A stretch of DNA of 64,000 bases, from the NCBI RefSeq assembly GCF_004336805.1, contig NZ_SJXM01000016.1:1-64000 (forward strand), given 5' to 3'. Shown piece by piece: positions 1-64,000 of the stretch (position 1 is its first letter; each line of letters starts with the position of its first letter). The notes beneath the pieces are model-generated. The model saw only the letters and a program-made list of their open reading frames with translations, searched no databases and was not told where the DNA came from. The DNA is from Aeromicrobium sp. IC_218. GTDB taxonomy: Bacteria; Actinomycetota; Actinomycetes; Propionibacteriales; Nocardioidaceae. The translations under genes and the position numbers were made by a program.

Positions 1-207
1 GTCGGACAGCGACCCTGCGGACAGCAAGGCGAGCAGCAGTCCGATGACGTAGATCGCGAACGCACCGGTCAGCATGACGGGTGTGAGGTGCCAGGCATCG
101 GCGTAGACCGGGTACAGCGGCGAGGGCAACGCTGACGATCCAACGCTGAGCAGTAGGAGCGCCACGGTAAACCAGAATGCGGCGACGGACCGTTTCGACT
201 GCGTCAT
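1..207 (-). CDS. MFS-type transporter, N-terminal part (cut by window edge)
   Basis: The first 69 residues are visible, starting MTQSKRSVAAFWFTVALLLL, and the gene continues past the left edge. A basic N-terminus is followed by a hydrophobic helix, a short loop with PSPLYPVYADAW and a second hydrophobic helix, which is the usual start of a 12-helix major facilitator permease. The ATG overlaps the TAA stop of the upstream oxidoreductase (TAATG), so the two are probably translationally coupled. It would be the third gene of the leftward EthD-oxidoreductase-transporter operon controlled by the TetR gene at 1309. The substrate cannot be inferred. Confidence 0.6.
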   Translation of the reverse strand, partial: MTQSKRSVAAFWFTVALLLLSVGSSALPSPLYPVYADAWHLTPVMLTGAFAIYVIGLLLALLSAGSLSD

Positions 208-869
208 TAGAGGCTGGCGACCTGTCCAAGCGCGATCGGGATGTCAGTCTCTCCGTCGACTACATTGAGGACTCGTCGCGCGGCAAGCGTGCTGGTGGCA
301 AGTGCTGCGAGAAGCGCAGCAACGTTCGCGCGGCTGGTGGTGCCGCTCTTGATGCCGTTCCCGATTGCTACGCGCTTCGATGCCGGGTCATCGTTGAGGA
401 CGCCGGGGCGCAAGATGGTCCACAGCAGATCAGACTTGCGTAAGACACTGTCCGCAGCGTGCTTCGCCTGCTGGTAGGGCTGCATGCCGGGGTTGTCCTT
501 CACACTTTCGGGGTCGTCGGCGTGCAGGTATGACACGAGCAGTAGGCGCGCGACGCCGGCGTGTTCCGCCGCGGCGATGGTTTTGAGTGCACCGTCCCGG
601 TCGACGGCGAACGTCGCCTGCGGCCCCTGCTTGCCGCCAGCGCCGGCCGTGAAGATGATGGCGTCTGTGCCACTGACGACGTCGACGAGTTGTTCGGTGG
701 TGGCGGAGGCGATGTCGAGGACAACAGGTTCGCCGCCCACCGCGCGGATGTCGTCTGCCTGATCCGGATCGCGGATGAGGGAGCGAACGGAGTGGCCGCC
801 TGCAGCGAGCTCTTCCGTAGTAAGCAGTGCGATCTTGCCGTGTCCGCCGACGATGGCGATGGTGCTCAT
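207..869 (-). CDS. NAD(P)-binding NmrA-like / atypical SDR oxidoreductase
   Basis: A 220-residue protein starting MSTIAIVGGHGKIALLTTEE. The glycine-rich GGHGKI turn after the first beta strand is the dinucleotide-binding site of atypical short-chain dehydrogenases (NAD(P)H-binding, NmrA-like). The length fits the single-domain family. There is no classical YxxxK catalytic pair: the region where it is expected reads SYLHADDP, so redox sensing or an unusual reductase is as likely as a standard dehydrogenase. The ATG at 869 is preceded by a good AAAGGAA ribosome site, so the longer in-frame extension upstream is not used. It lies between the EthD gene and the transporter in one operon. Confidence 0.75.
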   Translation of the reverse strand: MSTIAIVGGHGKIALLTTEELAAGGHSVRSLIRDPDQADDIRAVGGEPVVLDIASATTEQLVDVVSGTDAIIFTAGAGGKQGPQATFAVDRDGALKTIAAAEHAGVARLLLVSYLHADDPESVKDNPGMQPYQQAKHAADSVLRKSDLLWTILRPGVLNDDPASKRVAIGNGIKSGTTSRANVAALLAALATSTLAARRVLNVVDGETDIPIALGQVASL

Positions 870-909
870 GATTTCCTTTCGCGCTGTTGCGCGGACGGGT
901 GCAGGGGGT

Positions 910-1230
910 CTAGATGACGTCGATCTGGTGCAAGTTCGTGATCGCCATGCTGTGAAAGAACTCAGTTCCATCAGCGTGGGTCGCCTTGCCTGCGTCGGAC
1001 ACCCATGCCGCTTCGGCGTCCTCCTCCGAGTCGAACCAGAGCTCGGAGAACCCATCAACGGGCGAGTCAGGGTAGAGGCGCTTGTCGATGGGGTTGATGA
1101 CGTACTTGCGGAGACCGGGGAGGCCCTTCGCGAAGTCCGCGTGCGCGCCGCGCCAGTAGGCGACGAACTCCTCGTAGGAGATCTCCGGACGCTTGGTGAC
1201 GAGTCCGACGTGCTTGTACATCGCAGTCAT
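910..1230 (-). CDS. EthD-domain protein
   Basis: A 106-residue protein with the EthD ferredoxin-like alpha+beta fold. YKHVGLVTKRPEISYEEFV is followed by a YWRGAHA segment and a C-terminal half with FSELWFDSEEDAEAAW, which match the family pattern (hydrophobic strand, F..yW...H). EthD proteins occur beside oxidoreductases and monooxygenases in degradation operons; their chemistry is poorly known. This is the first gene of the leftward operon. Its start lies directly downstream of the two palindromes at 1241-1298, which would place it under the divergent TetR regulator. Confidence 0.75.
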   Translation of the reverse strand: MTAMYKHVGLVTKRPEISYEEFVAYWRGAHADFAKGLPGLRKYVINPIDKRLYPDSPVDGFSELWFDSEEDAEAAWVSDAGKATHADGTEFFHSMAITNLHQIDVI

Positions 1231-1240
1231 GCTGCTCCTT

Positions 1241-1256
1241 TCTGACAGGTGTCAGA
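1241..1256. promoter_or_regulatory. Palindromic operator, copy 1 (TetR-type)
   Basis: TCTGACAGGTGTCAGA has perfect 7-bp arms around a 2-bp centre and lies 10 bp upstream of the EthD start. A second, slightly imperfect copy lies at 1283. The centres are 42 bp apart, about four helical turns, so two dimers would sit on one face of the DNA. The likely ligand-controlled repressor is the adjacent TetR product; this is inferred from position only. Confidence 0.65.
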
Positions 1257-1282
1257 TCGATAGTACCCCCATGCGCGCATTT

Positions 1283-1298
1283 TCTGACACCTGTCCGA
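1283..1298. promoter_or_regulatory. Palindromic operator, copy 2 (TetR-type)
   Basis: TCTGACACCTGTCCGA matches the copy at 1241 in both arms except one base (TGTCCGA instead of TGTCAGA). It lies 10 bp before the GTG start of the TetR gene, where it would give autoregulation. Confidence 0.6.
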
Positions 1299-1308
1299 TG
1301 GATACGAT

Positions 1309-1911
1309 GTGCCGATGGCACAGACCAAGTCGCGTTCGGCAGTGGCGCTACGAGACGCGGTCGTCGAGCTGGCGCAGCAGAAACCAGCCGATCAGATCAA
1401 TGTCTCTGAGCTCTGCCGCGCGGCAGGCATCACGCGCGACACCTTCTACCGATATGCAGCGAGCCCGATTCAACTCCTGGCCCAGGTGCTCAACGACGAT
1501 CTGGACACCTACACGGCCCTGACCCGACACCTTCCCGCGGCACCAGCCGGGGGAACCGTCATGGACGCGCCATCTCGGGCATGGTTGGAGCACGTCTGCC
1601 GCTTCGAGGCCGTGTATCGACAGGCGCTTCGACCCCACCTCCCCACTGAGATGCGTGACGTACTACTCACCCGCATCCAGAACTTCATGCTCACTCACGC
1701 CGCGCGCCACCCGCACATCCGCCCGAACATCGACGGAACGGTGATGAACGAGCGGGGCATTCGACTCGCGGCCGCGTATGCGGCATCGGGATCCGTGGGT
1801 GCTATCGAGGCGTGGCTCGCCAGCGGGCCGATCGGCGATCTCGCAGTCCCGACCGCATTGATCCACGCGTCCGCAGCTCCATGGTGGTTCTCACCTGTGG
1901 ACGACAAGTAG
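1309..1911 (+). CDS. TetR/AcrR-family transcriptional regulator
   Basis: A 200-residue protein. The N-terminal helix-turn-helix is clear: ALRDAVVELAQQKPADQINV then SELCRAAGITRDTFYRYAAS, matching the TetR pattern (I..IA..AGVs..tlY.yF). The rest is the helical ligand and dimer domain, which does not identify a ligand. GTG at 1309 and ATG at 1315 are both possible starts with no strong ribosome site, so the exact N-terminus is uncertain by two codons. It is divergent from the EthD-oxidoreductase-MFS operon and separated by the two palindromes, so it is most likely their local repressor. Confidence 0.85.
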   Translation: MPMAQTKSRSAVALRDAVVELAQQKPADQINVSELCRAAGITRDTFYRYAASPIQLLAQVLNDDLDTYTALTRHLPAAPAGGTVMDAPSRAWLEHVCRFEAVYRQALRPHLPTEMRDVLLTRIQNFMLTHAARHPHIRPNIDGTVMNERGIRLAAAYAASGSVGAIEAWLASGPIGDLAVPTALIHASAAPWWFSPVDDK

Positions 1912-1963
1912 CTGAGGGCTACGCACGGTCCAATCGCGGGGCGGCTTCCGTCGCGGCCACGTC

Positions 1964-2920
1964 TCATGGCACCAAGACCACACGCCCAAAAACGGCACCT
2001 TCATCCATTTGCCGATGCGCTTCCACCGCGCGATCGAGCGGCATGACGTCATGGACGACCGGATGCAGGTCACCCTGAGCAGCCACCTCGAACAGCTCGG
2101 CGCGGACCGCGTTCCGTCTCTCCGGGGGAACCGAAGCGAGGCTGAAGGTGGAGATCGACCGCGACTGCTGGAAGGTTCGCAAGAGGCGCATCCCGAAGTC
2201 GGCGGGCGGGAAGCCCGCGACCGCGCCTACCAGAACCATGCGACCGTTCGGCGCGAGCCGGTCGATAAACGCCGGCACGTCCGCGCCTCCCACAATGTCG
2301 ATGATCACATCGAACTCCTGAGGCGAATTGGTGGCGCCAATACCGGCACGATCAAGCACGTCGGTGGCACCGAGGGCCTGCAGTCGCCGACCTCGAGCAG
2401 CTGACGAGGTCGTGACAGCGACCCGGGCGCCTAGGCGCACAGCAAGCTCCACAGTCGCGATCCCGAGGCTTCCGGCTGCGCCGCGAACGAGGACGGCGTC
2501 AGCCCCCGAGGTGTGCGCCTGCAAGAGGGCGAAGTGGGCAACGGCCGCGGCGCTGCCGAGCGTGACCGCATCGACGGACGAAAGCCGTTCCGGAAGAGGG
2601 ATGACGTCGACGGCTTGCGCCAGGGCCTGCTCCGCATACGCACCGTCCGTGCCTGTGAACGCCCAGACCCGGCGTCCAATGAGCGCCCGATCGACTCCAG
2701 CGCCTACGGCCGTGACGATTCCAGCGAGTTCACTCCCCGGGACCATTCCGAGCCGGTATCCGGACCCGAGCGTGCCACGACGAATCACTGCATCAACCCC
2801 GCCCACGCCAATCGCCTCAGCCCGCACCAGAACTTGTCCGGCTGCGGGTACCGGCGCGGGCAAGTCGCCCATGACCATCCCGCTCGGGTCACCAAACTCG
2901 CGAATCGTTATGGCTCGCAT
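1964..2920 (-). CDS. NADP-dependent zinc-free alcohol dehydrogenase / quinone oxidoreductase
   Basis: A 318-residue medium-chain reductase. It has the GroES-like N-terminal half (MRAITIREFGDPSGMVMGDL, VRAEAIGVGGVDAVIRRG, PGSELAGIVTAVG) and a Rossmann half with VLVRGAAGSLGIATVELAV. Zinc-ligand cysteines are absent, as in quinone oxidoreductase and enoyl reductase branches. The ATG at 2920 has TAGGAAC upstream and aligns with family N-termini; the in-frame extension upstream does not. It is divergent from the TetR gene at 3008 with 87 bp between them, so it is the probable target of that regulator. The substrate is unknown. Confidence 0.85.
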   Translation of the reverse strand: MRAITIREFGDPSGMVMGDLPAPVPAAGQVLVRAEAIGVGGVDAVIRRGTLGSGYRLGMVPGSELAGIVTAVGAGVDRALIGRRVWAFTGTDGAYAEQALAQAVDVIPLPERLSSVDAVTLGSAAAVAHFALLQAHTSGADAVLVRGAAGSLGIATVELAVRLGARVAVTTSSAARGRRLQALGATDVLDRAGIGATNSPQEFDVIIDIVGGADVPAFIDRLAPNGRMVLVGAVAGFPPADFGMRLLRTFQQSRSISTFSLASVPPERRNAVRAELFEVAAQGDLHPVVHDVMPLDRAVEAHRQMDEGAVFGRVVLVP

Positions 2921-2968
2921 GTTGTTCCTACTCGTTGCATCGGGCGTCTGTACCATTGGAACGCTACT

Positions 2969-2982
2969 GGACGGTGGCGTCC
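2969..2982. promoter_or_regulatory. Short inverted repeat between oxidoreductase and TetR genes
   Basis: GGACG-GTGG-CGTCC has perfect 5-bp arms. It lies 26 bp before the TetR start and 49 bp from the oxidoreductase start. The position fits a TetR operator, but the arms are short and there is no second copy. Confidence 0.35.
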
Positions 2983-3007
2983 GTTTCTCGAAGTGAGGAC
3001 CATCAGC

Positions 3008-3592
3008 ATGGAATCGTCTCGGAAGTTGCGCGCTGACGCGCAAGAGAACCGAGACCGTATCCTCACTGCAGCACGCCAGCTCTTCGCTGAGCGCGGGCTC
3101 GGCGTCGGGATGCGCGAGGTGGCACGCCGAGCGGAGGTCGGGCCTGCGACCCTCTATCGAAGGTTCCCAACGCGTCGGGCGCTCATTGACGAGGCCTTCG
3201 CCGTGGAACTTGGGCTATGCGGTGACATTGTCGAGACGGGCTGTGCAGATCCGGACCCGTGGCGTGGGTTCGCCGACGTCGTGGAACGGCTGACTGTGCT
3301 CAACGCGAGCAACCGGGGCTTCGTCGATGCGTTCATGGCAGTTGAGCAGCCGGAGGACGTATTCGCAGAGCACCGAAGCCGACTCTTGACGATGCTCACA
3401 CTTCTCGCTCGACGCGCGCAGGCGCAGGGGCGCCTGCGTGCCGACTTCATCATCGACGACTTGGTGCTCGTGCTTATCGCGGGCCGGGGACTCGCCACCG
3501 TCGGGGCCGATACCCGTGACGTTGCGGCACGTCGCTTTGCCATGCTGGCAGTTGACGCGTTTCGCCACCAGGACGCAAATGTTCCTCACTAA
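3008..3592 (+). CDS. TetR/AcrR-family transcriptional regulator
   Basis: A 194-residue protein with an N-terminal TetR helix-turn-helix: RDRILTAARQLFAERGLGV then MREVARRAEVGPATLYRRFP. The C-terminal half resembles the SbtR-type ligand domain (LTVLNASNRGFVDAFMAV, ARRAQAQGRLRADFIIDDLV). The ATG at 3008 is chosen because TGAGGA lies at good spacing and upstream codons do not resemble the family. It is divergent from the quinone oxidoreductase gene and probably represses it and itself. Another TetR gene of the same subfamily follows. Confidence 0.88.
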   Translation: MESSRKLRADAQENRDRILTAARQLFAERGLGVGMREVARRAEVGPATLYRRFPTRRALIDEAFAVELGLCGDIVETGCADPDPWRGFADVVERLTVLNASNRGFVDAFMAVEQPEDVFAEHRSRLLTMLTLLARRAQAQGRLRADFIIDDLVLVLIAGRGLATVGADTRDVAARRFAMLAVDAFRHQDANVPH

Positions 3593-3663
3593 GCACATCC
3601 GGACGAGGTCGAGCAGTTTGATATCGACGCGGCGGCCCATGCGCGTGTTTGTACCCTTCGTCC

Positions 3664-4323
3664 ATGGATCACTCCGTCCAGGGCGACCGTCACCTCCGAA
3701 CCGATGCGGAGCGGAACCGGGGGCGAATCCTGGTGGCAGCCCGTCGTCTCTACTCGCGCGAGGGTCTGCATGTCCCACTGGCTCGAATCGCCGCCGAGGC
3801 ACAGGTGGGCAAGGCGACGCTCAACCGGCGCTTTCCCACAAGAGAGAGCTTGCTGACGGCGGTCTTCGCCGAACAGATGGAGCGTCATGCCGCCGCAGTC
3901 GCCGAGGCGCTCGCCTTCCCGGACGCCTGGGAGGGGTTCATCGCGTACGTCGAGGCGCGGTGCGCGATGCAGGCTGAAGGCAGCGACTTTGCCGACATCT
4001 TGACGATGACCTTCCCCTTCGCCGCTGCCCTAGAGGACCGGCGCCGTGAGGCCTACGAGGCGTACTCGCTGTTGGTCGCACGAGCCCAGAGGACGGGGAA
4101 CCTTCGCGCCGACTTCCGCCACGAGGACATTGTGCTCCTGTTCATGGCCAACGCGGGCGTGGTGGCGGCGACCAGCCATGCCGCGCCGGATGCGTGGCGG
4201 CGCGTCGCCCGACAGTTCATCCGTGCGTTCGCGGGTCCTGGGGCCCCGGTCCCTCCGTTGCCGGAACCGCCGACCCGTCCCCAGATGTTCGCCGCGATGC
4301 AACGAGCCGCCCCGAGGCCATGA
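3664..4323 (+). CDS. TetR/AcrR-family transcriptional regulator, second of a tandem pair
   Basis: A 219-residue protein with helix-turn-helix segments NRGRILVAARRLYSREGL and RIAAEAQVGKATLNRRFPTR, and an SbtR-like C-terminal domain. It is clearly related to the preceding regulator (the FPTR end of the recognition helix, GNLRADFRHEDIVLLF against GRLRADFIIDDLVLVL), so the pair may be an old duplication. The ATG at 3664 has no visible ribosome site, so the mRNA may be leaderless. No target is obvious: it converges on the glycoside hydrolase gene across a terminator hairpin. Confidence 0.85.
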   Translation: MDHSVQGDRHLRTDAERNRGRILVAARRLYSREGLHVPLARIAAEAQVGKATLNRRFPTRESLLTAVFAEQMERHAAAVAEALAFPDAWEGFIAYVEARCAMQAEGSDFADILTMTFPFAAALEDRRREAYEAYSLLVARAQRTGNLRADFRHEDIVLLFMANAGVVAATSHAAPDAWRRVARQFIRAFAGPGAPVPPLPEPPTRPQMFAAMQRAAPRP

Positions 4324-4330
4324 CGGCAGG

Positions 4331-4371
4331 CACGGCGACGGCGCGCCCCTGAGGGACGGGCCGCCGCCGTG
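4331..4371. terminator. Bidirectional hairpin between convergent genes
   Basis: CACGGCGACGGC at 4331-4342 pairs with GCCGCCGCCGTG at 4360-4371 (11 of 12), with a 17-nt loop that can itself pair. It sits exactly between the stop codons of the TetR gene (4323) and the leftward hydrolase gene (4383). There is no U tract, as is common in actinobacteria. Confidence 0.6.
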
Positions 4372-4382
4372 ATGGTCTCGCG

Positions 4383-7286
4383 TCAGCGGACCCGGAACCT
4401 CACCGTCCTGCTGCTGGTGGTGAAGTTCTTGCCGCCGGCGTAGCTGACGGTGACACGCTTCAGTCCCTTGGACTGGCGTCCGAGACGAACCGTGACACGA
4501 CCGTCCCGGCCGAGCCGAGCGCGCTCGACCAGCTTGCCGTTGACCCGGACCTGCACCGTGCCGGTCGGGCGCACGCCGGTCGCGGAGACCGCGATCGCCA
4601 CGCGGGGTCGCGTGCGGGTCGTGATTTTGCTGGGTCTCACGGAGGTGGTGACTTTCGTGCTCGCCTTCCGAGTGACGACTCGGACGGTGGATTCGCTGCC
4701 GCCCGCGTCGCCGCCACCGGAGTAGTTGACCCTCAGGTTGTGCAGCCCAGCGGAGAGGGAGGTGCGACCCAGCGTAATCCGAGCCGTCCCCCGGGCGACG
4801 GACGCGGAGGCGAGCTTGCGTCCGTTCTCGGTCACGGTGACCGTGCCGGTCGGGTTGCTGACGCCGGGCGCCGCGACCTTCGCCACGAGCGTGGTGGCCT
4901 TGCCGTAGGTCGAGGACGAGGCGTTGACCTTCACCGTGGAGTCCTTCGCGGCCTCGTCCGCCTGGAAGCTGATCGGGCTGCCTCCCTTGACCTGGACGAC
5001 CAGGCGGTTGCCCTCGAGCCGTGCTCCGGTGACGTCGCCGGTGGGCGTGACCTTGCCCTTTGCGAAGATGGTCTTTCCGTTGGCCGACACCGTGGACTTC
5101 TCCGCGGGGAGCGGCAGGGCCACCTCACCGGAGGTGCCCTTCGGGCTCTCGACCTTCAGGTCGAACTCGTCGGCGTCCTTGCCCCATCGGACCTTGATGT
5201 TCTCGTCGTTCGGTAGCGGCACTGACCCTTCGGCCCAGTCCAGACCGCCGACATAGGGCTTGACGCTCCACGTCCGGTAGCCTGCGTCGCGCGGTTGGAT
5301 GCCCACGGTGAACTCGGTCAGGGCATTGGTGATGCCGGCACCCCAGCCATGGGACTGGCTAGCACTCGCTCGGGTCATGACGCCCTCGTTGCCGAGGAAC
5401 TCCCACGTGGCTCCGGTGTAGTACGGGTGGTCCTCGTCGACCTGCTGGCCCCACCAGGCGCGTGCGACCTTGAGTGCGTTCTCGTCGTCACCGACGTTGT
5501 AGCGGCCCAGGACCTCCCAGTAGTTCGGCAGCGGCTCGAGCACCTGACCGGTCGGGTCCTGACGGCTCGGGCTGCCCTGCAGGTCGTGCGTCAGCAGCGA
5601 TCCGTACGGAGTCCAGCCGCCCTCGAGTCGCTTGAGCAACGCGGGAGTCTTCCCTGCAGGCACGAGGCCCTCGCGCAGCGCGTTGGCGTTCGCGTCGAGC
5701 GGGATGGTGGTCCGGTCCTCTTCGTTGTCGAGGCCCAGCACGTACGCGTTCAGCTCCTCGCTCCACAGGTGCTTCTGGATCGCAGCCTTGAGTGCATCGG
5801 CATCGGCCTGGTACTCCCCCGCCTTGACGGTGTCGCCGAGCTGCTTCTCGAACCAGACGGCCAACTTCAGGGTCTGGTAGTACATGACGTTGTACTCACT
5901 GACGACCCCGCGAAGCTGCGCCTGCCAGTAGTCGCGGTCGCTCGGCGAGTTCTGCACCAGCCCGTCCGCGTTGAGTTTCGTCTTCTGATAGGCGAGGGCA
6001 CCCTCGATCTTGCTCTTGTGCTCCGTGGCCCACGCCTGCTTGCCGGTGTAGCGGTAGTAGTCCATCGCGGCGATCGCGGTGTAGTTGGAGTACGTGTCCG
6101 AGTAGTAGTAGATGTTCGGACGCCACGTGGTGCCAGCCAGCTTGCCGGTGGTCGGGTTGGTGTTATCGAGCAGATCGCGCAGTGCGCCTTCGTAGTACTC
6201 GTTGGCCACCTCGCCGAATGCGTTGGCCGCGACCGGGCCCTGGATGACGACGTCGCCGGACCACACCGCCCGGTCACGCTTGGCGCCGTCCATCATCACG
6301 GAGTAGGGCCGGCCCGATTCGGCCTTGGGAACCATCGTCATCGCGTTCGAGAACGCGCCGGAGTACCACATCTTGTTGATCTGGTCGTCTGAGGAGACGA
6401 AGTGACCCTTGTAGGAGTCCTTGTCGGCCACGAAGACCGTCGCTGCGGCGGTGTTGCTGGAGATCGTGATGCTGCCCGGCGTCGTCAGCTGGATCGCCTG
6501 GAATCGGAAGCCTCCGAAGTTGGCCGGGAACGTGACGTCGCCGGCCGCGCTGACCTGCTGCGTCTGGCTGGAGAACACCCCGCCGAAGCTGCCTGTGTCA
6601 CCGACGATGCGGGTGGGGGCGAAGACCGACACCGGCGTCCGGTTCGGGTACAGGAAGTTCTTCGGCAGCGGCTCGTCCAGCTCGATGCCCGTGCCGGTCG
6701 CGCCGGCCGTACCGACGGAGACGATCTTGCGCTTGACGTCACCGATCTGGATCGTGCGCCCCGGTTCGAGCTGGGTTCCGTTGAGGGCGGTCACCTTGAT
6801 GACGGAGTCGCCCTCGCCGGCCGCCGCGGCCAGCGTGGTGGCGGAGTACAGGCCCCAGTCGGTCTCGCTCGTGGAGATCTTCACCCCGAGCGGTGCCTCC
6901 GGCGTCCCGGTCGAGGAGTCGACCTTGAGGGTGAACCGGCCGGCCGTCTCCACGCCCCAGTCGATGATGACCGTCGCGGGCGAGGTGGCATCCGTCGTCG
7001 TGAGCGTGGTCGCTCCCTTGCCGGTGACCAGTCCGTTGGCGTTGGTGACCGAACCCGAGCGCGACTCCACCGAGACGCCACGCTGCACGTCGGTGCCGGG
7101 GCCCAGGATGTACTTCTGCCAGTCCGGATTCTCCGGACCCAGCACGCTGTGCGACGACGGTGCCGCCGCGGCCGCTGAGGTGGTCGCCGCTGTAGTGAAC
7201 CCGGCCAGCAGCGCCGCGCTCAGTCCGACAGCCGTGCTGGTCTTCATCGTGGAGGGACGGGATCGTCCCGATGGTGCTCTGTTCAT
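4383..7286 (-). CDS. Secreted alpha-L-rhamnosidase-like (GH78-type) glycosidase with C-terminal Ig-like repeats
   Basis: A 967-residue exported protein. A basic N-terminus (MNRAPSGRSRPSTMKTS) and hydrophobic helix form a signal peptide ending near TSAAAAAPS. A beta-rich N-terminal part is followed by an (alpha/alpha)6 hairpin domain with DGAKRDRAVWSGD, YYYSDTYSNYTAIAAMDYYR, PLPNYWEVLGRY, ATWEFL and SQSHGWGAG. These are the acidic and aromatic motifs of bacterial alpha-L-rhamnosidases, with DGAKRDR.VW..D carrying the acidic residues. A jelly-roll-like segment follows, then about 170 residues of two Ig-like repeats (STYGKATTLVAKV, VTVTENGRKLA). The start at 7286 has GGAG 7 nt upstream; the inner ATG at 7247 lacks one. 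It would release rhamnose from plant or polysaccharide glycosides. Confidence 0.85.
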   Translation of the reverse strand: MNRAPSGRSRPSTMKTSTAVGLSAALLAGFTTAATTSAAAAAPSSHSVLGPENPDWQKYILGPGTDVQRGVSVESRSGSVTNANGLVTGKGATTLTTTDATSPATVIIDWGVETAGRFTLKVDSSTGTPEAPLGVKISTSETDWGLYSATTLAAAAGEGDSVIKVTALNGTQLEPGRTIQIGDVKRKIVSVGTAGATGTGIELDEPLPKNFLYPNRTPVSVFAPTRIVGDTGSFGGVFSSQTQQVSAAGDVTFPANFGGFRFQAIQLTTPGSITISSNTAAATVFVADKDSYKGHFVSSDDQINKMWYSGAFSNAMTMVPKAESGRPYSVMMDGAKRDRAVWSGDVVIQGPVAANAFGEVANEYYEGALRDLLDNTNPTTGKLAGTTWRPNIYYYSDTYSNYTAIAAMDYYRYTGKQAWATEHKSKIEGALAYQKTKLNADGLVQNSPSDRDYWQAQLRGVVSEYNVMYYQTLKLAVWFEKQLGDTVKAGEYQADADALKAAIQKHLWSEELNAYVLGLDNEEDRTTIPLDANANALREGLVPAGKTPALLKRLEGGWTPYGSLLTHDLQGSPSRQDPTGQVLEPLPNYWEVLGRYNVGDDENALKVARAWWGQQVDEDHPYYTGATWEFLGNEGVMTRASASQSHGWGAGITNALTEFTVGIQPRDAGYRTWSVKPYVGGLDWAEGSVPLPNDENIKVRWGKDADEFDLKVESPKGTSGEVALPLPAEKSTVSANGKTIFAKGKVTPTGDVTGARLEGNRLVVQVKGGSPISFQADEAAKDSTVKVNASSSTYGKATTLVAKVAAPGVSNPTGTVTVTENGRKLASASVARGTARITLGRTSLSAGLHNLRVNYSGGGDAGGSESTVRVVTRKASTKVTTSVRPSKITTRTRPRVAIAVSATGVRPTGTVQVRVNGKLVERARLGRDGRVTVRLGRQSKGLKRVTVSYAGGKNFTTSSRTVRFRVR

Positions 7287-7351
7287 GAGCGCTCTCCGTT
7301 GCTGATCGATCCGGGATTGGGACCGGAACCTTGGCCCCGCACCGCGAGGCA

Positions 7352-7367
7352 TGTGACTGGCATCACA
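7352..7367. promoter_or_regulatory. Perfect CRP/GlxR-type binding site
   Basis: TGTGACTGGCATCACA matches the TGTGA-N6-TCACA consensus of actinobacterial CRP/GlxR regulators in all ten specified positions. It abuts the -10 box of the rhamnosidase promoter on the downstream side, a position expected to repress. This suggests cAMP-linked carbon control of the glycosidase. Confidence 0.7.
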
Positions 7368-7394
7368 CGCTATGCCGAATATGAAACGTGTCAA
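7367..7394 (-). promoter_or_regulatory. Promoter of the rhamnosidase-like gene
   Basis: On the minus strand a consensus TTGACA (7394-7389) is followed after 16 bp by TAGCGT (7372-7367), a TANNNT -10 box. Transcription would start about 75 bp before the ATG at 7286. Confidence 0.6.
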
Positions 7395-7670
7395 CGGTCG
7401 GAGCTGCGGGTCCTCCGGTCGGTTCTAGCCCTTCGCGAGGACTCATCGCTCCTGCCGCGACAGCGAAAAATGACACTGGCGCGGCCCGGCCGCGGGTTGC
7501 ATTCTGTCCCTATCCGGCCATACTTTCTGAGCCTTTCCGGCCACCTAAGTGAGGCACTGCTGGCGACTTCGCCTCACCTGCAGCGGCCGTTGGCGCGTGA
7601 GCCGCCGACTGAGTTAACAATTTCTGACGGAGTGCTCATCCTGAATCGATTCACCACTGGGAGGCGCCGC

Positions 7671-7865
7671 ATGGACGACGACTTGGCCACTACGCTCGGC
7701 ATCCTCAAAGATCTCGCCGCTGGCCTCAGCTCGCGGGACGCGGCCGAACGAAATCACGTGTCGCGGGCAACGATGAACCGCCGACTCATGCGTCTGCGAG
7801 CCGATTGGCATCAGGACAACAACGTCCAACTCATCATCACGGCGGTTCGGCGCGGGCTCATCTGA
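7671..7865 (+). CDS. 64-residue helix-turn-helix protein (LuxR-type HTH-like)
   Basis: A small protein, MDDDLATTLGILKDLAAGLS onward, preceded by GGGAGG at good spacing. LAAGLSSRDAAERNHVSRAT and MNRRLMRLRADW resemble the recognition half of a LuxR/sigma-70 region 4 helix-turn-helix. NVQLIITAVRRGLI resembles the last helix of such domains, and the product ends there. It may be a stand-alone small regulator or the remaining DNA-binding end of a larger regulator. It is followed by a strong hairpin and ends convergent with the ssb gene. No target is evident. Confidence 0.6.
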   Translation: MDDDLATTLGILKDLAAGLSSRDAAERNHVSRATMNRRLMRLRADWHQDNNVQLIITAVRRGLI

Positions 7866-7919
7866 CTGCGAACCTACGCGGCCGCCGCCAGCCCACCTTG
7901 TCTGCATCGGGGATCGTGA

Positions 7920-7952
7920 GAGGGGCCGCGGGCTCGATGCCCGCGGCCCCTC
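7920..7952. terminator. Strong bidirectional terminator hairpin
   Basis: A perfect 14-bp stem (AGGGGCCGCGGGC plus a closing G-C pair) with loop TCGAT lies between the stop of the small HTH gene and the stop of ssb. There is no U tract on either side. Confidence 0.75.
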
Positions 7953-7967
7953 CCCTGCGCTGGGTCC

Positions 7968-8282
7968 CTAGACGCTGCGGCCGATGGCGTCGGCGAACAG
8001 GACCTGCTTGTAGCGGGGCTCCTGGGTGGTCTGGTCGGTCCAGGTCTCGGTGATGATCGCCCCGGTGACGATGACCTTCTCCCCTGACTGCAGGTCGCTC
8101 GCTCGGGTGGCGAGGGTCTTGAACGTCTTGACGGTGTAGCGGGTGGTGTCGCTGTTGGACCACTCGCCCGACTCGGTGTCCTGGGTCCGGCGGTTGGTCA
8201 GGACGACGAGCTCGGTGAGGTTGTCGAAGACCTGCGGGGCCTGGGCCAAGCGGCCTTCGATGGTGACGGTGCTGGTGAACAT
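7968..8282 (-). CDS. ssb: Single-stranded DNA-binding protein (plasmid type, short)
   Basis: A 104-residue OB-fold protein: MFTSTVTIEGRLAQAPQVF, then VVLTNRRTQDTESGEW, TTRYTVKTFKTLATRASDL, SGEKVIVTGAIITETWTDQ, ending in FADAIGRSV. This is an SSB core without the usual disordered acidic C-terminal tail that recruits partner proteins, so it is shorter than chromosomal SSB. It has a good AGGAG ribosome site. It is last in a leftward group with the 63-residue protein. Plasmid-encoded SSB commonly protects incoming single strands after conjugation. Confidence 0.85.
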   Translation of the reverse strand: MFTSTVTIEGRLAQAPQVFDNLTELVVLTNRRTQDTESGEWSNSDTTRYTVKTFKTLATRASDLQSGEKVIVTGAIITETWTDQTTQEPRYKQVLFADAIGRSV

Positions 8283-8324
8283 GACGTACTCCTTCTTGGT
8301 GATAGTGCTGGGGTAAGCGGGTGG

Positions 8325-8516
8325 TCAGTGGGTGGTCGGCTCGGTGAGCGTGTCGATCGCTTCGGTGAGCCGGGTGCGGGCTAGGGTCAGGGCCTCGACG
8401 GCGAGGTCGTCCATGTGGACCTGGGCGGCGAATCCGCCATTGCCGATCTCACTGCGGGCTTGCTCGAGGAGGCTCTCGACGTGCTCGCGGTTGCTGGTGT
8501 GAGTGGTGGTGGCCAT
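8325..8516 (-). CDS. Small hypothetical protein (63 aa)
   Basis: The product begins MATTTHTSNREHVESLLEQA, is predicted mainly helical, and contains a DDLAVEALTLARTRLTEAID segment. I do not recognise a family. GGGGGA lies upstream at suitable distance. It is 42 bp upstream of ssb in the same direction and is the first gene after one copy of the repeated hairpin-rich leader, so it is probably co-transcribed with ssb. Confidence 0.6.
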   Translation of the reverse strand: MATTTHTSNREHVESLLEQARSEIGNGGFAAQVHMDDLAVEALTLARTRLTEAIDTLTEPTTH

Positions 8517-8539
8517 GAGCGGCGTCCCCCTTCTGTCGG

Positions 8540-8790
8540 TGCGGTGGGCCGTTGGAACGTCTGCCCGTCCCAACCGTTCTTCGCCCCCTCCCGGCAAGAG
8601 AGATCAGCGGCCGCCAGGGAGCGCGGAGCGTCAACCCGTAGGGCAACGCCGGCGTGCTGGTCGTGAGGAGATAAGCGACCGCAGGGAGCGCCGACCGGGC
8701 CGCACGCCGGTGGGGTCCCCGCAGGGGATTGCGTGGAGCGCGGGCGGCCGAAGATGGAACGATCGGGAGGGGTACGAAGCTGCTCGTCGA
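8540..8790 (-). repeat. Repeated leader, copy A (upstream of the 63-aa gene/ssb)
   Basis: This is homologous to 10190-10425 in the same orientation relative to the downstream gene. Blocks shared almost exactly are, on the plus strand, CGTCTGCCCGTCCC-ACCGTTCTTCGCCCC, GGAGCGTCAACCCGTAGGG, GTGAGGAGAT-AGCGA, GAGCGCCGA, TTGCGTG and ATGGAACG. The minus strand reads GGGTTGACGCTCCGC, a -35-like TTGACG in both copies. Confidence 0.7.
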
Positions 8791-9004
8791 GCTCGAGCCC
8801 GGCCCGCAGGCCGGCCCGTTGCGTGGCCGCATGCGGCCACGGGTGCTGACGCCGGCCTGCACGGCCGGCACCAGGTGGCGCCGGCCTCCGTGACGGCTCC
8901 ACTCCGTTAGCGGTCGAGGCGGCGCGAGACGATCCGACCGTGTCCAAGTACGACGCGCTGTTCGAGCATCTGAGCTGGCCGGCCGCCCTCCGTGGCGGAC
9001 GGTG

Positions 9005-9041
9005 CCCGGTGGTCGGTCCGCTGTGCGGGCCGACCACCGGG
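9005..9041 (-). terminator. Long hairpin downstream of the 82-aa gene
   Basis: CCCGGTGGTCGG pairs perfectly with CCGACCACCGGG; a T/G opposition and an inner CCGC/GCGG stem extend it, with a TGT loop. It begins 12 bp after the stop of the leftward 82-residue gene, so it is probably the terminator of the ardC operon. It can also be seen as part of structured leader A. Confidence 0.65.
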
Positions 9042-9052
9042 TGCGCGTGCGA

Positions 9053-9301
9053 CTAGGCGACGTCGGCCTGACAAGCCTGCATCCGCCTCGTGATCGCCGT
9101 GACGTAGGCCGGACCGAGAGCGCGGCACCAGTCGCAGGTGACGGCGGACCAGCGGCCGGGGCGGCCGAACGTCAGGTGGTCGCCGAAGGACAGGGCCTCT
9201 ACTAGGTCGGCCCGGCACGCGAGGGTCATGTTGGGCAGGACGACGTGCGTGCTGCTGGCGGCATCGGTGCCGAAGTCGAGCACGCCCTGAGCGCCGTTCA
9301 T
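9053..9301 (-). CDS. Small hypothetical protein with CxxC (82 aa)
   Basis: The product starts MNGAQGVLDFGTDAASSTH. The middle has LTFGRPGRWSAVTCDWCRAL, a CxxC pair that could bind metal, and the C-terminal end is TRRMQACQADVA. I do not recognise the family. Its ATG overlaps the ardC stop (ATGA), so it is translated with ardC, and a long hairpin follows. It may be an antirestriction or leading-region partner; this rests on position only. Confidence 0.6.
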   Translation of the reverse strand: MNGAQGVLDFGTDAASSTHVVLPNMTLACRADLVEALSFGDHLTFGRPGRWSAVTCDWCRALGPAYVTAITRRMQACQADVA

Positions 9302-10164
9302 GCGATCGCCTCGGCCGGCTCGAACGCGGCCGCCAGGACGTGCACGGCTCGGGTGACGTTGTCGGCGCACTGGCGGATCAGGTCGAGGTCTCCCCCGGAC
9401 CATCCGGCGACGTAGCCGACGCTGTAGGCGCTGGTGTCGACGCCGAGCAGCCCGGCCGTGACGTAGGCGACGGACTCGGCTTCGGTCTCCTTGGTGCCGC
9501 GGTGGGCGATGTACTCCCCCGGCTCGTCGTCGGTGTGCAGGATGACGTGCCCGGCTTCGTGCAGGGCGGTCTTCGCGGCGGCGGCGGGCTCGAGCCGGTT
9601 GTCGACGACGACGCGGCGGCTGCCGTCGGTGGTGGTGTAGCCGTTGGCGCCTCCGACGACGGGCTCGACGGTGAGCGTCCAGCCCTGGGCGGCGAGCCAC
9701 GCGGTGACGGTGTCGGTGATGCCGTGCGGGTCGTCGCCGGTGAGCAGACGGGCGGGGTTCTCGATCTGCTCGACGCCGTCGATGGGGTCGGTCTGGTCGA
9801 CGTCGAACACGGTCAGGATCGGGAAGCGCGGCACGCGGCGCTCGGTCTCTCCCCCGGCCTCGTCCTCGGTGGTGATCTTCTTGGTGCTGTAGCCGAAGAT
9901 CCGGATGCCCTTCTCTCCCTTGCGGACCTGGCGGCCGCGCTGGTGCCACTGGCGGAAGCCGGCGACCTGGGACGCCTCGGGCCGCTGGGCGAGGATCAGC
10001 AGGAGGTTGTTCAGGCTGTAGGTGTGGAACGTGGCCGCGACCTGCAGGAACCGCTTCCAGCCTTCGCTGGTGGTCAACGCTTCGACCTGCTCGGCGAGGG
10101 TGTTGTGCAGGGCCTCGACCTCGGCGCGACGCTGCTCGGGGCTCTTGGTCTGACGCTTGCTCAT
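9298..10164 (-). CDS. ardC: ArdC-like antirestriction protein (ssDNA-binding domain plus zinc metallopeptidase)
   Basis: A 288-residue protein. Residues 15-125 match the ArdC N-terminal ssDNA-binding domain (GWKRFLQVAATFHTYSLNN, QVAGFRQWHQRGRQVRKGEK, GIRIFGYSTKK). Residues 195-240 hold a gluzincin site, ALHEAGHVILH (HExxH-type at 202-206), and a downstream acidic helix ETEAESVAYVTAGLLG. ArdC proteins protect incoming plasmid DNA from host restriction during conjugation. The start at 10164 has GGGGGAGAGG upstream. It is preceded by the second copy of the repeated structured leader, as expected for a gene expressed early after transfer. Confidence 0.85.
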   Translation of the reverse strand: MSKRQTKSPEQRRAEVEALHNTLAEQVEALTTSEGWKRFLQVAATFHTYSLNNLLLILAQRPEASQVAGFRQWHQRGRQVRKGEKGIRIFGYSTKKITTEDEAGGETERRVPRFPILTVFDVDQTDPIDGVEQIENPARLLTGDDPHGITDTVTAWLAAQGWTLTVEPVVGGANGYTTTDGSRRVVVDNRLEPAAAAKTALHEAGHVILHTDDEPGEYIAHRGTKETEAESVAYVTAGLLGVDTSAYSVGYVAGWSGGDLDLIRQCADNVTRAVHVLAAAFEPAEAIA

Positions 10165-10189
10165 CGTGTGCTGCCTCTCCCCCGGAGCG

Positions 10190-10425
10190 CTGGGCCGCCG
10201 GTGACGTCTGCCCGTCCCGACCGTTCTTCGCCCCTCCTGGGCAAGGGGCATGAATGGCGGCCGTGGAGCAGCGGAGCGTCAACCCGTAGGGGCGCTCGGG
10301 TGGGCAATCGGTGAGGAGATCAGCGAGTTTGCGAGCGCCGAGCCGATTGGTCGCCCGGGCGACGGCGGAGACGTTGCGTGCAGCTGCGGGCCGCCGATCA
10401 TGGAACGGCCAGGAGGAAGCGAACT
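10190..10425 (-). repeat. Repeated leader, copy B (upstream of ardC)
   Basis: This is the partner of copy A at 8540-8790. It keeps the same order of conserved blocks, including GTCTGCCCGTCCCGACCGTT, GGAGCGTCAACCCGTAGGG, GGTGAGGAGATCAGCGA and ATCATGGAACGGC. It ends about 25 bp before the ardC start, as copy A ends about 25 bp before the 63-aa gene. Confidence 0.7.
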
Positions 10426-10960
10426 CTTTCCAATGCCCGCGCCGGCTAAGCCGGTCCCGTTTCTCGGTCCGCTCTGCGGGACCGTCTATGTCGACTTGTG
10501 AGCCGGGTCCCGGCGCTCGGAGATCATGTCGGGCGGGCCGCTAGCAATGCTTCGAGTCGGCCACTGGCGACGCGGGCGCTCCACTTTCGCGCACTTCGGG
10601 TTGCGCGCTAGACCTTCAGTCGAACTCTCGGGTCCTCGCTGAATCGCGTGTGAGGCGCTTTCAGGGCACGCGCGGACCCTGGGGCCCGCCGGGCGCTCCG
10701 AGGGGCGGAGACGCCAGCCTGGTCGTTTCTGGAGGGCTCCCAGGTTCTTCGCGGACCTGAACTGGACCGCTCAATCTCCATTACCGGTGCCATAGCGGCA
10801 ACGTGACGGCACACGCGGTCACGCGGCGACACGGAGTGGCGCGGTCCCGAACGGGTTTTCACAATACGTCTCGCGTTGCCTCGGCTAGTCTCAACTCCGC
10901 CGGGCGCGACACGCGCCGAATCAGCACGGCACGACGCGTCACATTCTCTACAGTGATTCC

Positions 10961-10980
10961 GCAGGCGCGCACACGCCTGC
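10961..10980. repeat. Inverted repeat upstream of parA
   Basis: GCAGGCG-CGCACA-CGCCTGC has perfect 7-bp arms. It lies 118 bp before the parA start. It could be an operator or part of a partition site. Confidence 0.45.
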
Positions 10981-11041
10981 ACGAGACGGATCAATCCACG
11001 GCGAGACGAGACCTGACGACACGGCGGAGTGGAAGCCGCGA

Positions 11042-11060
11042 CGTATTGCGTCGCGATACG
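11042..11060. promoter_or_regulatory. Palindrome just upstream of parA
   Basis: CGTATTGCG-T-CGCGATACG matches in 8 of 9 arm positions. It lies 37 bp before the parA start and is a candidate site for autoregulation by ParA or its partner, or a parS-like site. Confidence 0.5.
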
Positions 11061-11097
11061 ACTTCGTTCTTCCCCGCGCTCGAGAGAAAGGCATGAC

Positions 11098-12243
11098 ATG
11101 AGCGGTCCCCAGTTTCACCAGGTGACTCATCCAGACTTTGAGGGCGTCGACTTCGATCGCCTGCAGGTTGTGCTGGCGGTGATGGCGCAGAAGGGCGGCG
11201 TCGGCAAGACGACGTTGGCGACGAACCTTGCCGGTCTGGCTGCGACGCGTGGTGACAGGGTGCTGCTGGTCGACCTCGACCCTCAGGGCAACGTCCGCGA
11301 TGAGTTGGGTTTGTACGACCACGAGCACAACGACGCTGGCGAGGCGCTGCGCGAGGCAATCCTCGCCGGTGAATCAATCGAGCAGCTCGCGCTTGAGGTC
11401 CGACCGCGCCTGGACGTGGCGATTGGCGGCATTAACACTCGCGCGATCTCCGATGTGCTGGTGCGGGAGAAGAACGACGAGATGCTCGCGCAGCTGGCCG
11501 AGGCCGGCTACGAGGTGCCCGCGCCCGAGGCGGGGGAGTGGCGGCGGATCGTCTATGACCTGCCTGAGGAGATCGATTTCTCACCGGCCTACCACGGACG
11601 GCTGGCCTTGGCGCTTGACCGCACACTCGCTGCCGCCGAGACTGCTGGCGACCCGTACGGCCTGGTGGTCATCGACTCCCCCCCCAACGAGCGGGAGATC
11701 CAACTGAACATCATGGGGGCGGCTCGCTGGGTGGTTTCGCCGACGATGCCGGATTTCGGGTCGATTCGTGCGGTGACCGAAATCATCGATATGGCCGCGG
11801 CGACCGAGGATGGGGCGCACCAGGTCGACATGCTCGGTGTCGTGCTGTCCGGAGTCACCGACCACACGCGCAACATCAAGCGGACCGCGATCGACGCGAT
11901 CGAGGCGGCGACGCGTTCTCAAACGTTCAAGGCGCAGGTGCCGGGCCGTCCTGGCGAGTACGAAGAGGTGCCGCTGGTGCTCGGGCCGACGGTTCGATGG
12001 TCGACCGCGACCGCGCAGCTTGCACGCAGCAAGGGCAAGCTCGTCTATGAGGTCGCCGATGAGCACGAGCAGCGTCAGCCTTGGTACGAGCAGGTCCGGG
12101 CTGGAGCCAAGAGCGCCGGGCCCGTCGCGTCCGGCGCGGTCGGGATGGCCGCCGACATCATGGATGTCGCCACCGAGATCTTCCACCGGATGCCGAGCTA
12201 CGCCTTCGATAAGGCTGACTACATGGAGGAAGCGGATGTCTGA
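11098..12243 (+). CDS. parA: ParA-family partition ATPase
   Basis: A 381-residue ATPase. The deviant Walker A KGGVGKTT is at residues 32-39 (VVLAVMAQKGGVGKTTLATN), switch I follows in LVDLDPQGN, and the Walker B region is GLVVIDSPPNEREIQ. It is longer than small ParA proteins because of an insertion between residues 75 and 170, and has no N-terminal helix-turn-helix. The start at 11098 has AAAGG 6 nt upstream; in-frame codons further upstream do not look coding. The downstream gene overlaps by 8 bp, so the two form a partition operon for stable plasmid inheritance. Confidence 0.9.
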   Translation: MSGPQFHQVTHPDFEGVDFDRLQVVLAVMAQKGGVGKTTLATNLAGLAATRGDRVLLVDLDPQGNVRDELGLYDHEHNDAGEALREAILAGESIEQLALEVRPRLDVAIGGINTRAISDVLVREKNDEMLAQLAEAGYEVPAPEAGEWRRIVYDLPEEIDFSPAYHGRLALALDRTLAAAETAGDPYGLVVIDSPPNEREIQLNIMGAARWVVSPTMPDFGSIRAVTEIIDMAAATEDGAHQVDMLGVVLSGVTDHTRNIKRTAIDAIEAATRSQTFKAQVPGRPGEYEEVPLVLGPTVRWSTATAQLARSKGKLVYEVADEHEQRQPWYEQVRAGAKSAGPVASGAVGMAADIMDVATEIFHRMPSYAFDKADYMEEADV

Positions 12244-13003
12244 GCCCACCACCGATGACAGCGGTGAGGTCGACGTGGCGAAGTTGGGCTTGGGGACCGG
12301 GCAGACCAGCCGGCTGGCCAAGCGGCGCACGTTCGGTGACACGCCCCCGGCCCGCAAGGCGCCCGCACCTGCTCCCCGGAAGACGAGTCCGGCGCCTGCA
12401 TCGGTGACGGTCGAGCGGAGTGTGAACGCTGACACAGAGACGCCGCAGGGCGGCGAGTCCACTCCCGCGGCCGCGGGGATCGCCCCGAGCGACCCTCCGG
12501 CGCGGAAGCCTGCACCGAAGCGCCGCGCTCGTACCGCCATGCAGGCCGCAGCGGCTGCCACGGCGCCGGCTGGTCAGGCGGGCAACCCGATCGTGCGGTT
12601 GATCCTGTCGCCGGCGGCGTTCGATGCCCACGTGGACCTGATCGCACGGGTTGGAGGCGCGGCCGCGGTCCTCTCAGCCGTCCGCCAGGTGGTCAAGGCT
12701 GGCCAGCTCCAGGCAACGCTAACCAAGATGTTCGGTTCGGACGACTTCGAGCTGCTCGCCGACATCGCCGCACGAAACGGCGAGCCTGTCCGAGCGATCC
12801 GCGGAGCAGCGTCGGCCGGGGAGATCTCCCGTGTGCGACTGAGTCCGGCCGATATCGAGCACCTGGACGAGCAGCTCGGCCACACCTTCTTGTCGCTGTC
12901 GGGGCGATTGAGCGCGTGCGTGAACCAGGCGTACGACCCTGACTACGTGATCGAGGTCAGCAGCCGCCGCGCCCGGGCACGGATCTCTTCACCGGCCAGC
13001 TAG
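12236..13003 (+). CDS. Probable ParA partner (ParB-like role), unrecognised family
   Basis: A 255-residue protein with a long proline/alanine-rich disordered N-terminal half (about residues 35-115, ending in KPAPKRRARTAMQAAAAATA) and a folded C-terminal half: VRLILSPAAFDAHVDLIARV, AAVLSAVRQVVKAGQLQATL, VRLSPADIEHLDEQLGHTFL. No ParB nuclease fold or classical ParB helix-turn-helix is visible. The overlap with parA, a GGAGGA ribosome site and the basic linker suggest the centromere-binding partner, as in other ParA operons with non-homologous partners. Its stop codon overlaps that of the convergent primase gene. Confidence 0.65.
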   Translation: MSEPTTDDSGEVDVAKLGLGTGQTSRLAKRRTFGDTPPARKAPAPAPRKTSPAPASVTVERSVNADTETPQGGESTPAAAGIAPSDPPARKPAPKRRARTAMQAAAAATAPAGQAGNPIVRLILSPAAFDAHVDLIARVGGAAAVLSAVRQVVKAGQLQATLTKMFGSDDFELLADIAARNGEPVRAIRGAASAGEISRVRLSPADIEHLDEQLGHTFLSLSGRLSACVNQAYDPDYVIEVSSRRARARISSPAS

Positions 13004-15048
13004 GTCACCTCTACAGCACCAAGCAGCGTCCGTGCCAAGTCCACGGCACGCTCCAGGCCCGACGGCGGGCCCGTTCCTTCTTCTGGGGGAGCGGGCCCGT
13101 CGTCATTCGGCGGGGGAGCCGGTAGGGCGTCGGGGTCGACCCCGCTCATGGCTGCTTCGTAGAATCGGACGTGCTCCGGAATCGCTGCGTCGGCCAGGAA
13201 GTCTTCGATGTCAGCGATCATGCCGGTGTTGTCGAACGGGCCGATTAGTCCCAGCCAGCGGTGCCATTCCCGGCGTTCTGCACGGTGCTTCACGACTCGC
13301 GCAGTCTTGAGAGCTTCGCCGCCGAGCCGCTCACCGACATCGGCAGCGTCCGCGCTGCCTAGTACCCAGCCGCCGGGCGTCTGGCGGGCCAGGTCGAACT
13401 CTGCGAGCGTCTTAAGTGCCGCGCTCGCCGTCGTCGGGGACAGCTTCGCTGCCTGGGCGATCTGACGAGCGGACCCCGGCGTGGGGTCAGACTCTAGAGC
13501 GGCGTACGTAAACGCGGCCGCGTGACCCAGCGCGTAGAAGACGGGCCGCACGACGTGGAGCGGGCCACGACGCCACGGACGGGAACCAGTTCCCAGATCG
13601 TCGTCGGGCATCTGCAGCACGAGCTCCCGCGCATAGATCCCGCTGGCTTCCGCGCCCATCGCGATCAACGGGTCGGAGTCCCTATCCATGAGCCGGCACA
13701 AGATCCTGCCGACAGACGCCTGATCCATATTCACGGCAACCGCCAGCGACCGGTTGCCCACCGAAATGGCCGGCGAACCCTGATCTGCGGACATGAACGC
13801 GAGCCCAGCGAGCACAGCCCGGACGCCAAGGGACCATCCCCGGACCCGGGCCCGCTCTTCTGCCGCCTCCAACCAGCCTCGCACCCAACCGGAGTGGGGG
13901 GCGGCGTGTGTTTCTTGTCCGCTAGTGGTGCCGTTGTGGACAGGCTCGCGCGGGGGTTCGGTCCGGCGTTGCTTTTCGATGGCGACGGCACACAGCCAGT
14001 CGCGCTTGAAGCTGGCACGGACGTGGGCGTGGCCGTAGCGGCTGTAGCAGCGGCCCAGGCCGGTCCAGTCGCCGTGGAATGCGCGCAGGTAGACGTCTAG
14101 GGCGGTCATGCCGGCGCTGACGGCCGACAGCAGCACGGCGAAGCGGGTCTGGGAGGCGGTGGCGTAGACGGAGGTGTCGTGGCCTTCGTGCGCGAGGCGC
14201 TTCCACATGCCGGTGGGTTCGGTACGTCGTCCGGTGCGGGGCTCGAGGTGGGGCAGGGCGGCGATCTCCAGGTCGCGCAGGTCGGCCGCGTTCGGTCGTT
14301 CGATCGCGGCGGGCGCGAGGCGCAGGCCGGTGGTGGCGTGCTCGGCCAGGCTGGGCGCTGCGGTGCGGTCGACCAGTGCCGCGACGAAGGTGTCCCAGCG
14401 CTGGCGGGGGTTCGGGTGGCGCGTGAGGAGGGCCATGGCGCGGTTGAGCTCGGCTTCGGCTGCTTCACCGTCGAGGGGGAGGGCCCAGGCGTCGGGGCTG
14501 ACGAGCTTCTGCACGCCGCCGGCAGGGTGGGGGCTGCCTGGGATGCGGATACATCCGTGGGTCAGGGAGGTGTGCGGCATCTTGTCGAAGCTGGGTAGCC
14601 AGCGTTCGATCAGCTGGTCGGCGTGGTCGACGTCGCCCTTGGTGAGTCCGCCGGCTACGGGCACGTAGAGGTGGTAGCCGGCGGATGGTGAGCGGTCGAT
14701 GAAGAAGTCCAGCCCTGCGGATCGCAGCGCGACGCGCAGGCGGGTGATGTCGCGAGCGACTTGGTCGCGGGCGTCGGTGGCGGTGCGGCCGGGGGTGGGC
14801 TTGGCGTCCAGGTCGAAGGTGTAGACGCGGGCGGTGCCGGTGCGGTCGTAGGTGTTGACTGCGGCCGGGGCCGGGGGAGTGCCGGGGGCGAAGCGGCGGG
14901 CCTTGTGAAGGCGCCCGGGGTACGTGCCGTCGCCTGCAGCAACGCGCACGAGACCGTCGCCGAGGGCGTCGGCGAACAAGTGGAAGGCGCGCGCGTCGCG
15001 GCGTGTCGTCGCAAAACGGGACGCAGAAGCTGCTGCTATGGTGGTCAT
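13000..15048 (-). CDS. Prim-pol-like replication protein (AEP primase domain plus winged-helix C-terminus)
   Basis: A 682-residue protein. Near residues 75-82 VYTFDLDAKP gives the hhhDxD metal motif of archaeo-eukaryotic-type primases (D79, D81). Residues 117-130, IDRSPSAGYHLYVPV, match the second motif with H126, and GCIRIPGSPH follows. A middle region is largely helical. The last 250 residues contain winged-helix segments: ISVGNRSLAVAVNMDQASVG and IAQAAKLSPTTASAALKTLA. This architecture suits a plasmid replication initiator/primase and it sits beside the partition operon, but initiator function is inference. The ATG at 15048 is taken. Confidence 0.65.
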   Translation of the reverse strand: MTTIAAASASRFATTRRDARAFHLFADALGDGLVRVAAGDGTYPGRLHKARRFAPGTPPAPAAVNTYDRTGTARVYTFDLDAKPTPGRTATDARDQVARDITRLRVALRSAGLDFFIDRSPSAGYHLYVPVAGGLTKGDVDHADQLIERWLPSFDKMPHTSLTHGCIRIPGSPHPAGGVQKLVSPDAWALPLDGEAAEAELNRAMALLTRHPNPRQRWDTFVAALVDRTAAPSLAEHATTGLRLAPAAIERPNAADLRDLEIAALPHLEPRTGRRTEPTGMWKRLAHEGHDTSVYATASQTRFAVLLSAVSAGMTALDVYLRAFHGDWTGLGRCYSRYGHAHVRASFKRDWLCAVAIEKQRRTEPPREPVHNGTTSGQETHAAPHSGWVRGWLEAAEERARVRGWSLGVRAVLAGLAFMSADQGSPAISVGNRSLAVAVNMDQASVGRILCRLMDRDSDPLIAMGAEASGIYARELVLQMPDDDLGTGSRPWRRGPLHVVRPVFYALGHAAAFTYAALESDPTPGSARQIAQAAKLSPTTASAALKTLAEFDLARQTPGGWVLGSADAADVGERLGGEALKTARVVKHRAERREWHRWLGLIGPFDNTGMIADIEDFLADAAIPEHVRFYEAAMSGVDPDALPAPPPNDDGPAPPEEGTGPPSGLERAVDLARTLLGAVEVT

Positions 15049-15162
15049 ACCTCGACTCGTTTGAGGTAGGCGAAAGGGACCCGCAAGGGGCCTGGATGCT
15101 GGAGCTCGGACTGACCGGTGAAACTTGGCGGAATCGGTGGTCGGACCGAGATGACTCTTGAA

Positions 15163-15190
15163 GGGGCCGGTACCTACGGGTGCCGGCCCC
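15163..15190 (-). terminator. Terminator hairpin after the 183-aa gene
   Basis: GGGGCCGGTACC-TACG-GGTGCCGGCCCC has 11 of 12 pairs plus a wobble and a tetraloop. It starts 3 nt past the stop codon of the leftward gene at 15194, so it separates that gene from the primase gene. Confidence 0.7.
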
Positions 15191-15193
15191 TAG

Positions 15194-15745
15194 TCATGCG
15201 CTGCGCGTCATGAGTGCCTCCTGGTCGGGGAGCGGGATGTCGAAGCTCGGCGCGAGTGCACCGAAGATGGACTCGTCGAGGCCGGCGAAGGAGCCGTCGT
15301 CGAGGGAGAACTGAATCGCGGCGATCATCAGCGCGGCGGTCTGGCCCTTCTTGAGCCCGTAGACGCGACGTACGGTGTCGACCTTGGCGATGACGTCCGG
15401 GCGTAGCCGGCACCCGAAGTTGATGAATCCGTCGGTGGACGGATCGGTGTTCAGGAGGCGCTCGGCCTCGTTTCGCCGCGCGACGCGGCTGGCGAGGTCG
15501 AGGTCGACGGAGAAGAACTCGAGCTGGTCGCGTAGTTGCGTCCCCCAGCTCCTAGCACCTACGACGTGACCGCGGGCGTCGAGTTCAATCGCGTCCAGCA
15601 GGGTCTCGCCTGCAATAGCGGCGGAGACATCCAACATCCTGGCGAACGCCTCGACCTTGAACTTGGCGGCTGCGTCCGGCAGGGCAAACAGGACGACGCG
15701 ACGTCCTTCGATGCCCTTGCGACGGGTGCGCGGTCGTCCGGTCAT
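15194..15745 (-). CDS. Hypothetical protein, possible DNA-binding plasmid maintenance protein (183 aa)
   Basis: The product starts MTGRPRTRRKGIEGRRVVLF and is mixed alpha/beta. The C-terminal half, RLRPDVIAKVDTVRRVYGLK then KGQTAALMIAAIQFSL, resembles a ribbon-helix-helix arrangement (strand, helix, turn, helix), and the N-terminus is strongly basic. I do not recognise a named family. It lies upstream of and in line with the primase gene but is separated from it by a strong hairpin. A role in copy control or partition is possible but unsupported. Confidence 0.55.
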   Translation of the reverse strand: MTGRPRTRRKGIEGRRVVLFALPDAAAKFKVEAFARMLDVSAAIAGETLLDAIELDARGHVVGARSWGTQLRDQLEFFSVDLDLASRVARRNEAERLLNTDPSTDGFINFGCRLRPDVIAKVDTVRRVYGLKKGQTAALMIAAIQFSLDDGSFAGLDESIFGALAPSFDIPLPDQEALMTRSA

Positions 15746-16128
15746 AACAGCGAAACTACAGCGATGTGACTTTGAGATCCTGCCGACACGCCGGTCAGTC
15801 TTACTGCAAGAGGGACGCTGCGGCTGGCGAACAGGAGATCGGGTCTCGACGATAAGCAGTCACCAGACGAGGGTTGGCGACTGCTGGCGTCGGACGTCTC
15901 GTCTCCCTGCAGTGAAACGCGCTTTACGATCCCTTGATTCGCGTTCGGACGTCGCCCGACCTGGCCGGCGGAACGCAGATGGCAAGATGTCGCCCTATAC
16001 CTAACCGGCCGCCTCGGGGTTCCTCGTCGTTGATGACGCTCGTAGGACGTATCACGCGCGGTTCGCGATCAGTTCTCAAGGGCGCGAGTGCCGCTTGCCC
16101 GGGCCAAGCCTTGTCAGGGCAGGTGCGC
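15746..16128. other. 383-bp intergenic region, no feature recognised
   Basis: The region lies between the plasmid gene at 15194-15745 (start side) and the end of the AroQ-like gene. I see no gene, strong hairpin or repeat family. It marks the junction between backbone and metabolic cargo and could hold insertion remnants. Confidence 0.4.
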
Positions 16129-16623
16129 CTAGGCGTGCCGGTCGGTTAGTTCCCGTTCTAGCGCGCGCAGTCCGAGTTCGTATCCATATGTGCCTAGACC
16201 GGCGATCACGCCGATGGCTACGGTAGAAACGATCGAGTGGCGGTGCAATTCGTCGCGCTGGTGGATGTTGCTGATGTGTACCTCGACGATGGGCTTCTCG
16301 ACGATCTTGAGCGCATCGATGAGCGGTATGGAGGAAAACGAGAGGCCCGCGGGATTGATGAGGACGCCCGCCCCAGCGCCGCGGGCCTCCTGAAGCCAGT
16401 CGACAATCTGTCCTTCCCAGTTGCTCTGCAGAAACGTCACACCGATTTCGAGCTCGCCCGCGACCTCGAGACAGCGCTTCTCCACATCCGCGAGGGTCAC
16501 GGCGCCGTAAATTTCCGGCTCCCGTTGACCGAGCATGTTCAGGTTCGGGCCGTTGAGGATGTACACATGCGGTCTGCCAGCGCCCATCGCTGAGCCGACC
16601 CTGGTCTCGGGTGTCGCAGTCAT
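16129..16623 (-). CDS. Type II 3-dehydroquinate dehydratase-like protein with altered active site
   Basis: A 164-residue protein with the AroQ flavodoxin-like fold: YILNGPNLNMLGQREPEIYG (catalytic Tyr39, Arg34), LINPAG (Asn90) and VEVHISNIHQR (His116). Several normally conserved positions differ: the NHEGEL motif reads NWEGQI (W69, Q72), the THTS segment reads SFSS, and the second arginine of the REEFR segment is His127. Standard enzymes convert 3-dehydroquinate to 3-dehydroshikimate. These changes are in the substrate pocket, so a related cyclic substrate is possible. The ATG overlaps the upstream TIM-barrel stop (ATGA). It is last in the operon with MFS and SDR genes. Confidence 0.75.
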   Translation of the reverse strand: MTATPETRVGSAMGAGRPHVYILNGPNLNMLGQREPEIYGAVTLADVEKRCLEVAGELEIGVTFLQSNWEGQIVDWLQEARGAGAGVLINPAGLSFSSIPLIDALKIVEKPIVEVHISNIHQRDELHRHSIVSTVAIGVIAGLGTYGYELGLRALERELTDRHA

Positions 16624-17456
16624 GACGTCGCTCCTTCAGTGGTTTCGTGGGAGGGTCCTAGGTATTCCTGGGTGGCGGAGACGAGTCGGCGAACGTAGCC
16701 GGCGGCACCGTACTCGGCGATACCCCGATCGCTGGGAGTTTCGATGGCCAGCACTGTCTCCCTAGGTAGCGAGGCAACAATGCCCCGCACGTCGATGTCT
16801 CCGGTGCCAGCGACCAGGCGGTCGTGCCTAGCCGCGTGGATGAGTCCGTCGTTCGTCGTCGGCCGAGTCGCGGGTGCGTCGTTGACGTGCGCGATCTGGA
16901 ACCAACCCCGCGGCAACGACGCCAGTTGTGCGAGGTCGCAGTTAGCGCGGTCGAAGTGGAGAAAGTCCACGAGCACCCCGACTGCGGGATGGCCGACGGC
17001 GTCGACCAGCTGAGCAGCACTGATGAGGTCGGGAACCTCGGTCCAGGACACGAATTCGACCTCGAGCCGCAGGCCGAGGGGTTGCGCGAGGTCGGCGAGA
17101 GCGCCGAGCTTGTCTCGGGCCCTGGCCTTATCGGCGTCCGGGACCTGAGTGACTAGCCCCAGGCAGCCGAGCTCGGCAGCGGTGTGTAGGAGCGGCAGCA
17201 GGTCCTCCGGCATGGTCTCGGAGTCGAGACGGGCAACTTCGAGGTCATGAACTCTTACACCTGTTGCTGCGCACCGCTCCTTGACCTGGCGGATCGTGTC
17301 GTGTTGCCCGATGAGCGGGTAGTGCGGCTCGTCGGTAGTCAACCTGGTGGCGCGCAAACCAACGTAGGCACAGCCGGTATCAGCGGCGAGGTTGATGAGG
17401 TCGACCGGGTGGAGCTCGAGTGCACTGAGATGGGCAAGGGACCAGGTCCTGAACAA
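16620..17456 (-). CDS. Sugar phosphate isomerase/epimerase-type TIM barrel (possible dehydratase)
   Basis: A 278-residue xylose-isomerase-like TIM barrel (AP endonuclease 2 superfamily). The expected metal ligands are visible: E134 in LEVEFVSW, D164 in VLVDFLHFD, H190 in QIAHVND and E239 in LAIETPSDRG. Family members include inosose dehydratase, hydroxypyruvate isomerase and 3-dehydroshikimate dehydratase. Next to an AroQ-like gene, a role on a dehydroshikimate-like or inosose-like intermediate is attractive but inferred. It is 45 bp downstream of the SDR gene and overlaps the AroQ-like gene by 4 bp. Confidence 0.8.
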   Translation of the reverse strand: MFRTWSLAHLSALELHPVDLINLAADTGCAYVGLRATRLTTDEPHYPLIGQHDTIRQVKERCAATGVRVHDLEVARLDSETMPEDLLPLLHTAAELGCLGLVTQVPDADKARARDKLGALADLAQPLGLRLEVEFVSWTEVPDLISAAQLVDAVGHPAVGVLVDFLHFDRANCDLAQLASLPRGWFQIAHVNDAPATRPTTNDGLIHAARHDRLVAGTGDIDVRGIVASLPRETVLAIETPSDRGIAEYGAAGYVRRLVSATQEYLGPSHETTEGATS

Positions 17457-17501
17457 GAGAGATCTTCCTTCCGAGCCGTAGGCGGCGTGGGTGCGGGGGT
17501 A

Positions 17502-18254
17502 TCAGTACGTGGCGCGGCCACCAGAGGCGTCGAAGGTAAAGCCGGTGGTGAAGGTGCACTCGTCACTCGCGATCCAGGCGACCAGCGCGGCAAGTTCGTC
17601 GACCTCCAGCAGCCGCTGCATCGGGATCTTCGCTTTGCTGCTGGCGATGTGCTCGTCGGTCATCTGGTGCAGAAGGTCGGTGGCAACCATGACCGGTGCG
17701 ACGGCGTTCACCGTTACGCCGGTGGTGACGAGTTCCTTGCTTAGCGCCTTGGTCAATCCGATGACCCCTGCCTTCGACGCCGAGTAGGGCGAGATATTCG
17801 GCACGCCCTCCTTGCCGGCTATGGAGGCCACGTTCACGATGCGTCCCCATCCCCGCCCGACCATGTGCGGGGTGAGCGCGCGGGTGGTGTTGAACACGCC
17901 TCCCAGATTGATGTCGATGACGCGCTGCCACTCCATTGGGGAGTACTCGACCAGCGGCTTCACGGGCCCGTTGATGCCTGCGTTGTTGACCAAGATATCG
18001 ACGTGACCCACTACTTCGAGCGTCTCGGCGAGGGCTGCCTCAACCGAGGCGGGGTTGGCGACGTCGACGCGGTGCACGTGCTCTGGCTTCCACTCTGCGC
18101 CAGCTTCGAGGGCCACGTCGGGGTCAAGATCCCATACGACGACCCGATGACCATCACGGGCGAAACGGGATGCGATACCTCGCCCGATGCCGCGAGCCCC
18201 TCCAGTCACAATCGCTACTCGTGAGGTCTTAGTGGGGGCGGTCGGGTGGCTCAT
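17502..18254 (-). CDS. Short-chain dehydrogenase/reductase (FabG-like, classical)
   Basis: A 250-residue classical SDR: cofactor motif TGGARGIG, structural NNAG, catalytic Ser in VASIAG, YSASK with Tyr and Lys, and a C-terminal FTFDASGGRATY. The Asp after strand 2 (VVVWDLDPD) suggests NAD rather than NADP. It probably oxidises a hydroxyl on the imported cyclic compound, for example a quinate-dehydrogenase-like step, because it lies between an MHS transporter and dehydratase-like genes. AAGGA precedes the ATG at 18254. It is likely co-transcribed with the MFS gene 167 bp upstream. Confidence 0.85.
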   Translation of the reverse strand: MSHPTAPTKTSRVAIVTGGARGIGRGIASRFARDGHRVVVWDLDPDVALEAGAEWKPEHVHRVDVANPASVEAALAETLEVVGHVDILVNNAGINGPVKPLVEYSPMEWQRVIDINLGGVFNTTRALTPHMVGRGWGRIVNVASIAGKEGVPNISPYSASKAGVIGLTKALSKELVTTGVTVNAVAPVMVATDLLHQMTDEHIASSKAKIPMQRLLEVDELAALVAWIASDECTFTTGFTFDASGGRATY

Positions 18255-18421
18255 GAAGGTCCTTCCATGGGTTCGAGATTGATAGTCCGGGTCAGTACCG
18301 CTCACGTCTTTACGGACGGTGCCAGGCTGCCGCGCGCTCCAGAACTGGGCCGGGTCGGTAGAGGAACCGGTGGCAGTGCCCGCCTGTATGCGGCGCTGAT
18401 GTCTGGCTGTGTCGGAAGTAC

Positions 18422-19765
18422 TCATCCCCGAGCTGGCTGGCCGAGCTCATCGAGCTCGAGTCCCGCGGTCTCCTCTGCTGTCGCGACAGCGAAGAAGCCG
18501 ACCGCGAGGATGACGAACAGCAGGGCGACGATCGGGATCCAGCCGTTCGGGCCGTCGCCAATGATGGCGTACCCGATGGTGGGAAAGAACCCGGCGACCG
18601 CGTACCCGATCTGGGTCCCCACCGCGCTTCCGGAATAGCGGATGCGTGTGTGGAACATCTCGGGATAGAACGAGGTACCTACGCTGATGACGGCGCTGTA
18701 GCAAACCGAGGTGAGGGCGAAGGCGGCGATGTAGACCCACAACGTGCTCTGCGTGGCCACGGCCTGGAAGTACACGGCGGTGAACACCGCACACCCCACC
18801 GCCCCCGCGAGCCAGACAGGTTTGCGACCGATCCGGTCCGAAAGCACCGCGAACGCTGGCAGGCACAGCAGTGCGAGCAGGTTCGAGGTGATGGAGACCC
18901 ACAACATCGTCGAGCGGTCGAAACCGTTGTCATCGACCGCGTAGGCAAGCACGAACACTGACACGACGGTCCCGACGCTGGCCGTCATAGAGCAGGCGAT
19001 CACCCGTAGTATCGCAACTGGATGGGTGCGCACGAGGTCCACGATGGGCAGAGTCGCCACCTCGTCGTTTTGCACGACCTCCTGGAACGCCTCCGGCTCC
19101 TCGAGCCTACGGCGAACCATGTAGGCAATGATGATGACGATGGCGCTGGCCCAGAACGGAACCCGCCATCCCCAGCTGTACAGCTGCTCGTCCGGCATCT
19201 TCGCGACAGCCAGAAACGCCAGACTTGCAAGGACGATGCCGGCGGTGGTGCCTGTCATCGTCCAACTGGAAAAGAAGTTCCTGCGACTCGTCGGGGCGTG
19301 CTCGAGAATGATGGCGTTGCCACCACTCTGCTCCCCGCCCGCCGAGAACCCCTGCAGGATTCGGCACACCACCAACATCACTGGCGCCAGCCATCCCAGA
19401 GTCGCGTAACTAGGCAGGCATCCAATCGCGAAAGTCGCCGCGCCCATCATCACCAGGGTCGCCAACATGACCTTCTTGCGCCCGATGCGGTCACCGAAGT
19501 GCCCCAGCACCAGGCCTCCTACTGGGCGGGCCACGTAGGCGACTCCGAATGTCGCCATCGACAGGAGTAGCGCCGACCCCGCCGAGCTCTCAGGGAAGAA
19601 CACGTGGCTGAACACGAGCGCAGAAGCGGCGCCGTAGATGTTCAAGTCGTAGTACTCCAGCATGCTTCCGAAAGCGCTCGCCGATGCGGCTCGCTTCGTG
19701 CGTTGGAGTTGGGCGTCCTCAATTGGCGGCGGCTGGTTCGCGCGCTGCGCGGCGAAGGCGGACAT
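18422..19765 (-). CDS. MHS-family MFS transporter (metabolite:H+ symporter, ShiA/proline-betaine type)
   Basis: A 447-residue permease with 12 predicted helices. The MHS signatures are clear: ASAFGSMLEYYDLNIYG at the N-terminus, then RPVGGLVLGHFGDRIGRKK between helices 2 and 3, and QGFSAGGEQSGG. Family members import shikimate, proline/betaine, citrate, dicarboxylates or aromatic acids. The neighbouring AroQ-like and SDR genes make a shikimate/quinate-like acid plausible. It is the first gene of the leftward operon, with AAAGGAG before the ATG and promoter and operators directly upstream. Confidence 0.88.
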   Translation of the reverse strand: MSAFAAQRANQPPPIEDAQLQRTKRAASASAFGSMLEYYDLNIYGAASALVFSHVFFPESSAGSALLLSMATFGVAYVARPVGGLVLGHFGDRIGRKKVMLATLVMMGAATFAIGCLPSYATLGWLAPVMLVVCRILQGFSAGGEQSGGNAIILEHAPTSRRNFFSSWTMTGTTAGIVLASLAFLAVAKMPDEQLYSWGWRVPFWASAIVIIIAYMVRRRLEEPEAFQEVVQNDEVATLPIVDLVRTHPVAILRVIACSMTASVGTVVSVFVLAYAVDDNGFDRSTMLWVSITSNLLALLCLPAFAVLSDRIGRKPVWLAGAVGCAVFTAVYFQAVATQSTLWVYIAAFALTSVCYSAVISVGTSFYPEMFHTRIRYSGSAVGTQIGYAVAGFFPTIGYAIIGDGPNGWIPIVALLFVILAVGFFAVATAEETAGLELDELGQPARG

Positions 19766-19838
19766 GTGCTCGCTCCTTTGGGACCCACGGTTGCGCCAGG
19801 CGGCGCGGAGATGTCGTAGACGGTGTGACGGGAGCCAC

Positions 19839-19856
19839 TGTGCCTACGTAGGCACA
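19839..19856. promoter_or_regulatory. LacI-type operator 1 (leftward promoter, downstream site)
   Basis: TGTGCCTACGTAGGCACA is a perfect 18-bp palindrome with a central CG, as in LacI-family operators. It lies just past the -10 box of the MFS-operon promoter. It is the best match of the four sites. Confidence 0.75.
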
Positions 19857-19859
19857 CCC

Positions 19860-19888
19860 ACCATGACTACGTAGCCATGCCTTGTCAA
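19860..19888 (-). promoter_or_regulatory. Promoter of the MFS-SDR-TIM-AroQ-like operon
   Basis: On the minus strand TTGACA (19888-19883) is followed after 17 bp by CATGGT (19865-19860). Operator 2 occupies the spacer. Confidence 0.6.
19862..19879. promoter_or_regulatory. LacI-type operator 2 (leftward promoter, spacer site)
   Basis: CATGACTACGTAGCCATG matches its own complement in 16 of 18 positions. It sits between the -35 and -10 of the leftward promoter; its centre is 23 bp from operator 1. Confidence 0.7.
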
Positions 19889-19940
19889 GCCGCTGCCGCG
19901 AGGGCGAGGGCTCGCTCGCCTGCACGTCCCAATGTGAGAG

Positions 19941-19970
19941 TTGACACGTTCGTGGTTACGTAGGCATGAT
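19941..19970 (+). promoter_or_regulatory. Promoter of the ABC transporter operon
   Basis: TTGACA (19941-19946) is followed after 18 bp by CATGAT (19965-19970). Operator 3 occupies the spacer and operator 4 follows the -10, mirroring the leftward promoter. Confidence 0.6.
19951..19968. promoter_or_regulatory. LacI-type operator 3 (rightward promoter, spacer site)
   Basis: CGTGGTTACGTAGGCATG shares the (T)TACGTAGGCA core with operator 1; the left arm is weaker. It lies between the -35 and -10 of the ABC operon promoter. Confidence 0.6.
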
Positions 19971-19971
19971 G

Positions 19972-19989
19972 CGTGACCACGTAACCATC
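19972..19989. promoter_or_regulatory. LacI-type operator 4 (rightward promoter, downstream site)
   Basis: CGTGACCACGTAACCATC keeps the central ACGT and GTGA-C..G-AACCA arms related to operators 2 and 3. Its centre is 21 bp from operator 3, matching the 23-bp pairing on the other side. Confidence 0.55.
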
Positions 19990-20071
19990 TGTGACGTGGA
20001 CCACCCCCCTTCGAGCGCATCGTCCTCGGTTTGGCGGTTTTCGCCGCCTGGATAAAAGGAGTTGCTTCACC

Positions 20072-21079
20072 ATGCTTCGTACTCGCCTAATTGCCGCGGG
20101 GGCCGCGGGCCTACTCGCCGCCGTCGGCCTGTCTTCATGCGGCATCGATCGTTCGGGCGGAACTGCCGACGAGGTCGTCATCGGCTACTCCGGCTACACG
20201 CTGAGCAACCCATTCTTCGTAGGCCTGGAGAAGGGCCTCAAGGACCAGACGGATGAGGAGGGTTACAAACTCATCACGACCAACGCCAACGGCGACCCCG
20301 GGCAGCAGGCCAATGACGTCCAGAACCTCGTCACGCAGGGCGCGGACTACATCCTGATTTGCCCCCAGGACGGCCAGTCCCTCGAGCCGGTCATCAAGGC
20401 TGCTGCTGAGAAGGGTGTAAAGGTCATGTCGCTGGCCGACAGCATCCCGTCGCCAGACCTGACAACCTCCATCACCGCCAGCCAGCTAGAGGTTGGTCGG
20501 GCCGGCGCTGCCGAAGTCGTGAAGTTCCTCCAGGACCGCTATGGCGAAGTCAAGGGAAACGTCGTCGAACTGCAGGGCATCGCGGGATCGCCGGCGGCGA
20601 ACTACCGTCACCAGGCGTTCAGCGAGATCACCGATAAGCACCCAGGAATCAAGGTCGTCGCCAGCCAAGACGCCGGCTTCGACACCGATAAGGCGTACTC
20701 AGTGATGACCGACATCCTTCAGGCGAACCCGAAGATCGACGCCGTGTTTGCCGCTAACGACGCTGAGGCGCACGGCGCGCTCAAGGCCATCGAGTCCGCC
20801 GGACGGCTGACAGAAGTGGGCGAGCCGGGCCACATCTACGTAGGCGGCAACGACACCCCGCCGGTGACCATGGCCGACATCCGCGCCAACCTCCAGGACG
20901 TCAGTGTCAGCCAGAACCCGGTAACCATGGCGAAGGGTGCGGTCGAGTACATCGCCGACCTCGAGAACGGCGGGGACGTAAAGAAGGAAATTGTGTGGCC
21001 CATCCAGGTCATCACCCCGTCGAACTACGACTCCGCCGAGGTGAAGAAGTACGGAATCTGGGCCGATGAGATCGACTGA
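20072..21079 (+). CDS. Sugar-type ABC transporter substrate-binding lipoprotein (RbsB-like)
   Basis: A 335-residue periplasmic-binding-type lipoprotein with a signal peptide and lipobox AVGLSSC. The type I binding fold follows: IGYSGYTLSNPFFVGLEKGL, ANGDPGQQANDVQNLVTQGA, DYILICPQDGQS, AVFAANDAEAHGALKAIE, then YVGGNDTPPVT. This is the ribose/autoinducer-2/polyol class, which also includes inositol and other polyol binders. AAGGAG precedes the ATG at 20072. It overlaps the ATPase gene by 14 bp. It would capture the substrate outside the membrane for the RbsA/RbsC-type partners. Confidence 0.88.
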   Translation: MLRTRLIAAGAAGLLAAVGLSSCGIDRSGGTADEVVIGYSGYTLSNPFFVGLEKGLKDQTDEEGYKLITTNANGDPGQQANDVQNLVTQGADYILICPQDGQSLEPVIKAAAEKGVKVMSLADSIPSPDLTTSITASQLEVGRAGAAEVVKFLQDRYGEVKGNVVELQGIAGSPAANYRHQAFSEITDKHPGIKVVASQDAGFDTDKAYSVMTDILQANPKIDAVFAANDAEAHGALKAIESAGRLTEVGEPGHIYVGGNDTPPVTMADIRANLQDVSVSQNPVTMAKGAVEYIADLENGGDVKKEIVWPIQVITPSNYDSAEVKKYGIWADEID

Positions 21080-22589
21080 TCCTACTGGCGTGGCTCCGCT
21101 GGTCGAACTGCGTCACGTCGCGAAGTCCTACGGTCCCGTCGAGGTCCTTCACGACGTCAACCTGGCCCTGCGTCCCGGCACCGTGACCGGCTTGTGCGGG
21201 GAGAACGGGGCTGGGAAAAGCACCATCATTCGGTTGATGGCGGGCGCAGAGCAGCCGACGGCCGGCGAGGTGATTCTCGCTGGCGCGCCGCTCCCAGCCC
21301 ATACGGGTGCGGTGATCGACGCGGGCCTCTCAGTGATCTATCAGGAGCTCACCGACATCCCCGACCTCTCCTTAATGGAGAACGTCCTGCTCGGGAACCT
21401 GCGCTCACGGGCGGGTTGGAAGAACCGGCGTGCCAATTTGGCGCGGGCACGCAGCGGGCTCCAGCAGGTCGGTTTGGGCCACTTGGATCCGCAGACTCCG
21501 ATACGGCAGCTCAGTCTCGCCGAACGGCAGCTCGCCGAGATCGCCCGCTGTCTGGTCCGTGAAGCGCGGGTCCTCGTGCTGGACGAGCCGTCGTCCTCCC
21601 TGCCCGAGCAGGAGGTCGAGACTCTACTGAAAGTCGTCGGTCGTCTCCGAGAGGAAGGGATGGCGGTCGTGTACGTCAGCCATCACCTCGATGAATTATT
21701 CACGGTTTGTGACCGGCTGGTAGTCCTCCGGGACGGCCGACTGGTCGGCGACGCGCCGACCACGGAGTGGAACGAGGAGTCCTTGGTCAACGCGATGCTG
21801 GCAAAGGATCTTGAGCACGCCTACCCTTGGCGGCCCCGCGAGATCGGCGAACCCATCTTCACTGCGGACGAGGTCACCGGACCCGGGGTCCGCGGAGCGA
21901 CGATGAACATTCGACGCGGCGAGATCCTCGGCCTCGTTGGTCTCGCTGGCGCCGGCCGCACCGAGCTGCTCAAGTCACTGGCCGGGGTCACCCGACGCAC
22001 CGGTGGTCAAGTAAGGCTCGATGGGCAGGACCTGGGTCGCACTATCAAGGCTGCGCGCCATCAAGGACTGGTGTACGTCCCCGAGGACCGAAAGCGTGAG
22101 GGCTTGGTGCTCGAGGCGTCCATTGCGGACAACCTTTGCCTCGGCGACTACGGGTCTGTGGCCCGGCTCGGTGTCTTGCGCAGCGGGGCCCGGGAGAAAC
22201 ATGCGGCGATCGTCACCCGGAGGTACGCCGTGAAGCACGCCTCTGTCCGTCAACCGGTGGCTCGGCTCTCGGGTGGTAACCAGCAGCGCATCGTCATCGC
22301 CCGTGCGGTTGAAGCTGCGCCCAAGGTCGCGCTCGTTGACGACCCCACCCGAGGCGTCGACGTCGGCGCGAAGTCCGGCATTCACCAGCAACTTCTAGCG
22401 CTGGCCGAAGGCGGCGCTGGCGTCGTCATCACCAGTTCCGACACCGATGAAGTCCTCGCTATGTCCGACCGCATCTACGTGATGGCCGGTCAACGCATCG
22501 TGGCTGAGTTCGACCGCGAAAACTTCGACCGGGAACACATTCTTCACCTCGCTGCCGGAGGGCAGCACAATCAAGGACAGGACGCATGA
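21066..22589 (+). CDS. Sugar ABC transporter ATPase (RbsA/MglA-like, two nucleotide-binding domains)
   Basis: A 507-residue protein with two fused ATPase domains. The first has Walker A GENGAGKST (K51), a weak signature LSLAERQLAEIAR and Walker B VLVLDEPSSSL. The second has a degenerate Walker A GLAGAGRTE with no lysine, a good signature LSGGNQQRIVIARA and a Walker B variant VALVDDPTRGVD. This asymmetric pattern is normal for RbsA-type proteins. It energises import with the permease and lipoprotein, overlapping both neighbours (14 bp upstream, ATGA downstream), so stoichiometry is coupled. Confidence 0.92.
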   Translation: MRSTDPTGVAPLVELRHVAKSYGPVEVLHDVNLALRPGTVTGLCGENGAGKSTIIRLMAGAEQPTAGEVILAGAPLPAHTGAVIDAGLSVIYQELTDIPDLSLMENVLLGNLRSRAGWKNRRANLARARSGLQQVGLGHLDPQTPIRQLSLAERQLAEIARCLVREARVLVLDEPSSSLPEQEVETLLKVVGRLREEGMAVVYVSHHLDELFTVCDRLVVLRDGRLVGDAPTTEWNEESLVNAMLAKDLEHAYPWRPREIGEPIFTADEVTGPGVRGATMNIRRGEILGLVGLAGAGRTELLKSLAGVTRRTGGQVRLDGQDLGRTIKAARHQGLVYVPEDRKREGLVLEASIADNLCLGDYGSVARLGVLRSGAREKHAAIVTRRYAVKHASVRQPVARLSGGNQQRIVIARAVEAAPKVALVDDPTRGVDVGAKSGIHQQLLALAEGGAGVVITSSDTDEVLAMSDRIYVMAGQRIVAEFDRENFDREHILHLAAGGQHNQGQDA

Positions 22590-23608
22590 CATACACCCAC
22601 GCTTCCGAAGTGGAGGCACCCACTGCGCTCCCCTCGCGTTTCCTACGGCGAGCGCTCGGCAGCCCCCTGCTTCCCATCACTCTCGCGCTCGTCCTGGTCT
22701 GCGGTGTCATGACCGCCCTTTCGGCCAGCTTCTTGACCGCCACAAACCTGACTAACATCGTCGTGCAGTCCGCCGTCGTCGGTATCGCCGCCGTGGGCGC
22801 CACGTTCGTCATTGTCACCGGTGGAATCGACCTGTCCGTCGGGTCGAACATCGCGCTATCCGGGCTGCTTGGAGCGATGGTGGCCCAGGACCATGGCGGG
22901 CTGGCCGGGATCGTCACCACCCTGGTGGTGGCGCTCATCGTCGGGCTATTCAACGGTGTCTCCATCACGTGGCTCAAACTCACCCCGTTCATCGTGACCT
23001 TGGCCGCCATGGGTATCGCCCGCGGGCTGACGTTGCAGCAGTCCCAGGGGCAGACCGTCTACGATCTGCCCGCGGTGTTCATCTGGCTAGGTTCGGCCAA
23101 GGTCGGTGGCATCAACGTGGTCCTCATCTTGACCGTGGTGATGTTCGTGTCCGGTCATCTGATCCTGAAACGCACCACTTTCGGGCATCGTGTGTATGCC
23201 GCTGGTGGCAACGCTGAGGCGTCCCGGCTCGCGGGCATAAACGTCGACCGGACGGTTCTGGCTTGCTACGTCATCGCGGGTCTGTGTGCTGGGCTCGCCG
23301 CACTGGTGCTCGTCGGTCGCCTCGGCTCCGCAGCACCCAACGCCGCCACCGGGACGGAGCTGCAGGTCATCGCCGCGGTCGTCATCGGCGGCACGAGCCT
23401 GTTCGGCGGCAAGGGCAGCGTCGTCGGGACCTTTATCGGCGTTCTGCTGATCGGCGTGATCAACAATGGGCTCACGCTCCTCAACGTGTCCCCGTTCTGG
23501 GTCCAGACCGTCCAGGGCACGCTCATTTTCTTGGCTGTGCTCCTCGACTCGTTCAACAACCGTCGGATGCAGAAGCAGTTGACCGCGAAACGGAGTGTCG
23601 GGGCTTGA
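22586..23608 (+). CDS. Sugar ABC transporter permease (RbsC-like)
   Basis: A 340-residue integral membrane protein with about 9-10 helices. RbsC-family segments are VGATFVIVTGGIDLSVGSNI, LNGVSIT-like FNGVSITWLKLTPFIVTLA, GGNAEASRLAGINVDR and GGTSLFGGKGSVVGTFIGVL. It forms the channel for the substrate bound by the lipoprotein. It overlaps the ATPase gene (ATGA) and its stop overlaps the TTG start of the cyclase gene. Confidence 0.92.
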   Translation: MTYTHASEVEAPTALPSRFLRRALGSPLLPITLALVLVCGVMTALSASFLTATNLTNIVVQSAVVGIAAVGATFVIVTGGIDLSVGSNIALSGLLGAMVAQDHGGLAGIVTTLVVALIVGLFNGVSITWLKLTPFIVTLAAMGIARGLTLQQSQGQTVYDLPAVFIWLGSAKVGGINVVLILTVVMFVSGHLILKRTTFGHRVYAAGGNAEASRLAGINVDRTVLACYVIAGLCAGLAALVLVGRLGSAAPNAATGTELQVIAAVVIGGTSLFGGKGSVVGTFIGVLLIGVINNGLTLLNVSPFWVQTVQGTLIFLAVLLDSFNNRRMQKQLTAKRSVGA

Positions 23609-24522
23609 GCGCGTACCGCGAACTAGGTCGTGAGATCTCCAATTGGGGGCGGTGGGGCGCTGACGATCAGCTCGGCACCCTCAACCTGCTAACCCCGGAG
23701 CGCCGAGTTGCAGCGCTCCGGGCCGTCCGCGACGGCATCAGCGTCCCTCTCGGCCTTCGGTTCGACGCTGACGGCCCTCAGGGCTCGATCCCCGGCCGTA
23801 CGAACACGATCCACGTCATGACCCGCACGGGAATGACGTCGCCCGAGCCCAGCGGATTTGTGTTCATGGACGACCTGGTGGTGATGCCGTTACAGACAGC
23901 TACTCAGTTGGACGCGCTGGCCCATGTCGCCTATGACGGACTCCTCTACAACGGAGTTTCAGTCGAAACCGTCACCGCCGACGGCGCCAGCCACGGCGGG
24001 ATCGAGACGATGGCTGCCGGCATCCATAGCCGTGGGGTGCTGCTCGACATCGCCCGCTGGCGCGGCGTGGACCGACTCGCCGAGGACGACCGGATCACCG
24101 CCCAAGATCTCTCCGCCGCCGCAGCCGACCAGGGCGTCGATATCGGCCCCGGCGACTGCGTCCTGGTTAGGACCGGATGGATGCAAGTGTTCACCCAAGA
24201 CCACGACGGAGCCCACTACCTCTCTGTGGAACCCGGACTGGACCTGACCGCCGCCCGGTGGCTCGCCGACCGCGACATCGCTCTCGTCGGCAGCGACAAC
24301 TGGGGAATTGAGATCGCCCCCTGGCCTGATTCCGACGACATCCACCCTGTCCACTGCGTCCTCATTCGTGATGTCGGGATGCCGCTGGCGGAGATGCTTG
24401 ATCTGGACGATCTGGCGATTCAGTGTGCCGCCCGCGGGCAGTGGGACTTCCTATTCTCCTGCCAGCCTCTGCCCGTCACTGGCGCCGTTGGGTCGCCCAT
24501 CGCGCCTGTAGCGATACTGTGA
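23605..24522 (+). CDS. Cyclase-family hydrolase (PF04199-like)
   Basis: A 305-residue protein: NWGRWGADDQLGTLNLLTPE at the N-terminus, then PLQTATQLDALAHVAYDG. That is the metal-binding segment of the cyclase/kynurenine-formamidase/isatin-hydrolase family in its T-Q-x-D-x-x-x-H variant, with H also in HGGIETMAAG and GSDNWGIE. The start is TTG at 23605, overlapping the permease stop (TTGA), with CGGAG upstream; no in-frame ATG gives the conserved N-terminus. Members hydrolyse cyclic amides or lactones, so it may open a lactone form of the imported compound. The reaction is inferred. Confidence 0.8.
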   Translation: MSAYRELGREISNWGRWGADDQLGTLNLLTPERRVAALRAVRDGISVPLGLRFDADGPQGSIPGRTNTIHVMTRTGMTSPEPSGFVFMDDLVVMPLQTATQLDALAHVAYDGLLYNGVSVETVTADGASHGGIETMAAGIHSRGVLLDIARWRGVDRLAEDDRITAQDLSAAAADQGVDIGPGDCVLVRTGWMQVFTQDHDGAHYLSVEPGLDLTAARWLADRDIALVGSDNWGIEIAPWPDSDDIHPVHCVLIRDVGMPLAEMLDLDDLAIQCAARGQWDFLFSCQPLPVTGAVGSPIAPVAIL

Positions 24523-24545
24523 AGTCCCAGCGATAGGCTGCCATC

Positions 24546-25646
24546 GTGGCGAAAGGAACGGGTCGCGTAACGAGCGTCGACGTGGCGCGCCATGCCGGCG
24601 TAAGCCAGACCACAGTGTCGCGCACGTTCCGGCAGGACCCTCGCGTCCTCCCCAACACCCGAAAGCGGGTTCTGCAGGCTGCAGACGAACTGGGCTACTA
24701 CCCTAACCTCGTCGCTCGGTCGCTGATCACCACCCGCTCCGGCATCATTGCCGTTACCGTCCCTGACGTCGAGAACCCCGTCTTCACCGCCATCATCACC
24801 TCCCTTCACGAGGTGCTTCAGGCGCGCAATCTGAAGATGATGTTGTTCCTCGAACGGAACTTTGAGCAGGGACCTCACGATGTCCTCGCCACGGGGCTGC
24901 CGGTGGACGGCGTCATCATCGCCTCGGCAAACCGCCACTCTCCAGTAGTCGGAGAGATACAGGCGCGCCGTATCCCAGCTCTGCTGATGCAACGCGATGT
25001 CGACGGAGTCGACATCGACCGCGTCATGCCTGACAACGCCCAGGGGTGCCGCGCCATCGCAGACCATCTAGTGTCCTTGGGCCACACCCGCATCGGGATG
25101 ATCACCGGCTCGCCGTTCACCTCCAGTGGGTCGGGGCGCCACAAGCGCTTCGAGGAGGCGCTCGCGGGGCACGGCCTAGCCATGGACTCGCGTCACGTGA
25201 TGACCTCCCCACCGACTTTCACCGACAGCGCCGAGGTCGTCGAACGGTTCCTTGACCTGCCTGACCTCCCCACCGCAGTGTTCTGCAGCAGCGACGCCAT
25301 CGCTGTCTCCCTCCTAGACAAGTGCCGAAGGCTGGGCATCGAAGTTCCGCGCGACCTCAGCGTCGTCGGTTTCGACGACATAGGGCCAGCGGCTTGGACG
25401 TCTATGAACCTCACAACCGTTCGTCAAGACATCGCAAGCCAATGCGAGATTGCAGTCATGATGCTGATGGGTCGCGTCGAAGGGCTCGACCATTCAGCTA
25501 CAGCTGTGGACTCACCCGTTGAACTCATTGTCCGTGGATCGACAGGACCACCACGCTCAGTCTCGCCTGGGGACGGGGCACACCACCGCGCGGGAGCGCC
25601 ACGCCCTGGCGATGACGGTGTGTCTGACGAGGACGACGCCGGCTAA
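24546..25646 (+). CDS. LacI-family transcriptional regulator
   Basis: A 366-residue regulator. The N-terminal LacI helix-turn-helix is TSVDVARHAGVSQTTVSRTF with the hinge LGYYPNLVARSLIT, followed by a periplasmic-binding-like effector domain (GIIAVTVPDVENPVFTAIIT, HTRIGMITGSP, DLSVVGFDDIGPAAWTSMNL). A 35-residue low-complexity tail follows the usual family end. The GTG at 24546 is 23 bp past the cyclase gene, so it is in the ABC operon. It is the only LacI-type protein in the window and the obvious candidate to bind the four operators at 19839-19989, with the imported substrate or its metabolite as inducer. Confidence 0.9.
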   Translation: MAKGTGRVTSVDVARHAGVSQTTVSRTFRQDPRVLPNTRKRVLQAADELGYYPNLVARSLITTRSGIIAVTVPDVENPVFTAIITSLHEVLQARNLKMMLFLERNFEQGPHDVLATGLPVDGVIIASANRHSPVVGEIQARRIPALLMQRDVDGVDIDRVMPDNAQGCRAIADHLVSLGHTRIGMITGSPFTSSGSGRHKRFEEALAGHGLAMDSRHVMTSPPTFTDSAEVVERFLDLPDLPTAVFCSSDAIAVSLLDKCRRLGIEVPRDLSVVGFDDIGPAAWTSMNLTTVRQDIASQCEIAVMMLMGRVEGLDHSATAVDSPVELIVRGSTGPPRSVSPGDGAHHRAGAPRPGDDGVSDEDDAG

Positions 25647-25924
25647 CAGCCGACCTGAGGCGGGGAGCCAGCCTTCAGACGCGGTCCCGATGCCACGACG
25701 GCCACGCCGCCGGGGGAGGGACGACCGGCCGAGTACGCTCGATTTCACGTTTCCGGAAAGGAATAGTCCGGTCGTCGGCCGGCGCCGAGGATGGCACGAA
25801 GCGTGGGAAGCAATTCCAGGTCTGGGGCATCTCAACTCGGATTTCAGGCTAGTCACCTCTCTACGGAGGTTGTCTGGCAGGACGACTCCTGGGGTCTCGG
25901 CAGCAAAGCATTAGAAGCGCAGCG
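25647..25924. other. 278-bp junction between cargo and T4SS region
   Basis: No gene seen. A perfect TTTCCGGAAA (25750-25759) lies inside a wider inverted repeat GACGACCGG (25720-25728) / CCGGTCGTC (25768-25776). This could terminate the LacI gene or be a recombination remnant. Confidence 0.4.
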
Positions 25925-27253
25925 TCACCCGCTGAGTCCTCGTGCAACAGATGCGGCGGCGCGGAGCCAGGCGCGCTGGGTGGCTGGGCGGAGTGCGTCG
26001 AAGTGGATGACGCCGGACTGCAGGGCCTTGTCGTAGGGGATGGTGACGACCTCACGGACGAGGGGCTCGAAGTTGGCGGTGATGCGCTCGACGTTGGGGT
26101 CCTTGCCCGGTGTGCGCTGGGACAGGATCACCACGGCGTTGCGAGCCAGCGCGGCGTTGTGCTCGTCGCGCTCGATCAGCGTCTCTAGGAGGCGGGCGCC
26201 GGCCTCGGCGGTCTCTTCGGCGTTGGTGCAGGGCACCACGAGTCCGTCGGTGTGCTCGATCATGGCGCGCCAGTTCGCGGCGCGTTCGTTGTTGCCCGAG
26301 TCCATGACGATCATTCGGTAGTAGCGGGCGGCGACGCGGTGGATCTTGTTGACGTCGTCGGCGGAGACTTCGTGGCCGCCGTCGACGGACTGGTCTGAGC
26401 GGAGGACGTCGAACTTGTCGGCGGGCTGGTGGTGGGCGAAGTAGCTCATCTCAGCGGACTGGGCGCCGGTGCCGAGGAGCTGGTCGACGCGGGGCAGCAG
26501 GTCCAGGACGGTGTTGTCGTGGTTGGAGCCCTGGGTGCGCCAGGCGAGGGTGCCGCGGGTCTCGTTGTTGTCCCAGGCCAGCACCCCGGCGCCGCCGTAG
26601 CGGGCGAACACGGCCGACAGCATGGCGGTCGTTGGCGTCTTGTTCGCGCCACCCTTGCCGTTGGCCACGGCGATCGTGCGCGGCCCGGGCCAGTGCTGGG
26701 AGACGAGCTGGACGTCCTGGCGCCACTCCTTCTCGGCCGGTCCGGGACCGACACGAAGCCCGAATCGGTTGAGCGAGCCGCGCCAGCCCTGCTTGGCGGG
26801 CTGGATCACCGGGCCCTCGGAGATGAAGCTCTTGCGGGCGTGCCGGGGAGCGGTGGGGGAGACGTGCACCTCCGTGGCCGCCGCCGGGTGGCCGCCGGCG
26901 GCGGCGGTCGTGACCCACGGGTTGGTCGTGGGTGCGGGGTCGTCGTCGGAAGCGACGACGTGCAGGCCGGTGCCGCGGTGGGTGCGCTCGAGGTCGCGCG
27001 CCTCGGTCTCGGTGATGGGTGCGACGTCGCCGGTGGATCCGTCCGGGTTGATGGTCAGGCGCATGTGGCCGCCGGAGTCCGATGCGATGGCCTCGACGGC
27101 TTGGCCGAGCGGCTGGGCGTAGGTGCGGGCGATGTGGTGGACCGCCGCGGTGTGCGGGCTCGGGTCGGCGTCGATGGTGGTGCCGTCGACGGTGACCCGG
27201 TTCCCGTCGATGGTCACGAAGTGGACGGTCGGCTTGCTGGCGCTGGTGGTCAT
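25925..27253 (-). CDS. ParA/MinD-like ATPase associated with the T4SS cluster
   Basis: A 442-residue protein. The first about 190 residues are not recognised (acidic and alanine-rich, with GDVAPITETEARDLERTHRG). The C-terminal half is a deviant-Walker ATPase: TIAVANGKGGANKTPTTAML, whose KGGxxKT keeps both lysines, DNNETRGTLAW as the switch region, and MIVMDSGNN as a Walker B-like strand ending in Ser-Gly rather than the usual DxP. It differs clearly from the window's partition ParA and is the last gene of the leftward T4SS operon. It may position or gate the secretion apparatus; that is inference. AGGAG precedes the ATG. Confidence 0.75.
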   Translation of the reverse strand: MTTSASKPTVHFVTIDGNRVTVDGTTIDADPSPHTAAVHHIARTYAQPLGQAVEAIASDSGGHMRLTINPDGSTGDVAPITETEARDLERTHRGTGLHVVASDDDPAPTTNPWVTTAAAGGHPAAATEVHVSPTAPRHARKSFISEGPVIQPAKQGWRGSLNRFGLRVGPGPAEKEWRQDVQLVSQHWPGPRTIAVANGKGGANKTPTTAMLSAVFARYGGAGVLAWDNNETRGTLAWRTQGSNHDNTVLDLLPRVDQLLGTGAQSAEMSYFAHHQPADKFDVLRSDQSVDGGHEVSADDVNKIHRVAARYYRMIVMDSGNNERAANWRAMIEHTDGLVVPCTNAEETAEAGARLLETLIERDEHNAALARNAVVILSQRTPGKDPNVERITANFEPLVREVVTIPYDKALQSGVIHFDALRPATQRAWLRAAASVARGLSG

Positions 27254-27264
27254 GGCTGCTGCTC

Positions 27265-27870
27265 CTAGGCGGTGGTGATGGCCTCGACGCGCCACGGCGC
27301 GCCGGTGTTGGTCCGGGTGAGAGTGATGAAGACGCCGAGCTGCTCGGTGGAGAGCTGCTTGCCCTGGGCGTCGTGGCGTTGGACGGTGGCCACGCGGGTG
27401 AGGACGACTTGGCTTCCGGTGCTCTTGCCGCCCTCGACTTCGTCCGAGGGCGTGACGGTGACGCTGGTGTACCCGTCGGCGGCGGCGAGCTCGATCCAGT
27501 CGGCGCCGCCGTCGCCTGGCATGGGCTGAGCGACGGCACGGGCGTAGTCGGTGGTGAGCCACGGTGCGGCGCGGCGCAGTCCGTCAGCGGGGGAGTGGTC
27601 GGTGCGGGTGTCGACCACGAACGCGGCGACGGCGGCCGCGTCGGCGACCTCGCCGGCGTCGGTCTCGTCGACGGTCTTGGGGTCAGGCAGAGGTCCTCGC
27701 GGCTGGCCCGGGCCGCCGGGCTCGATGAGTTCGACGCCGTCGGCGTTGAGCTGGGCGTGATCGCCGACGGGTGAGGGCGTGGCCCGGTCGGGCTCGTCGT
27801 CTCTGCCGCTGCAGGCGGCGGCCAGCAGGAGCGCGGCTGTCGCCGTCGCGATCCGGATGCGCGCGTTCAT
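27265..27870 (-). CDS. Lipoprotein of the conjugation cluster
   Basis: A 201-residue protein with a lipoprotein signal (MNARIRIATATAALLLAAAC, Cys20), a short linker, and a globular domain (VAAFVVDTRTDHSPADGLRR, APWLTTDYARAV, VLTRVATVQRHDAQGKQL, WRVEAITTA). The last part resembles the NTF2-like fold seen in VirB8/TraH-type and TcpC-like components. The ATG overlaps the stop of the transglycosylase gene (ATGA). It is probably an envelope component of the transfer channel. Confidence 0.65.
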   Translation of the reverse strand: MNARIRIATATAALLLAAACSGRDDEPDRATPSPVGDHAQLNADGVELIEPGGPGQPRGPLPDPKTVDETDAGEVADAAAVAAFVVDTRTDHSPADGLRRAAPWLTTDYARAVAQPMPGDGGADWIELAAADGYTSVTVTPSDEVEGGKSTGSQVVLTRVATVQRHDAQGKQLSTEQLGVFITLTRTNTGAPWRVEAITTA

Positions 27871-28904
27871 GGGCGCAGTCCCTTCTGTCGGAGCCAAGCG
27901 TTGGGGTCGACCTCGTCCTGGGCGTAGCCGCCGTTCTTGGGGTGGACCTCCAGGTGCAGATGGCAGCCGCTGGAGTTGCCCAGGCTGCCGACGTAGCCGA
28001 TGACCTCGCCGGCCTGCACCCGCTGTCCATTGGTGACCGCGGCCCGGCCCATGTGGGCGTACCAGGTCGCGGTGCTTCGCTGCCCGGTAAGGATCTTGAC
28101 GAAGTGCGGCCCGGCCCACGCCGCTTGCGACGGGTCGGCGGTGGCCACACCGCCGGTGACGGCGCGGACGGGTGTGCCGCACGGAGCTGAGAAGTCGTTG
28201 CCGGTGTGGTGCCGCGCCCACATGGACCCGGAACGCCCGAAGTTGTGCTGGTTCGTGTAGCGACCGGGCGCCAGGGGGAGGCGGACGGCGCCACCGACGT
28301 CGCCGATCGCATCCAGGCTGTACTTCGTGGCCGAGGCGTCGAGGATCTTGCGGATGTAGGCCGTGGTCTCGGGGAACGGCGGGACACCCTTGGCTGCGGT
28401 GACGTTGCCCATGCCAGCGTTGTAGGCGGCCAGGGTCAGCTCCAGCGGTTCACCGCTGATGACCCTCAGCTGGATCTTGTCGCGGACCTGCCGCGCGAGC
28501 GCGCACATGAGATCGGCCTGTGAGCCGATGGAGTCGTGCGGGTCGAAGACGTCGACCCGACCGTCGCGGCTGTAGTCCTTGCCCCAGGTGTTCCACGTGC
28601 CCGGCATGAACTGGCTGATGCCCTGGGCCCCCGCGGGCGAAGTGGCGCGGGGATTCCACCCGGACTCACTGTCGATCTGGGCAGCCAGGACGGAAGCACT
28701 GATCTCCTTGCAACGCTGTCCGGCCTTGAGCACCGAGTCACGGAACTCGGCCGGGATCGCGTCGCTGTTCACCTCGCCAGTGAGGTCGGCGGCCGCGGCG
28801 TTGCGGTCGGCGACGAGCACCGCCGGCAGCATGACGAGCGCGAGCAACGCCGTCGCGACGGCGGCCGCGATGTAGACGACTGAGCGTGTTCCCCCCTGGT
28901 CCAC
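27867..28904 (-). CDS. VirB1-like bifunctional cell-wall hydrolase: lytic transglycosylase plus M23 peptidase
   Basis: A 345-residue protein with a membrane anchor (residues 9-32). A soluble lytic transglycosylase domain follows with catalytic Glu80 in DSESGWNPRATSPAGAQGIS, and AAYNAGMGNV. The C-terminal LytM/M23 domain has HHTGNDFSAPCGTPVRAVT and HLHLEVHPKNGG, which carry the zinc ligands. Together they cut glycan and peptide to open the wall for the T4SS, as TcpG/TraG-type hydrolases do in Gram-positive conjugation. Start is GTG at 28904, immediately after the stop of the preceding small HTH gene. Confidence 0.9.
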   Translation of the reverse strand: MDQGGTRSVVYIAAAVATALLALVMLPAVLVADRNAAAADLTGEVNSDAIPAEFRDSVLKAGQRCKEISASVLAAQIDSESGWNPRATSPAGAQGISQFMPGTWNTWGKDYSRDGRVDVFDPHDSIGSQADLMCALARQVRDKIQLRVISGEPLELTLAAYNAGMGNVTAAKGVPPFPETTAYIRKILDASATKYSLDAIGDVGGAVRLPLAPGRYTNQHNFGRSGSMWARHHTGNDFSAPCGTPVRAVTGGVATADPSQAAWAGPHFVKILTGQRSTATWYAHMGRAAVTNGQRVQAGEVIGYVGSLGNSSGCHLHLEVHPKNGGYAQDEVDPNAWLRQKGLRP

Positions 28905-28906
28905 GC

Positions 28907-29140
28907 TCAGGACTCGCCTTCGCCCCGTACGCGGCTCAGAAGTACGGACTTGGAGAACCTTCGGGTGTTCCCGATGAGCGTCGAGGGAACGTCGCCGCGT
29001 TTCGCCGCCCGGTCGAGGTGACCCTGCGAGATCTGCAGGAGCCAGGCCGCTTGCGGCTTAGTCAGGATCTCGGGCAGCTCCTCGATGAGCTCGAGCGTGG
29101 GCGGTCCTTGCGGGACTGCGCGGGCGTCGGCGGCGGTCAT
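28907..29140 (-). CDS. Small excisionase/MerR-type DNA-binding protein (77 aa)
   Basis: The core LTKPQAAWLLQISQGHLDRA then AKRGDVPSTLIGNTRRFSKS is the helix-turn-helix of DNA-binding proteins of the excisionase (HTH_17) class: helix, turn, helix and a wing ending in R.f. It is next to a second such gene and upstream of the hydrolase gene in the T4SS operon. It may regulate transfer genes or be a recombination directionality factor; no integrase is visible in the window. Confidence 0.7.
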   Translation of the reverse strand: MTAADARAVPQGPPTLELIEELPEILTKPQAAWLLQISQGHLDRAAKRGDVPSTLIGNTRRFSKSVLLSRVRGEGES

Positions 29141-29159
29141 GACGCCACCGCGCCGGAGA

Positions 29160-29426
29160 TCAGTCGGCGGTGGAGTCGCCGGCGTCGCCGGCTTCCTTGT
29201 TCACCTGGTCCGGGGACGTGCCCTCGCGGATGATCTGCTCGATCTGTGACTTGGAGAATCGCCAGCGGTTCCCAAACTGGCGTCCCGGCAGAACCCCGTC
29301 GGCCGCCCAGCGGCGCACCTGGGGCGTCGAGGCGCTGAGGATGAGTCCCACCTGCTCGGCGGTTAGCACCTCCGGCAGCGCGTCGTAGTCCGCGGCAGTG
29401 AACCGCTCGCCGTTGCCTCTGCTCAT
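29160..29426 (-). CDS. Small excisionase-type helix-turn-helix protein (88 aa)
   Basis: LTAEQVGLILSASTPQVRRW then AADGVLPGRQFGNRWRFSKS is a clear HTH_17/excisionase-like domain, related to the 77-residue protein downstream (both end the wing in RFSKS). It is the first gene of the leftward half of the T4SS locus and diverges from the gene at 29524. It is probably a local regulator of the divergent transfer operons. Confidence 0.72.
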   Translation of the reverse strand: MSRGNGERFTAADYDALPEVLTAEQVGLILSASTPQVRRWAADGVLPGRQFGNRWRFSKSQIEQIIREGTSPDQVNKEAGDAGDSTAD

Positions 29427-29523
29427 GATTCGGCAGCGTATCGCGCACTTCGTCCCCCTTCAGACCTCAGGCCGCACCGGCGATGGTCGGCCAGCCTTTC
29501 GCAACAGGCTAAGGGGTAAGAGA

Positions 29524-30297
29524 GTGACAGATCTAGTTCAACAGCATCTAAAAACGATTTGGGGCGATATACGCGCACCAAGGCCCAGTTCGCTACAGGT
29601 TGCGCAAGATATGTCGATCGTGGGAGTCTCGGGACAAGGAGAGTTGCGCGAGCGAGTGCTCAGCGGGCTTCCGATCACGATGACGATTCGGGGGAATGGT
29701 CACATGACGATAAGCAACGACACGGGCGTGTCCCCGTGGATGGTGCCCCCGATCGGGGACGAAACGTCATCTCCCTCACGTGGGCATGACTATCACGACT
29801 TCGAGCGCTCCGTCGCTGCCCCGGTGCCGAAACGTCCCCTGACCAGTCGAGTGACCGAGCGGCCCGATTCGATCGAGCCCTTCGTGTGGGTCGCCGCACA
29901 CGGCGGCGCAGGAGCGACATCGTTGCGCCAGGGGAGCGGGGCTGGACTCGACCTCACCGGTCAGTGGCCGGACCCCGAGCTGGGCTGGCCCAGCCGAGTC
30001 GTCCTGGTGTGCCGCAGCAACGCGGCCGGCCTCGACGCAGCCGGTCGGATGCTCCAGGAGTGGGTCTCCCGAGCCGTCCCGGACGTTCGCGTTCTCGCCG
30101 TGGCTGTGGTGGCTGATGCCCCGGCACGTCCCACGAAGTTGATGCGGGCGCGCCTTGTCGAGCTCGGCTCGATCGCTCCGCGCGTCTTGAACATGCCGTG
30201 GGTCGACCAGTGGCGCGATCACCCCTACGTGGCCGACCCGGCTGCTGCTGCGCTCGCCACTCGAATCAAGGACCTGTTGGACCAGCAGAACGCCTGA
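29524..30297 (+). CDS. P-loop-like protein of the T4SS operon (DUF6668-like)
   Basis: A 257-residue protein. The middle PFVWVAAHGGAGATSLRQG has the position of a P-loop strand but lacks the GK[ST] lysine. It is followed by VVLVCRSNAAGLDAAGRML, VPDVRVLAVAVVADAPARPT and RVLNMPWVDQWRDHPY. This matches my recollection of a family (DUF6668) in actinobacterial conjugative elements, but I cannot search. It may be a degenerate ParA/MinD-type protein. The GTG at 29524 is preferred because of AAGGGG upstream; ATG at 29611 lacks a ribosome site. First gene of the rightward T4SS operon. Confidence 0.6.
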   Translation: MTDLVQQHLKTIWGDIRAPRPSSLQVAQDMSIVGVSGQGELRERVLSGLPITMTIRGNGHMTISNDTGVSPWMVPPIGDETSSPSRGHDYHDFERSVAAPVPKRPLTSRVTERPDSIEPFVWVAAHGGAGATSLRQGSGAGLDLTGQWPDPELGWPSRVVLVCRSNAAGLDAAGRMLQEWVSRAVPDVRVLAVAVVADAPARPTKLMRARLVELGSIAPRVLNMPWVDQWRDHPYVADPAAAALATRIKDLLDQQNA

Positions 30298-30338
30298 TTG
30301 GCCCGCCGGGCGAGTCAGCAGAACCGAAGGAGTAGCCC

Positions 30339-30617
30339 ATGTTCACGAACCTCTACGTGACGGTCGCGACGTCGATCCCCAATCCGTCACCCGAAGCGCC
30401 GCCCGAGCTGGAGGGCAAGGTGAGCACGATCCTCGGCCTCGGCATGTGGCTGGTGATGGTGGCGTGCGTCGCTGGCGTGCTCATCTGCGCCGGGAAGATG
30501 GCGCTGGCGTACCGCCGCGGTGAGCTTGCCGAGTCGTTCGGCTCGCTTGCCGGCGTCGGCGTCGCCTGCATTCTCGGCGCGAGCGCATCGGGCTTCGTCA
30601 ACTTCCTGATGCTCTGA
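30339..30617 (+). CDS. Two-helix membrane protein, VirB2-pilin-like position
   Basis: A 92-residue protein. A 30-residue N-terminal part with IPNPSPEAPPELEGKVS is followed by two hydrophobic helices (ILGLGMWLVMVACVAGVLI and FGSLAGVGVACILGASASGF) separated by a short basic loop, KMALAYRRGELAE. Size, two-helix topology and position in front of VirB6/VirB4-like genes resemble VirB2/TrbC pilins. AAGGAG precedes the ATG. Confidence 0.65.
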   Translation: MFTNLYVTVATSIPNPSPEAPPELEGKVSTILGLGMWLVMVACVAGVLICAGKMALAYRRGELAESFGSLAGVGVACILGASASGFVNFLML

Positions 30618-30652
30618 CCAAGCACTGAAACGAACCTGCCGGGGGGCACACC

Positions 30653-31381
30653 ATGTACGAAACGTCGCCAGATGGCCGTCGTCTGAGCCTGCGGTGGCTG
30701 CTTATCGGAGCCGTCCTGCTGGTCCTGGTCGCCGTGGCGGTCACGCTCCTGGTCGTCGAGCGGCAGGACAGCGGCGGAGACGCCGTGGCCTCGCCCACCA
30801 CCGAGCCGACGACGGCCCCGAGCCCGACGGACCCAGCTCCTACCGACGGCGAGAGCTACGAGTCTGCGTGCGGCCTGCGAGGCGGCAGCCTCCAGATGCC
30901 CACCCAGGAGCCTGCAGACCTCAAGTGGGAGCGTGCCGACGGCTGGGCGTTCCCGGTCTCGCCGTCGGCCGGACCTGGTCGGCGACCCGCCGACGGGCCC
31001 TGGAGCTGCTTCGCCCGAACTCCGATGGGCGCGGCGTTGGCCGCGTACACGATCGGTTTTCGTCTGGCAGTAGTCGAGGACTTTGAGGCCGCAGTCCGCC
31101 AGCAGGTCGCACCTGGGGTGGGTCAGCAGGCGCTCCTGCAGCTCGGCCAGGAGCCCGCGGAGGACACCGTCGACACCAAGGGCTTCGTGATCGAGAGCTA
31201 CAGCCCCGACGCTGCGGTGGTGAGCTACCTCCTGGTCCAACAAGGCCGGAACTTCACCTGCTCGACCGAGGTGCAGTGGCGCGACGGCGATTGGGTCCTC
31301 CGAGCCCTGGCTGACGGATCCACTTCTTCGGGATGCATCGAGTCGACGCCCACTCGCTATGTGCCTTGGGGCGATCAGTAA
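30653..31381 (+). CDS. Membrane-anchored T4SS protein (VirB8/TcpC-like topology)
   Basis: A 242-residue protein. A cytoplasmic N-terminus (MYETSPDGRRLSLRW), one membrane helix (LLIGAVLLVLVAVAVTLLVV), a Pro/Thr-rich linker of about 30 residues and an extracellular domain with two Cys-containing segments (SACGLRGG, GPWSCFART) and an NTF2-like-looking C-terminus (FTCSTEVQWRDGDWVLRAL). One-pass topology with an external domain fits a VirB8 equivalent. Its TAA overlaps the start of the VirB6-like gene (TAATG). Confidence 0.65.
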   Translation: MYETSPDGRRLSLRWLLIGAVLLVLVAVAVTLLVVERQDSGGDAVASPTTEPTTAPSPTDPAPTDGESYESACGLRGGSLQMPTQEPADLKWERADGWAFPVSPSAGPGRRPADGPWSCFARTPMGAALAAYTIGFRLAVVEDFEAAVRQQVAPGVGQQALLQLGQEPAEDTVDTKGFVIESYSPDAAVVSYLLVQQGRNFTCSTEVQWRDGDWVLRALADGSTSSGCIESTPTRYVPWGDQ

Positions 31382-32670
31382 TGGCCTGCCCGGTCTACAA
31401 GCCGTGGGAGTGCGCGATCGACGGCGCCAAGGAGGCCGCTGGCGGCGTAGCCAAGAACGCGGGACAGTCCGCGATGGAGGGCGTGGCCGACTTCTTCACT
31501 GAGGCCGCCGAGTGGGCGGTCAAGAACCTCACCACCGCCTGGCTCAACGCCCCCGCCCCGGACGTCGAGTCGGCGAACTCGCCGTCGATGTGGCTGCAGG
31601 ACCGGCTGTCGTACTTCGTGGCCGTGGCCATGATCGCGGCGTTCTTCGTCGCGGCGTACCGCCTGGCCACCATGCCGCGTGTGCAGCACATTCGAGACCT
31701 CGGCGACTCGATCGTGCGCGTCGTCCTGGTGACCACGGTGGGCGGTCTGCTCATCACCACCGGCGTGGAGATCGGCGAGATCTTCTCGGACTGGATCCTC
31801 GAGCAGGCCGACGTCGACCTCGACGGCCTCGCGATCGCCGGGCTCGCCAGCCCCGGGCTCATGCTCATCTTGGCGCTGGTCATGCTCCTGGCCCAGCTGA
31901 TCCAGCTGGTCCTGATGATCGTGCGAAACGCGATGATCGTGTACCTCGCCGCCGTGCTTCCGCTCGCCGCCGCCTCGAGCACGACCGCCGCTGGGAAGCA
32001 GTGGTGGTCCAAGAGCGTCGCGTGGCTCGTGGCGTTCATCCTCTACAAGCCGGTCGCCGCGTTGATCTACGCGGGCGCGTTCAAGATGCTCTCGAGCGAG
32101 AACAACATCACCACGCGGATCACCGGCGTGGTCGCCGTGGTGATGGCGGTCTTGGCCCTCCCGGCCATCATGCGGTTCATCGTCCCGGCGACCGCTTCGA
32201 TGGCGGCGGGCAACGCCGGCGCGATGGCGCTCGGCTTCACCGGCGCCGCCGTGGCCACCGGCGCCGCGGTGGCTAGTGGCGGAGCATCGGCCGCTTCCGG
32301 TGCAGGCTTCAGCGGATCGAGCGCCGGCGTCGGCGCCACGACCGGAGGAAACGGTGGCGGGGCGGCAGCCCTCGCCTCGAACGGCCCGAGCGGCGCACCC
32401 GACACCGGCGGATCGGCGAGGCCCGCGGGCGGTCCCAGCTCGGCGCCTCAGTCCGGCACCGAGCAGAGCAGCGACGACGCCGCGAAGGTTCCCGCCGGCG
32501 TCGGCGCCGCCGCGGTAGGCAACGACCAGGCCGCCCCGAACGGACCCGCAGCGAGCGGCGCGACCGGAGGAACCTCCGTCGACCATGTCGTGACCGCCGC
32601 TCAGATGGGCCAGTCGATCGGCCAGACCACAAGCGACACCGCCTCCGGCGCGGTGGAGGAGGAACGATGA
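31381..32670 (+). CDS. TrbL/VirB6-like multi-pass conjugal transfer protein
   Basis: A 429-residue protein. After an N-terminal helical segment (residues 1-60) come about six membrane helices: FVAVAMIAAFFVAAYRLA, VRVVLVTTVGGLLITTGV, LMLILALVMLLAQLIQLVLM, NAMIVYLAAVLPLAAASS, VAWLVAFILYKPVAALIY and ITGVVAVVMAVLALPAIMRF. A long Gly/Ala/Ser-rich tail from about residue 275 to the end is probably disordered. The WWSKSVAWLVAFILYKPVAA segment is typical of TrbL/VirB6 proteins in actinobacterial systems. It forms the inner-membrane channel. Confidence 0.82.
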   Translation: MACPVYKPWECAIDGAKEAAGGVAKNAGQSAMEGVADFFTEAAEWAVKNLTTAWLNAPAPDVESANSPSMWLQDRLSYFVAVAMIAAFFVAAYRLATMPRVQHIRDLGDSIVRVVLVTTVGGLLITTGVEIGEIFSDWILEQADVDLDGLAIAGLASPGLMLILALVMLLAQLIQLVLMIVRNAMIVYLAAVLPLAAASSTTAAGKQWWSKSVAWLVAFILYKPVAALIYAGAFKMLSSENNITTRITGVVAVVMAVLALPAIMRFIVPATASMAAGNAGAMALGFTGAAVATGAAVASGGASAASGAGFSGSSAGVGATTGGNGGGAAALASNGPSGAPDTGGSARPAGGPSSAPQSGTEQSSDDAAKVPAGVGAAAVGNDQAAPNGPAASGATGGTSVDHVVTAAQMGQSIGQTTSDTASGAVEEER

Positions 32671-34154
32671 GCAGCCAGGCAGTTCCGGACCGCCCGACCT
32701 ACGGCAACTGGGTCGCGCAGCGATCCCCCGGCCTGGGTAGCCTCGGGCTGCTGGCCACCGTGATCCTGATGGGCGGCGGCGTCGTCGCGATGCTGACGGT
32801 GATGATCGCCGGGCTGGTCGCGGCGCTCGTGGTCGCGGCAGTCGCCGCGACGGTCGCCGTCGCCGTCGGCACCCCCGTGGGGGTGACGCTCCTTCGCCGC
32901 CTGGGCTTCGCCCGGCAGGTTCGTCGGCGGACCCACCAGGGACGCTCCGGCGCCTTCTCCAAGGCCAAGGCGCCGCACGTGCGCCTTCCCGGCATGCTCG
33001 CGCGGACCACCCTGCTCGAGCGCAACGACGCCTTCGGCAACCCGTTCGCCGTGCTGAAGAACCCGCGCAAGGGCGGCCTGTTCACGATCGTGGCGCGTTG
33101 CGTCGCGGAGGGCCCTGCTCTGCAGGACCAGGAGCGCCTGAACCAGTGGGTCGGTGGCTACGCCCGCCTGCTCGGCTCCATGTCGCAGGAGCCCGCGCTC
33201 ATCTGCGCCAAGACGATCACCGACACCGCACCCGATCCGGGCGGCCGCCTGGAGTCGATGGTGGCCCAGGCCCGTGCCACCAACTCCCCGGCGCTGGCGC
33301 GCCAGGTGATGGACGAGTGCGTACGGACCTACTCGGTCACCTCGTCGGAGAATGTCACCTACTTGGAGCTGACCTTCCGCGGCCGCGGGCTCTCGCGCCG
33401 AGGCCGTGAGGACGAGATCCTGTCCGAGCTCGCCCGCAAGGTGCCCAACCTCCTTGCCCAGCTCCAGTCCGCCGGCGGGGGCGCCGTCGAGATGGTCAGC
33501 GCCGACGAGCTGTCCAAGATTGTCCGCATGGCCTACGACCCGGCCGCGCAGCGGTGGCTCGACCAGGCGGAGTTCGCCGGCGAGCCGGTCGACGTCGCCT
33601 GGGAGGAAGCCGGACCTGTCGCCGACCAGGCCGCGTGGGACCACTACCGCCACGACTCGGGCCTGTCGGTCACGTGGGAGATGACCACCCCGCCCCGCTC
33701 TGCGATCAACGAGCGCGCGCTGAACGGGCTCCTGCGCCCCGATGCGGACTTCGTGCGTAAGCGCGTCGCGATCGTCTACCGGCCGCACTCGCCGGAAGAT
33801 TCGGCGAAGGTCTCCGAGGACGACGCCCAGGTGGCCGCGTTCCTCGCCGGCAACACCAAGAGGCGGCCCACGGCCGCGTCGAAGGTCCAGATTCGCGCGG
33901 CAGAGAAGGCCCGCGACGAGGTCGCCTCGGGCGCCTCGCTCATCCAGTTCTCGCTGCTGGTGACGGCCACCGTCACCGACGACGAGGACCTGGTGCAGGC
34001 CGTCTCGACCGTCGAGTCCCGCGCGGGCGCCGTGCCGCTGCGAATCCGCCGCTCCTACGGCTCGCAGGCCGCCGCGTTCGCCACCACGCTCCCGGTCGGG
34101 TTCGTGCCGTGGGAGCACACGACGGTGCCCTCCAACCTGCGTCAGTACCTCTGA
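32667..34154 (+). CDS. SCO6880-like T4SS membrane protein (PrgI/VirB4 N-terminal-like)
   Basis: A 495-residue protein. Two close N-terminal helices (LGLLATVILMGGGVVAMLTV and ALVVAAVAATVAVAVGTPVG) resemble the VirB3/PrgI module. The large soluble part, QERLNQWVGGYARLLGSMSQ, SSENVTYLELTFRGRG, RKVPNLLAQLQSAGG and KRVAIVYRPHSPEDSAK, resembles the N-terminal non-ATPase domain of VirB4. No Walker motif is present. With the next gene it looks like a VirB4 split into two proteins, as in Streptomyces SCO6880-type loci. It overlaps the VirB6-like gene (ATGA). Confidence 0.8.
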   Translation: MSSQAVPDRPTYGNWVAQRSPGLGSLGLLATVILMGGGVVAMLTVMIAGLVAALVVAAVAATVAVAVGTPVGVTLLRRLGFARQVRRRTHQGRSGAFSKAKAPHVRLPGMLARTTLLERNDAFGNPFAVLKNPRKGGLFTIVARCVAEGPALQDQERLNQWVGGYARLLGSMSQEPALICAKTITDTAPDPGGRLESMVAQARATNSPALARQVMDECVRTYSVTSSENVTYLELTFRGRGLSRRGREDEILSELARKVPNLLAQLQSAGGGAVEMVSADELSKIVRMAYDPAAQRWLDQAEFAGEPVDVAWEEAGPVADQAAWDHYRHDSGLSVTWEMTTPPRSAINERALNGLLRPDADFVRKRVAIVYRPHSPEDSAKVSEDDAQVAAFLAGNTKRRPTAASKVQIRAAEKARDEVASGASLIQFSLLVTATVTDDEDLVQAVSTVESRAGAVPLRIRRSYGSQAAAFATTLPVGFVPWEHTTVPSNLRQYL

Positions 34155-34167
34155 GGGAGGCCAGCTC

Positions 34168-35757
34168 ATGAGCGTCACGACAGCGTTCCGGCGCAGCGGT
34201 CGACGTCGCGCGAAGCGACGCGGGCCGGACCCGGTGATCGTCGAAGCCACGACCCCGCCCCAGGAGACCAAGACGGGCAAGGCCCCGGCAGCGGAAGGGT
34301 CCTCGATGGGGCCCCGCGGGTGGCGAGGACCTGGCGGCGGGGCCTGGGACCTGCTCCCGGTGCCGCCGTCCTACCGGGGCACCAGCGTGCAGGTGTGCGG
34401 CCTGTGGCCCTTCGCCGGCGGCTCGGGCCGCCCCTTGGTCGGCGTTCCGGTCGGTCACGACCTGGAGACCGGCGCGACCGTCTGCTGCGACGTCATCAAC
34501 TGGTTCCGCCACGGCCTCATCTCGTCGCCGTCGATGCTGGTGCTCGGGCTCCAGGGTCTGGGCAAGTCGTCGTGGACGGTGCGGCAGATCCTCGGCCTGG
34601 CCGACCAGGGCGTCATCCCGCTCGTGCTCGGCGACATGAAGGGCGAGTACGGGGCCGTCATCGAGGCCCTCGGCGGACAGGTCATGCGTCTGGGGGAGAA
34701 CCAGCGACTCAACGTCCTGGACCCCGGCGCGATGGGAGCGGCCGCGGACCGCATCGGGGGAGAGGGCGGCGCCATCCTGCGCGAGCAGGCGCTGCAGCGC
34801 TCCGCGATGCTCGTCACCGCCCTGATCCAGATCGTCCGCCGCCAGCCGCTCGCGGACTGGGAGACCACGCTCATCAACAAGGGCATCCGGCAGCTGCTCG
34901 AGCGCCGCCACGGTGCGCAGGAGCCGCCGACCCTCCCGGACCTGGCGTACCTGATGACTCACCCCGACCCGGACCTCGTGCGCGCGGCCCTGGCCGGGAC
35001 CGTCGAGGAGTTCCTGGACGCCACCAAGCCGCTCGCTCGGTCGCTCGAAGCACTGCTCGACGGGCCGCTGGGCCGCACCTTCTCGGGACAGACCACCGAG
35101 CGGCTTCGGCTGGACTCGACCGGCGTCTGCGTCGACGTGTCGGCGATCCGCCGTCACTCCGACGACGTGAAGGCCGCGATCATGCTCGCGACCTGGTCCG
35201 AGGGGTACGCGTCGGTCGAGGCGGCCAACGCGCTCGTCGAGGCCGGTCTGGACACTCAGAAGCACTACCTGATGGTCATGGACGAGATGTGGGAGCCGCT
35301 GCGCATCGAGGGCGCCGGGCTCGTCGACAAGCTCGACGGCCTGACTCGTCTGAACCGCAACGACGGTGTCGGGAACATCTTCATCACGCACTCGCTCAAG
35401 GACATGGAGTCGATGGCGTCGCTGGCCGACGTGAAGAAGGCGCGCGGCTTCGCCGAGCGGTCCTCCATCGTCGTGACCGCCGGCCTGGCGAAGGAGGACC
35501 TCCGGGCGCTGTCGGAGGTCAAGCGCATGTCCGAGGTGGAGATCGCCACGGTGGCCAGCTGGTCGACGCCGGCGGGATGGAAGCAGCGGATGATCCGCGA
35601 CCCGCAAACCGGCCAGACCCGCCCGGCACCGCCGCCGGGTGCCGGCAAGGTCCTCATCAAGCTCGGCGAGCGGGCAGGCATCCAGACCCAGGTCACGTTG
35701 ACCGCGGCCGAAATGGACCTGCACGACACCAACACCCGCTGGCTCAGCACCCCCTAG
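34168..35757 (+). CDS. VirB4-like T4SS ATPase
   Basis: A 529-residue cytoplasmic ATPase with Walker A LGLQGLGKSS (residues 126-135), VLGDMKGEYG after it, Walker B YLMVMDEMWEP and an arginine/sensor region NDGVGNIFITHSLKDM. The N-terminal VirB4 domain is absent and is supplied by the preceding SCO6880-like protein. It energises assembly or substrate passage of the transfer channel. GAGGGAGG precedes the ATG. Confidence 0.88.
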   Translation: MSVTTAFRRSGRRRAKRRGPDPVIVEATTPPQETKTGKAPAAEGSSMGPRGWRGPGGGAWDLLPVPPSYRGTSVQVCGLWPFAGGSGRPLVGVPVGHDLETGATVCCDVINWFRHGLISSPSMLVLGLQGLGKSSWTVRQILGLADQGVIPLVLGDMKGEYGAVIEALGGQVMRLGENQRLNVLDPGAMGAAADRIGGEGGAILREQALQRSAMLVTALIQIVRRQPLADWETTLINKGIRQLLERRHGAQEPPTLPDLAYLMTHPDPDLVRAALAGTVEEFLDATKPLARSLEALLDGPLGRTFSGQTTERLRLDSTGVCVDVSAIRRHSDDVKAAIMLATWSEGYASVEAANALVEAGLDTQKHYLMVMDEMWEPLRIEGAGLVDKLDGLTRLNRNDGVGNIFITHSLKDMESMASLADVKKARGFAERSSIVVTAGLAKEDLRALSEVKRMSEVEIATVASWSTPAGWKQRMIRDPQTGQTRPAPPPGAGKVLIKLGERAGIQTQVTLTAAEMDLHDTNTRWLSTP

Positions 35758-35764
35758 GAGCGTC

Positions 35765-37549
35765 ATGGTCCGCCGCAGCCGCGTTGATCCGGCCCGCAAC
35801 AACGACGACGTGACCCTGGTCGCCGCCGGCGTCGCCTTCCTCGTCCTGGCCTGGGTCGGGACCTGGGCGAGCCTGCAGGCCACGGGTCAGGACGCCTCGC
35901 TGAACCCGGGCAAGCTCGCCGTGCAGGTGAAGCGCGGCGACGTCGCGTGGACCGAAGCTACCACCTGGTGGGCCGCGGCGATCGCCGGCGGACTCTCCGT
36001 GGCGGTCGCCGCCATCGCGCTGTTGCTGCGCCTGGTGCGTGGCAAGCGGGTCGAGGTCGACGCCGCCGGCTCCCACATGGCCACGCGGCGAGACATCGAG
36101 CCGCTGACCCGCAAGCAGGTCACCCGCACCGCCCGCAAGCTCACCGCCAGCGCCGACGCGATCGGCCTCCCTCTGGGCTACCACCTGCCGTCCAAGGCGC
36201 GGGTGTGGTCGACGTGGGAGGACATGCTGCTGCTCATCGCTGGGCCTCGGACGATGAAGTCGTCCTCGTACGTCATCCCGCTGGCGCTGGCAGCGCCAGG
36301 CGCCTGCTTCATCACCGAGAACAAGCGCGGCGTCCTGGACCACACGCGCGGGCCCCGCGCCACCAAGGGACAGGTGTGGGTCTTCGACCCTCAGGCCGTC
36401 GGAGGTGAGGAGCCCACCTGGTGGTGGAACCCACTGTCCTACGTCACCGACGAGACCAGCGCGGAGAAGCTGGCCGCGCAGATCGCCGAGTCCACCCGCG
36501 AGCCCGGGCGCGGCGATGCCTACTTCGACAACGAAGCGGTCAACCTGCTGCACCTGCTCCTGCTCGCGGCCGCGAGCGAGGGCGAGCCCATCACGACCGT
36601 CTACACGTGGCTGACCGAACCGACCGACACCCACCCGGTCCGCGTACTCGACCGAGCCGGCTACCGGGCCCAGGCCGAGTCGCTGGAGGCACTGGCCATG
36701 CTGACCGACAAGCAGCGTGACGGCGTGTACGGGTCCGCGCGGGCCCTGGTCGGCTTCCTGCGGAACCGCCAGATGATGCGGTGGGTGACGCCGCCAGCGA
36801 CGCCGGGCGTGGCTGAGTTCGACCCGCACGCGTACGTGCGCTCGAGCGACACCCTGTACGCGCTGTCCCACGACGGCAAGACCTCCGCCGGTCCGCTCGT
36901 CGGTGCGCTGACCTTGGCGGTCTTCGACGCCGCCGAGAAGTACGCCACCAGCTGCGCCGGCGGCCGCCTCCCGACCCCGCTGGTCGGGCTGCTCGACGAA
37001 GCTGCGAACGTCTGCCGGTTCAAGGATCTGGACTCCAAGTACAGCCACTACGGCTCCCGCGGAATCATTATGATGACGGTGCTGCAGTCCTGGGACCAGG
37101 GCGAGGAGATCTGGGGCCGTCACGGCATGGAGAAGCTGTGGTCGGCCGCGAACATCAAGGTCTACGGCGGTGGCGTCTCCGACACCCGCTTCCTGCAGCG
37201 CCTGTCCGACCTCATCGGCCCCTACGAGCACCTGACCGGCACGACGTCGTCGGGCCGGGGTGGACGCTCACGCTCCCGATCGGTGACGGAGCGACCGATC
37301 CTGTCCGTCGCCGAGCTCGGAGCGCTGCCACGGCGTCGCGCCGTGGTGATCGCCTCGGGCATCCGGCCGATGCTGCTCAAGGTCGTGCCCTGGTTCGCCC
37401 AGGACAAGACGACGCGCGAACAGGTCGAGCTCTCGCTGGCCACCAACACCCCGGCGCCGGCACCCGACCAGCCGGCCGTGCCCGTGGCCGCGTCGAGCAC
37501 GCCGACCGCGGACGCCGACCGGTGGCGCACGACCGGGTTCGGCGCATGA
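35765..37549 (+). CDS. Type IV coupling protein (VirD4/TraG-like, TraM-recognition domain)
   Basis: A 594-residue protein with two N-terminal membrane helices (residues 17-36 and 67-90). The ATPase domain has a modified P-loop AGPRTMKSSS (residues 159-168), TENKRGVLDHTR and VWVFDPQAVGGEEPTWWWNP, the Walker B LVGLLDEAANVCRF, and HYGSRGIIMMTVLQSWDQGE. These are the conserved features of VirD4/TraG coupling ATPases in Gram-positive conjugation, including the deviant GPRxxKS P-loop. It links the relaxosome formed at oriT to the channel. Confidence 0.9.
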   Translation: MVRRSRVDPARNNDDVTLVAAGVAFLVLAWVGTWASLQATGQDASLNPGKLAVQVKRGDVAWTEATTWWAAAIAGGLSVAVAAIALLLRLVRGKRVEVDAAGSHMATRRDIEPLTRKQVTRTARKLTASADAIGLPLGYHLPSKARVWSTWEDMLLLIAGPRTMKSSSYVIPLALAAPGACFITENKRGVLDHTRGPRATKGQVWVFDPQAVGGEEPTWWWNPLSYVTDETSAEKLAAQIAESTREPGRGDAYFDNEAVNLLHLLLLAAASEGEPITTVYTWLTEPTDTHPVRVLDRAGYRAQAESLEALAMLTDKQRDGVYGSARALVGFLRNRQMMRWVTPPATPGVAEFDPHAYVRSSDTLYALSHDGKTSAGPLVGALTLAVFDAAEKYATSCAGGRLPTPLVGLLDEAANVCRFKDLDSKYSHYGSRGIIMMTVLQSWDQGEEIWGRHGMEKLWSAANIKVYGGGVSDTRFLQRLSDLIGPYEHLTGTTSSGRGGRSRSRSVTERPILSVAELGALPRRRAVVIASGIRPMLLKVVPWFAQDKTTREQVELSLATNTPAPAPDQPAVPVAASSTPTADADRWRTTGFGA

Positions 37550-38001
37550 CTACCGACCTCAACGGCGGCCTGTTCGGCGCCGATCCCGAGACGGTCGCGG
37601 CGGCGCCCGTAGACGAGACCCCGGCCGGCGGTGATGACGACGTCCTGCACTACGCCGACGTCTTCGAGTTCGTCGGTGACTTCCTCGCAGTCGTCTACGC
37701 GCGCAAGATCGGTGGCAACAGCGGCTTCCGATGGTGCGCCCGCTGGCACCACCACCCCGAAGCGGTCGCACGACTGACCGCACTGTGGGAGGCGTTCGAG
37801 GCCCTGCGGACCGAGCCGGGGACGGCCATGTCGACCTGGTGGAACGACCACGCCGATCCGACGATGGCCACGCTCACTGCCGGCGACGGGCCGTTCCGCG
37901 AATGCACGGCCCAGCAGCACGAAATGCCGCCGCTCCTGCCTTCGATCAGCCCAACCCAGGACGAGCCCGCCGATGCATACGGACACGCAACGGCCCCGTG
38001 A
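37546..38001 (+). CDS. DUF4913-like protein
   Basis: A 151-residue protein with a folded core: YADVFEFVGDFLAVVYARKI, then WCARWHHHPEAVARLTALWE, AFEALR and MSTWWNDHADPTMATL. The W.W...PE...L..LW..WE-like pattern and WW..H.dP are what I recall for DUF4913, a family common at the end of actinobacterial conjugation operons. Its role is unknown. ATGA overlap with the coupling protein shows co-translation. Confidence 0.7.
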   Translation: MTTDLNGGLFGADPETVAAAPVDETPAGGDDDVLHYADVFEFVGDFLAVVYARKIGGNSGFRWCARWHHHPEAVARLTALWEAFEALRTEPGTAMSTWWNDHADPTMATLTAGDGPFRECTAQQHEMPPLLPSISPTQDEPADAYGHATAP

Positions 38002-38061
38002 GGCCCGGACACGACTGAGCGCAGCCGACCACCACAACAACTGCCAAGCGATCCGTTGGGC

Positions 38062-38081
38062 CCCCACGAGCTGGCGTGGGG
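38062..38081. terminator. Hairpin between T4SS operon and acyl-CoA operon
   Basis: CCCCACG-AGCTGG-CGTGGGG has perfect 7-bp arms. It lies between the DUF4913-like gene (stop 38001) and the convergent hydroxyacyl-CoA dehydrogenase (stop 38119) and can serve both. Confidence 0.6.
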
Positions 38082-38118
38082 CGTAGCAGTGCCGTCTGGC
38101 CGTCCGGCCCTACTCGTT

Positions 38119-38973
38119 CTACCAGCGGTAGAATCCCTGTCCGCTCTTGCGGCCGAGCTGGCCGGCGGCGACTTTGTCTCGCAAGACGGCGGGCGGCTCG
38201 AAGCGCTGACCGACCTCGCGCGCCAAGTGCTCGGCGATCGCCAGACGCACGTCCAGGCCCACGATGTCGGTCGTGCGGAGGGGACCGGTCGGGTGCTTGT
38301 AGCCAAGCGTCATCGCCGTGTCGATGTCCTCGGCAGATGCGACGCCCTCCTCGAGCATGCGCATGGCCTCGAGCGCGATGGCGACGCCGAGCCGGCTGCT
38401 GGCGAAGCCGGGCGAGTCCGTCACCGTGATCGCCGTCTTGCCCAGGCCGGCGACCCACCCCGCGGCGCGTTCGCCGAGGTCGGGGGCGGTGCGCGGGCCG
38501 ACCACGACCTCGACGAGGGTGCTGGCCGGCACGGGGTTGAAGAAGTGCAGACCGACGAGCCGCTCGGGCGTGCCGAGCGCCGACGCGAGCTCGTCAACCG
38601 AGAGCGACGAGGTGTTGGTCGCCAGGTCGGCGTCCGGCGCGGCCTGGTCGACGATGCCCAGCACTGTGCGCTTGAGCGCGACGTCCTCGGGCACGGCCTC
38701 GACCACGAGCCCGGCTTCGCCGAGCTCGGCCGCCTCAGTGGTGACGTGCAGGCGCGCGAGCACGGCCTCGGCGTCCAAGAAGTCGGTGGCCCGCTCGGCG
38801 GCCTTCGCGATGCTGCTGGCCACCCGGTCGCGGGCCGCGACGACCGAGTCGGGGGTGGCCTCGACGACCCGCACCTGGCTACCGGCCAGCAGGAACGCGT
38901 GCGCAATACCGGCACCCATGCGGCCGCCACCGTAGACGCCGACGACGTCGGGGACGTTGGTCGTGCTGCTCAT
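38119..38973 (-). CDS. 3-hydroxyacyl-CoA dehydrogenase (short, HAD type), paralogue 1
   Basis: A 284-residue protein with an N-terminal Rossmann domain (VGVYGGGRMGAGIAHAFLLA), the catalytic region LVGLHFFNPVPASTLVEVV, and a helical C-terminal domain ending LRDKVAAGQLGRKSGQGFYR. It oxidises 3-hydroxyacyl-CoA with NAD. It is the last gene of the 13-gene operon. GGAGG precedes the ATG at 38973. Two more paralogues lie in the same operon, suggesting successive rounds or structurally distinct substrates. Confidence 0.9.
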   Translation of the reverse strand: MSSTTNVPDVVGVYGGGRMGAGIAHAFLLAGSQVRVVEATPDSVVAARDRVASSIAKAAERATDFLDAEAVLARLHVTTEAAELGEAGLVVEAVPEDVALKRTVLGIVDQAAPDADLATNTSSLSVDELASALGTPERLVGLHFFNPVPASTLVEVVVGPRTAPDLGERAAGWVAGLGKTAITVTDSPGFASSRLGVAIALEAMRMLEEGVASAEDIDTAMTLGYKHPTGPLRTTDIVGLDVRLAIAEHLAREVGQRFEPPAVLRDKVAAGQLGRKSGQGFYRW

Positions 38974-38995
38974 CTGTACCTCCGTGGTTGGGTGC

Positions 38996-39448
38996 TCAGC
39001 GCGGTCGGGCCGCGACGAGCAGGGTCTTGGTGCCGTCCTGCAGGACGGTGGCGTCGTGGTCGAGCACCCGGACGCCAAACTCCACGACACCTCGGGACGG
39101 GTCGGACTCCGACCGCCGCTGAGCGGTGACCTCGTACTCGACGTGGATGGTGGCGCCCAGGTGCAGCGGCGCGCGGAAGCGCCAGTCGGCCATGCCCAAG
39201 AAGGCGACGACCGATTCGTTCAGTTCGCCGGTGCGCGCCCACATGAGTCCGTGGGCGAAGGTAAGCCCGAGCAACCCGTGCGCGATCCGGGTGCCGTACG
39301 GCGTCCGGCGCGCGAACTCCTCGCTCGTGTGCAGACCGTAGTGGTCGCCGGTGAGACCGGCGAAGGCCCCGACGTCCGCCCCGGTGACCGTTCGCGAGGG
39401 GCTCGTCCAGGAGCGTCCGACGACCAGGTCGTCGAACCACAGGGTCAT
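38996..39448 (-). CDS. MaoC-like hot-dog-fold hydratase
   Basis: A 150-residue single hot-dog domain: TGADVGAFAGLTGDHYGLHT carries the Asp...His hydratase site, followed by GTRIAHGLLGLTFAHGLM and FRAPLHLGATIHVEYEVTA. These are R-specific enoyl-CoA hydratase/MaoC features. The true start is the ATG at 39448, overlapping the stop of the reductase gene (ATGA). It probably hydrates an enoyl-CoA intermediate that the crotonase-type enzymes do not accept. Confidence 0.88.
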   Translation of the reverse strand: MTLWFDDLVVGRSWTSPSRTVTGADVGAFAGLTGDHYGLHTSEEFARRTPYGTRIAHGLLGLTFAHGLMWARTGELNESVVAFLGMADWRFRAPLHLGATIHVEYEVTAQRRSESDPSRGVVEFGVRVLDHDATVLQDGTKTLLVAARPR

Positions 39449-40440
39449 GACGGGTCCCCGCCCAGCCCGGTGGTGAGGACCACCTTGCCCTTGACCTTCC
39501 CGTCCTTCACGTACTGCAGTGCCTCGCCGACCTGCTCGAGCGCGTAGGTGCGGTCGACCGCTGCGTCCAGCCGGCCCTCGACGTGCAGCTGGAACAGCTC
39601 GGTCATCGCCTGGCGCATGAGGGACGGAGTGCGGTCGCGGTAGTCGCTGCTCTGCAGACCGCTCACGGAGATGTTCTTCACCAGCAGGTGGCCGGGCTTG
39701 ATCGGGTTCTGGCCGCCGGAGGCGAAGCCGACCACGACCACGCGACCCTCCCAGGCCGTGGCGCGGATGATCTGGGTCAGGTAGTCGCCGCCGAGCATCT
39801 CGAGCACGACGTCCACGCCCCGGCCGTCGGTGGCGGCGAGCAGCTCGTCGCGCAGCGTCTCCGGCCCACAGGTCAGCACGACGTCGGCCCCCTGCGACCG
39901 GGCCAGCGCCGCCTTGGTCTCGTCCTGCGCGAGCGCGACGACCCGCGCGCCCCACGCCTTCGCCAGCTGGACGCCGGCCGAGCCGACGCCGCCGCCGGCC
40001 CCGGTGACCAGCACGGTCTCGCCCGGCTCCACGCTCCCGCGACGGCGCAGCCCGAAGTGGGCAGTGGAATAAACCAGGCCGAAGGCGGCCGCGTCGACGA
40101 AGCTCATCACGTCCGGCAGCTCGGTGACCACGTCGGCGGGCACGAGCAGCTGCTCGGCATAACCGCCGTGCTCCATTAGCGCAAGCACGCGCTGGCCCAC
40201 GCGCAACCGCTCGACCCCCTCGCCCACCGCGAGCACGCGGCCGGCGGCTTCCTTGCCCGGGCTGAACGGGCGCGGCGGCAGGTTCTGGTAGGTGCCCTCG
40301 ACGACGAGGATGTCGGGGAAGTTGATGCTCACGGCCGCGACCTCGACCACGACCTCACCGGGGCCGGGAACCAGGTCCGGCACCTCCTCGACCACCAGGC
40401 TGTTGGGGGGACCGAACTGCTTGACGAGTGCAGCGCGCAC
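39445..40440 (-). CDS. NADPH:quinone oxidoreductase / enoyl reductase (MDR family)
   Basis: A 331-residue zinc-free medium-chain reductase: VEVAAVSINFPDILVVEGTY, PGKEAAGRVLAVGEGVERLR, VLVTGAGGGVGSAGVQLAKA. It starts with GTG at 40440, AAGGAG upstream. In an acyl-CoA operon it may reduce an unsaturated CoA ester or pass electrons; the exact role is not given by sequence. It is coupled to the MaoC gene by ATGA. Confidence 0.85.
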   Translation of the reverse strand: MRAALVKQFGPPNSLVVEEVPDLVPGPGEVVVEVAAVSINFPDILVVEGTYQNLPPRPFSPGKEAAGRVLAVGEGVERLRVGQRVLALMEHGGYAEQLLVPADVVTELPDVMSFVDAAAFGLVYSTAHFGLRRRGSVEPGETVLVTGAGGGVGSAGVQLAKAWGARVVALAQDETKAALARSQGADVVLTCGPETLRDELLAATDGRGVDVVLEMLGGDYLTQIIRATAWEGRVVVVGFASGGQNPIKPGHLLVKNISVSGLQSSDYRDRTPSLMRQAMTELFQLHVEGRLDAAVDRTYALEQVGEALQYVKDGKVKGKVVLTTGLGGDPS

Positions 40441-40464
40441 GGGGATCTCCTTGCGAAAGTGGGG

Positions 40465-41582
40465 TCAGGCCCACGGGGAGCCCGAGCCAAGGGACTCGAG
40501 GGCGGGGTAGGGGACGACGCCGGCCGGACCGCGCAGCGACGGGGCGAGGGGGCTGGGCAGCGTCGCGAAGGACGCGTCCGACCCAGGCGCCCGGACGTGG
40601 TCGGGGCCGTCGGTCAGCACGAGTCCGGCCGCGACCGCTTCGTCCCATGTGGCGACGACGACCGTGCACACGTCCTCGCCGTCGAGCAGCGCACGCCACT
40701 CGTCGGCGGTACGGGCGGCGAACAGGTCGGTCAGGGCGGCGACGACCGCCGGCTCCTGGCCGGCGTCGGCGTGCAGCGCCGGGTCCAGGCCGACGAGGTC
40801 AACCAGCCGGTCCCAGAACTTCTGCTCCAGCGCCGCGCACGCGACGTGGCGTCCGTCGGCCGTCGGGTACAGGTGGTAGCGCGGGCTCCCGCCCGTGAGC
40901 TGCTCGGCCCCCGGGCGCGGCCACCCGTCGCCGGCCTGGTGGGCCGCGAAGTAGCCGTAGGACAGCACCTGCAGGTTGTGCGTCATCGAGACCTGCACGT
41001 GCGTGCCCTCCCCGGTCAGGTCGCGCCGGCGCAGCGCCAGCAGGATGTTCACCAGTGCCGGGTAGGTGCCGCCGGCGATGTCGGCCAGCACGGTCACCGG
41101 CAGCGCCGGCGACCCGGTCGCGTCGGTGACGGTGCCGAGCAGGCCGGACTCGGCCAGGTAGTTGAGGTCGTGGCCGGCGCGCGGGGCGTGCGGTCCGACC
41201 GGGCCGTACCCGCTGATCGAGCAGTACACGACCGCGGGGTTGATCGCGGCGACCGCCGCGTGGCCCAGGCCGAGGCGGTCGGCGACCCCCGGTCGGAACT
41301 GCTCCATCACGATGTCGGCCTCGGCCGCCAGCGCGAGCACGCGGTCGCGCTGCGCCGGGTCCTTGAGGTCAGCCGCGAACGCACGCTTGCCCCGGTTGAG
41401 CACGGCGTAGTTGGCGCTCGCCTCACCGAAGCGGGGCTCGTACGTGCGCATCTCGTCGCCCGTGCCCGGACGCTCGATCTTGACCACGTCGGCGCCGGCG
41501 TCGGCGAGCATGAGTGTCGCGAGCGGTCCGGGCAGCAGGGTGGACAGGTCAAGCACCTTGACGCCGGCCAGCGGCAGCGCGC

Positions 41583-41586
<4 letters not shown>
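40465..41586 (-). CDS. Class III CoA-transferase (CaiB/BaiF family), paralogue 1
   Basis: A 373-residue protein: LAGVKVLDLSTLLPGPLATL, DVVKIERPGTGDEMR, CSISGYGPVGPHAPRAGHDL with the nucleophilic Asp in GHDLNYLAESG, then ALVNILLALRRRDLTGEGTH. It transfers CoA between carboxylic acids. The GTG at 41586 overlaps the stop of the acyl-CoA synthetase (GTGA). A second, 407-residue paralogue starts the operon. Confidence 0.9.
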
Positions 41587-43249
<1,663 letters not shown>

Positions 43250-43253
<4 letters not shown>

Positions 43254-44299
43254 GACTCGTCCTTCCGGAGCGTGGGATCAGTCGGCAGGCCGGCGTGCGC
43301 GCGGGCGACCGGCACCGCGGCAGGGTGGACGCCGGTGGCGGCGCGCAGCGACACGGCGTCACGCAGCATCCGCTCGGCGGGGTACTCGACCAGGTAGCCG
43401 TAGCCGCCGTGTGATTGCAGCGCCGCGGCGGCGACGTCGACGGCCGCCTCGCAGGCCTCGCGGGCGGCAGCGTGGGCGTCGACCGGCGCCCGCTCGCCGG
43501 ACAGCGCCGAGGCCACGCCGGTGGCGGCCCGGCCGGCCTGGGTGAGCAGCGACTGTCGGACGGTCGGCAGCGCGGTCAGTGTGTCGCCGAACTGCCGCCG
43601 GTCCGAGGCGTAGGCGAGCGCCGCGTCGGCGGCGGCACCGGCGAGACCGGCGGCGACGGCCGCAACCCCGAGCCAGAGCCGGGCCCGAACGGCGCCCAGG
43701 TCCAGCCCGGACAGCTCTGCCACGTCGCCGGGCCCCGCCGCCACCCGCATCGAACGGGTCAGTGCACCGGCCAGGCCCGTCGTGCGGACGGGCTCGACGG
43801 TCATCCCGTCGGGAGCGACCAGCAGCGCGTCCGCGTCGCCGTCGAGCACCAGCAGCCACGGCGACTCCGCGGCGGCGTCGACCCGGTCGACCTCGCCCTG
43901 GAGGCCGTCGGTCCGGCGCAGCCGGACGTGCGGTGCATCCGCCTCGACCACGGCCACCGAGGCCGCGCCGGCGTGCAACTGCTCGCCCAGCTCGGCGTGC
44001 TCAGGCACGCCGCCCAGCACGGTCGCGGCGGCGTGGGCCTGCACGGACGCCCAGCCCAGGGCGGGCCAGTGCCGCCCGAGTCGCTCCAGCGCCACGCCCG
44101 TGGTGCGGCTGTCGGCGCCGCCACCGCCGAGCCCCTCGGCCACCCCGACCGTCCACACTCCCATCGCGGCGAGCTCGCCGACCAGCGCGGCCACCGCGGA
44201 CGGGTCGTCGCCGACGGCCGGTCGCGACGCACCGAGGTCGTCCAGGACGCCGGCCAGCGCGTCCTGCTCGCGCTCGAGCGTCGGTCCGTGCCGGCTCAT
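43250..44299 (-). CDS. Acyl-CoA dehydrogenase-like protein, possibly non-catalytic partner subunit
   Basis: A 349-residue protein, about 30-50 residues short of the family norm. The N-terminal domain has VGVAEGLGGGGADSRTTGVA. The C-terminal helical domain has YASDRRQFGDTLTALPTVRQ and SHGGYGYLVEYPAERMLRDA. Where most members have YEGT with the catalytic Glu, this one reads LRAATGVHPAA, so no catalytic carboxylate is seen there. It may be the non-catalytic half of a heteromeric FadE complex, as known for some actinobacterial steroid dehydrogenases, or use a residue elsewhere. Confidence 0.8.
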
Positions 44300-45072
44300 G
44301 ACCAGAAGCTCTCGGCGTCGGGGCTGCGCCGCTCGCCGAACGCCGTGCTCATCTCGTGGGCCTCGCGCGTCTGCAGGTACAGCGTCAGCTGCTGGTCGTG
44401 CGCCATCCGGGCCTGCCCGGAGACGCCGTTGTGCCGGGCCGAGAACGCGCCCTTCATGCCCGCGAGCGCCATCGGGCTGCGCTCGGTCATCTCGCGCGCG
44501 ACCTCGGCGGCCCGGGCACGGAGCTCGGCCGCCGGCACGACCTCGTTCACCAGGCCCATGTCGAGCGCCTGCTCAGCGGAGTACTTGCGGTTCAGGTACC
44601 ACATCTCCTTGGCCCGCTTGCGGCCGATCGTGTCCTCCAGGTACCACGATCCGTAGCCGGCGTCGAAGCTGCCGACCATCGGGCCAACCTGGCGGAAGAC
44701 CGCGGTCTCGGCGGCGATGGTCAGGTCGCAGACGGTGTGCAGCACGTTGCCGCCGCCCACCGCGAAGCCGTTCACGGCCGCGACGACGGGCTTGGGGATG
44801 GTGTCGATCGCCTGGTAGACGTCGATGATCGGCAGCACCTGCGACTGGTCCAGCGACGTGAGCGGGTCGTGCTCACCGCCGATGCAGAAGAACTTGTCGC
44901 CGGCGCCGGTCAGCACCGCGGCGCGCAGCGCCGGGTCGAGCCGGAACCGCTGCAGCGCGTCGAACAGCTCCAGGCAGGTCTGCTGGCGGAACTTGTTGCC
45001 CGCGTCCGGCCGGTCGATCGTGATGGTCAGGACCGCGCCCTCGGCGTCGACCCGGATGTCCTCGTAGCTCAT
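44296..45072 (-). CDS. MenB/BadI-type crotonase (2-ketocyclohexanecarboxyl-CoA hydrolase-like)
   Basis: A 258-residue crotonase-fold protein. The segment FRQVGPMVGSFDAGYGSWYL with Asp in GSFDAGYGS, then KRAKEMWYLNRKYSAEQALD and MGLVNEVVP, is the signature of the MenB/BadI branch rather than of ordinary enoyl-CoA hydratases. MenB closes a ring by Dieckmann condensation; BadI runs the reverse and opens 2-ketocyclohexanecarboxyl-CoA to pimelyl-CoA. In a beta-oxidation operon the ring-opening role is the better guess. ATG at 45072 has AAGGG at good spacing; GTG at 45078, which overlaps the upstream stop, is the alternative start. Confidence 0.8.
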   Translation of the reverse strand: MSYEDIRVDAEGAVLTITIDRPDAGNKFRQQTCLELFDALQRFRLDPALRAAVLTGAGDKFFCIGGEHDPLTSLDQSQVLPIIDVYQAIDTIPKPVVAAVNGFAVGGGNVLHTVCDLTIAAETAVFRQVGPMVGSFDAGYGSWYLEDTIGRKRAKEMWYLNRKYSAEQALDMGLVNEVVPAAELRARAAEVAREMTERSPMALAGMKGAFSARHNGVSGQARMAHDQQLTLYLQTREAHEMSTAFGERRSPDAESFWS

Positions 45073-45074
45073 GC

Positions 45075-45953
45075 TCACTGCCCTTCGTGGTGGTTGTCCG
45101 GCGTGACGCGGAAGCCGTGCCCGCTCTTGTCGCCGAGCCGGCCCGCGGCGACCATGCGGCGCAGCAGCGGGGGCGCGGCGTAGCGGGCGTCTCCGGTGGC
45201 GGCGTGGATGGCCTCGGTGGCGTGCAGGTGCACGTCCAGGCCGATGACGTCGAGCATCCGCATCGGACCGGTCCGGTAGCCCAGGCCGAGCTCGAGCGCG
45301 ACGTCCAGGTCCTCGGCGGTGGCCAAGCCCGCATCAAGTTCGCCGATGACGTCGTTGAGGTACGGCAGCAGCAGCGCGTTGACCAGGAATCCCGGGCGGT
45401 CATCGACCACGACCGGGTCCTTGTCCGCGAACGTCCCGACGAGGGCCACGAGCCGCTCGACCAGCGTCTCGCCGGTCTGCAACGCGCGGACGACCTCGAC
45501 CGTCCGCATGAGCGGCGCTGGGTTGAAGAAGTGCAGCCCGGCCACCCGCTCGGGGTGCGGCAGCCGCGCGGCCAGGTCGGTGACCGACAGCGCGGACGTG
45601 TTGGTCAGCAGCGGCACGTCGAGGCCGACCACGGCCGCGACCCGCTCCAGCAGCGCGACCTTGATCTCCAGCTGCTCGCTGACCGACTCCACGACCGCCT
45701 CGGCGCTCGACAGGTCGGCCACGTCGGTCGTGCCGGTGATGCGCCCCAGCACGGCGTCGCGCTCGTCCGGGGCGAGCTTGCCGCGCTCCACGCTGCCGTC
45801 CAGGAACGCGGCGACCGCGGCCAGACCGTCGTCCAGCCGCTGCTCGTCGGCCTCGAGCGCGACCACCGAGCGGCCGGAGCGCGCGACGACCTGCGCGATG
45901 CCGGCGCCCATCGTGCCCAGACCGAGCACGGCGATGGTGTTGAAGTCCGTCAT
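45075..45953 (-). CDS. 3-hydroxyacyl-CoA dehydrogenase, paralogue 2
   Basis: A 292-residue protein: IAVLGLGTMGAGIAQVVARS cofactor motif, LTNTSALSVTDLAARLPHPE, the catalytic His in VAGLHFFNPAPLMRTVEVVR, RPGFLVNALLLPYLNDVI and RLGDKSGHGFRV. Residues match the family standard (His and the following Asn-Pro). GAGGAGG precedes the ATG. It lies between the MenB/BadI-like gene and another HAD gene. Confidence 0.9.
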   Translation of the reverse strand: MTDFNTIAVLGLGTMGAGIAQVVARSGRSVVALEADEQRLDDGLAAVAAFLDGSVERGKLAPDERDAVLGRITGTTDVADLSSAEAVVESVSEQLEIKVALLERVAAVVGLDVPLLTNTSALSVTDLAARLPHPERVAGLHFFNPAPLMRTVEVVRALQTGETLVERLVALVGTFADKDPVVVDDRPGFLVNALLLPYLNDVIGELDAGLATAEDLDVALELGLGYRTGPMRMLDVIGLDVHLHATEAIHAATGDARYAAPPLLRRMVAAGRLGDKSGHGFRVTPDNHHEGQ

Positions 45954-45963
45954 GGCTGCCTCC

Positions 45964-46842
45964 TCAGGACCCGAACAGGCGGGTGTCGTCGTAGTCGTAG
46001 AACCCGCGGCCGGTCTTGCGGCCCAGGTCGCCGGCGGCGACCATCCGTTCGACCATCGGAGGCGGGAAGAAGCGCGGGTCGCGGAGCTGCTCGTACAACC
46101 GGGTCGCGACCTGCTGGTGGATGTCCATGCCGACGATGTCGAGCAGGCGGAACGGGCCCATCGGGTGGCCGATCGAGCCCAGCACTGCCGCGTCGATGCC
46201 CTCCTTCGTCGCCACGCCCGCCTCGAGCGCCGCGATGCAGGAGTTCTCCCACGGGATGAGGAAGCGGTTGACGATGAACCCGGGACGGTCCTGGGTGATC
46301 ACGCTCGTCTTGCCCAGGCCGCTCAGGAAGTCCACCGTCGCGTGGTGCGCCCAGCTGCCGGTGTGGCGGCCGTCAGCGACCTCCACCAGCTTCATCAGCG
46401 GGGCCGGGTTGCAGTAGTGGGTGCCGACGACACGCTCTGGCAGCCGGGAGCCCGACGCGATGCCGGTGACCGACAGCGTCGACGTGTTCGTGTGGAGCAG
46501 CGTGGTGTCCGAGACGATCTCGTCCAGCTGGGCGAACAGGTCCTTCTTCAGCCCGAGGTCCTCGAACACCGCCTCGACGACGACGTCGCTGGGGGCGAGG
46601 TCGCGCAGGTCGGTGCTGCCGACCACGCGCCCCTTGGCCGCCTCGCCGGCGTCGGCGTCCAGCTTGCCGAGCTTGACGCTGCGGTCGAAGAAGCCGTGCA
46701 CGGTGTCGATCCCGCGCTGCAGGTTCTGCTCGACGACGTCGTACAGGATCGTGGTGTGTCCCGCGCGCGCCATGACGGTGGCGATGCCCGAACCCATCGT
46801 GCCTCCGCCGAGCACGGCGACGGTCTTGCTCTGGTTGCTCAT
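45964..46842 (-). CDS. 3-hydroxyacyl-CoA dehydrogenase, paralogue 3
   Basis: A 292-residue protein with GGGTMGSGIATVMARAGH, TNTSTLSVTGIASGSRLPER, VVGTHYCNPAPLMKLVEVAD and RPGFIVNRFLIPWENSCIAA. The usual HFFNP reads HYCNP, a change next to the catalytic His found in 3-hydroxybutyryl- and branched-substrate relatives, so its substrate probably differs from paralogues 1 and 2. The start at 46842 aligns with family N-termini; the longer upstream frame belongs to the overlapping SDR region. Confidence 0.88.
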   Translation of the reverse strand: MSNQSKTVAVLGGGTMGSGIATVMARAGHTTILYDVVEQNLQRGIDTVHGFFDRSVKLGKLDADAGEAAKGRVVGSTDLRDLAPSDVVVEAVFEDLGLKKDLFAQLDEIVSDTTLLHTNTSTLSVTGIASGSRLPERVVGTHYCNPAPLMKLVEVADGRHTGSWAHHATVDFLSGLGKTSVITQDRPGFIVNRFLIPWENSCIAALEAGVATKEGIDAAVLGSIGHPMGPFRLLDIVGMDIHQQVATRLYEQLRDPRFFPPPMVERMVAAGDLGRKTGRGFYDYDDTRLFGS

Positions 46843-46859
46843 GGGTGCTCCTGCCCTGG

Positions 46860-47618
46860 TCAACGGATGCTCTGGCCGCCGTCGATGACGACGACCTCTC
46901 CGGTCATGAAGTCCGAGGCGCTGCCGGAGAGCAGCAGCAGCCACGGCTTGAGCTCGGCCGGCTCGCCCATGCGGCGAGCCGGGATCGCGCGCACCACCTT
47001 GGCCAGCGTGTCGGCGTCCGCCCGCATGTCGGCGTTCAGCGGCGTCGCGAAGTAGCCCGGAGCGATCGCGTTGACCTGGACGCCGTGCCGGGCCCACTCG
47101 ACGGCCATCGAACGGGTGAAGGCGATGACGCCGGCCTTGGACGCCGAGTACGCTGCGTGGTCCGCGACACCCTGCAGGGCGAAGTTCGAGGCGATGTTGA
47201 CGACCTTGCCCGAGCCCTGCGCGACCAGGTGACGCCCGACGGCGCGGGTGGCCAGGTAGGTGCCGCGCAGGTTGGTCGCGATGACCCGGTCCCACTCCTC
47301 GGCGGGCTGGTCGATCAGCGGGGTGGAGGCAACGATGCCGGAGTTGTTGACCAGCACGTCGACCCGGCCGAAGCGCTCGACCGTCGCGGCGACCATCTGC
47401 TCGACGGACGCCTCGTCGGTCACGTCGGTGGGGCAGGCGAGCACCTCGCCGCCGGCGGCTCGCGCCTCGTCGACGAAGGCGTCCAGCTCCGAGCGGGTCC
47501 GCGCCGCGACGCTCACGCGGGCGCCGGCCTCGACCAGGGCCTCGGCCATCGACCGGCCCAGGCCTCGGCCGGCCCCGGTCACGATCGCGACCTTGCCTTC
47601 CATCGGTCCGCCGTTCAT
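46860..47618 (-). CDS. Short-chain dehydrogenase (classical; BadH-like role possible)
   Basis: A 252-residue classical SDR: TGAGRGLG cofactor motif, NNSG, catalytic Ser in VNIASNFAL, YSASK, and a C-terminal MTGEVVVIDGGQSIR. In cyclohexanecarboxylate pathways an SDR (BadH) oxidises 2-hydroxycyclohexanecarboxyl-CoA before BadI; this gene could fill that role next to the MenB/BadI-like enzyme, which is inference. It overlaps the acyl-CoA dehydrogenase gene (ATGA). Confidence 0.87.
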   Translation of the reverse strand: MNGGPMEGKVAIVTGAGRGLGRSMAEALVEAGARVSVAARTRSELDAFVDEARAAGGEVLACPTDVTDEASVEQMVAATVERFGRVDVLVNNSGIVASTPLIDQPAEEWDRVIATNLRGTYLATRAVGRHLVAQGSGKVVNIASNFALQGVADHAAYSASKAGVIAFTRSMAVEWARHGVQVNAIAPGYFATPLNADMRADADTLAKVVRAIPARRMGEPAELKPWLLLLSGSASDFMTGEVVVIDGGQSIR

Positions 47619-48838
47619 GCCAGCTCCTCCATCGCTCGGGTGGTCTCGCGGCCGATGAGCAGCCGCTGGATCTCGTTGGTGCCGTCGTAGATCTGGGTCA
47701 CCTTGGCGTCGCGCAGGCAGCGCTCCACGCCGAGCACGGTGAGGTCGCCGTGCGGGCCCAGCATCCGCACGGCCTCGACGGAGGCCTGGAAGCCCAGGTC
47801 CGTGCAGGACTGCTTCATGATCCCGATCAGCCCGGTGGCGACGTGCGGGTCGGCGTCGACCTGGCGCGCGACGGCGTGCAGCAGCAGGCGCCCCTGCAGG
47901 ATCCGGCCGCGCAGGTCGGCGAGCGCGAACGTGTGCTCGTCGGGCAGGCGCCGGCCGTGCAGGCGGGTCAGGGCGGCGAGAGTGCGGGCGTACGCGGCAC
48001 GGGCCAGGCCGACGCCCTGCGCCGCGGCGCTGATGCGCGACTTGACCACCGAGCTCATCACGACGCGCCAGCCTTGGCCCTCCTCGCCGAGGACGTGGTC
48101 GCGCGGGACCTGGACGTCGTCGAAGAACAGCTCGGCCGTGCTCGAGCCGTGCATGCCCATCTTGACGAAGGGCTGGCCGTGCCCGACGCCGTCCCACGTG
48201 CCATCGACGACGAACGCGGTGATGCCGGCGCGACCGAGTGACTTGTCGGTCGTGGCGAAGCAGATGATGACACCGGCCTTGTCGCCGGTGGTGATGAAGG
48301 TCTTGGCGCCGTTGAGCCGGTAGCCGTCCGGACCAGGCACCGCGGTCGTCTTGAGGCTGGACACGTCGCTGCCGGCGTCGGGCTCGGTGATGCCCAGCGA
48401 GCCGTAGACCGAGCCGTCGAGCAGCCCGGGGACGTAGCGCTCGGCCAGCGCGTCGCTGCCGGCGAGCAGGATCGGGTAGGCGGCGTGCATCTGGGTCATG
48501 AAGACCAGCGACGTGGCCGCGCAGCCGGCGGTGACCTCCTCCATGGCCAGGGCGTAGGCGACGTTGCTGTCACCGGTGCCGCCGAGGTGCTCGGGGAAGA
48601 CGAGGCCCATGAGGCCGGCCCGCGCGAGCGCCTGGACGCTGTCGTGCGCGAACTCGTGCCGCTCGTCGAGCGCCGCGGCGCGGGGGGCGACCTCGTGCGC
48701 CACGACGTCACGCGTCCGGGCGCGCACCTCACGCTCGCGCTCGGTCAGCAGCGCGTCGGACGCCGGCTCGTCGAGCAGCCCGTGCAGGGCGAGGTACGCC
48801 TTCGGGTCGCGGTCGAGATCCAGCGGCTCGGCGCTCAT
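47615..48838 (-). CDS. Acyl-CoA dehydrogenase
   Basis: A 407-residue flavoenzyme with all three domains: GLMGLVFPEHLGGTGDSNV, ITEPDAGSDVSSLKTTAV (FAD/substrate loop), GAKTFITTGDKAGV, MGMHGSSTAELFFDDVQVP and the C-terminal KVTQIYDGTNEIQRLLIGRE. The position that is Glu in short/medium-chain enzymes (YEGT) is Asp here (IYDGT), a variant also seen in other members. It introduces the alpha-beta double bond in the CoA ester. ATGA-coupled to the enoyl-CoA hydratase-like gene. Confidence 0.9.
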   Translation of the reverse strand: MSAEPLDLDRDPKAYLALHGLLDEPASDALLTEREREVRARTRDVVAHEVAPRAAALDERHEFAHDSVQALARAGLMGLVFPEHLGGTGDSNVAYALAMEEVTAGCAATSLVFMTQMHAAYPILLAGSDALAERYVPGLLDGSVYGSLGITEPDAGSDVSSLKTTAVPGPDGYRLNGAKTFITTGDKAGVIICFATTDKSLGRAGITAFVVDGTWDGVGHGQPFVKMGMHGSSTAELFFDDVQVPRDHVLGEEGQGWRVVMSSVVKSRISAAAQGVGLARAAYARTLAALTRLHGRRLPDEHTFALADLRGRILQGRLLLHAVARQVDADPHVATGLIGIMKQSCTDLGFQASVEAVRMLGPHGDLTVLGVERCLRDAKVTQIYDGTNEIQRLLIGRETTRAMEELA

Positions 48839-49641
48839 GCCTGCTCCTTCGTGGCCGGCTCGGCGAACCGGGCGGGACGTCGTTCCAGGAACGCGGTGAT
48901 GCCCTCGTCGGACTCGGCCGAGGCGACCGCGAGCGCGGCCAGACCGGTCTCCAGGTGCAGGCCGGCGTCCAGCGCCGCGTCGCGACCTGACTCCAGCGCG
49001 GTGAGGACCGAGCGGACGGCGTCGGGCCCTTGACGGGCGATCGCCGCGGCGATCTTGGCCACGGTCGTGGCGAGCTCGCCCGGCGCCACGGGCGGCACCG
49101 GCGTCAGGCCGAGCGCGTACGCCCGGTCCGCCTCCAGGCGGCTGCCGGTGAGCATGAGATGCGCGGCGACCCGGGGGCCCACCGCCCGAGGCAGCCGTTG
49201 GGTGCCGCCGTACCCCGGGATCAGGCCCAAACTCGTCTCGGGCAGGCCCAGCGACGCGCGGGTCGACAGCACGGGGAAGGTGGCGCTCAGCGCCAGCTCG
49301 AAGCCTCCGCCGAGCGCCAGGCCCTGGACGGCGGCGACGACCGGCACGGGTGCGCGCTCGATGTCGCGCAGCGCCTGCTGGCCGGCCCGCATGGTCGCGT
49401 GGGCCTCGTCCGGCCCCATGCCCGAGAGCTCCTTGAGGTCGGCCCCCGCGCTGAACGCCTTCTCGCCCGCCGCGTCGATCACGACGACCCGGACGGCCGG
49501 GTCGTCCGCCGCGGCGAGGACGGCGGCGCGCAGGCCGGCCAGGACGTCGGCGTCCAGCGCGTTGTACGCCTGGGGTCGGTTGATCGTGAGGGTCGTGACC
49601 GCGCCTGCGGTGCGGACCAGCAGCGACGCGTCCGCGCTCAC
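48835..49641 (-). CDS. Enoyl-CoA hydratase/isomerase family protein with one catalytic Glu replaced
   Basis: A 268-residue crotonase: FSAGADLKELSG and QGLALGGGFELAL form the oxyanion hole, and LGLPETSLGLIPGYGGTQRL holds the first catalytic Glu (PETS). The second catalytic Glu, expected in a SLAMEMVLTG-like segment, is His here (RVAAHLMLTG). Hydratases need both, whereas isomerases and some lyases keep one, so calling it a simple hydratase would be unsafe. GTG start overlaps the CoA-transferase stop (GTGA). Confidence 0.85.
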   Translation of the reverse strand: MSADASLLVRTAGAVTTLTINRPQAYNALDADVLAGLRAAVLAAADDPAVRVVVIDAAGEKAFSAGADLKELSGMGPDEAHATMRAGQQALRDIERAPVPVVAAVQGLALGGGFELALSATFPVLSTRASLGLPETSLGLIPGYGGTQRLPRAVGPRVAAHLMLTGSRLEADRAYALGLTPVPPVAPGELATTVAKIAAAIARQGPDAVRSVLTALESGRDAALDAGLHLETGLAALAVASAESDEGITAFLERRPARFAEPATKEQA

Positions 49642-50861
49642 GAGGCCACCTCGTCGAGGGTGCCGACGGCGCCGGACTCGGCGAGGCGTCGCACCTCGTC
49701 GGCGTCGTAGCCGAGCTCGAGCAGCACCGCCTCGGTGTCGGCGCCGAGGGCGGGGAACCGCTCGTTGCGCGGCTGGGGCACCGAACCGAGCCGGAACGGA
49801 CTGCGTACGCTGACCAGCGCATCGCCGGAGCCGGGCACCGGCAGGAGGCTGCCGCGGGCGACCACCTGCGGGTCCTTGACCACCTCCGACATCGACTGCA
49901 CCAACGACACCGGGACGCCGGCCTCACCGAGCAACCGGCACCACTCGACCGCCGGACGTTCGCGCAGCCGGTCGGCGATCGCCGCAGTGACCTCGGGTCG
50001 GTGGGTACGGCGCCCGGCGTTGTCGGCCAGGGCCGGGTTGGTCGCGAGCGCGCGCAGGCCCACGACCTCGCAGAACCGGACCCACATCGCGTCGTTGCCG
50101 ATGGCCACGACGAGCGAGCGGTCGGCCGCCTCGAACGGCTGGTAGACGGCGAGCACCGAGTCGGTGCCGCCGCTGGGGGCCGGCTCGGGCTCGCCCGCGT
50201 GGTACGCGGCCAGCCGCGGAGCCAGCAGGGCCAGGTCGGCGTCGAGCAGCGAGACGTCGATGACCTCGCCCTCGCCCGTGCGGGCCTGGCGCACCAGTGC
50301 CGCACTCACCGCGATCGCCGCGCACATGCCGGCGGCGACGTCCGACAGCGCGGTCGAGACCCGCTGCGGGCTGTGGCCCTTCTCGCCGGTGACCGACATG
50401 AGGCCCGACCGAGCCTGCGCGACGAGGTCGTAGCCGGGCAGCCCGCTGTCGGGTCCGTCCAGACCGAAGCCGGACAGAGCGCAGTAGACCAGGCGCGGGT
50501 TGCGCGCCCGCAGCGACTCGGGGTCGATGCCCGAGCGGACCAGCTTGCTGGGGTTCATGTTCTGCAGGAACACGTCGGCCTCGTCCAGCAGCCGCAGCAG
50601 GGCGTCGCGGCCCTGCTCGGCGCGCAGGTTGAGGGCCACGGAGCGCTTGTTGCGGTTGGCCGAGGCAAACCACGCCGAGGCGCCGTCGACGAACGGCGGA
50701 CCCCAGCCACGGGTGTCGTCGCCGGACCCGGGGCGCTCGACCTTGATGACGCTGGCGCCCAGGTCGGCCAGGTACATCGCGGCCGTGGGTCCCGCGTACG
50801 AGGTGGTCAGGTCGACCACCCGGACGCCCGCGAGCGGGCCCGAGATCGTCGGAGAGGTCAT
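49638..50861 (-). CDS. Class III CoA-transferase (CaiB/BaiF family), paralogue 2
   Basis: A 407-residue protein: LAGVRVVDLTTSYAGPTAAM, SVIKVERPGSGDDTRGWGPP, CALSGFGLDGP, and the nucleophilic Asp in PGYDLVAQARSG. It is the first gene of the leftward acyl-CoA operon. The ATG at 50861 is preferred over the GTG at 50870 because AAGG then lies 10 nt away. The promoter and GntR-type operator lie just upstream. Confidence 0.9.
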   Translation of the reverse strand: MTSPTISGPLAGVRVVDLTTSYAGPTAAMYLADLGASVIKVERPGSGDDTRGWGPPFVDGASAWFASANRNKRSVALNLRAEQGRDALLRLLDEADVFLQNMNPSKLVRSGIDPESLRARNPRLVYCALSGFGLDGPDSGLPGYDLVAQARSGLMSVTGEKGHSPQRVSTALSDVAAGMCAAIAVSAALVRQARTGEGEVIDVSLLDADLALLAPRLAAYHAGEPEPAPSGGTDSVLAVYQPFEAADRSLVVAIGNDAMWVRFCEVVGLRALATNPALADNAGRRTHRPEVTAAIADRLRERPAVEWCRLLGEAGVPVSLVQSMSEVVKDPQVVARGSLLPVPGSGDALVSVRSPFRLGSVPQPRNERFPALGADTEAVLLELGYDADEVRRLAESGAVGTLDEVAS

Positions 50862-50877
50862 CGTCGTCACGCCTTCA

Positions 50878-50892
50878 TAATGTCGGACATTA
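50878..50892. promoter_or_regulatory. GntR/FadR-type operator, site 1 (acyl-CoA operon)
   Basis: TAATGTC-G-GACATTA is a perfect palindrome of the TNGTNNNACNA class bound by FCD-domain GntR regulators. It covers the -10 box, so the regulator would repress. Related 13-bp sites lie before the MHS transporter and the GntR gene. Confidence 0.75.
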
Positions 50893-50906
50893 GACAGAGT
50901 GGTCAA
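50878..50906 (-). promoter_or_regulatory. Promoter of the 13-gene acyl-CoA operon
   Basis: On the minus strand TTGACC (50906-50901) is followed after 17 bp by CATTAT (50883-50878). The 15-bp operator overlaps the -10. Confidence 0.6.
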
Positions 50907-50926
50907 GTGCTGGGGGAAAGGGACCG

Positions 50927-50959
50927 CGGGCCGCTCGGGCGCCAGCGCCGAGCGACCCG
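50927..50959 (-). terminator. Terminator hairpin after the MHS transporter gene
   Basis: CGGGCCGCTCGG (50927-50938) pairs with CCGAGCGACCCG (50948-50959), one mismatch, with a short loop that itself can pair. It starts 10 nt past the stop of the leftward transporter gene. Confidence 0.65.
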
Positions 50960-50968
50960 CGGGGTCTG

Positions 50969-52309
50969 TCAGACGCCCGAGGGCGCGGCGGTACGGCGCT
51001 CACGGTCATCGTCGCCCAAGGACCAGGCGATGTCGTCGCGGCGGGTCTCGCGAGCGAGTGCCACGGCAATGAACGTCAGCACGGCACCAACGATGATGTA
51101 GATCGAGAGCGGCCACGAGGCGTCGAAGCGGTCAAGCAGGGCCGCCGCGACGAACGGCACGGGGGCGCTGAACAAGAGGCCGCCGAGCGTGTAAGCGATG
51201 CCCGAGCCGCTGTAGCGCAGCTCGGTCGGGAAGAGCTCGGGCAGGAAGCTGGCCAGCGGGCCGTACGTCAACGTGTGGCAGACCGGCAGCGCGATAAGCA
51301 GCGCGAGGATGATCGCCGCCGTGCTGCCAGTGTCCACGAGCCAGAAGAACGGGAAAGCCATCAGCGCGGTGAGCACGCAGCCCAGGAGCATGATCGGGCG
51401 GCGGCCGATGCGGTCGCAGAAGGTCGCCGCGATCGGGATCGTCACGACCTGGACCGCCGAGGCCAGGCAGACCGCGCCGAGCATCGTGTTGCGGCTGATG
51501 CCGTCGTCCTCGCCGTAGCTGAGCACGAAGACGGTGGCCATGTAGAAAGGGATGTTCGCAGCCCCGTTGGCCATCGCGCCCATGAGCACGCGCCAGCCCG
51601 CCCGGCGGAAGACGGTGCCGGCGGGGAACCGGTGCTCCTGCTTGTTCTCCTTCACCTCGCGGAACGCCGGCGAGTCCTCGATCTTGAGCCGGATATACAG
51701 GCCCAGCGCGACCAGCAGCGAGCTCACCAGGAACGGCACACGCCAGCCCCACGACTCCAGCGCATCGTCTGAGAGCTGCTGGACCAGGAAGAACATGCCG
51801 GTGGCGAGCACCAGGCCGGCCGGGACACCGATCTGCGGCCAGCTGCCGTAGAAGGCCCGCTTCTCCGGCGGCGCGTGCTCGACGGCCATGAGCACGGCTC
51901 CGCTCCACTCACCCCCGAGCGCGAGGCCCTGGACCAGGCGGCACAGAACCAAGAGGATCGGGGCCAGGACGCCGACCTGGTCGTACGTCGGCAGCAGGCC
52001 CACAGCGACAGTACCGATGCCCATCATCATCAGACTGGTCACGAGCATTCGCTTGCGGCTGACCCGGTCCCCGAAGTGTCCGAAGATCACTGCCCCTAGC
52101 GGGCGGGCGGCGAACGCGACTCCGAACGTTGCGAACGAGGCCAGAGTGCCCGCAAGCGGCTCCAAGTCGGGGAAGAAGAGCTTGTTGAAGACCAGCGCCG
52201 CCGCTGTGCCGAAGATAAAGAAGTCGAAGAACTCGATCGTGGTGCCGATAAGACTTGCGCCAGCGACACGCTTGATCGAGACCTCCGAGGTCTCGGGGGT
52301 AGTTGCCAC
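50969..52309 (-). CDS. MHS-family MFS transporter (metabolite:H+ symporter)
   Basis: A 446-residue 12-helix permease with MHS signatures: ASLIGTTIEFFDFFIFG, RPLGAVIFGHFGDRVSRKRM, QGLALGGEWSGAVLMAVEHA and FYGSWPQIGVPAGLVLATG. It resembles the other MHS permease in the window at the family level only. It lies between its GntR regulator and the acyl-CoA operon, and shares the regulator's operator motif, so it probably imports the acid that the operon degrades. Confidence 0.9.
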   Translation of the reverse strand: MATTPETSEVSIKRVAGASLIGTTIEFFDFFIFGTAAALVFNKLFFPDLEPLAGTLASFATFGVAFAARPLGAVIFGHFGDRVSRKRMLVTSLMMMGIGTVAVGLLPTYDQVGVLAPILLVLCRLVQGLALGGEWSGAVLMAVEHAPPEKRAFYGSWPQIGVPAGLVLATGMFFLVQQLSDDALESWGWRVPFLVSSLLVALGLYIRLKIEDSPAFREVKENKQEHRFPAGTVFRRAGWRVLMGAMANGAANIPFYMATVFVLSYGEDDGISRNTMLGAVCLASAVQVVTIPIAATFCDRIGRRPIMLLGCVLTALMAFPFFWLVDTGSTAAIILALLIALPVCHTLTYGPLASFLPELFPTELRYSGSGIAYTLGGLLFSAPVPFVAAALLDRFDASWPLSIYIIVGAVLTFIAVALARETRRDDIAWSLGDDDRERRTAAPSGV

Positions 52310-52369
52310 GGTGTCCTCCAGGACGAAGATCCGTCCGCACTGCTGGCGACACCGGATGGTGTAGTGCGG

Positions 52370-52383
52370 GTCACACGTGTGAC
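52370..52383. promoter_or_regulatory. Perfect 14-bp palindrome in the MHS transporter leader
   Basis: GTCACACGTGTGAC is self-complementary and lies 61-74 bp before the transporter ATG, just downstream of a TAGTGT -10-like box (52396-52391). It may be an operator for a regulator outside the window; no candidate is visible. Confidence 0.45.
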
Positions 52384-52418
52384 GCCAGACACACTAGAGG
52401 ACTTTAGACTACCTGCGC

Positions 52419-52431
52419 AAGGTCCAACATT
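52419..52431. promoter_or_regulatory. GntR/FadR-type operator, site 2 (MHS transporter)
   Basis: AAGGTCCAACATT matches 10 of 13 positions of the perfect site AATGTCGGACATT at 50879. It abuts a weak leftward -35 (TTGCGC, 52420-52415). Confidence 0.6.
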
Positions 52432-52436
52432 TAGGT

Positions 52437-53177
52437 TCAGGCGTCGCGGTGCTCCGTGATGCGTTGCGTCAGGTAGGTGAGGTGCTCGACGATGGCATGC
52501 TCTCCGGCGTCGGCGTCCTGTTGCTCGATTGCGCGCAGGATCGCCCGGTGCTGCTTGACCGTCTCGCGGCCCACGTCAGGCGACAGGTCGAGGTAATGGA
52601 CGGGCTCAGTGGCGTGGTGCAGCGCCGCGACGAACGACGCGAGCACCCGATTGCCAGACGCCTGGGCGATCAGGGTGTGGAACTGACGATCCAAGTCGGG
52701 GATGTCGGGGTCGTCCACGGAGGCGGCCTTCTGGCGCTCGACGATGTCGGTCAGACCAGCCACCTCCTCGGCCGTGCGGTTGCCCGCGGCCAGGCGCACG
52801 GAGGGCACCTCCAATAACTGTCGAACCTCAGCCACTTCTCTGAACTCGATCGTGCCGAGGGCGAGGAGATTGTCAACCGAATCGATCATGACTGCGCCCA
52901 ACGAATGATGGTCCACTGCCTGGACGAAACTGCCTCCGCCCGCTCCAGGAACTTTGACGATGAGGTGCTGGGAAGACAACACACGCAGAGCCTCGCGCAG
53001 TGTCGTGCGGCTGACACTGAACTGTCGAGCCAGCTCCGCCTCCGGCGGCAGCATCTCTCCGGATTTGAGCTCCCCGGACAGGATGGCGGCGCGGATCGTT
53101 TCCTCGACCTGCTGCCGCGGACGCAGGACCTTCTGACCGATTACCTTGCGAACAGCGCCGTCCTGGGCTGTCGTCAT
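52437..53177 (-). CDS. GntR-family regulator, FadR subfamily (FCD domain)
   Basis: A 246-residue regulator. The winged helix is QQVEETIRAAILSGELKSGE, PPEAELARQFSVSRTTLREA, LRVLSSQHLIVKVPGAGGGS. The FCD effector domain follows: EFREVAEVRQLLEVPSVRLA, LDRQFHTLIAQASGN and QHRAILRAIEQQDADAGEHA, whose Asp/His residues usually bind a metal and an organic acid. The ligand is probably the acid or CoA ester degraded by the operon. Site 3 upstream suggests autoregulation. Confidence 0.9.
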   Translation of the reverse strand: MTTAQDGAVRKVIGQKVLRPRQQVEETIRAAILSGELKSGEMLPPEAELARQFSVSRTTLREALRVLSSQHLIVKVPGAGGGSFVQAVDHHSLGAVMIDSVDNLLALGTIEFREVAEVRQLLEVPSVRLAAGNRTAEEVAGLTDIVERQKAASVDDPDIPDLDRQFHTLIAQASGNRVLASFVAALHHATEPVHYLDLSPDVGRETVKQHRAILRAIEQQDADAGEHAIVEHLTYLTQRITEHRDA

Positions 53178-53206
53178 GAGCAGACCTCGTTTCCTTCTCA
53201 GTGCTT

Positions 53207-53219
53207 AATGTCCAATATT
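53207..53219. promoter_or_regulatory. GntR/FadR-type operator, site 3 (regulator gene)
   Basis: AATGTCCAATATT matches site 1 in 10 of 13 positions and lies 30 bp before the regulator ATG. Confidence 0.6.
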
Positions 53220-53480
53220 TGCACCTAATGAGGCACACCACGAGAGGCGTCTTCGGGCGCCTTTGCAAAACCCCAGGTGAACCGGGTAGTGCGTCTCGCC
53301 GAGCTCGCTCACGATCAAGCCGAGTGATGGCTGAGCCGTCACCTGTAGCAATGACATGTTGCCCGCCGTCGACAGCTGTCTGAGCAGCAATCGACCAGCC
53401 TGGCACTCCGGGCGGGCTCCCGACTGTATGGCTCCCGATGAGCGCAATCGCGGCGAGCACCCGCGGACGATGGCCTTCGG
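53220..53480. other. 261-bp junction between acyl-CoA cargo and mobilisation genes
   Basis: No intact gene seen. The minus strand between about 53260 and 53460 could encode a protein-like stretch (for example LAAIALIGSHTVGSPPGVPG), but it has no family match I know, no ribosome site and runs into the GntR leader. It may be the remnant of a gene broken when the cargo entered. Confidence 0.35.
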
Positions 53481-54200
53481 CTACCGTCCAAGACCTGGAG
53501 GCCTGCGCGCGCGATCGTGTGAAGCCGCACGGCCCTTATCGGTCGCCTTCTCCCGGCCCCTGCCAGCTCGAGCCGAGAGCGCGGGGTCGTGGCCCTGCTG
53601 GTTGTCGGTGATCTTCAGCGCGGTCTTGACCTCCGGGGCGAGGTCGGATGCTTCGATCTGTTCTGCGCGGGCTCGTCGGGCATCGGTGGAGTCGTAGTCC
53701 AGGTCAGCTGCGAGGCCGGGGACTGCTTCGCGGTCGACACCGTCGTCCTGGCGCTCGTGCTCGTGCTCGATGTCGACGCCGCCCTCGACGCGGACCTGCT
53801 CGCGCAGCTCCTCGAGCGCCTGCTCACCCCGGTCGGGGTCGGCCAGGTCGACGCCCCGCACCTCGAGGATGGTCTTGGTGATCGCCACGGCGTGCGGCCC
53901 GAACCGGGCCGGGTCCCGCTGGCTCCACTCCTGCGCCCCGCGCCAGGCGTTCACCACCGACTCGGTCGACTCGTCGCGGACGAAGTCCGCGGTGGCGGCG
54001 CGCCGGTAGAACTGCTCAGCGACCGTCGCCTGTGTCTCGTAGCGGCGCTGCGCGTCGTCGGCCTCCTGACTGGTCTGCGCTCCGCGGCGCAGCGCCCGGT
54101 CCTGCGAGGCTCGCAGCAGCGACTCCGCCGCCCGGGCGGCGCTGGTGACCGCCATCGTCGATGCGCCCTGCAGGTCGTCCATCGGATCGTCGTCAACCAT
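53481..54200 (-). CDS. Hypothetical protein of the mobilisation module (239 aa)
   Basis: The product begins MVDDDPMDDLQGASTMAVTS. It is highly charged and mostly helical, with SQEADDAQRRYETQATVAEQ, VVNAWRGAQEWSQRDPARFG and a long Arg/Glu/Asp-rich C-terminal half. No catalytic motif is visible. It starts 15 bp after the relaxase stop, with GGGGGAA upstream, and looks like a relaxosome accessory protein. The last about 30 residues (KATDKGRAASHDRARRPPGL) are low-complexity and might come from junction DNA. Confidence 0.6.
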   Translation of the reverse strand: MVDDDPMDDLQGASTMAVTSAARAAESLLRASQDRALRRGAQTSQEADDAQRRYETQATVAEQFYRRAATADFVRDESTESVVNAWRGAQEWSQRDPARFGPHAVAITKTILEVRGVDLADPDRGEQALEELREQVRVEGGVDIEHEHERQDDGVDREAVPGLAADLDYDSTDARRARAEQIEASDLAPEVKTALKITDNQQGHDPALSARAGRGREKATDKGRAASHDRARRPPGLGR

Positions 54201-54215
54201 CGCTGGTTCCCCCTC

Positions 54216-55883
54216 TTATCGTCCGTGCCCCTGGTCGCGACCGTCGCGACCAGTTCGCTGTCGTGCACGCTGCGGACCGAGCTGGTTCGGCATCGGCGGC
54301 TTGGCCGGATCGCCGGGCTCGGGGCGAGTGCCCCGCTGGGCGTCGGCGACCTTCTGTGCCGTGGCGCGTTCGCCGGCGGCCTTGAGGTCGGCCGCGACGG
54401 CCACCCGCGCCGTCGTCTCATCGCCGTACCCGGTCAACGGGATTCGCTGCAGGCGCTCCAGCGCACGCGTGCGCAGAACCTCCGCCTCAGCAAGGTGCTT
54501 CATCGACACCTGCCGATCGTGCAGCGCCTTGACCGCTCCGAACACCTGGCGGGCCATGAGCGTGCCGGCGACCTTGCCCTTGCCGTCGGTCCGGGTCTGC
54601 AGCAGCACGACCGCCGCACCCAACGTCGACGACGACGGGCGCCGATGCGGGACGCCGGCACGACGGACCTGCGCCGATCGCGCGACCTGCTCGGCCGCGG
54701 CGTTCAGCTCATCCCGGTTCTCGGTGTCGAACCGGGCCCACGCCGACAGGGCACCCGACACGTCCCGGGCTGCGTCCGACCAGGCGACGTCGTCGCCCAG
54801 CGGGATCGACTTCAGCTGGTCGTTGAAGTCCGCCAGCCACCGGGCCGCGTTCACCGGCGCCTGCGGGGTCAGGGTCATGTCGTCGGGTCCACCACGGAGC
54901 GCCGGCGCCTGGCCCTTGGCCGCCGCCGTCCACTCCGCAGCCGCGGCCGCGGAGCTCTCCAAGGTCGGCTCGGCGAAGTGCTCGCGCACGCGGGGCAGCG
55001 ACAGGTCCTTGCCTAGGCGACCGCCGCCGTAGAACACCAGCCGCTCGTTGTAGTCCTCGGGCTTCAACGCCGCCTTGTAGCCGGTGACGACGTCGGTCGT
55101 GCCCTTCGCGTAGTACGGCTTGAGCACGACACCGGCCTTGCGCACGCGCCTGATCCACTCGTCCTCGCTCTGCGACGCGACGGCCGCGGACCGGATGCGG
55201 TGGGCGAGCTCGACTGGAGCGGTGTGCGGCATCCCCGCCCGCTCGGCCTGGGCCAGCTCGGCCGGCTTCGCGCCCCGGGCGCCGAGGCCCGCTTCGCGGC
55301 CAGCGACGGCGGCCAGCCCGTACTTGCGCTCGATCGAGCGGCACGCCTCCTGCGCCCGGCGGTAGTCCCCGTATCGGCCGTCCCACCGGGTGCCGTCCTC
55401 ACGGACCATCGACGCCGCGATGTGGATGTGGTCGTTGCCGCGCTTGGACGTGCCGTGGTGGATCGCGACCCACCGCGCCGGCGCCTTCCCCGACGCCTCG
55501 GTGAACCCCATCTCGTCCATGAAGTCCGCCGCGATCGCGCGCCACTCATCGTCCGACACGGTCCGGTCGTCGACGGGCAGGGACAGCGAGCAGTGCCAGA
55601 CGTGCTGGTCGCGGTAGCCGACCACCACCCGCTCGTCGGTCTCCGGGTCGACCGCCGTCACCTGCGATCGGATCTCCGTGCCCCAGTGCTGACGCGGCTG
55701 CTCGAGGAAGTCCGAGATCTCCCCGGCAGCGTCCGCGTTCAGCTCCTCGCTGCCGTGCCACGCGAGCAGGAAGTCGTCGCCGCCGATCACGTGCGGGTTG
55801 GTGTGCTCGTTCTCTCGACCTGGTCCGGCGAGGTAGCGCAGCAGGCCGCGCATGTCGCCGCCCTTGACCACGTTCGGGATCAC
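54216..55883 (-). CDS. Relaxase (MOBP-type mobilisation nuclease)
   Basis: A 555-residue protein. The N-terminal third is the relaxase domain: MIPNVVKGGDMRGLLRYLAG, an N-terminal segment without the usual catalytic Tyr near residue 20-25 other than Tyr17, HCSLSLPVDDRTVS, and the three-His site HHGTSKRGNDHIHIAAS (residues 142-158). The rest is helical and charged, ending in a basic tail. It nicks oriT and leads the strand to the coupling protein. The GTG at 55883 overlaps the mobC stop (GTGA). Confidence 0.88.
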   Translation of the reverse strand: MIPNVVKGGDMRGLLRYLAGPGRENEHTNPHVIGGDDFLLAWHGSEELNADAAGEISDFLEQPRQHWGTEIRSQVTAVDPETDERVVVGYRDQHVWHCSLSLPVDDRTVSDDEWRAIAADFMDEMGFTEASGKAPARWVAIHHGTSKRGNDHIHIAASMVREDGTRWDGRYGDYRRAQEACRSIERKYGLAAVAGREAGLGARGAKPAELAQAERAGMPHTAPVELAHRIRSAAVASQSEDEWIRRVRKAGVVLKPYYAKGTTDVVTGYKAALKPEDYNERLVFYGGGRLGKDLSLPRVREHFAEPTLESSAAAAAEWTAAAKGQAPALRGGPDDMTLTPQAPVNAARWLADFNDQLKSIPLGDDVAWSDAARDVSGALSAWARFDTENRDELNAAAEQVARSAQVRRAGVPHRRPSSSTLGAAVVLLQTRTDGKGKVAGTLMARQVFGAVKALHDRQVSMKHLAEAEVLRTRALERLQRIPLTGYGDETTARVAVAADLKAAGERATAQKVADAQRGTRPEPGDPAKPPMPNQLGPQRARQRTGRDGRDQGHGR

Positions 55884-56347
55884 GAGGCCGACTCCTGACC
55901 GGACGCGGGGGAGGGGAGCGGACGGTCCAGGTCGTCGAGCAGCTGCTCGAGCCGGACCATCACTCGACCGTGCGCGGCGATCGCCGCGGCGGTCTCCGGC
56001 TGGGCCTCCAGGGTCGCGTTCGTGACCCGCGCGATCTGGTTGATGTTCACGCCGACCTTGCCCACCAGGCGGGCCACTCGGTACAGCTCGCCGATCATCT
56101 CCGCACGCAGCTTCGCCGCGTCCGCACCACCGGCCAGAGCCGACTCCACGAGCAGCCTGGGCACCGTCACGTTGCGCTCCGCCGCGCGCTCGAGCAGACG
56201 CTCCTCCTGCTCCGCGGTCACCTTCACCTTGTGCTGGATCGGGCGCGGGGCACCGGGCTTGCGGACCTGCCGCACACCCGGCCGAACACGCTCCCCAGAG
56301 CGGGCCGGCACGGCCCCCTCGGACGCGTCGCGACGCTCCTCAGCCAT
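55880..56347 (-). CDS. MobC-like relaxosome accessory protein
   Basis: A 155-residue protein. A disordered basic N-terminus (residues 1-40) precedes a ribbon-helix-helix-like segment (HKVKVTAEQEERLLERAAER, NVTVPRLLVESALAG) and the MobC motif region RVARLVGKVGVNINQIARVT. Such proteins bind oriT and help the relaxase nick. ATG at 56347 is chosen with GGGGGAA upstream. The gene begins next to the palindromic region at 56447-56724. Confidence 0.87.
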   Translation of the reverse strand: MAEERRDASEGAVPARSGERVRPGVRQVRKPGAPRPIQHKVKVTAEQEERLLERAAERNVTVPRLLVESALAGGADAAKLRAEMIGELYRVARLVGKVGVNINQIARVTNATLEAQPETAAAIAAHGRVMVRLEQLLDDLDRPLPSPASGQESAS

Positions 56348-56838
56348 CGCAGTTCCCCCGATCTTCACGCCCAGCGCAGCGAGCCCGCCAGGGCAGTTCC
56401 ACACCCCAAGTGTGGCAGGCCTCGACCGGCAGGTCTAGGCCAAGAGCGCACAAGGCGCCCTTGTGCATTAGCTTGCTCCCGCTCACACGCCGCGCGACGC
56501 CGCCGCACGGCAGCCCGCACTCGCTTTCGCGGGATCGCCCAACGGGCGATCAGCAAGGCGCTACGCGCGGTGTTCTCCCGACCTGCGGTCGGGCACCGAC
56601 CCCCGCCCCCGAAGCCGAACATTCTGACGCGCCGCTCCCACCCGTCAAGGACAAGCGCTGCGGCCTCCGGCCGTCCTTGACGGGTGCTCGCCGGCGCATG
56701 TTCGGCATCTATCGGGGGCGGGGGTTGGTGTGGCCAGGCGGTCACTTCAAGCCTCATGGCTGGGTCCGTCTACCGGCTTCCGTCACCGAGTCAGAAGCGG
56801 GCCGCGAGCGGCCCGACGACCGAACGAAGGAGAGCACC
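56348..56838. other. 491-bp non-coding oriT candidate region
   Basis: The region lies between mobC (leftward) and the gene at 56839 (rightward). Hairpins in order: GCACAAGG-CGC-CCTTGTGC (56447-56465), GATCGCCC-AAC-GGGCGATC (56533-56551), CCCGACC-TGC-GGTCGGG (56577-56593), then a nested inverted repeat (56600-56724). This density and the position upstream of mobC/relaxase fit the origin of transfer. The nic site cannot be named from sequence. Confidence 0.7.
56600..56724. repeat. 125-bp nested inverted repeat (oriT core candidate)
   Basis: Four paired blocks are nested around one centre: CCCCCGCCCCCGA (56600-56612) with TCGGGGGCGGGGG (56712-56724); CCGAACAT (56615-56622) with ATGTTCGG (56698-56705); GCGCCG (56629-56634) with CGGCGC (56692-56697); CACCCGTCAAGGAC (56639-56652) with GTCCTTGACGGGTG (56673-56686). 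All arms are perfect. The 20-nt centre is 56653-56672. Confidence 0.85.
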
Positions 56839-57084
56839 ATGAGCACCCGGACCGACCTCTCGAGCATCGAGCTCGAGCAGATCCGCGGACGCGCCAACGC
56901 CGCCATGAACCGCATCACCGAGGCCAGCGCGAACGACCCCGACCTCATCACCGAGGCACGTCCACACCACACCCGGGCGACGTCCCAATCGACCACCCAG
57001 GACGTGTCGCCGGCCGACCGCTGGCGGGCGGTCAACGACCTCGAGCGGCTCGCTCTGGACGCCGAGCAGATGAGGCTCTGGTGA
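56839..57084 (+). CDS. Small hypothetical protein (81 aa)
   Basis: The product starts MSTRTDLSSIELEQIRGRAN and is helical and polar, with SPADRWRAVNDLERLALDAE near the end. I do not recognise it. GAAGGAG precedes the ATG, and the next gene starts in its stop codon (GTGA). It is the first rightward gene after the oriT candidate, so it may be expressed early. Confidence 0.6.
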   Translation: MSTRTDLSSIELEQIRGRANAAMNRITEASANDPDLITEARPHHTRATSQSTTQDVSPADRWRAVNDLERLALDAEQMRLW

Positions 57085-57275
57085 GCGCCGTGGCCACGCG
57101 CGGGCTCATGCTCACCGCGCGAGACGCCGCCCGCCGACTGGGCGTCGACGTCGAGCAGCTGCGACGCTGGCGACGTGCCGGCACCGGGCCGGCCTGGGTC
57201 CGTCTCGGCCGCTCCATCCGCTACCACCCCGACGCGCTGGACACCTGGGAGTCGACCACACAGGATCGAGGGTGA
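57081..57275 (+). CDS. Excisionase-like helix-turn-helix protein (64 aa)
   Basis: LTARDAARRLGVDVEQLRRW then RRAGTGPAWVRLGRSIRYHP and DALDTW is a complete HTH_17/excisionase domain: two helices and the R.i.Y wing. GTG at 57081 overlaps the preceding stop; GTG at 57091 is another option. It resembles the two small HTH genes in the T4SS locus in type. It may be a plasmid regulator or a directionality factor. Confidence 0.72.
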   Translation: MSAVATRGLMLTARDAARRLGVDVEQLRRWRRAGTGPAWVRLGRSIRYHPDALDTWESTTQDRG

Positions 57276-57305
57276 ACACCATCCATCCGATGCGGGGGGC
57301 ACCAC

Positions 57306-57527
57306 ATGGCCGAGATCCTGCTGCTGGCGCTCGGCCTCGCCCTCTCCTTGGCGAGCCTCGCGCTCATCATCAAGTCGCTGCGCGAACCGGGGCTCGTTCG
57401 CCAGCAGCTCGCCGACGGCCACCGAGAGCAGGCCGCCCAGATCCGTCGGACCTTCACCCACCGACTCGGCTGGGCAGTCTGCCTGCTCCTGCTCGCGCTC
57501 ACCTGTCAGATCGCGGCCACAGGCTGA
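57306..57527 (+). CDS. Small two-helix membrane protein (73 aa)
   Basis: Two hydrophobic segments, ILLLALGLALSLASLALII and LGWAVCLLLLALTCQIAA, flank a charged loop (KSLREPGLVRQQLADGHREQ). No family recognised. No strong ribosome site is seen (GGGGGG at 57292 is distant but possible). Confidence 0.5.
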   Translation: MAEILLLALGLALSLASLALIIKSLREPGLVRQQLADGHREQAAQIRRTFTHRLGWAVCLLLLALTCQIAATG

Positions 57528-57632
57528 ACGGCGCCGGTCACCAGCCGGTGGCGTGCGGGTGCGACCGCAGCCGGAGCCTCAGGCCTGCGCCTTGCGGCAC
57601 TCATCCGTGCACCTCGAGAGCACGCCCCGTCA

Positions 57633-57648
57633 TACGCTGCGGCTCGTG
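57633..57648 (+). promoter_or_regulatory. Leaderless promoter -10 box (first paralogue)
   Basis: TACGCT (TANNNT) ends 7 nt before the GTG start, the spacing of leaderless actinobacterial genes. The 24 bp from here into the gene are identical to those of the second paralogue at 58300. Confidence 0.6.
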
Positions 57649-58257
57649 CGCCTCGACCAGATCACCTGCGACATCAGCGACGCCCTGAACGGCGTCGTGA
57701 CCTGCAACGCCGAGTCCCATTTCCTGGGCTCCGAGGTGCTCGGCGTGTGCCTCGCGGCTATCGCCGTCATCGTCACCTGGCACATCAGCCGCAAGGAACT
57801 CACTGCCCAACGTGACATGTTCGCGAAGGAGCTTGCGATCCGTGAGCAAGAAGCAAAAGACGCGCGTCTCCAAGCGGACGGCCAGCGGGTCGACCGCGAC
57901 TGCGAGCAGCTCATCGAACAGAGCCACCATGTTCTCGTCAACGGGAGCGAGTGGCAGGCCAAGGTATTGGCTTACCGGATGCGAAACCTGGCCGAGTTCG
58001 CTCGTGGACTGGATGACCAGCTCGCTGAGTCCCTGTCGGAGCACGCGACGAAGCTGATCGAGCAGATCGACAGGGAGAACGCTTCCGAGTCCTATCTTGA
58101 GTGGCGACCACGGCAGGACTTCTTTCTCCGTCTCAAGCGGATCGACGACGTCCTGTGGCAGCACCTCAGTACCCGCGACATCGCCGCCGGGCACGCGCGC
58201 GCGGCGGACATCCAGCGCGAAGTAGCTGCCAGCGAACCGCTCACCGAGTCCGACTGA
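57646..58257 (+). CDS. Membrane-anchored coiled-coil protein, tandem paralogue 1
   Basis: A 203-residue protein starting at GTG 57646 (MRLDQITCDISDALNGVV). One membrane helix (VLGVCLAAIAVIVTWHI) is followed by a charged helical stretch (RKELTAQRDMFAKELAIREQ) that looks like a coiled coil and a helical cytoplasmic domain (YRMRNLAEFARGLDDQLAES). The next gene has the same layout and a related start (MRLEDLTCNILNTSNPD) and the same 24-bp leader. Function is unknown; single-pass coiled-coil proteins on plasmids are sometimes defence or exclusion proteins, but nothing here shows it. Confidence 0.65.
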   Translation: MRLDQITCDISDALNGVVTCNAESHFLGSEVLGVCLAAIAVIVTWHISRKELTAQRDMFAKELAIREQEAKDARLQADGQRVDRDCEQLIEQSHHVLVNGSEWQAKVLAYRMRNLAEFARGLDDQLAESLSEHATKLIEQIDRENASESYLEWRPRQDFFLRLKRIDDVLWQHLSTRDIAAGHARAADIQREVAASEPLTESD

Positions 58258-58299
58258 CTGACGAACGGCCGTTCCGGACCGCCCGCCGGAGGCGCGCCG

Positions 58300-58315
58300 T
58301 ACGCTGCGGCTCGTG
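58300..58315 (+). promoter_or_regulatory. Leaderless promoter -10 box (second paralogue)
   Basis: TACGCT again ends 7 nt before the GTG at 58313, and the surrounding 24 bp equal those at 57633. Confidence 0.6.
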
Positions 58316-58969
58316 CGCCTCGAAGACCTCACATGCAACATTCTCAACACCAGCAACCCGGACTTCTCGTGTCAGATCGACGGCTCGATCTGGTCGGTCG
58401 ATCTGGCCATCGCCGTCGTCTCCGCGTTCATCGGTGCGGGGGCGACCCTCGCCGCCGTCTGGTTCACACTCAGCCACCAGAGGGAGGCTGACGCAAGGCA
58501 GAGGGCGCACGAGCGCAAGATCGATGCGGAGGCGCGGGCAACTCAGATCGAGCAGGACCGCCGTCTACGGCAGGAGCGGCTGGACGACGAGAAGCTCCAC
58601 CTGCTCAGGCAGCAATCGTTGGGGCGATCAGAGGAGGCTCGGGAGTTGGGGAAGCGATTGGGCGACGGCACGCTCACACGGACGGAGGTCTCCTTCTTCG
58701 TTCAGGGGGTGGCCGTGCTCATGGGCGGAATCGGTGAGTTTGAGCCCGAGACGGCCGATCTCCTCAGCCTCGCAGTGCGCAAGGTCAGCAGGAACAAGGG
58801 ACCCGTCGACCCCGTGATGAAGTCGGAGGCCCTGCGCTGCGGCTTGCTCAACCTCCAGCTCCTGCTGGAGATCCGCGCGATCGCGCCCAACCGACTGCCC
58901 GCAGCTGTGGGGAGGCAAGAGCAAGCCCGCTCGGCAATCGAGCGAGACCTGCCCTTCATCGAGGACTAG
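58313..58969 (+). CDS. Membrane-anchored coiled-coil protein, tandem paralogue 2
   Basis: A 218-residue protein. An external N-terminus with a conserved TC.I segment and a second Cys precedes a membrane helix (LAIAVVSAFIGAGATLAAVW), a long Arg/Glu-rich helix (SHQREADARQRAHERKIDAE, RRLRQERLDDEKLHLLRQQS) and a helical domain (VSFFVQGVAVLMGGIGEFEP). It is paralogous to the preceding gene in start, leader and topology, but the cytoplasmic domains have diverged. Function unknown. Confidence 0.65.
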   Translation: MRLEDLTCNILNTSNPDFSCQIDGSIWSVDLAIAVVSAFIGAGATLAAVWFTLSHQREADARQRAHERKIDAEARATQIEQDRRLRQERLDDEKLHLLRQQSLGRSEEARELGKRLGDGTLTRTEVSFFVQGVAVLMGGIGEFEPETADLLSLAVRKVSRNKGPVDPVMKSEALRCGLLNLQLLLEIRAIAPNRLPAAVGRQEQARSAIERDLPFIED

Positions 58970-59178
58970 GGGTAGACGTAGCGGGAGCAAGCGGCATCGA
59001 TTCGGCACCGCCTGTCCCATGGCCGCATGGGTGCTGGCATGAGCACCTACCTCGATGCGGCCGACGCGACGCGGGTCCGCCGCGTTCACTGTTCACCGAC
59101 ACCCCCGGTTCTCCTGCGCTGACCGGCCATCGCCCGATACGGCTGACGTCGGGCCACCAGGCCGGGCAGACTGACCCG

Positions 59179-59655
59179 GTGAAGATCGGGGGAGCGGCGC
59201 TCATGGCCATCGTCGCGCTCGTGCTGGGCGCGTGCGCCGGCAGCGACGAGGAGCCGGCAGCGGCCAAGCCCAGCGCGGCGGCCAGCACCACGGCGTCTGA
59301 GCCGGCGACCGAGACGATGGTCGTGTCCGCGGGCGTCGTCGCGCTGGACGCGCTCGGCATCGCAGATGGCAGCCCCGGGTCGCGGTGCGAGTCCCTCGGC
59401 GGCCAGCATGACGCTATCCGCACCGGCGCGACCATCGAGCTGCTGGACTCCAGCGACGAGGTCGTGTCCACGGCGGAGCTCGAGCGTGATCCACGCGCGC
59501 CCGCGCAGGACGGCGTGTGCGCGTGGGAGGCTGACTTCTACGGCGTGCCTCTCGGCCGCGAGCTCTACCGGGCCTCCATCGCCGGCTTCGAGTCCGACCC
59601 CCTCGGCGGGCTCGACCTCAGGACCCAGCGGCTGGTCATCGACACCACCCGGTGA
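59179..59655 (+). CDS. Small lipoprotein (158 aa)
   Basis: The signal peptide MKIGGAALMAIVALVLGACA has a lipobox VLGAC. An Ala/Ser/Thr-rich linker precedes a small domain: DGSPGSRCESLGGQHDAIRT, GATIELLDSSDEVVSTAELE, VCAWEADFYGVPLG, beta-rich with two further Cys that may pair. GTG start, no clear ribosome site. Function unknown; surface exclusion is possible for a plasmid lipoprotein but unsupported. Confidence 0.6.
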   Translation: MKIGGAALMAIVALVLGACAGSDEEPAAAKPSAAASTTASEPATETMVVSAGVVALDALGIADGSPGSRCESLGGQHDAIRTGATIELLDSSDEVVSTAELERDPRAPAQDGVCAWEADFYGVPLGRELYRASIAGFESDPLGGLDLRTQRLVIDTTR

Positions 59656-59665
59656 GGCGCTCTGC

Positions 59666-59714
59666 TTGACGTGCTTGACACTGCGAGCAAGACTTGTGCT
59701 TGACGCAGTTGACG
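59666..59714. promoter_or_regulatory. Paired TTGAC direct repeats before the toxin-antitoxin operon
   Basis: Four TTGAC[GA] copies start at 59666, 59675, 59700 and 59709. Each pair is 9 bp apart and the pairs are 34 bp apart. They lie 16-64 bp before the antitoxin ATG, where autoregulation by an Xre-type antitoxin is usual. Confidence 0.55.
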
Positions 59715-59729
59715 CAAGGACGTGACGAC

Positions 59730-60314
59730 ATGAGCGACATCAAGCACCGCGAGGAGTGGACCGTCCGGTCCGACGGGGACATCGACGCCTACCTGGCGGT
59801 CGTGGGGGAGCGGCTGAAGAAGACTGACCTGGTCTTCGGCGACGTCACACTCATCGCACCCGACCAGCTGGCGTTGACCATCACCGAGCACGCCCGCCTT
59901 GCCGAAGCGGTCGAGAGCAACGAGCTCGTCGACCTCGTGGGCCCGTTCTGGTCGACCACCCGCACCCAGGCAGCCTTGGGCGTCAGCCGCCAGGCCCTGC
60001 ACCAAGCGCGCCGCGACGGCCGGGTGCTCGCGTGCCGCGGAGGCGACAACCAGTGGGTCTACCCGCTGAGTCAGTTCGTCCGGAGCGGCTCGGGCAAGGT
60101 CGCGGTGCGCCCGCTGCTGCGACCCCTCCTCAAGGCGCTGCGCAACCTCGATGGTTGGGGCGTCGCCACGCTGCTGCTCGAGCCGGCTACCGAGCTGGAC
60201 GGCCTCACACCGCTGGACTGGGCGCGCCAGGAGAAGCCGGTCGAGCCGGTCCAGAAGCTGGCCGCCCGCCTGGCTGCCGACCTGGCGCCGCTGATGGGTA
60301 GCCCGGCAGCGTGA
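59730..60314 (+). CDS. Antitoxin of a RES/Xre pair (MbcA/ParS/Xre-type)
   Basis: A 194-residue protein. The middle ATLGVSRQALHQARRDGRVL-like stretch (AALGVSRQALHQARRDGRVL) is the Xre-type DNA-binding helix pair. The C-terminal DGLTPLDWARQEKPVEPVQK is the MbcA/ParS toxin-binding domain (DGLTPL.W), which usually ends the protein. The N-terminal 60 residues are extra. Start at 59730 has AAGGA 10 nt upstream. The next gene starts in its stop codon, as in such operons. Confidence 0.8.
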   Translation: MSDIKHREEWTVRSDGDIDAYLAVVGERLKKTDLVFGDVTLIAPDQLALTITEHARLAEAVESNELVDLVGPFWSTTRTQAALGVSRQALHQARRDGRVLACRGGDNQWVYPLSQFVRSGSGKVAVRPLLRPLLKALRNLDGWGVATLLLEPATELDGLTPLDWARQEKPVEPVQKLAARLAADLAPLMGSPAA

Positions 60315-60976
60315 GCACCGAGCAGGACGCGCCCCACCACGAGTCGGCGCTGGGGGAGCCGCCGGCCGACCTGGAGGACTTCCCGCGCGCAACCTGGTCG
60401 GTCCCGGGGTGGCGCGTGCACCCAGACTTCCCGGACGCACCAGACCGTGGCTGCTGGTACTTCGCCTCGGTCCCCGAGCACGAGCCGTCGCGCTTCACGC
60501 TGCGCGAGCCGCACGGGACCTGCTACGCGGCCAGCACCCGGCGCGCGGCGATCAACGAGATCCTGGGCCACTGGCGCACGCAGCCGGTGCCCAGCTCGGT
60601 TCTGGCCGGCCGGCTGGTGACCCGCACGGACGTCCCAGACGGCTCGTACGCCGACTGCTGCTGCAACGAGGCAGAGCCGTACGGGATCAACGCCGAGCTG
60701 GGCGCCGCTCCGAGCACGTACGAGCTGACGCAGCGCTGGGCCGCGGCGTTCTACGAGGCGGCCTTCGACGGGGTCATCTACCGCCCGCGGATGAGCGCTG
60801 GCGACGCGTTCGCGCTGGCGGTCTTTGGCCCGACGGGACCCGCGGCCGCACTCGGCGGCGACTTCGAGCACCAGGACCTACCCGGTGCCGCATCCCAGGA
60901 GGGCTACCGCGTCATCAGGCCGCCCTCCGGGCCCGGCGAGATCATCCCGACCGAGGACGACCTCGAGCCGGACTAG
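60311..60976 (+). CDS. RES-domain toxin (NAD-degrading family)
   Basis: A 221-residue protein. RES features: WRVHPDFPDAPDRGCWYFAS, RFTLREPHGTCYAASTRRAA, INEILG, and later AFDGVIYRPRMSAGDAFALA with VFGP. The conserved Arg, Tyr/Thr, Glu and the YxSR-like segment (here YRPR) define the NAD+-consuming RES toxins (MbcT relatives). It should deplete NAD in the absence of its antitoxin. GTGA overlap with the antitoxin gene supports the pair. The N-terminal acidic 25 residues and C-terminal acidic end are not part of the domain. Confidence 0.78.
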   Translation: MSTEQDAPHHESALGEPPADLEDFPRATWSVPGWRVHPDFPDAPDRGCWYFASVPEHEPSRFTLREPHGTCYAASTRRAAINEILGHWRTQPVPSSVLAGRLVTRTDVPDGSYADCCCNEAEPYGINAELGAAPSTYELTQRWAAAFYEAAFDGVIYRPRMSAGDAFALAVFGPTGPAAALGGDFEHQDLPGAASQEGYRVIRPPSGPGEIIPTEDDLEPD

Positions 60977-61249
60977 GGCTCGCGCACACAGCCGGCCTGC
61001 GCCTAGCATCGGGCTGAGCCCGCCCAAGGCGCACCGACCCGGTAATGGTGCGTCCAGCCCGCTGCAGGCGAGGGTGGCCGCCCGTTCGTGCCGGGCCGGG
61101 TCCGGGAGTCTCACGCCTCAGCGGGAGGTGTCGGGGATTCCACCTCGGGGAGCGCCGGAAAGCGCTCTACATGACATAAGATCTATTATCGGCCATCCGC
61201 GAGTCCCGACTTGCGTCCCACTGCAACCGGAACCGACGAAGATGGTCCC
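60977..61249. other. 273-bp intergenic region with an AT-rich patch
   Basis: No gene. A short hairpin AGCGC-CGGAAA-GCGCT (61151-61166) may end the toxin transcript. An AT-rich stretch around 61170-61190 (ATAAGATCTATTATC) contains TATTAT (61184-61189), a possible -10 for the next gene, without a clear -35. Confidence 0.4.
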
Positions 61250-63022
61250 GTGAATAGAAAGGGACCCCGGCAACTGCGTGGTCAACTCATGCTGCAGATT
61301 GCGTCCGGGAAATTCTTCCGCCCAGGCGTGCCGCTCCATGAGTCAGAGCACCGCTTCACGGTCTACAGCAACGCCTGGTTGGTAGGCGAAAACCCGATCA
61401 CGTTGCCGCTAGGCGAGATCACTCCATCGACCGACGTGCGCGCGGTCTCATCGGCAATGATCACGGTGACGGACCGCCTCGAGGCCCAGCGCCCTGACGG
61501 CACGGATGAGTTCATGTTCGCCACACGAGGCACCGACCTAGTTGATGACGTCGCGTACGTTCTGACCTTCGTGCTGAACCGCACAGTTGGCCGTGACCAC
61601 GACCAAGTTCATCGCCTCGTCAGCGGCGACGGGGCCAGCCGGCGGCGCTCCGCCAATGACCTTTTCCCGGGGCTTTTTGAACCTCAGCAAGCGGTCCAGC
61701 CCGAAGAATGGCGCTCGGTCCGGGACTTCATGCAGGACCTGATCGGTCTTTCCCGGGACGACTTCGTGCGGGTGATCCGTGCAATCCGCAGGGTGGTGGA
61801 CGCTACTCGCCGAGCATTGGATGACCCGACGGGCGCCTATACCGACATGGTCGCAGCCCTGGAATCGATCTCGAGTAGTTCGCTGGCGCCGGCCGCGAGC
61901 TGGGACCGCTACGACGGATCAAAGCGCAAGATCATCGATGCCGCGCTGGTGGACACTGACGAGGCAACGGCTGACAGGGTGCGCGCTGCTGTTCTTGAGG
62001 CCGAGCGCACCGGCCTGAAGAGACGCTTCGTCTCATCAACCCTCGCCCGGTTGTCGCCCGAGTACTACCGCTCCGAAGCGATTGGAACTGTTCGACCGCC
62101 GCGCGCACCAGATATGGAGCGCATGTTGAGCGTGGCTTACGACGTCCGATCGCGCCGAAGCCACGTCCTCGAGGATCTGGGCGAGGGGGTCTGGGTCTTC
62201 ACCGATGGCGCGGAAACCGCGTACGAGCCGAACTTCGAGCGCGTCCTCACCCTAGCCGGACTGTGGCGTCTTACTCGGCACGTCGTTAGACGCTACGTCA
62301 GCGACGCGGAAACAGTCCCGGCGGAACCATGGGACTATCGGCAAGCCCTCCCCGGCATCGTTGAGATGCAGCTTGCTCCCCAATACTGGATCTGGCAGCC
62401 GGGCGGACTGACAGAAGAAAACGCAACCCAGAGACTGGATGGTTTCGCGGAAGCGCTGATTGGTTGGTTCGCTGGCGACCACACCGACGGCTTTCCTATG
62501 GGCGACGTGTGCCGAGAGATCCAAGGACTGGTCCCAGGCCTTGCGGCCGGGGAAGCAAAGACGGCTCTGATCGCGACCCACGCGCTCTGGCACTCGTGTG
62601 TCGACCCAAAGGAGCATCCCGCTGATGCCGCCGCGTTCCTTGAAGCGTTCGGCCCAGTCCTGAACCAACCATCGCCGAGCTCATTCACGTTCTGGTTGCT
62701 GGGGAAGCAGGCGACGCCGCCATGGAATGCAGACGAGCTCGCCGCTATGGCGCAGGCCCGAACCGAGGCTCGGCGCAGAAAAGACCATGCTCCACTCCCG
62801 CCGGCGATCGACGCCCTTATTCAGCTGGAGACCGCCGATCGCCTAGAGGCTGACGGCCGGCACGCCGAGGCTGTCGCATTCGCGGCCAACGCGGTATCCG
62901 AAGTCCCGGGTAACGAAATGCTGATTGAGTGGGAGCGCCGCCTAGTAGCGGGCGACCACGACCCAGACTTCGATGTCAACGCCTTCCTTCTCGGCGGTCG
63001 CGACAAGCACGCTGACGCCTAA
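61250..63022 (+). CDS. Apea/HEPN-like protein, candidate defence RNase (590 aa)
   Basis: A 590-residue protein. A beta-rich N-terminal part (LHESEHRFTVYSNAWLVGEN, SAMITVTDRLEAQ) precedes helical domains. Residues 292-312 read ERMLSVAYDVRSRRSHVLED: R300-x4-H305 after a YxxRS segment is the HEPN RNase motif in the Apea-like arrangement (Y..RS...H). The middle and C-terminus are helical (AEALIGWFAGDHTD, HADAAAFLEAFG-like PADAAAFLEAFGPVL). I do not know a named family of this full architecture. GTG at 61250 is chosen; TTG 61211 and ATG 61289 are alternatives. It sits between a toxin-antitoxin pair and XRE genes. Confidence 0.6.
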   Translation: MNRKGPRQLRGQLMLQIASGKFFRPGVPLHESEHRFTVYSNAWLVGENPITLPLGEITPSTDVRAVSSAMITVTDRLEAQRPDGTDEFMFATRGTDLVDDVAYVLTFVLNRTVGRDHDQVHRLVSGDGASRRRSANDLFPGLFEPQQAVQPEEWRSVRDFMQDLIGLSRDDFVRVIRAIRRVVDATRRALDDPTGAYTDMVAALESISSSSLAPAASWDRYDGSKRKIIDAALVDTDEATADRVRAAVLEAERTGLKRRFVSSTLARLSPEYYRSEAIGTVRPPRAPDMERMLSVAYDVRSRRSHVLEDLGEGVWVFTDGAETAYEPNFERVLTLAGLWRLTRHVVRRYVSDAETVPAEPWDYRQALPGIVEMQLAPQYWIWQPGGLTEENATQRLDGFAEALIGWFAGDHTDGFPMGDVCREIQGLVPGLAAGEAKTALIATHALWHSCVDPKEHPADAAAFLEAFGPVLNQPSPSSFTFWLLGKQATPPWNADELAAMAQARTEARRRKDHAPLPPAIDALIQLETADRLEADGRHAEAVAFAANAVSEVPGNEMLIEWERRLVAGDHDPDFDVNAFLLGGRDKHADA

Positions 63023-63145
63023 GACCAGTCCTAGAGCCGGGTCCCGAGCAAACGACGCTGATTGGACACTTCATATTTCCACCACGACTACTCATCTGAG
63101 AGCGTGTTCGTTGCGCATTGTGCGCGCATATGCTTTAGTTCCACC

Positions 63146-63892
63146 ATGCAGAGTGCACAGGAGGCCGCCGCCGAGGCGCTCGATCTGTTCCGGGCTGATC
63201 TGACGCGGATTGGCGCCATCGAACCGATTCGTGACCTCGTCGGGGATGTGTGGTCGCAGAACATCGACCGCCACGAGCCCGACGTTGCGGGCGACACCGC
63301 CCTGTCACTCGGCCAAAACTGCGTGGAGAACCTCAAGACTCTGGCGCTGCGGCGCTACCGTCGTGACGAGCGTGAGGCCGTCGAGGATCACTGGCAGATC
63401 CCCGGTCTGCAGGTAGAACTGATCAAGAACGCACTCACACTCACGCACGGCAACCGACGCATCCTGCTCATGAAGGTTCCGCCGAACCTCGGGCGCCGCC
63501 CTTCGTTCAGCCAATTCCCCCGTTGGGCCAGTCAGAGCGACGTGCGCCATGAGATGGCCGTCGCAAACACCTATGCCTTGAACGGGATTCGATCAGACGA
63601 TCTCGATCAACTCACCTTCGCGGACGATCCGTACGACCCCACGTTGGTTCGCAACTTCCTCCTGGTGTGGGCCGGCGAGGAAGACAGCCCGAAGACCGGG
63701 GCCCACCTGACCGTGCCGGTCATGGGCATTCGGCCCTTCGCTGCTCAGGTGGAACTTTGGCACGACGACGATGAGAAGGGCCGCGTTCGCTCCAACGCCG
63801 ACATGCCCGAGGGGCCCCGTTTCGACACCCAGCCCGCGGTCGAGCCGGCGATCGCCATCAAGCCTCGTCCGGCGTCTGAGGGCAACGCATGA
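63146..63892 (+). CDS. Hypothetical protein upstream of an XRE gene (248 aa)
   Basis: The product starts MQSAQEAAAEALDLFRADLT. It contains WQIPGLQVELIKNALTLTHG, RRILLMKVPPNLGRRPSFSQ and VELWHDDDEKGRVRSNADMP. No family is recognised. The ATG at 63146 is preferred over the TTG further upstream because the intervening codons look non-coding; there is no clear ribosome site. Its stop overlaps the start of the XRE gene (ATGA), so the two are a functional pair. Confidence 0.6.
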   Translation: MQSAQEAAAEALDLFRADLTRIGAIEPIRDLVGDVWSQNIDRHEPDVAGDTALSLGQNCVENLKTLALRRYRRDEREAVEDHWQIPGLQVELIKNALTLTHGNRRILLMKVPPNLGRRPSFSQFPRWASQSDVRHEMAVANTYALNGIRSDDLDQLTFADDPYDPTLVRNFLLVWAGEEDSPKTGAHLTVPVMGIRPFAAQVELWHDDDEKGRVRSNADMPEGPRFDTQPAVEPAIAIKPRPASEGNA

Positions 63893-64000
63893 ATCACGGA
63901 CCAGCAGCATCGAGCGACTTCGAGGGCTCTCGGCTCACTGTCGCGAGGCGACTGCGCGGTATGACGAAGACCGCATTGGCTAGGCAAATCGGGGTCACAC
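63889..64000 (+). CDS. XRE-type helix-turn-helix protein, N-terminal part (cut by window edge)
   Basis: The first 37 residues show SRLTVARRLRGMTKTALARQ then IGVT, the first helices of an XRE domain. ARRLRG(M/L)TK..LA..IGV is common at the start of XRE-ImmA/IrrE metalloprotease regulators of phages and mobile elements, so the complete protein may carry an ImmA domain to the right of the window. The ATG overlaps the stop of the upstream gene. Confidence 0.7.
   Translation, partial: MNHGPAASSDFEGSRLTVARRLRGMTKTALARQIGVT

Follow-up and report, generated by a model that had tools for sequence, protein, structure and literature searches.

The closest described parallel to the leaders reported here is Frpo of the F plasmid. 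According to the accessible portions of PMC9849209, the entering strand of F folds into a hairpin that rebuilds a −35 and a −10 element, and the transferred strand (T-strand) is the template. By the positions described in the same portions of that paper, we name F regions 58307–58626 and 63696–64011, which are 85% identical when aligned, Frpo2 and Frpo1, respectively. Single-strand promoters have so far been described on F-like and I-type plasmids. The survey in PMC11541004 combined BLAST with known Frpo sequences and a consensus search in four gene islands, and its candidates were re-used in PMC12826799, as far as the accessible text of both goes; the term Actino is absent from the main text of the former in the version available. 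In the open-access library searched, a scope outside which most subscription journals and preprints lie, we found no actinobacterial or Gram-positive single-strand promoter. Two systems from Bacillus are also relevant: in pLS20, the long and structured repeat EGeRS1 precedes ardC as well as further establishment operons, and in p576, EGeRS2 is a repeated region that controls establishment genes, ardC among them, and has a strong conventional promoter (both from the available parts of PMC8708921).

A repeated leader on a plasmid of Aeromicrobium sp. IC_218 most likely belongs to an actinobacterial family of single-strand promoters that would work like Frpo. These leaders resemble Frpo1 and Frpo2 of F and the ssi relatives of ColIb-P9 in forming hairpins with −35 and −10 elements, in occurring as dispersed copies and, presumably, in using the T-strand as template. 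The gene kinds are shared as well, since the leading region of F likewise carries ssb, ParB-like, DUF932 and antirestriction genes in its annotation. Unlike F, the plasmids considered here come from another phylum and are G+C-rich, and ardC, DUF4192 and DUF3560 genes are also found after the hairpins; moreover, function has been shown for Frpo, whereas here the promoter is predicted from sequence anatomy. A blastn search with one leader (copy A) against a collection that contained F revealed no sequence similarity to F. EGeRS1 is likewise long, structured and repeated in front of establishment operons, that of ardC included, but in pLS20 the strand that is transferred is not the template, and no promoter is recognised in the fold in the available parts of the source, whereas our leaders are predicted to lie on the template strand and to contain a folded promoter. 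EGeRS2, from the same parts, is alike as a repeated control region and differs in its conventional promoter, none being found here by a consensus scan.

The plasmid and its repeated leaders

The window, the 64,000-nt stretch of DNA analysed here (positions 1 to 64,000 of NZ_SJXM01000016.1), belongs to a 69,434-bp contig whose two ends share 127 identical bases, and which is therefore very probably a circular plasmid of ~69.3 kb. The plasmid encodes a MOBP relaxase, a MobC/NikA-like protein and a type IV secretion system (T4SS) coupling protein, and its relatives are found in Aeromicrobium: A. massiliense JC14 (G012) and A. yanjiei plasmid NZ_CP045736 (G048). The features surrounding the leaders are as follows.

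7968–8282, − strand: ssb (Pfam SSB, E 9e-11)
8325–8516, − strand: 63-aa ORF between copy A and ssb, no Pfam family matched
8550–8770, + strand: copy A, candidate single-strand promoter hairpin (covariance models R1 and R2; covariation)
8587–8593, + strand: copy A base stem, CCTCCCG, pairing with CGGGAGG at 8764–8770
8729–8734, + strand: copy A −35, TTGCGT, in the upper stem
8750–8755, + strand: copy A −10, GAAGAT, spacer 15
9298–10164, − strand: ardC (Pfam ArdcN, E 3e-16)
10197–10416, + strand: copy B, candidate single-strand promoter hairpin (covariance models R1 and R2; DNA fold)
10233–10240, + strand: copy B base stem, CCTCCTGG, pairing with CCAGGAGG at 10409–10416
10374–10379, + strand: copy B −35, TTGCGT
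10396–10401, + strand: copy B −10, GATCAT, spacer 16
35765–37549, + strand: T4SS coupling protein, TraG/VirD4 type

An earlier sequence-only reading of this DNA had described a hairpin-rich leader repeated in the same orientation before the 63-aa/ssb pair and before ardC. The repeat is confirmed, at ~220 bp with the extents listed above: copies A and B align with 161 identities, 55 mismatches and 9 gap letters, copy A as query recovers copy B within its own genome (E = 9.6e-26), and CCCTACGGGTTGACGCTCC occurs exactly twice in the window, against 0.03 occurrences expected from shuffles. The + strand of copy A is the template of the 63-aa ORF, which has a counterpart in A. massiliense, and of ssb; the + strand of copy B is the template of ardC. 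A third copy in the same genome lies outside the window, on contig C11 (122786–123002), before a short ParB-like ORF.

The −35 of copy A pairs with an arm containing CGTCAA (8629–8634), and the partner arm of the copy B −35 contains the same letters at 10278–10283. The TTGACG box that the sequence-only reading had singled out is indeed present in both leaders, as the complement of this template arm. The arm and TTGCGT pair around a bulge, and it is TTGCGT, not TTGACG, that forms the −35. Likewise, the 20-bp palindrome noted after copy A exists (8822–8841) but falls outside the conserved hairpin and is not part of the element. Other inverted repeats near 8792–9041 also lie outside it. In its own fold, copy A has two of the three letters of the −35 TTG paired and positions 2 and 3 of its −10 unpaired, and its stability alone is barely above that of shuffles (z −1.38, 14 of 200 equally stable). 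In the copy B −10 the sole unpaired position is the A at position 2 (−11A), and its DNA fold has a z of −4.87, with none of 200 shuffles equally stable.

Leader family, hairpin and candidate promoter hexamers

Dispersed copies of the leader occur on plasmids from the genera Aeromicrobium, Nocardioides and Tessaracoccus, and from a further family in the order. Covariance model R1, built from 8 copies, matched in 12 of 294 genomes of the family, including Nocardioides contigs with up to 5 matches, while R2, built from 18 copies, had matches in 10 of the 293 genomes searched across the order; among these were Tessaracoccus flavescens plasmid NZ_CP019608 and G364, a member of that further family with three copies. 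In a phylum sample searched with R2, the only match among 149 genomes was the plasmid's own genome. A sequence-pattern scan of genome contigs returned eight loci, all from Aeromicrobium or Nocardioides; the leader matched no Rfam family at the gathering threshold, and blastn of one Nocardioides and one G364 leader against plasmids gave no match.

Several copies per plasmid are common, and they precede the start codons of particular genes. A. massiliense has three, before ssb, ardC and a ParB-like ORF; the A. yanjiei plasmid has two, before an intact DUF4192 gene and before a short ORF resembling its start. Across the family, the first genes to follow the copies include those for SSB, ArdC or ArdC/IrrE-like, ParB-like (ParB_N), DUF932, DUF3560 and DUF4192 proteins, and some encode proteins without a Pfam family. 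Comparison with other actinobacterial plasmids, by which the sequence-only reading had proposed to check the leader, thus found homologues on many of them, before the same kinds of genes.

Each leader is a single long imperfect hairpin. On the + strand of the C11 copy, the 5′ half comprises the base-stem arm CCTCCTGGGC, a gap, an upper-stem arm with CGTCAA and a variable tip; the 3′ half comprises the upper-stem arm starting TTGCGT, the −10 GATCAT, a gap and the base-stem arm GCCCAGGAGG. An initial fold with a side hairpin was dropped for this base-stem model once Nocardioides copies were added. Over 30 pairs in 18 sequences, 94.6% of cells are paired against 75.0% in shuffled alignments, with a covariation score of 0.485 against 0.174, and over 37 distinct rows the corresponding figures are 93.7% and 71.2%, values in which the shuffles ignore relatedness among copies and the structure derives from the same alignments. 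Changes on both sides occur in 18 of the 30 pairs (18 sequences), and shifting the pairing partner by one column lowers pairing to 39–47%. Strand preference is visible too: in pairs predicted from both strands, the T-strand has 13 G·T cells and the coding strand 4. Folding each single strand with DNA parameters, another check put forward earlier, makes the T-strand more stable in 21 of 23 copies and in 8 of 9 further ones; for the two ssb copies the coding strand gives the slightly more stable fold.

The 3′ arm of the presumed T-strand carries sigma-70-like hexamers, TTG(C/A)(G/C)N followed, mostly after 16 nt, by (C/G)AnnAT. Among the 30 homology-found copies with both hexamers complete (8 of 38 rows were left out for an incomplete six-letter hexamer), the spacer is 16 nt in 22; within the −10, position 2 is A in 29 copies, position 5 is A in 26 and position 6 is T in all 30. 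For the 34 rows longer than 150 nt, a −35/−10 pair at 15–17 nt was found in 29 T-strand arms and in none of the 34 mirror arms, the rule failing in 5 of 34. The 29 of these rows with a TTG/nAnnnT pair were folded at minimum energy: all three letters of the −35 TTG are paired in 23, the −10 is followed by a base stem of at least 7 pairs in 25, and −11A is unpaired in 25, against 2, 12, 10, 11 and 5 for the other five −10 positions. To initiate melting, sigma flips the −11A out. The folds speak against an arrangement with the whole −10 in a loop, as the unpaired base is mainly −11A.

Putative nic, strand and scanner controls

Upstream of mobC or of the gene for the relaxase, all nine MOBP plasmids listed have, by eye, an inverted repeat of differing sequence and then a box ending CTTGCTC. 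The corresponding features of the window are given below.

54216–55883, − strand: MOBP relaxase gene (Pfam Relaxase)
55880–56404, − strand: MobC/NikA-like gene, likelier start ATG at 56347
56448–56476, + strand: putative oriT core, inverted repeat 56448–56466 followed by ATTAGCTTG^CTCC
56585–56745, − strand: hairpin P, folded-promoter-like, on the retained strand beside the putative nic (scanner)
56648–56643, − strand: hairpin P −35, TTGACG
56626–56621, − strand: hairpin P −10, CAGAAT

The IncP nic is CTATCCTG^C. Because the CTTGCTC box resembles it, our guess is that the nick falls between 56475 and 56476, which would make the + strand of the window the T-strand, leaving away from the relaxase. 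The conserved block 56579–56823 had also been considered as oriT; it proved to be itself a folded-promoter-like hairpin, and the better nic candidate lies nearer mobC. A putative nic could be placed on eight plasmids; of the 20 copies that homology search with R2 recovered there at 40 bits or more, 19 are on the presumed T-strand, so that the entering strand would be the template of the neighbouring gene. Four R2 matches below 40 bits are omitted from this count: two fall on the T-strand, and the other two lie next to nic on the opposite strand. The lone homologous copy on the other strand is G209 C21:30127. From the putative nic, copies A and B are ~21.4 and 23.0 kb away in the direction of entry, and across plasmids the distance ranges from 3.4 kb (G364) to more than 20 kb; copies A and B are farther from the putative nic than Frpo is from nic in F.

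A scanner for the architecture (TTG, 15–17 nt, nAnnnT, upstream pairing of that arm and a base stem) was built after the first copies were known. On nine plasmids totalling 573,793 bases it returned 28 sites at −34 or better, against 1.0 in a Markov null, which is regenerated first-order sequence in 400-nt windows and not an exact shuffle, and 0 in reversed sequence; at −38, the counts were 21, 0.2 and 0. For these counts the G209 contig, whose end duplicates its start, was truncated at 72,400; coverage was 75,000 of 77,148 bases in G012 and 80,000 of 81,517 in G209. By strand, 20 of 30 scanner sites lie on the presumed T-strand and 10 on the other, 7 of the latter within 0.6 kb of nic; the remaining three comprise G209 30290, G228 16244 and, ahead of an ssb gene, G209 63899. 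New sites precede ssb on four Nocardioides contigs and on the A. yanjiei plasmid. Homologous copies missed at −34 include the plasmid's own ssb copy (−27.3) and, with scores of −31.9 and −32.9, both copies of A. yanjiei; the scanner lists no site for the T. flavescens homologous copy.

The unchanged scanner was also run on 12 other actinobacterial plasmid stretches, picked via ArdC or ParB matches. A site at −34 or better, intergenic and on the template strand of the next gene, was found in 5 of 12, including one of the six stretches added last; in JS614 one site is inside an annotated gene, six stretches have none, and the reversed control gave one such site. Miniimonas has an additional site of that level inside a gene. 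The Xylanimonas (Micrococcales) plasmid carries two scanner-found copies with TTGCGC, 16 nt and GATCAT, whose base stem CCTCCTGGCT/AGCCAGGAGG is close to the base stems of the window. It also obeys the strand rule, with a nick-like box at 27241 (− strand) and both leaders on the − strand. The whole Xylanimonas plasmid holds a third site, at 25841 on the other strand, without a fitting gene.

A relaxed scanner applied to 20,001 bp of F gave one outstanding T-strand match (TTGCAT, 15 nt, TAAGAT; −63.3), which precedes an antirestriction gene, away from Frpo1 and Frpo2. In the same sequence the Frpo2 region before ssb scored −26.2 and so did not surpass the reversed control at −27.4; Frpo1 was absent from the listed sites. 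The F control supports the architecture, without validating the scanner on the two proven promoters.

Hairpin P has a DNA fold of −62 kcal/mol (z −7.85), and a similar hairpin lies on the other strand at most 0.6 kb from the putative nic in six of eight MOBP plasmids (the plasmid studied here, G012, A. yanjiei, G228, G263 and G249). It precedes ssb in A. yanjiei and G228, and in the window an 81-aa ORF for which Pfam gave no family. Hairpin P may work as a switch on the donor side; alternatively, it may be a structure of oriT that resembles such a switch by chance. A bolder scheme has two strand-specific sets of folded promoters, one on the T-strand that would be read in the recipient and a retained-strand set beside nic that would be exposed first in the donor at transfer start. 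We regard this scheme as rather unlikely; if true, strand separation itself would activate genes in both partners with no regulator.

Proposed mechanism and alternatives

We consider it quite probable, from the sequence features described, that the leaders are single-stranded-DNA promoters working by folding during T-strand entry. What the sequences themselves show is the existence of the family, its covarying structure, the hexamers in the 3′ arm of the T-strand and not in the mirror arm, and the kinds of genes that follow. Several observations weigh on the other side: the long distance of copies A and B from the putative nic, the weak fold of copy A, the ssb copies that fold better on the coding strand, the copy and scanner sites on the opposite strand, the five copies that break the −35/−10 rule, and the known copies and F promoters that the scanner failed to pick out. 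The suggestion of an actinobacterial Frpo equivalent, raised by the sequence-only reading, accordingly has strong anatomical support: conservation, a covarying hairpin, hexamers confined to the right arm, an unpaired −11A and template orientation with respect to the putative nic all point to a candidate of this type.

The nick, hence the T-strand, as well as polymerase binding, start site and timing, we infer. As the T-strand enters the recipient, the leader on it would fold into a long hairpin, whose upper stem would present the −35 (TTGCGT, TTGACC and like), with the −10 (GATCAT, CAGAAT and like) mostly 16 nt on. The unpaired −11A and the base stem directly after the −10 may imitate a promoter at the onset of opening. 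Host RNA polymerase with the main sigma factor could then bind the folded hairpin and transcribe off its base into the neighbouring T-strand, the predicted template of ssb, ardC, parB-like, DUF932 and DUF4192 genes, so that protective proteins would be produced before a second strand exists. After conversion to duplex the hairpin would be gone, and the same hexamers would point away from the gene.

The leader might instead act as RNA, as a structured 5′ untranslated region or attenuator preventing read-through in the manner of EGeRS1. The transcript can form the same hairpin, and pLS20 offers a precedent of long structured repeats before establishment genes including ardC (available parts of PMC8708921). 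Fixed-spacing hexamers confined to the T-strand arm and an unpaired −11A would be useless in RNA, however, the wobbles favour the T-strand, and the transferred strand of pLS20 is, by the same portions of that source, the non-template strand, whereas here it is presumably the template; we therefore hold an RNA role to be very unlikely. The leaders might also be conventional double-strand promoters, or operators, that belong to a single plasmid regulon in the manner of EGeRS2 of p576, which would account for dispersed copies before several operons, a regulon-like pattern. This reading conflicts with the consensus scan, which found no sigma-70-like double-strand promoter in 8200–11100, although real actinobacterial promoters can deviate from consensus, and with the stems, whose letters change while pairing is kept and which are therefore unlike a protein-binding operator. 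A plasmid regulon is, in our estimate, extremely improbable.

A further proposal, compatible with a folded promoter, is that the hairpins are ssi/sso sites at which RNA polymerase primes second-strand synthesis, gene proximity being secondary. Precedents exist, as Frpo reportedly also primes DNA synthesis, to go by the title of a 1997 paper, and an sso is said to be known in ICEBs1. Against this, a single plasmid often holds several copies, and they precede the start codons of specific genes, which goes beyond what priming by itself requires; we give priming as the main role little chance.

If the leaders are single-strand promoters, a structurally equal family in Actinomycetota, without detectable sequence similarity, would place expression from the incoming strand, whether by origin or by spread, far outside the enterobacteria. 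The anatomy also furnishes a rule for finding early genes, namely a hairpin, TTG-N16-nAnnAT, an unpaired −11A and a base stem. Applied to plasmids of Gram-positive bacteria from soil and industry, this rule could flag early-gene candidates that still lack a name, DUF4192 and DUF932 proteins among them. Finally, the leader family makes it testable whether actinobacterial RNA polymerase starts on folded single strands.

A hairpin beside the putative nic site

A very stable hairpin (hairpin P) lies close to the putative nic, on the strand inferred to be retained in the donor.

56585–56745, minus (retained) strand: hairpin P, very stable, TTGACG-N16-CAGAAT

It follows the putative nic at a distance of 0.1–0.3 kb. 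Nic-adjacent hairpins resembling hairpin P were identified in five of seven other MOBP plasmids, in two of which ssb is encoded downstream of the hairpin.

Plasmid F (NC_002483) carries, at position 56525 of the record (minus strand), a very stable hairpin with a leader-like build and the boxes TTGCAT-N15-TAAGAT. This hairpin precedes the antirestriction gene at 56755, and its site is distinct from the F single-strand promoters Frpo1 and Frpo2.

Elements within and beside the leaders

Directly outside the base stem of the leaders, the proposed single-strand promoters preceding ssb and ardC, lies a putative second small hairpin (window 8551–8580 and 10199–10230). Judged by eye, it appears to covary, with arms GTTGG/CCAAC in the ssb copies versus GGTCGGC/GCCACC in Nocardioides; the 5' part of the proposed transcript would include this hairpin. 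Within the otherwise variable hairpin tip, a GAGGAAATAAGCGAGCTTGCGAGCGCCGATC-like block (e.g., window 10300–10345) is kept in many leader copies; it may act as an upstream element rich in A and T, or as a site for priming.

Two contigs of Nocardioides alkalitolerans (L077 and L080) both start within a leader copy, as if leader repeats disrupt short-read assemblies.

Further copies in the Aeromicrobium genome

A third leader copy is located on a 419.6-kb contig of the same genome.

Contig C11, 122786–123002: third leader copy, before a short ParB-like ORF

Elsewhere in this genome, contig C7 harbors a second, partial ssb-like stretch (66698–66913, minus strand) with 87.5% identity to the window ssb over 72 aa. 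The leader copy on C11 is possibly what is left of an integrated plasmid.
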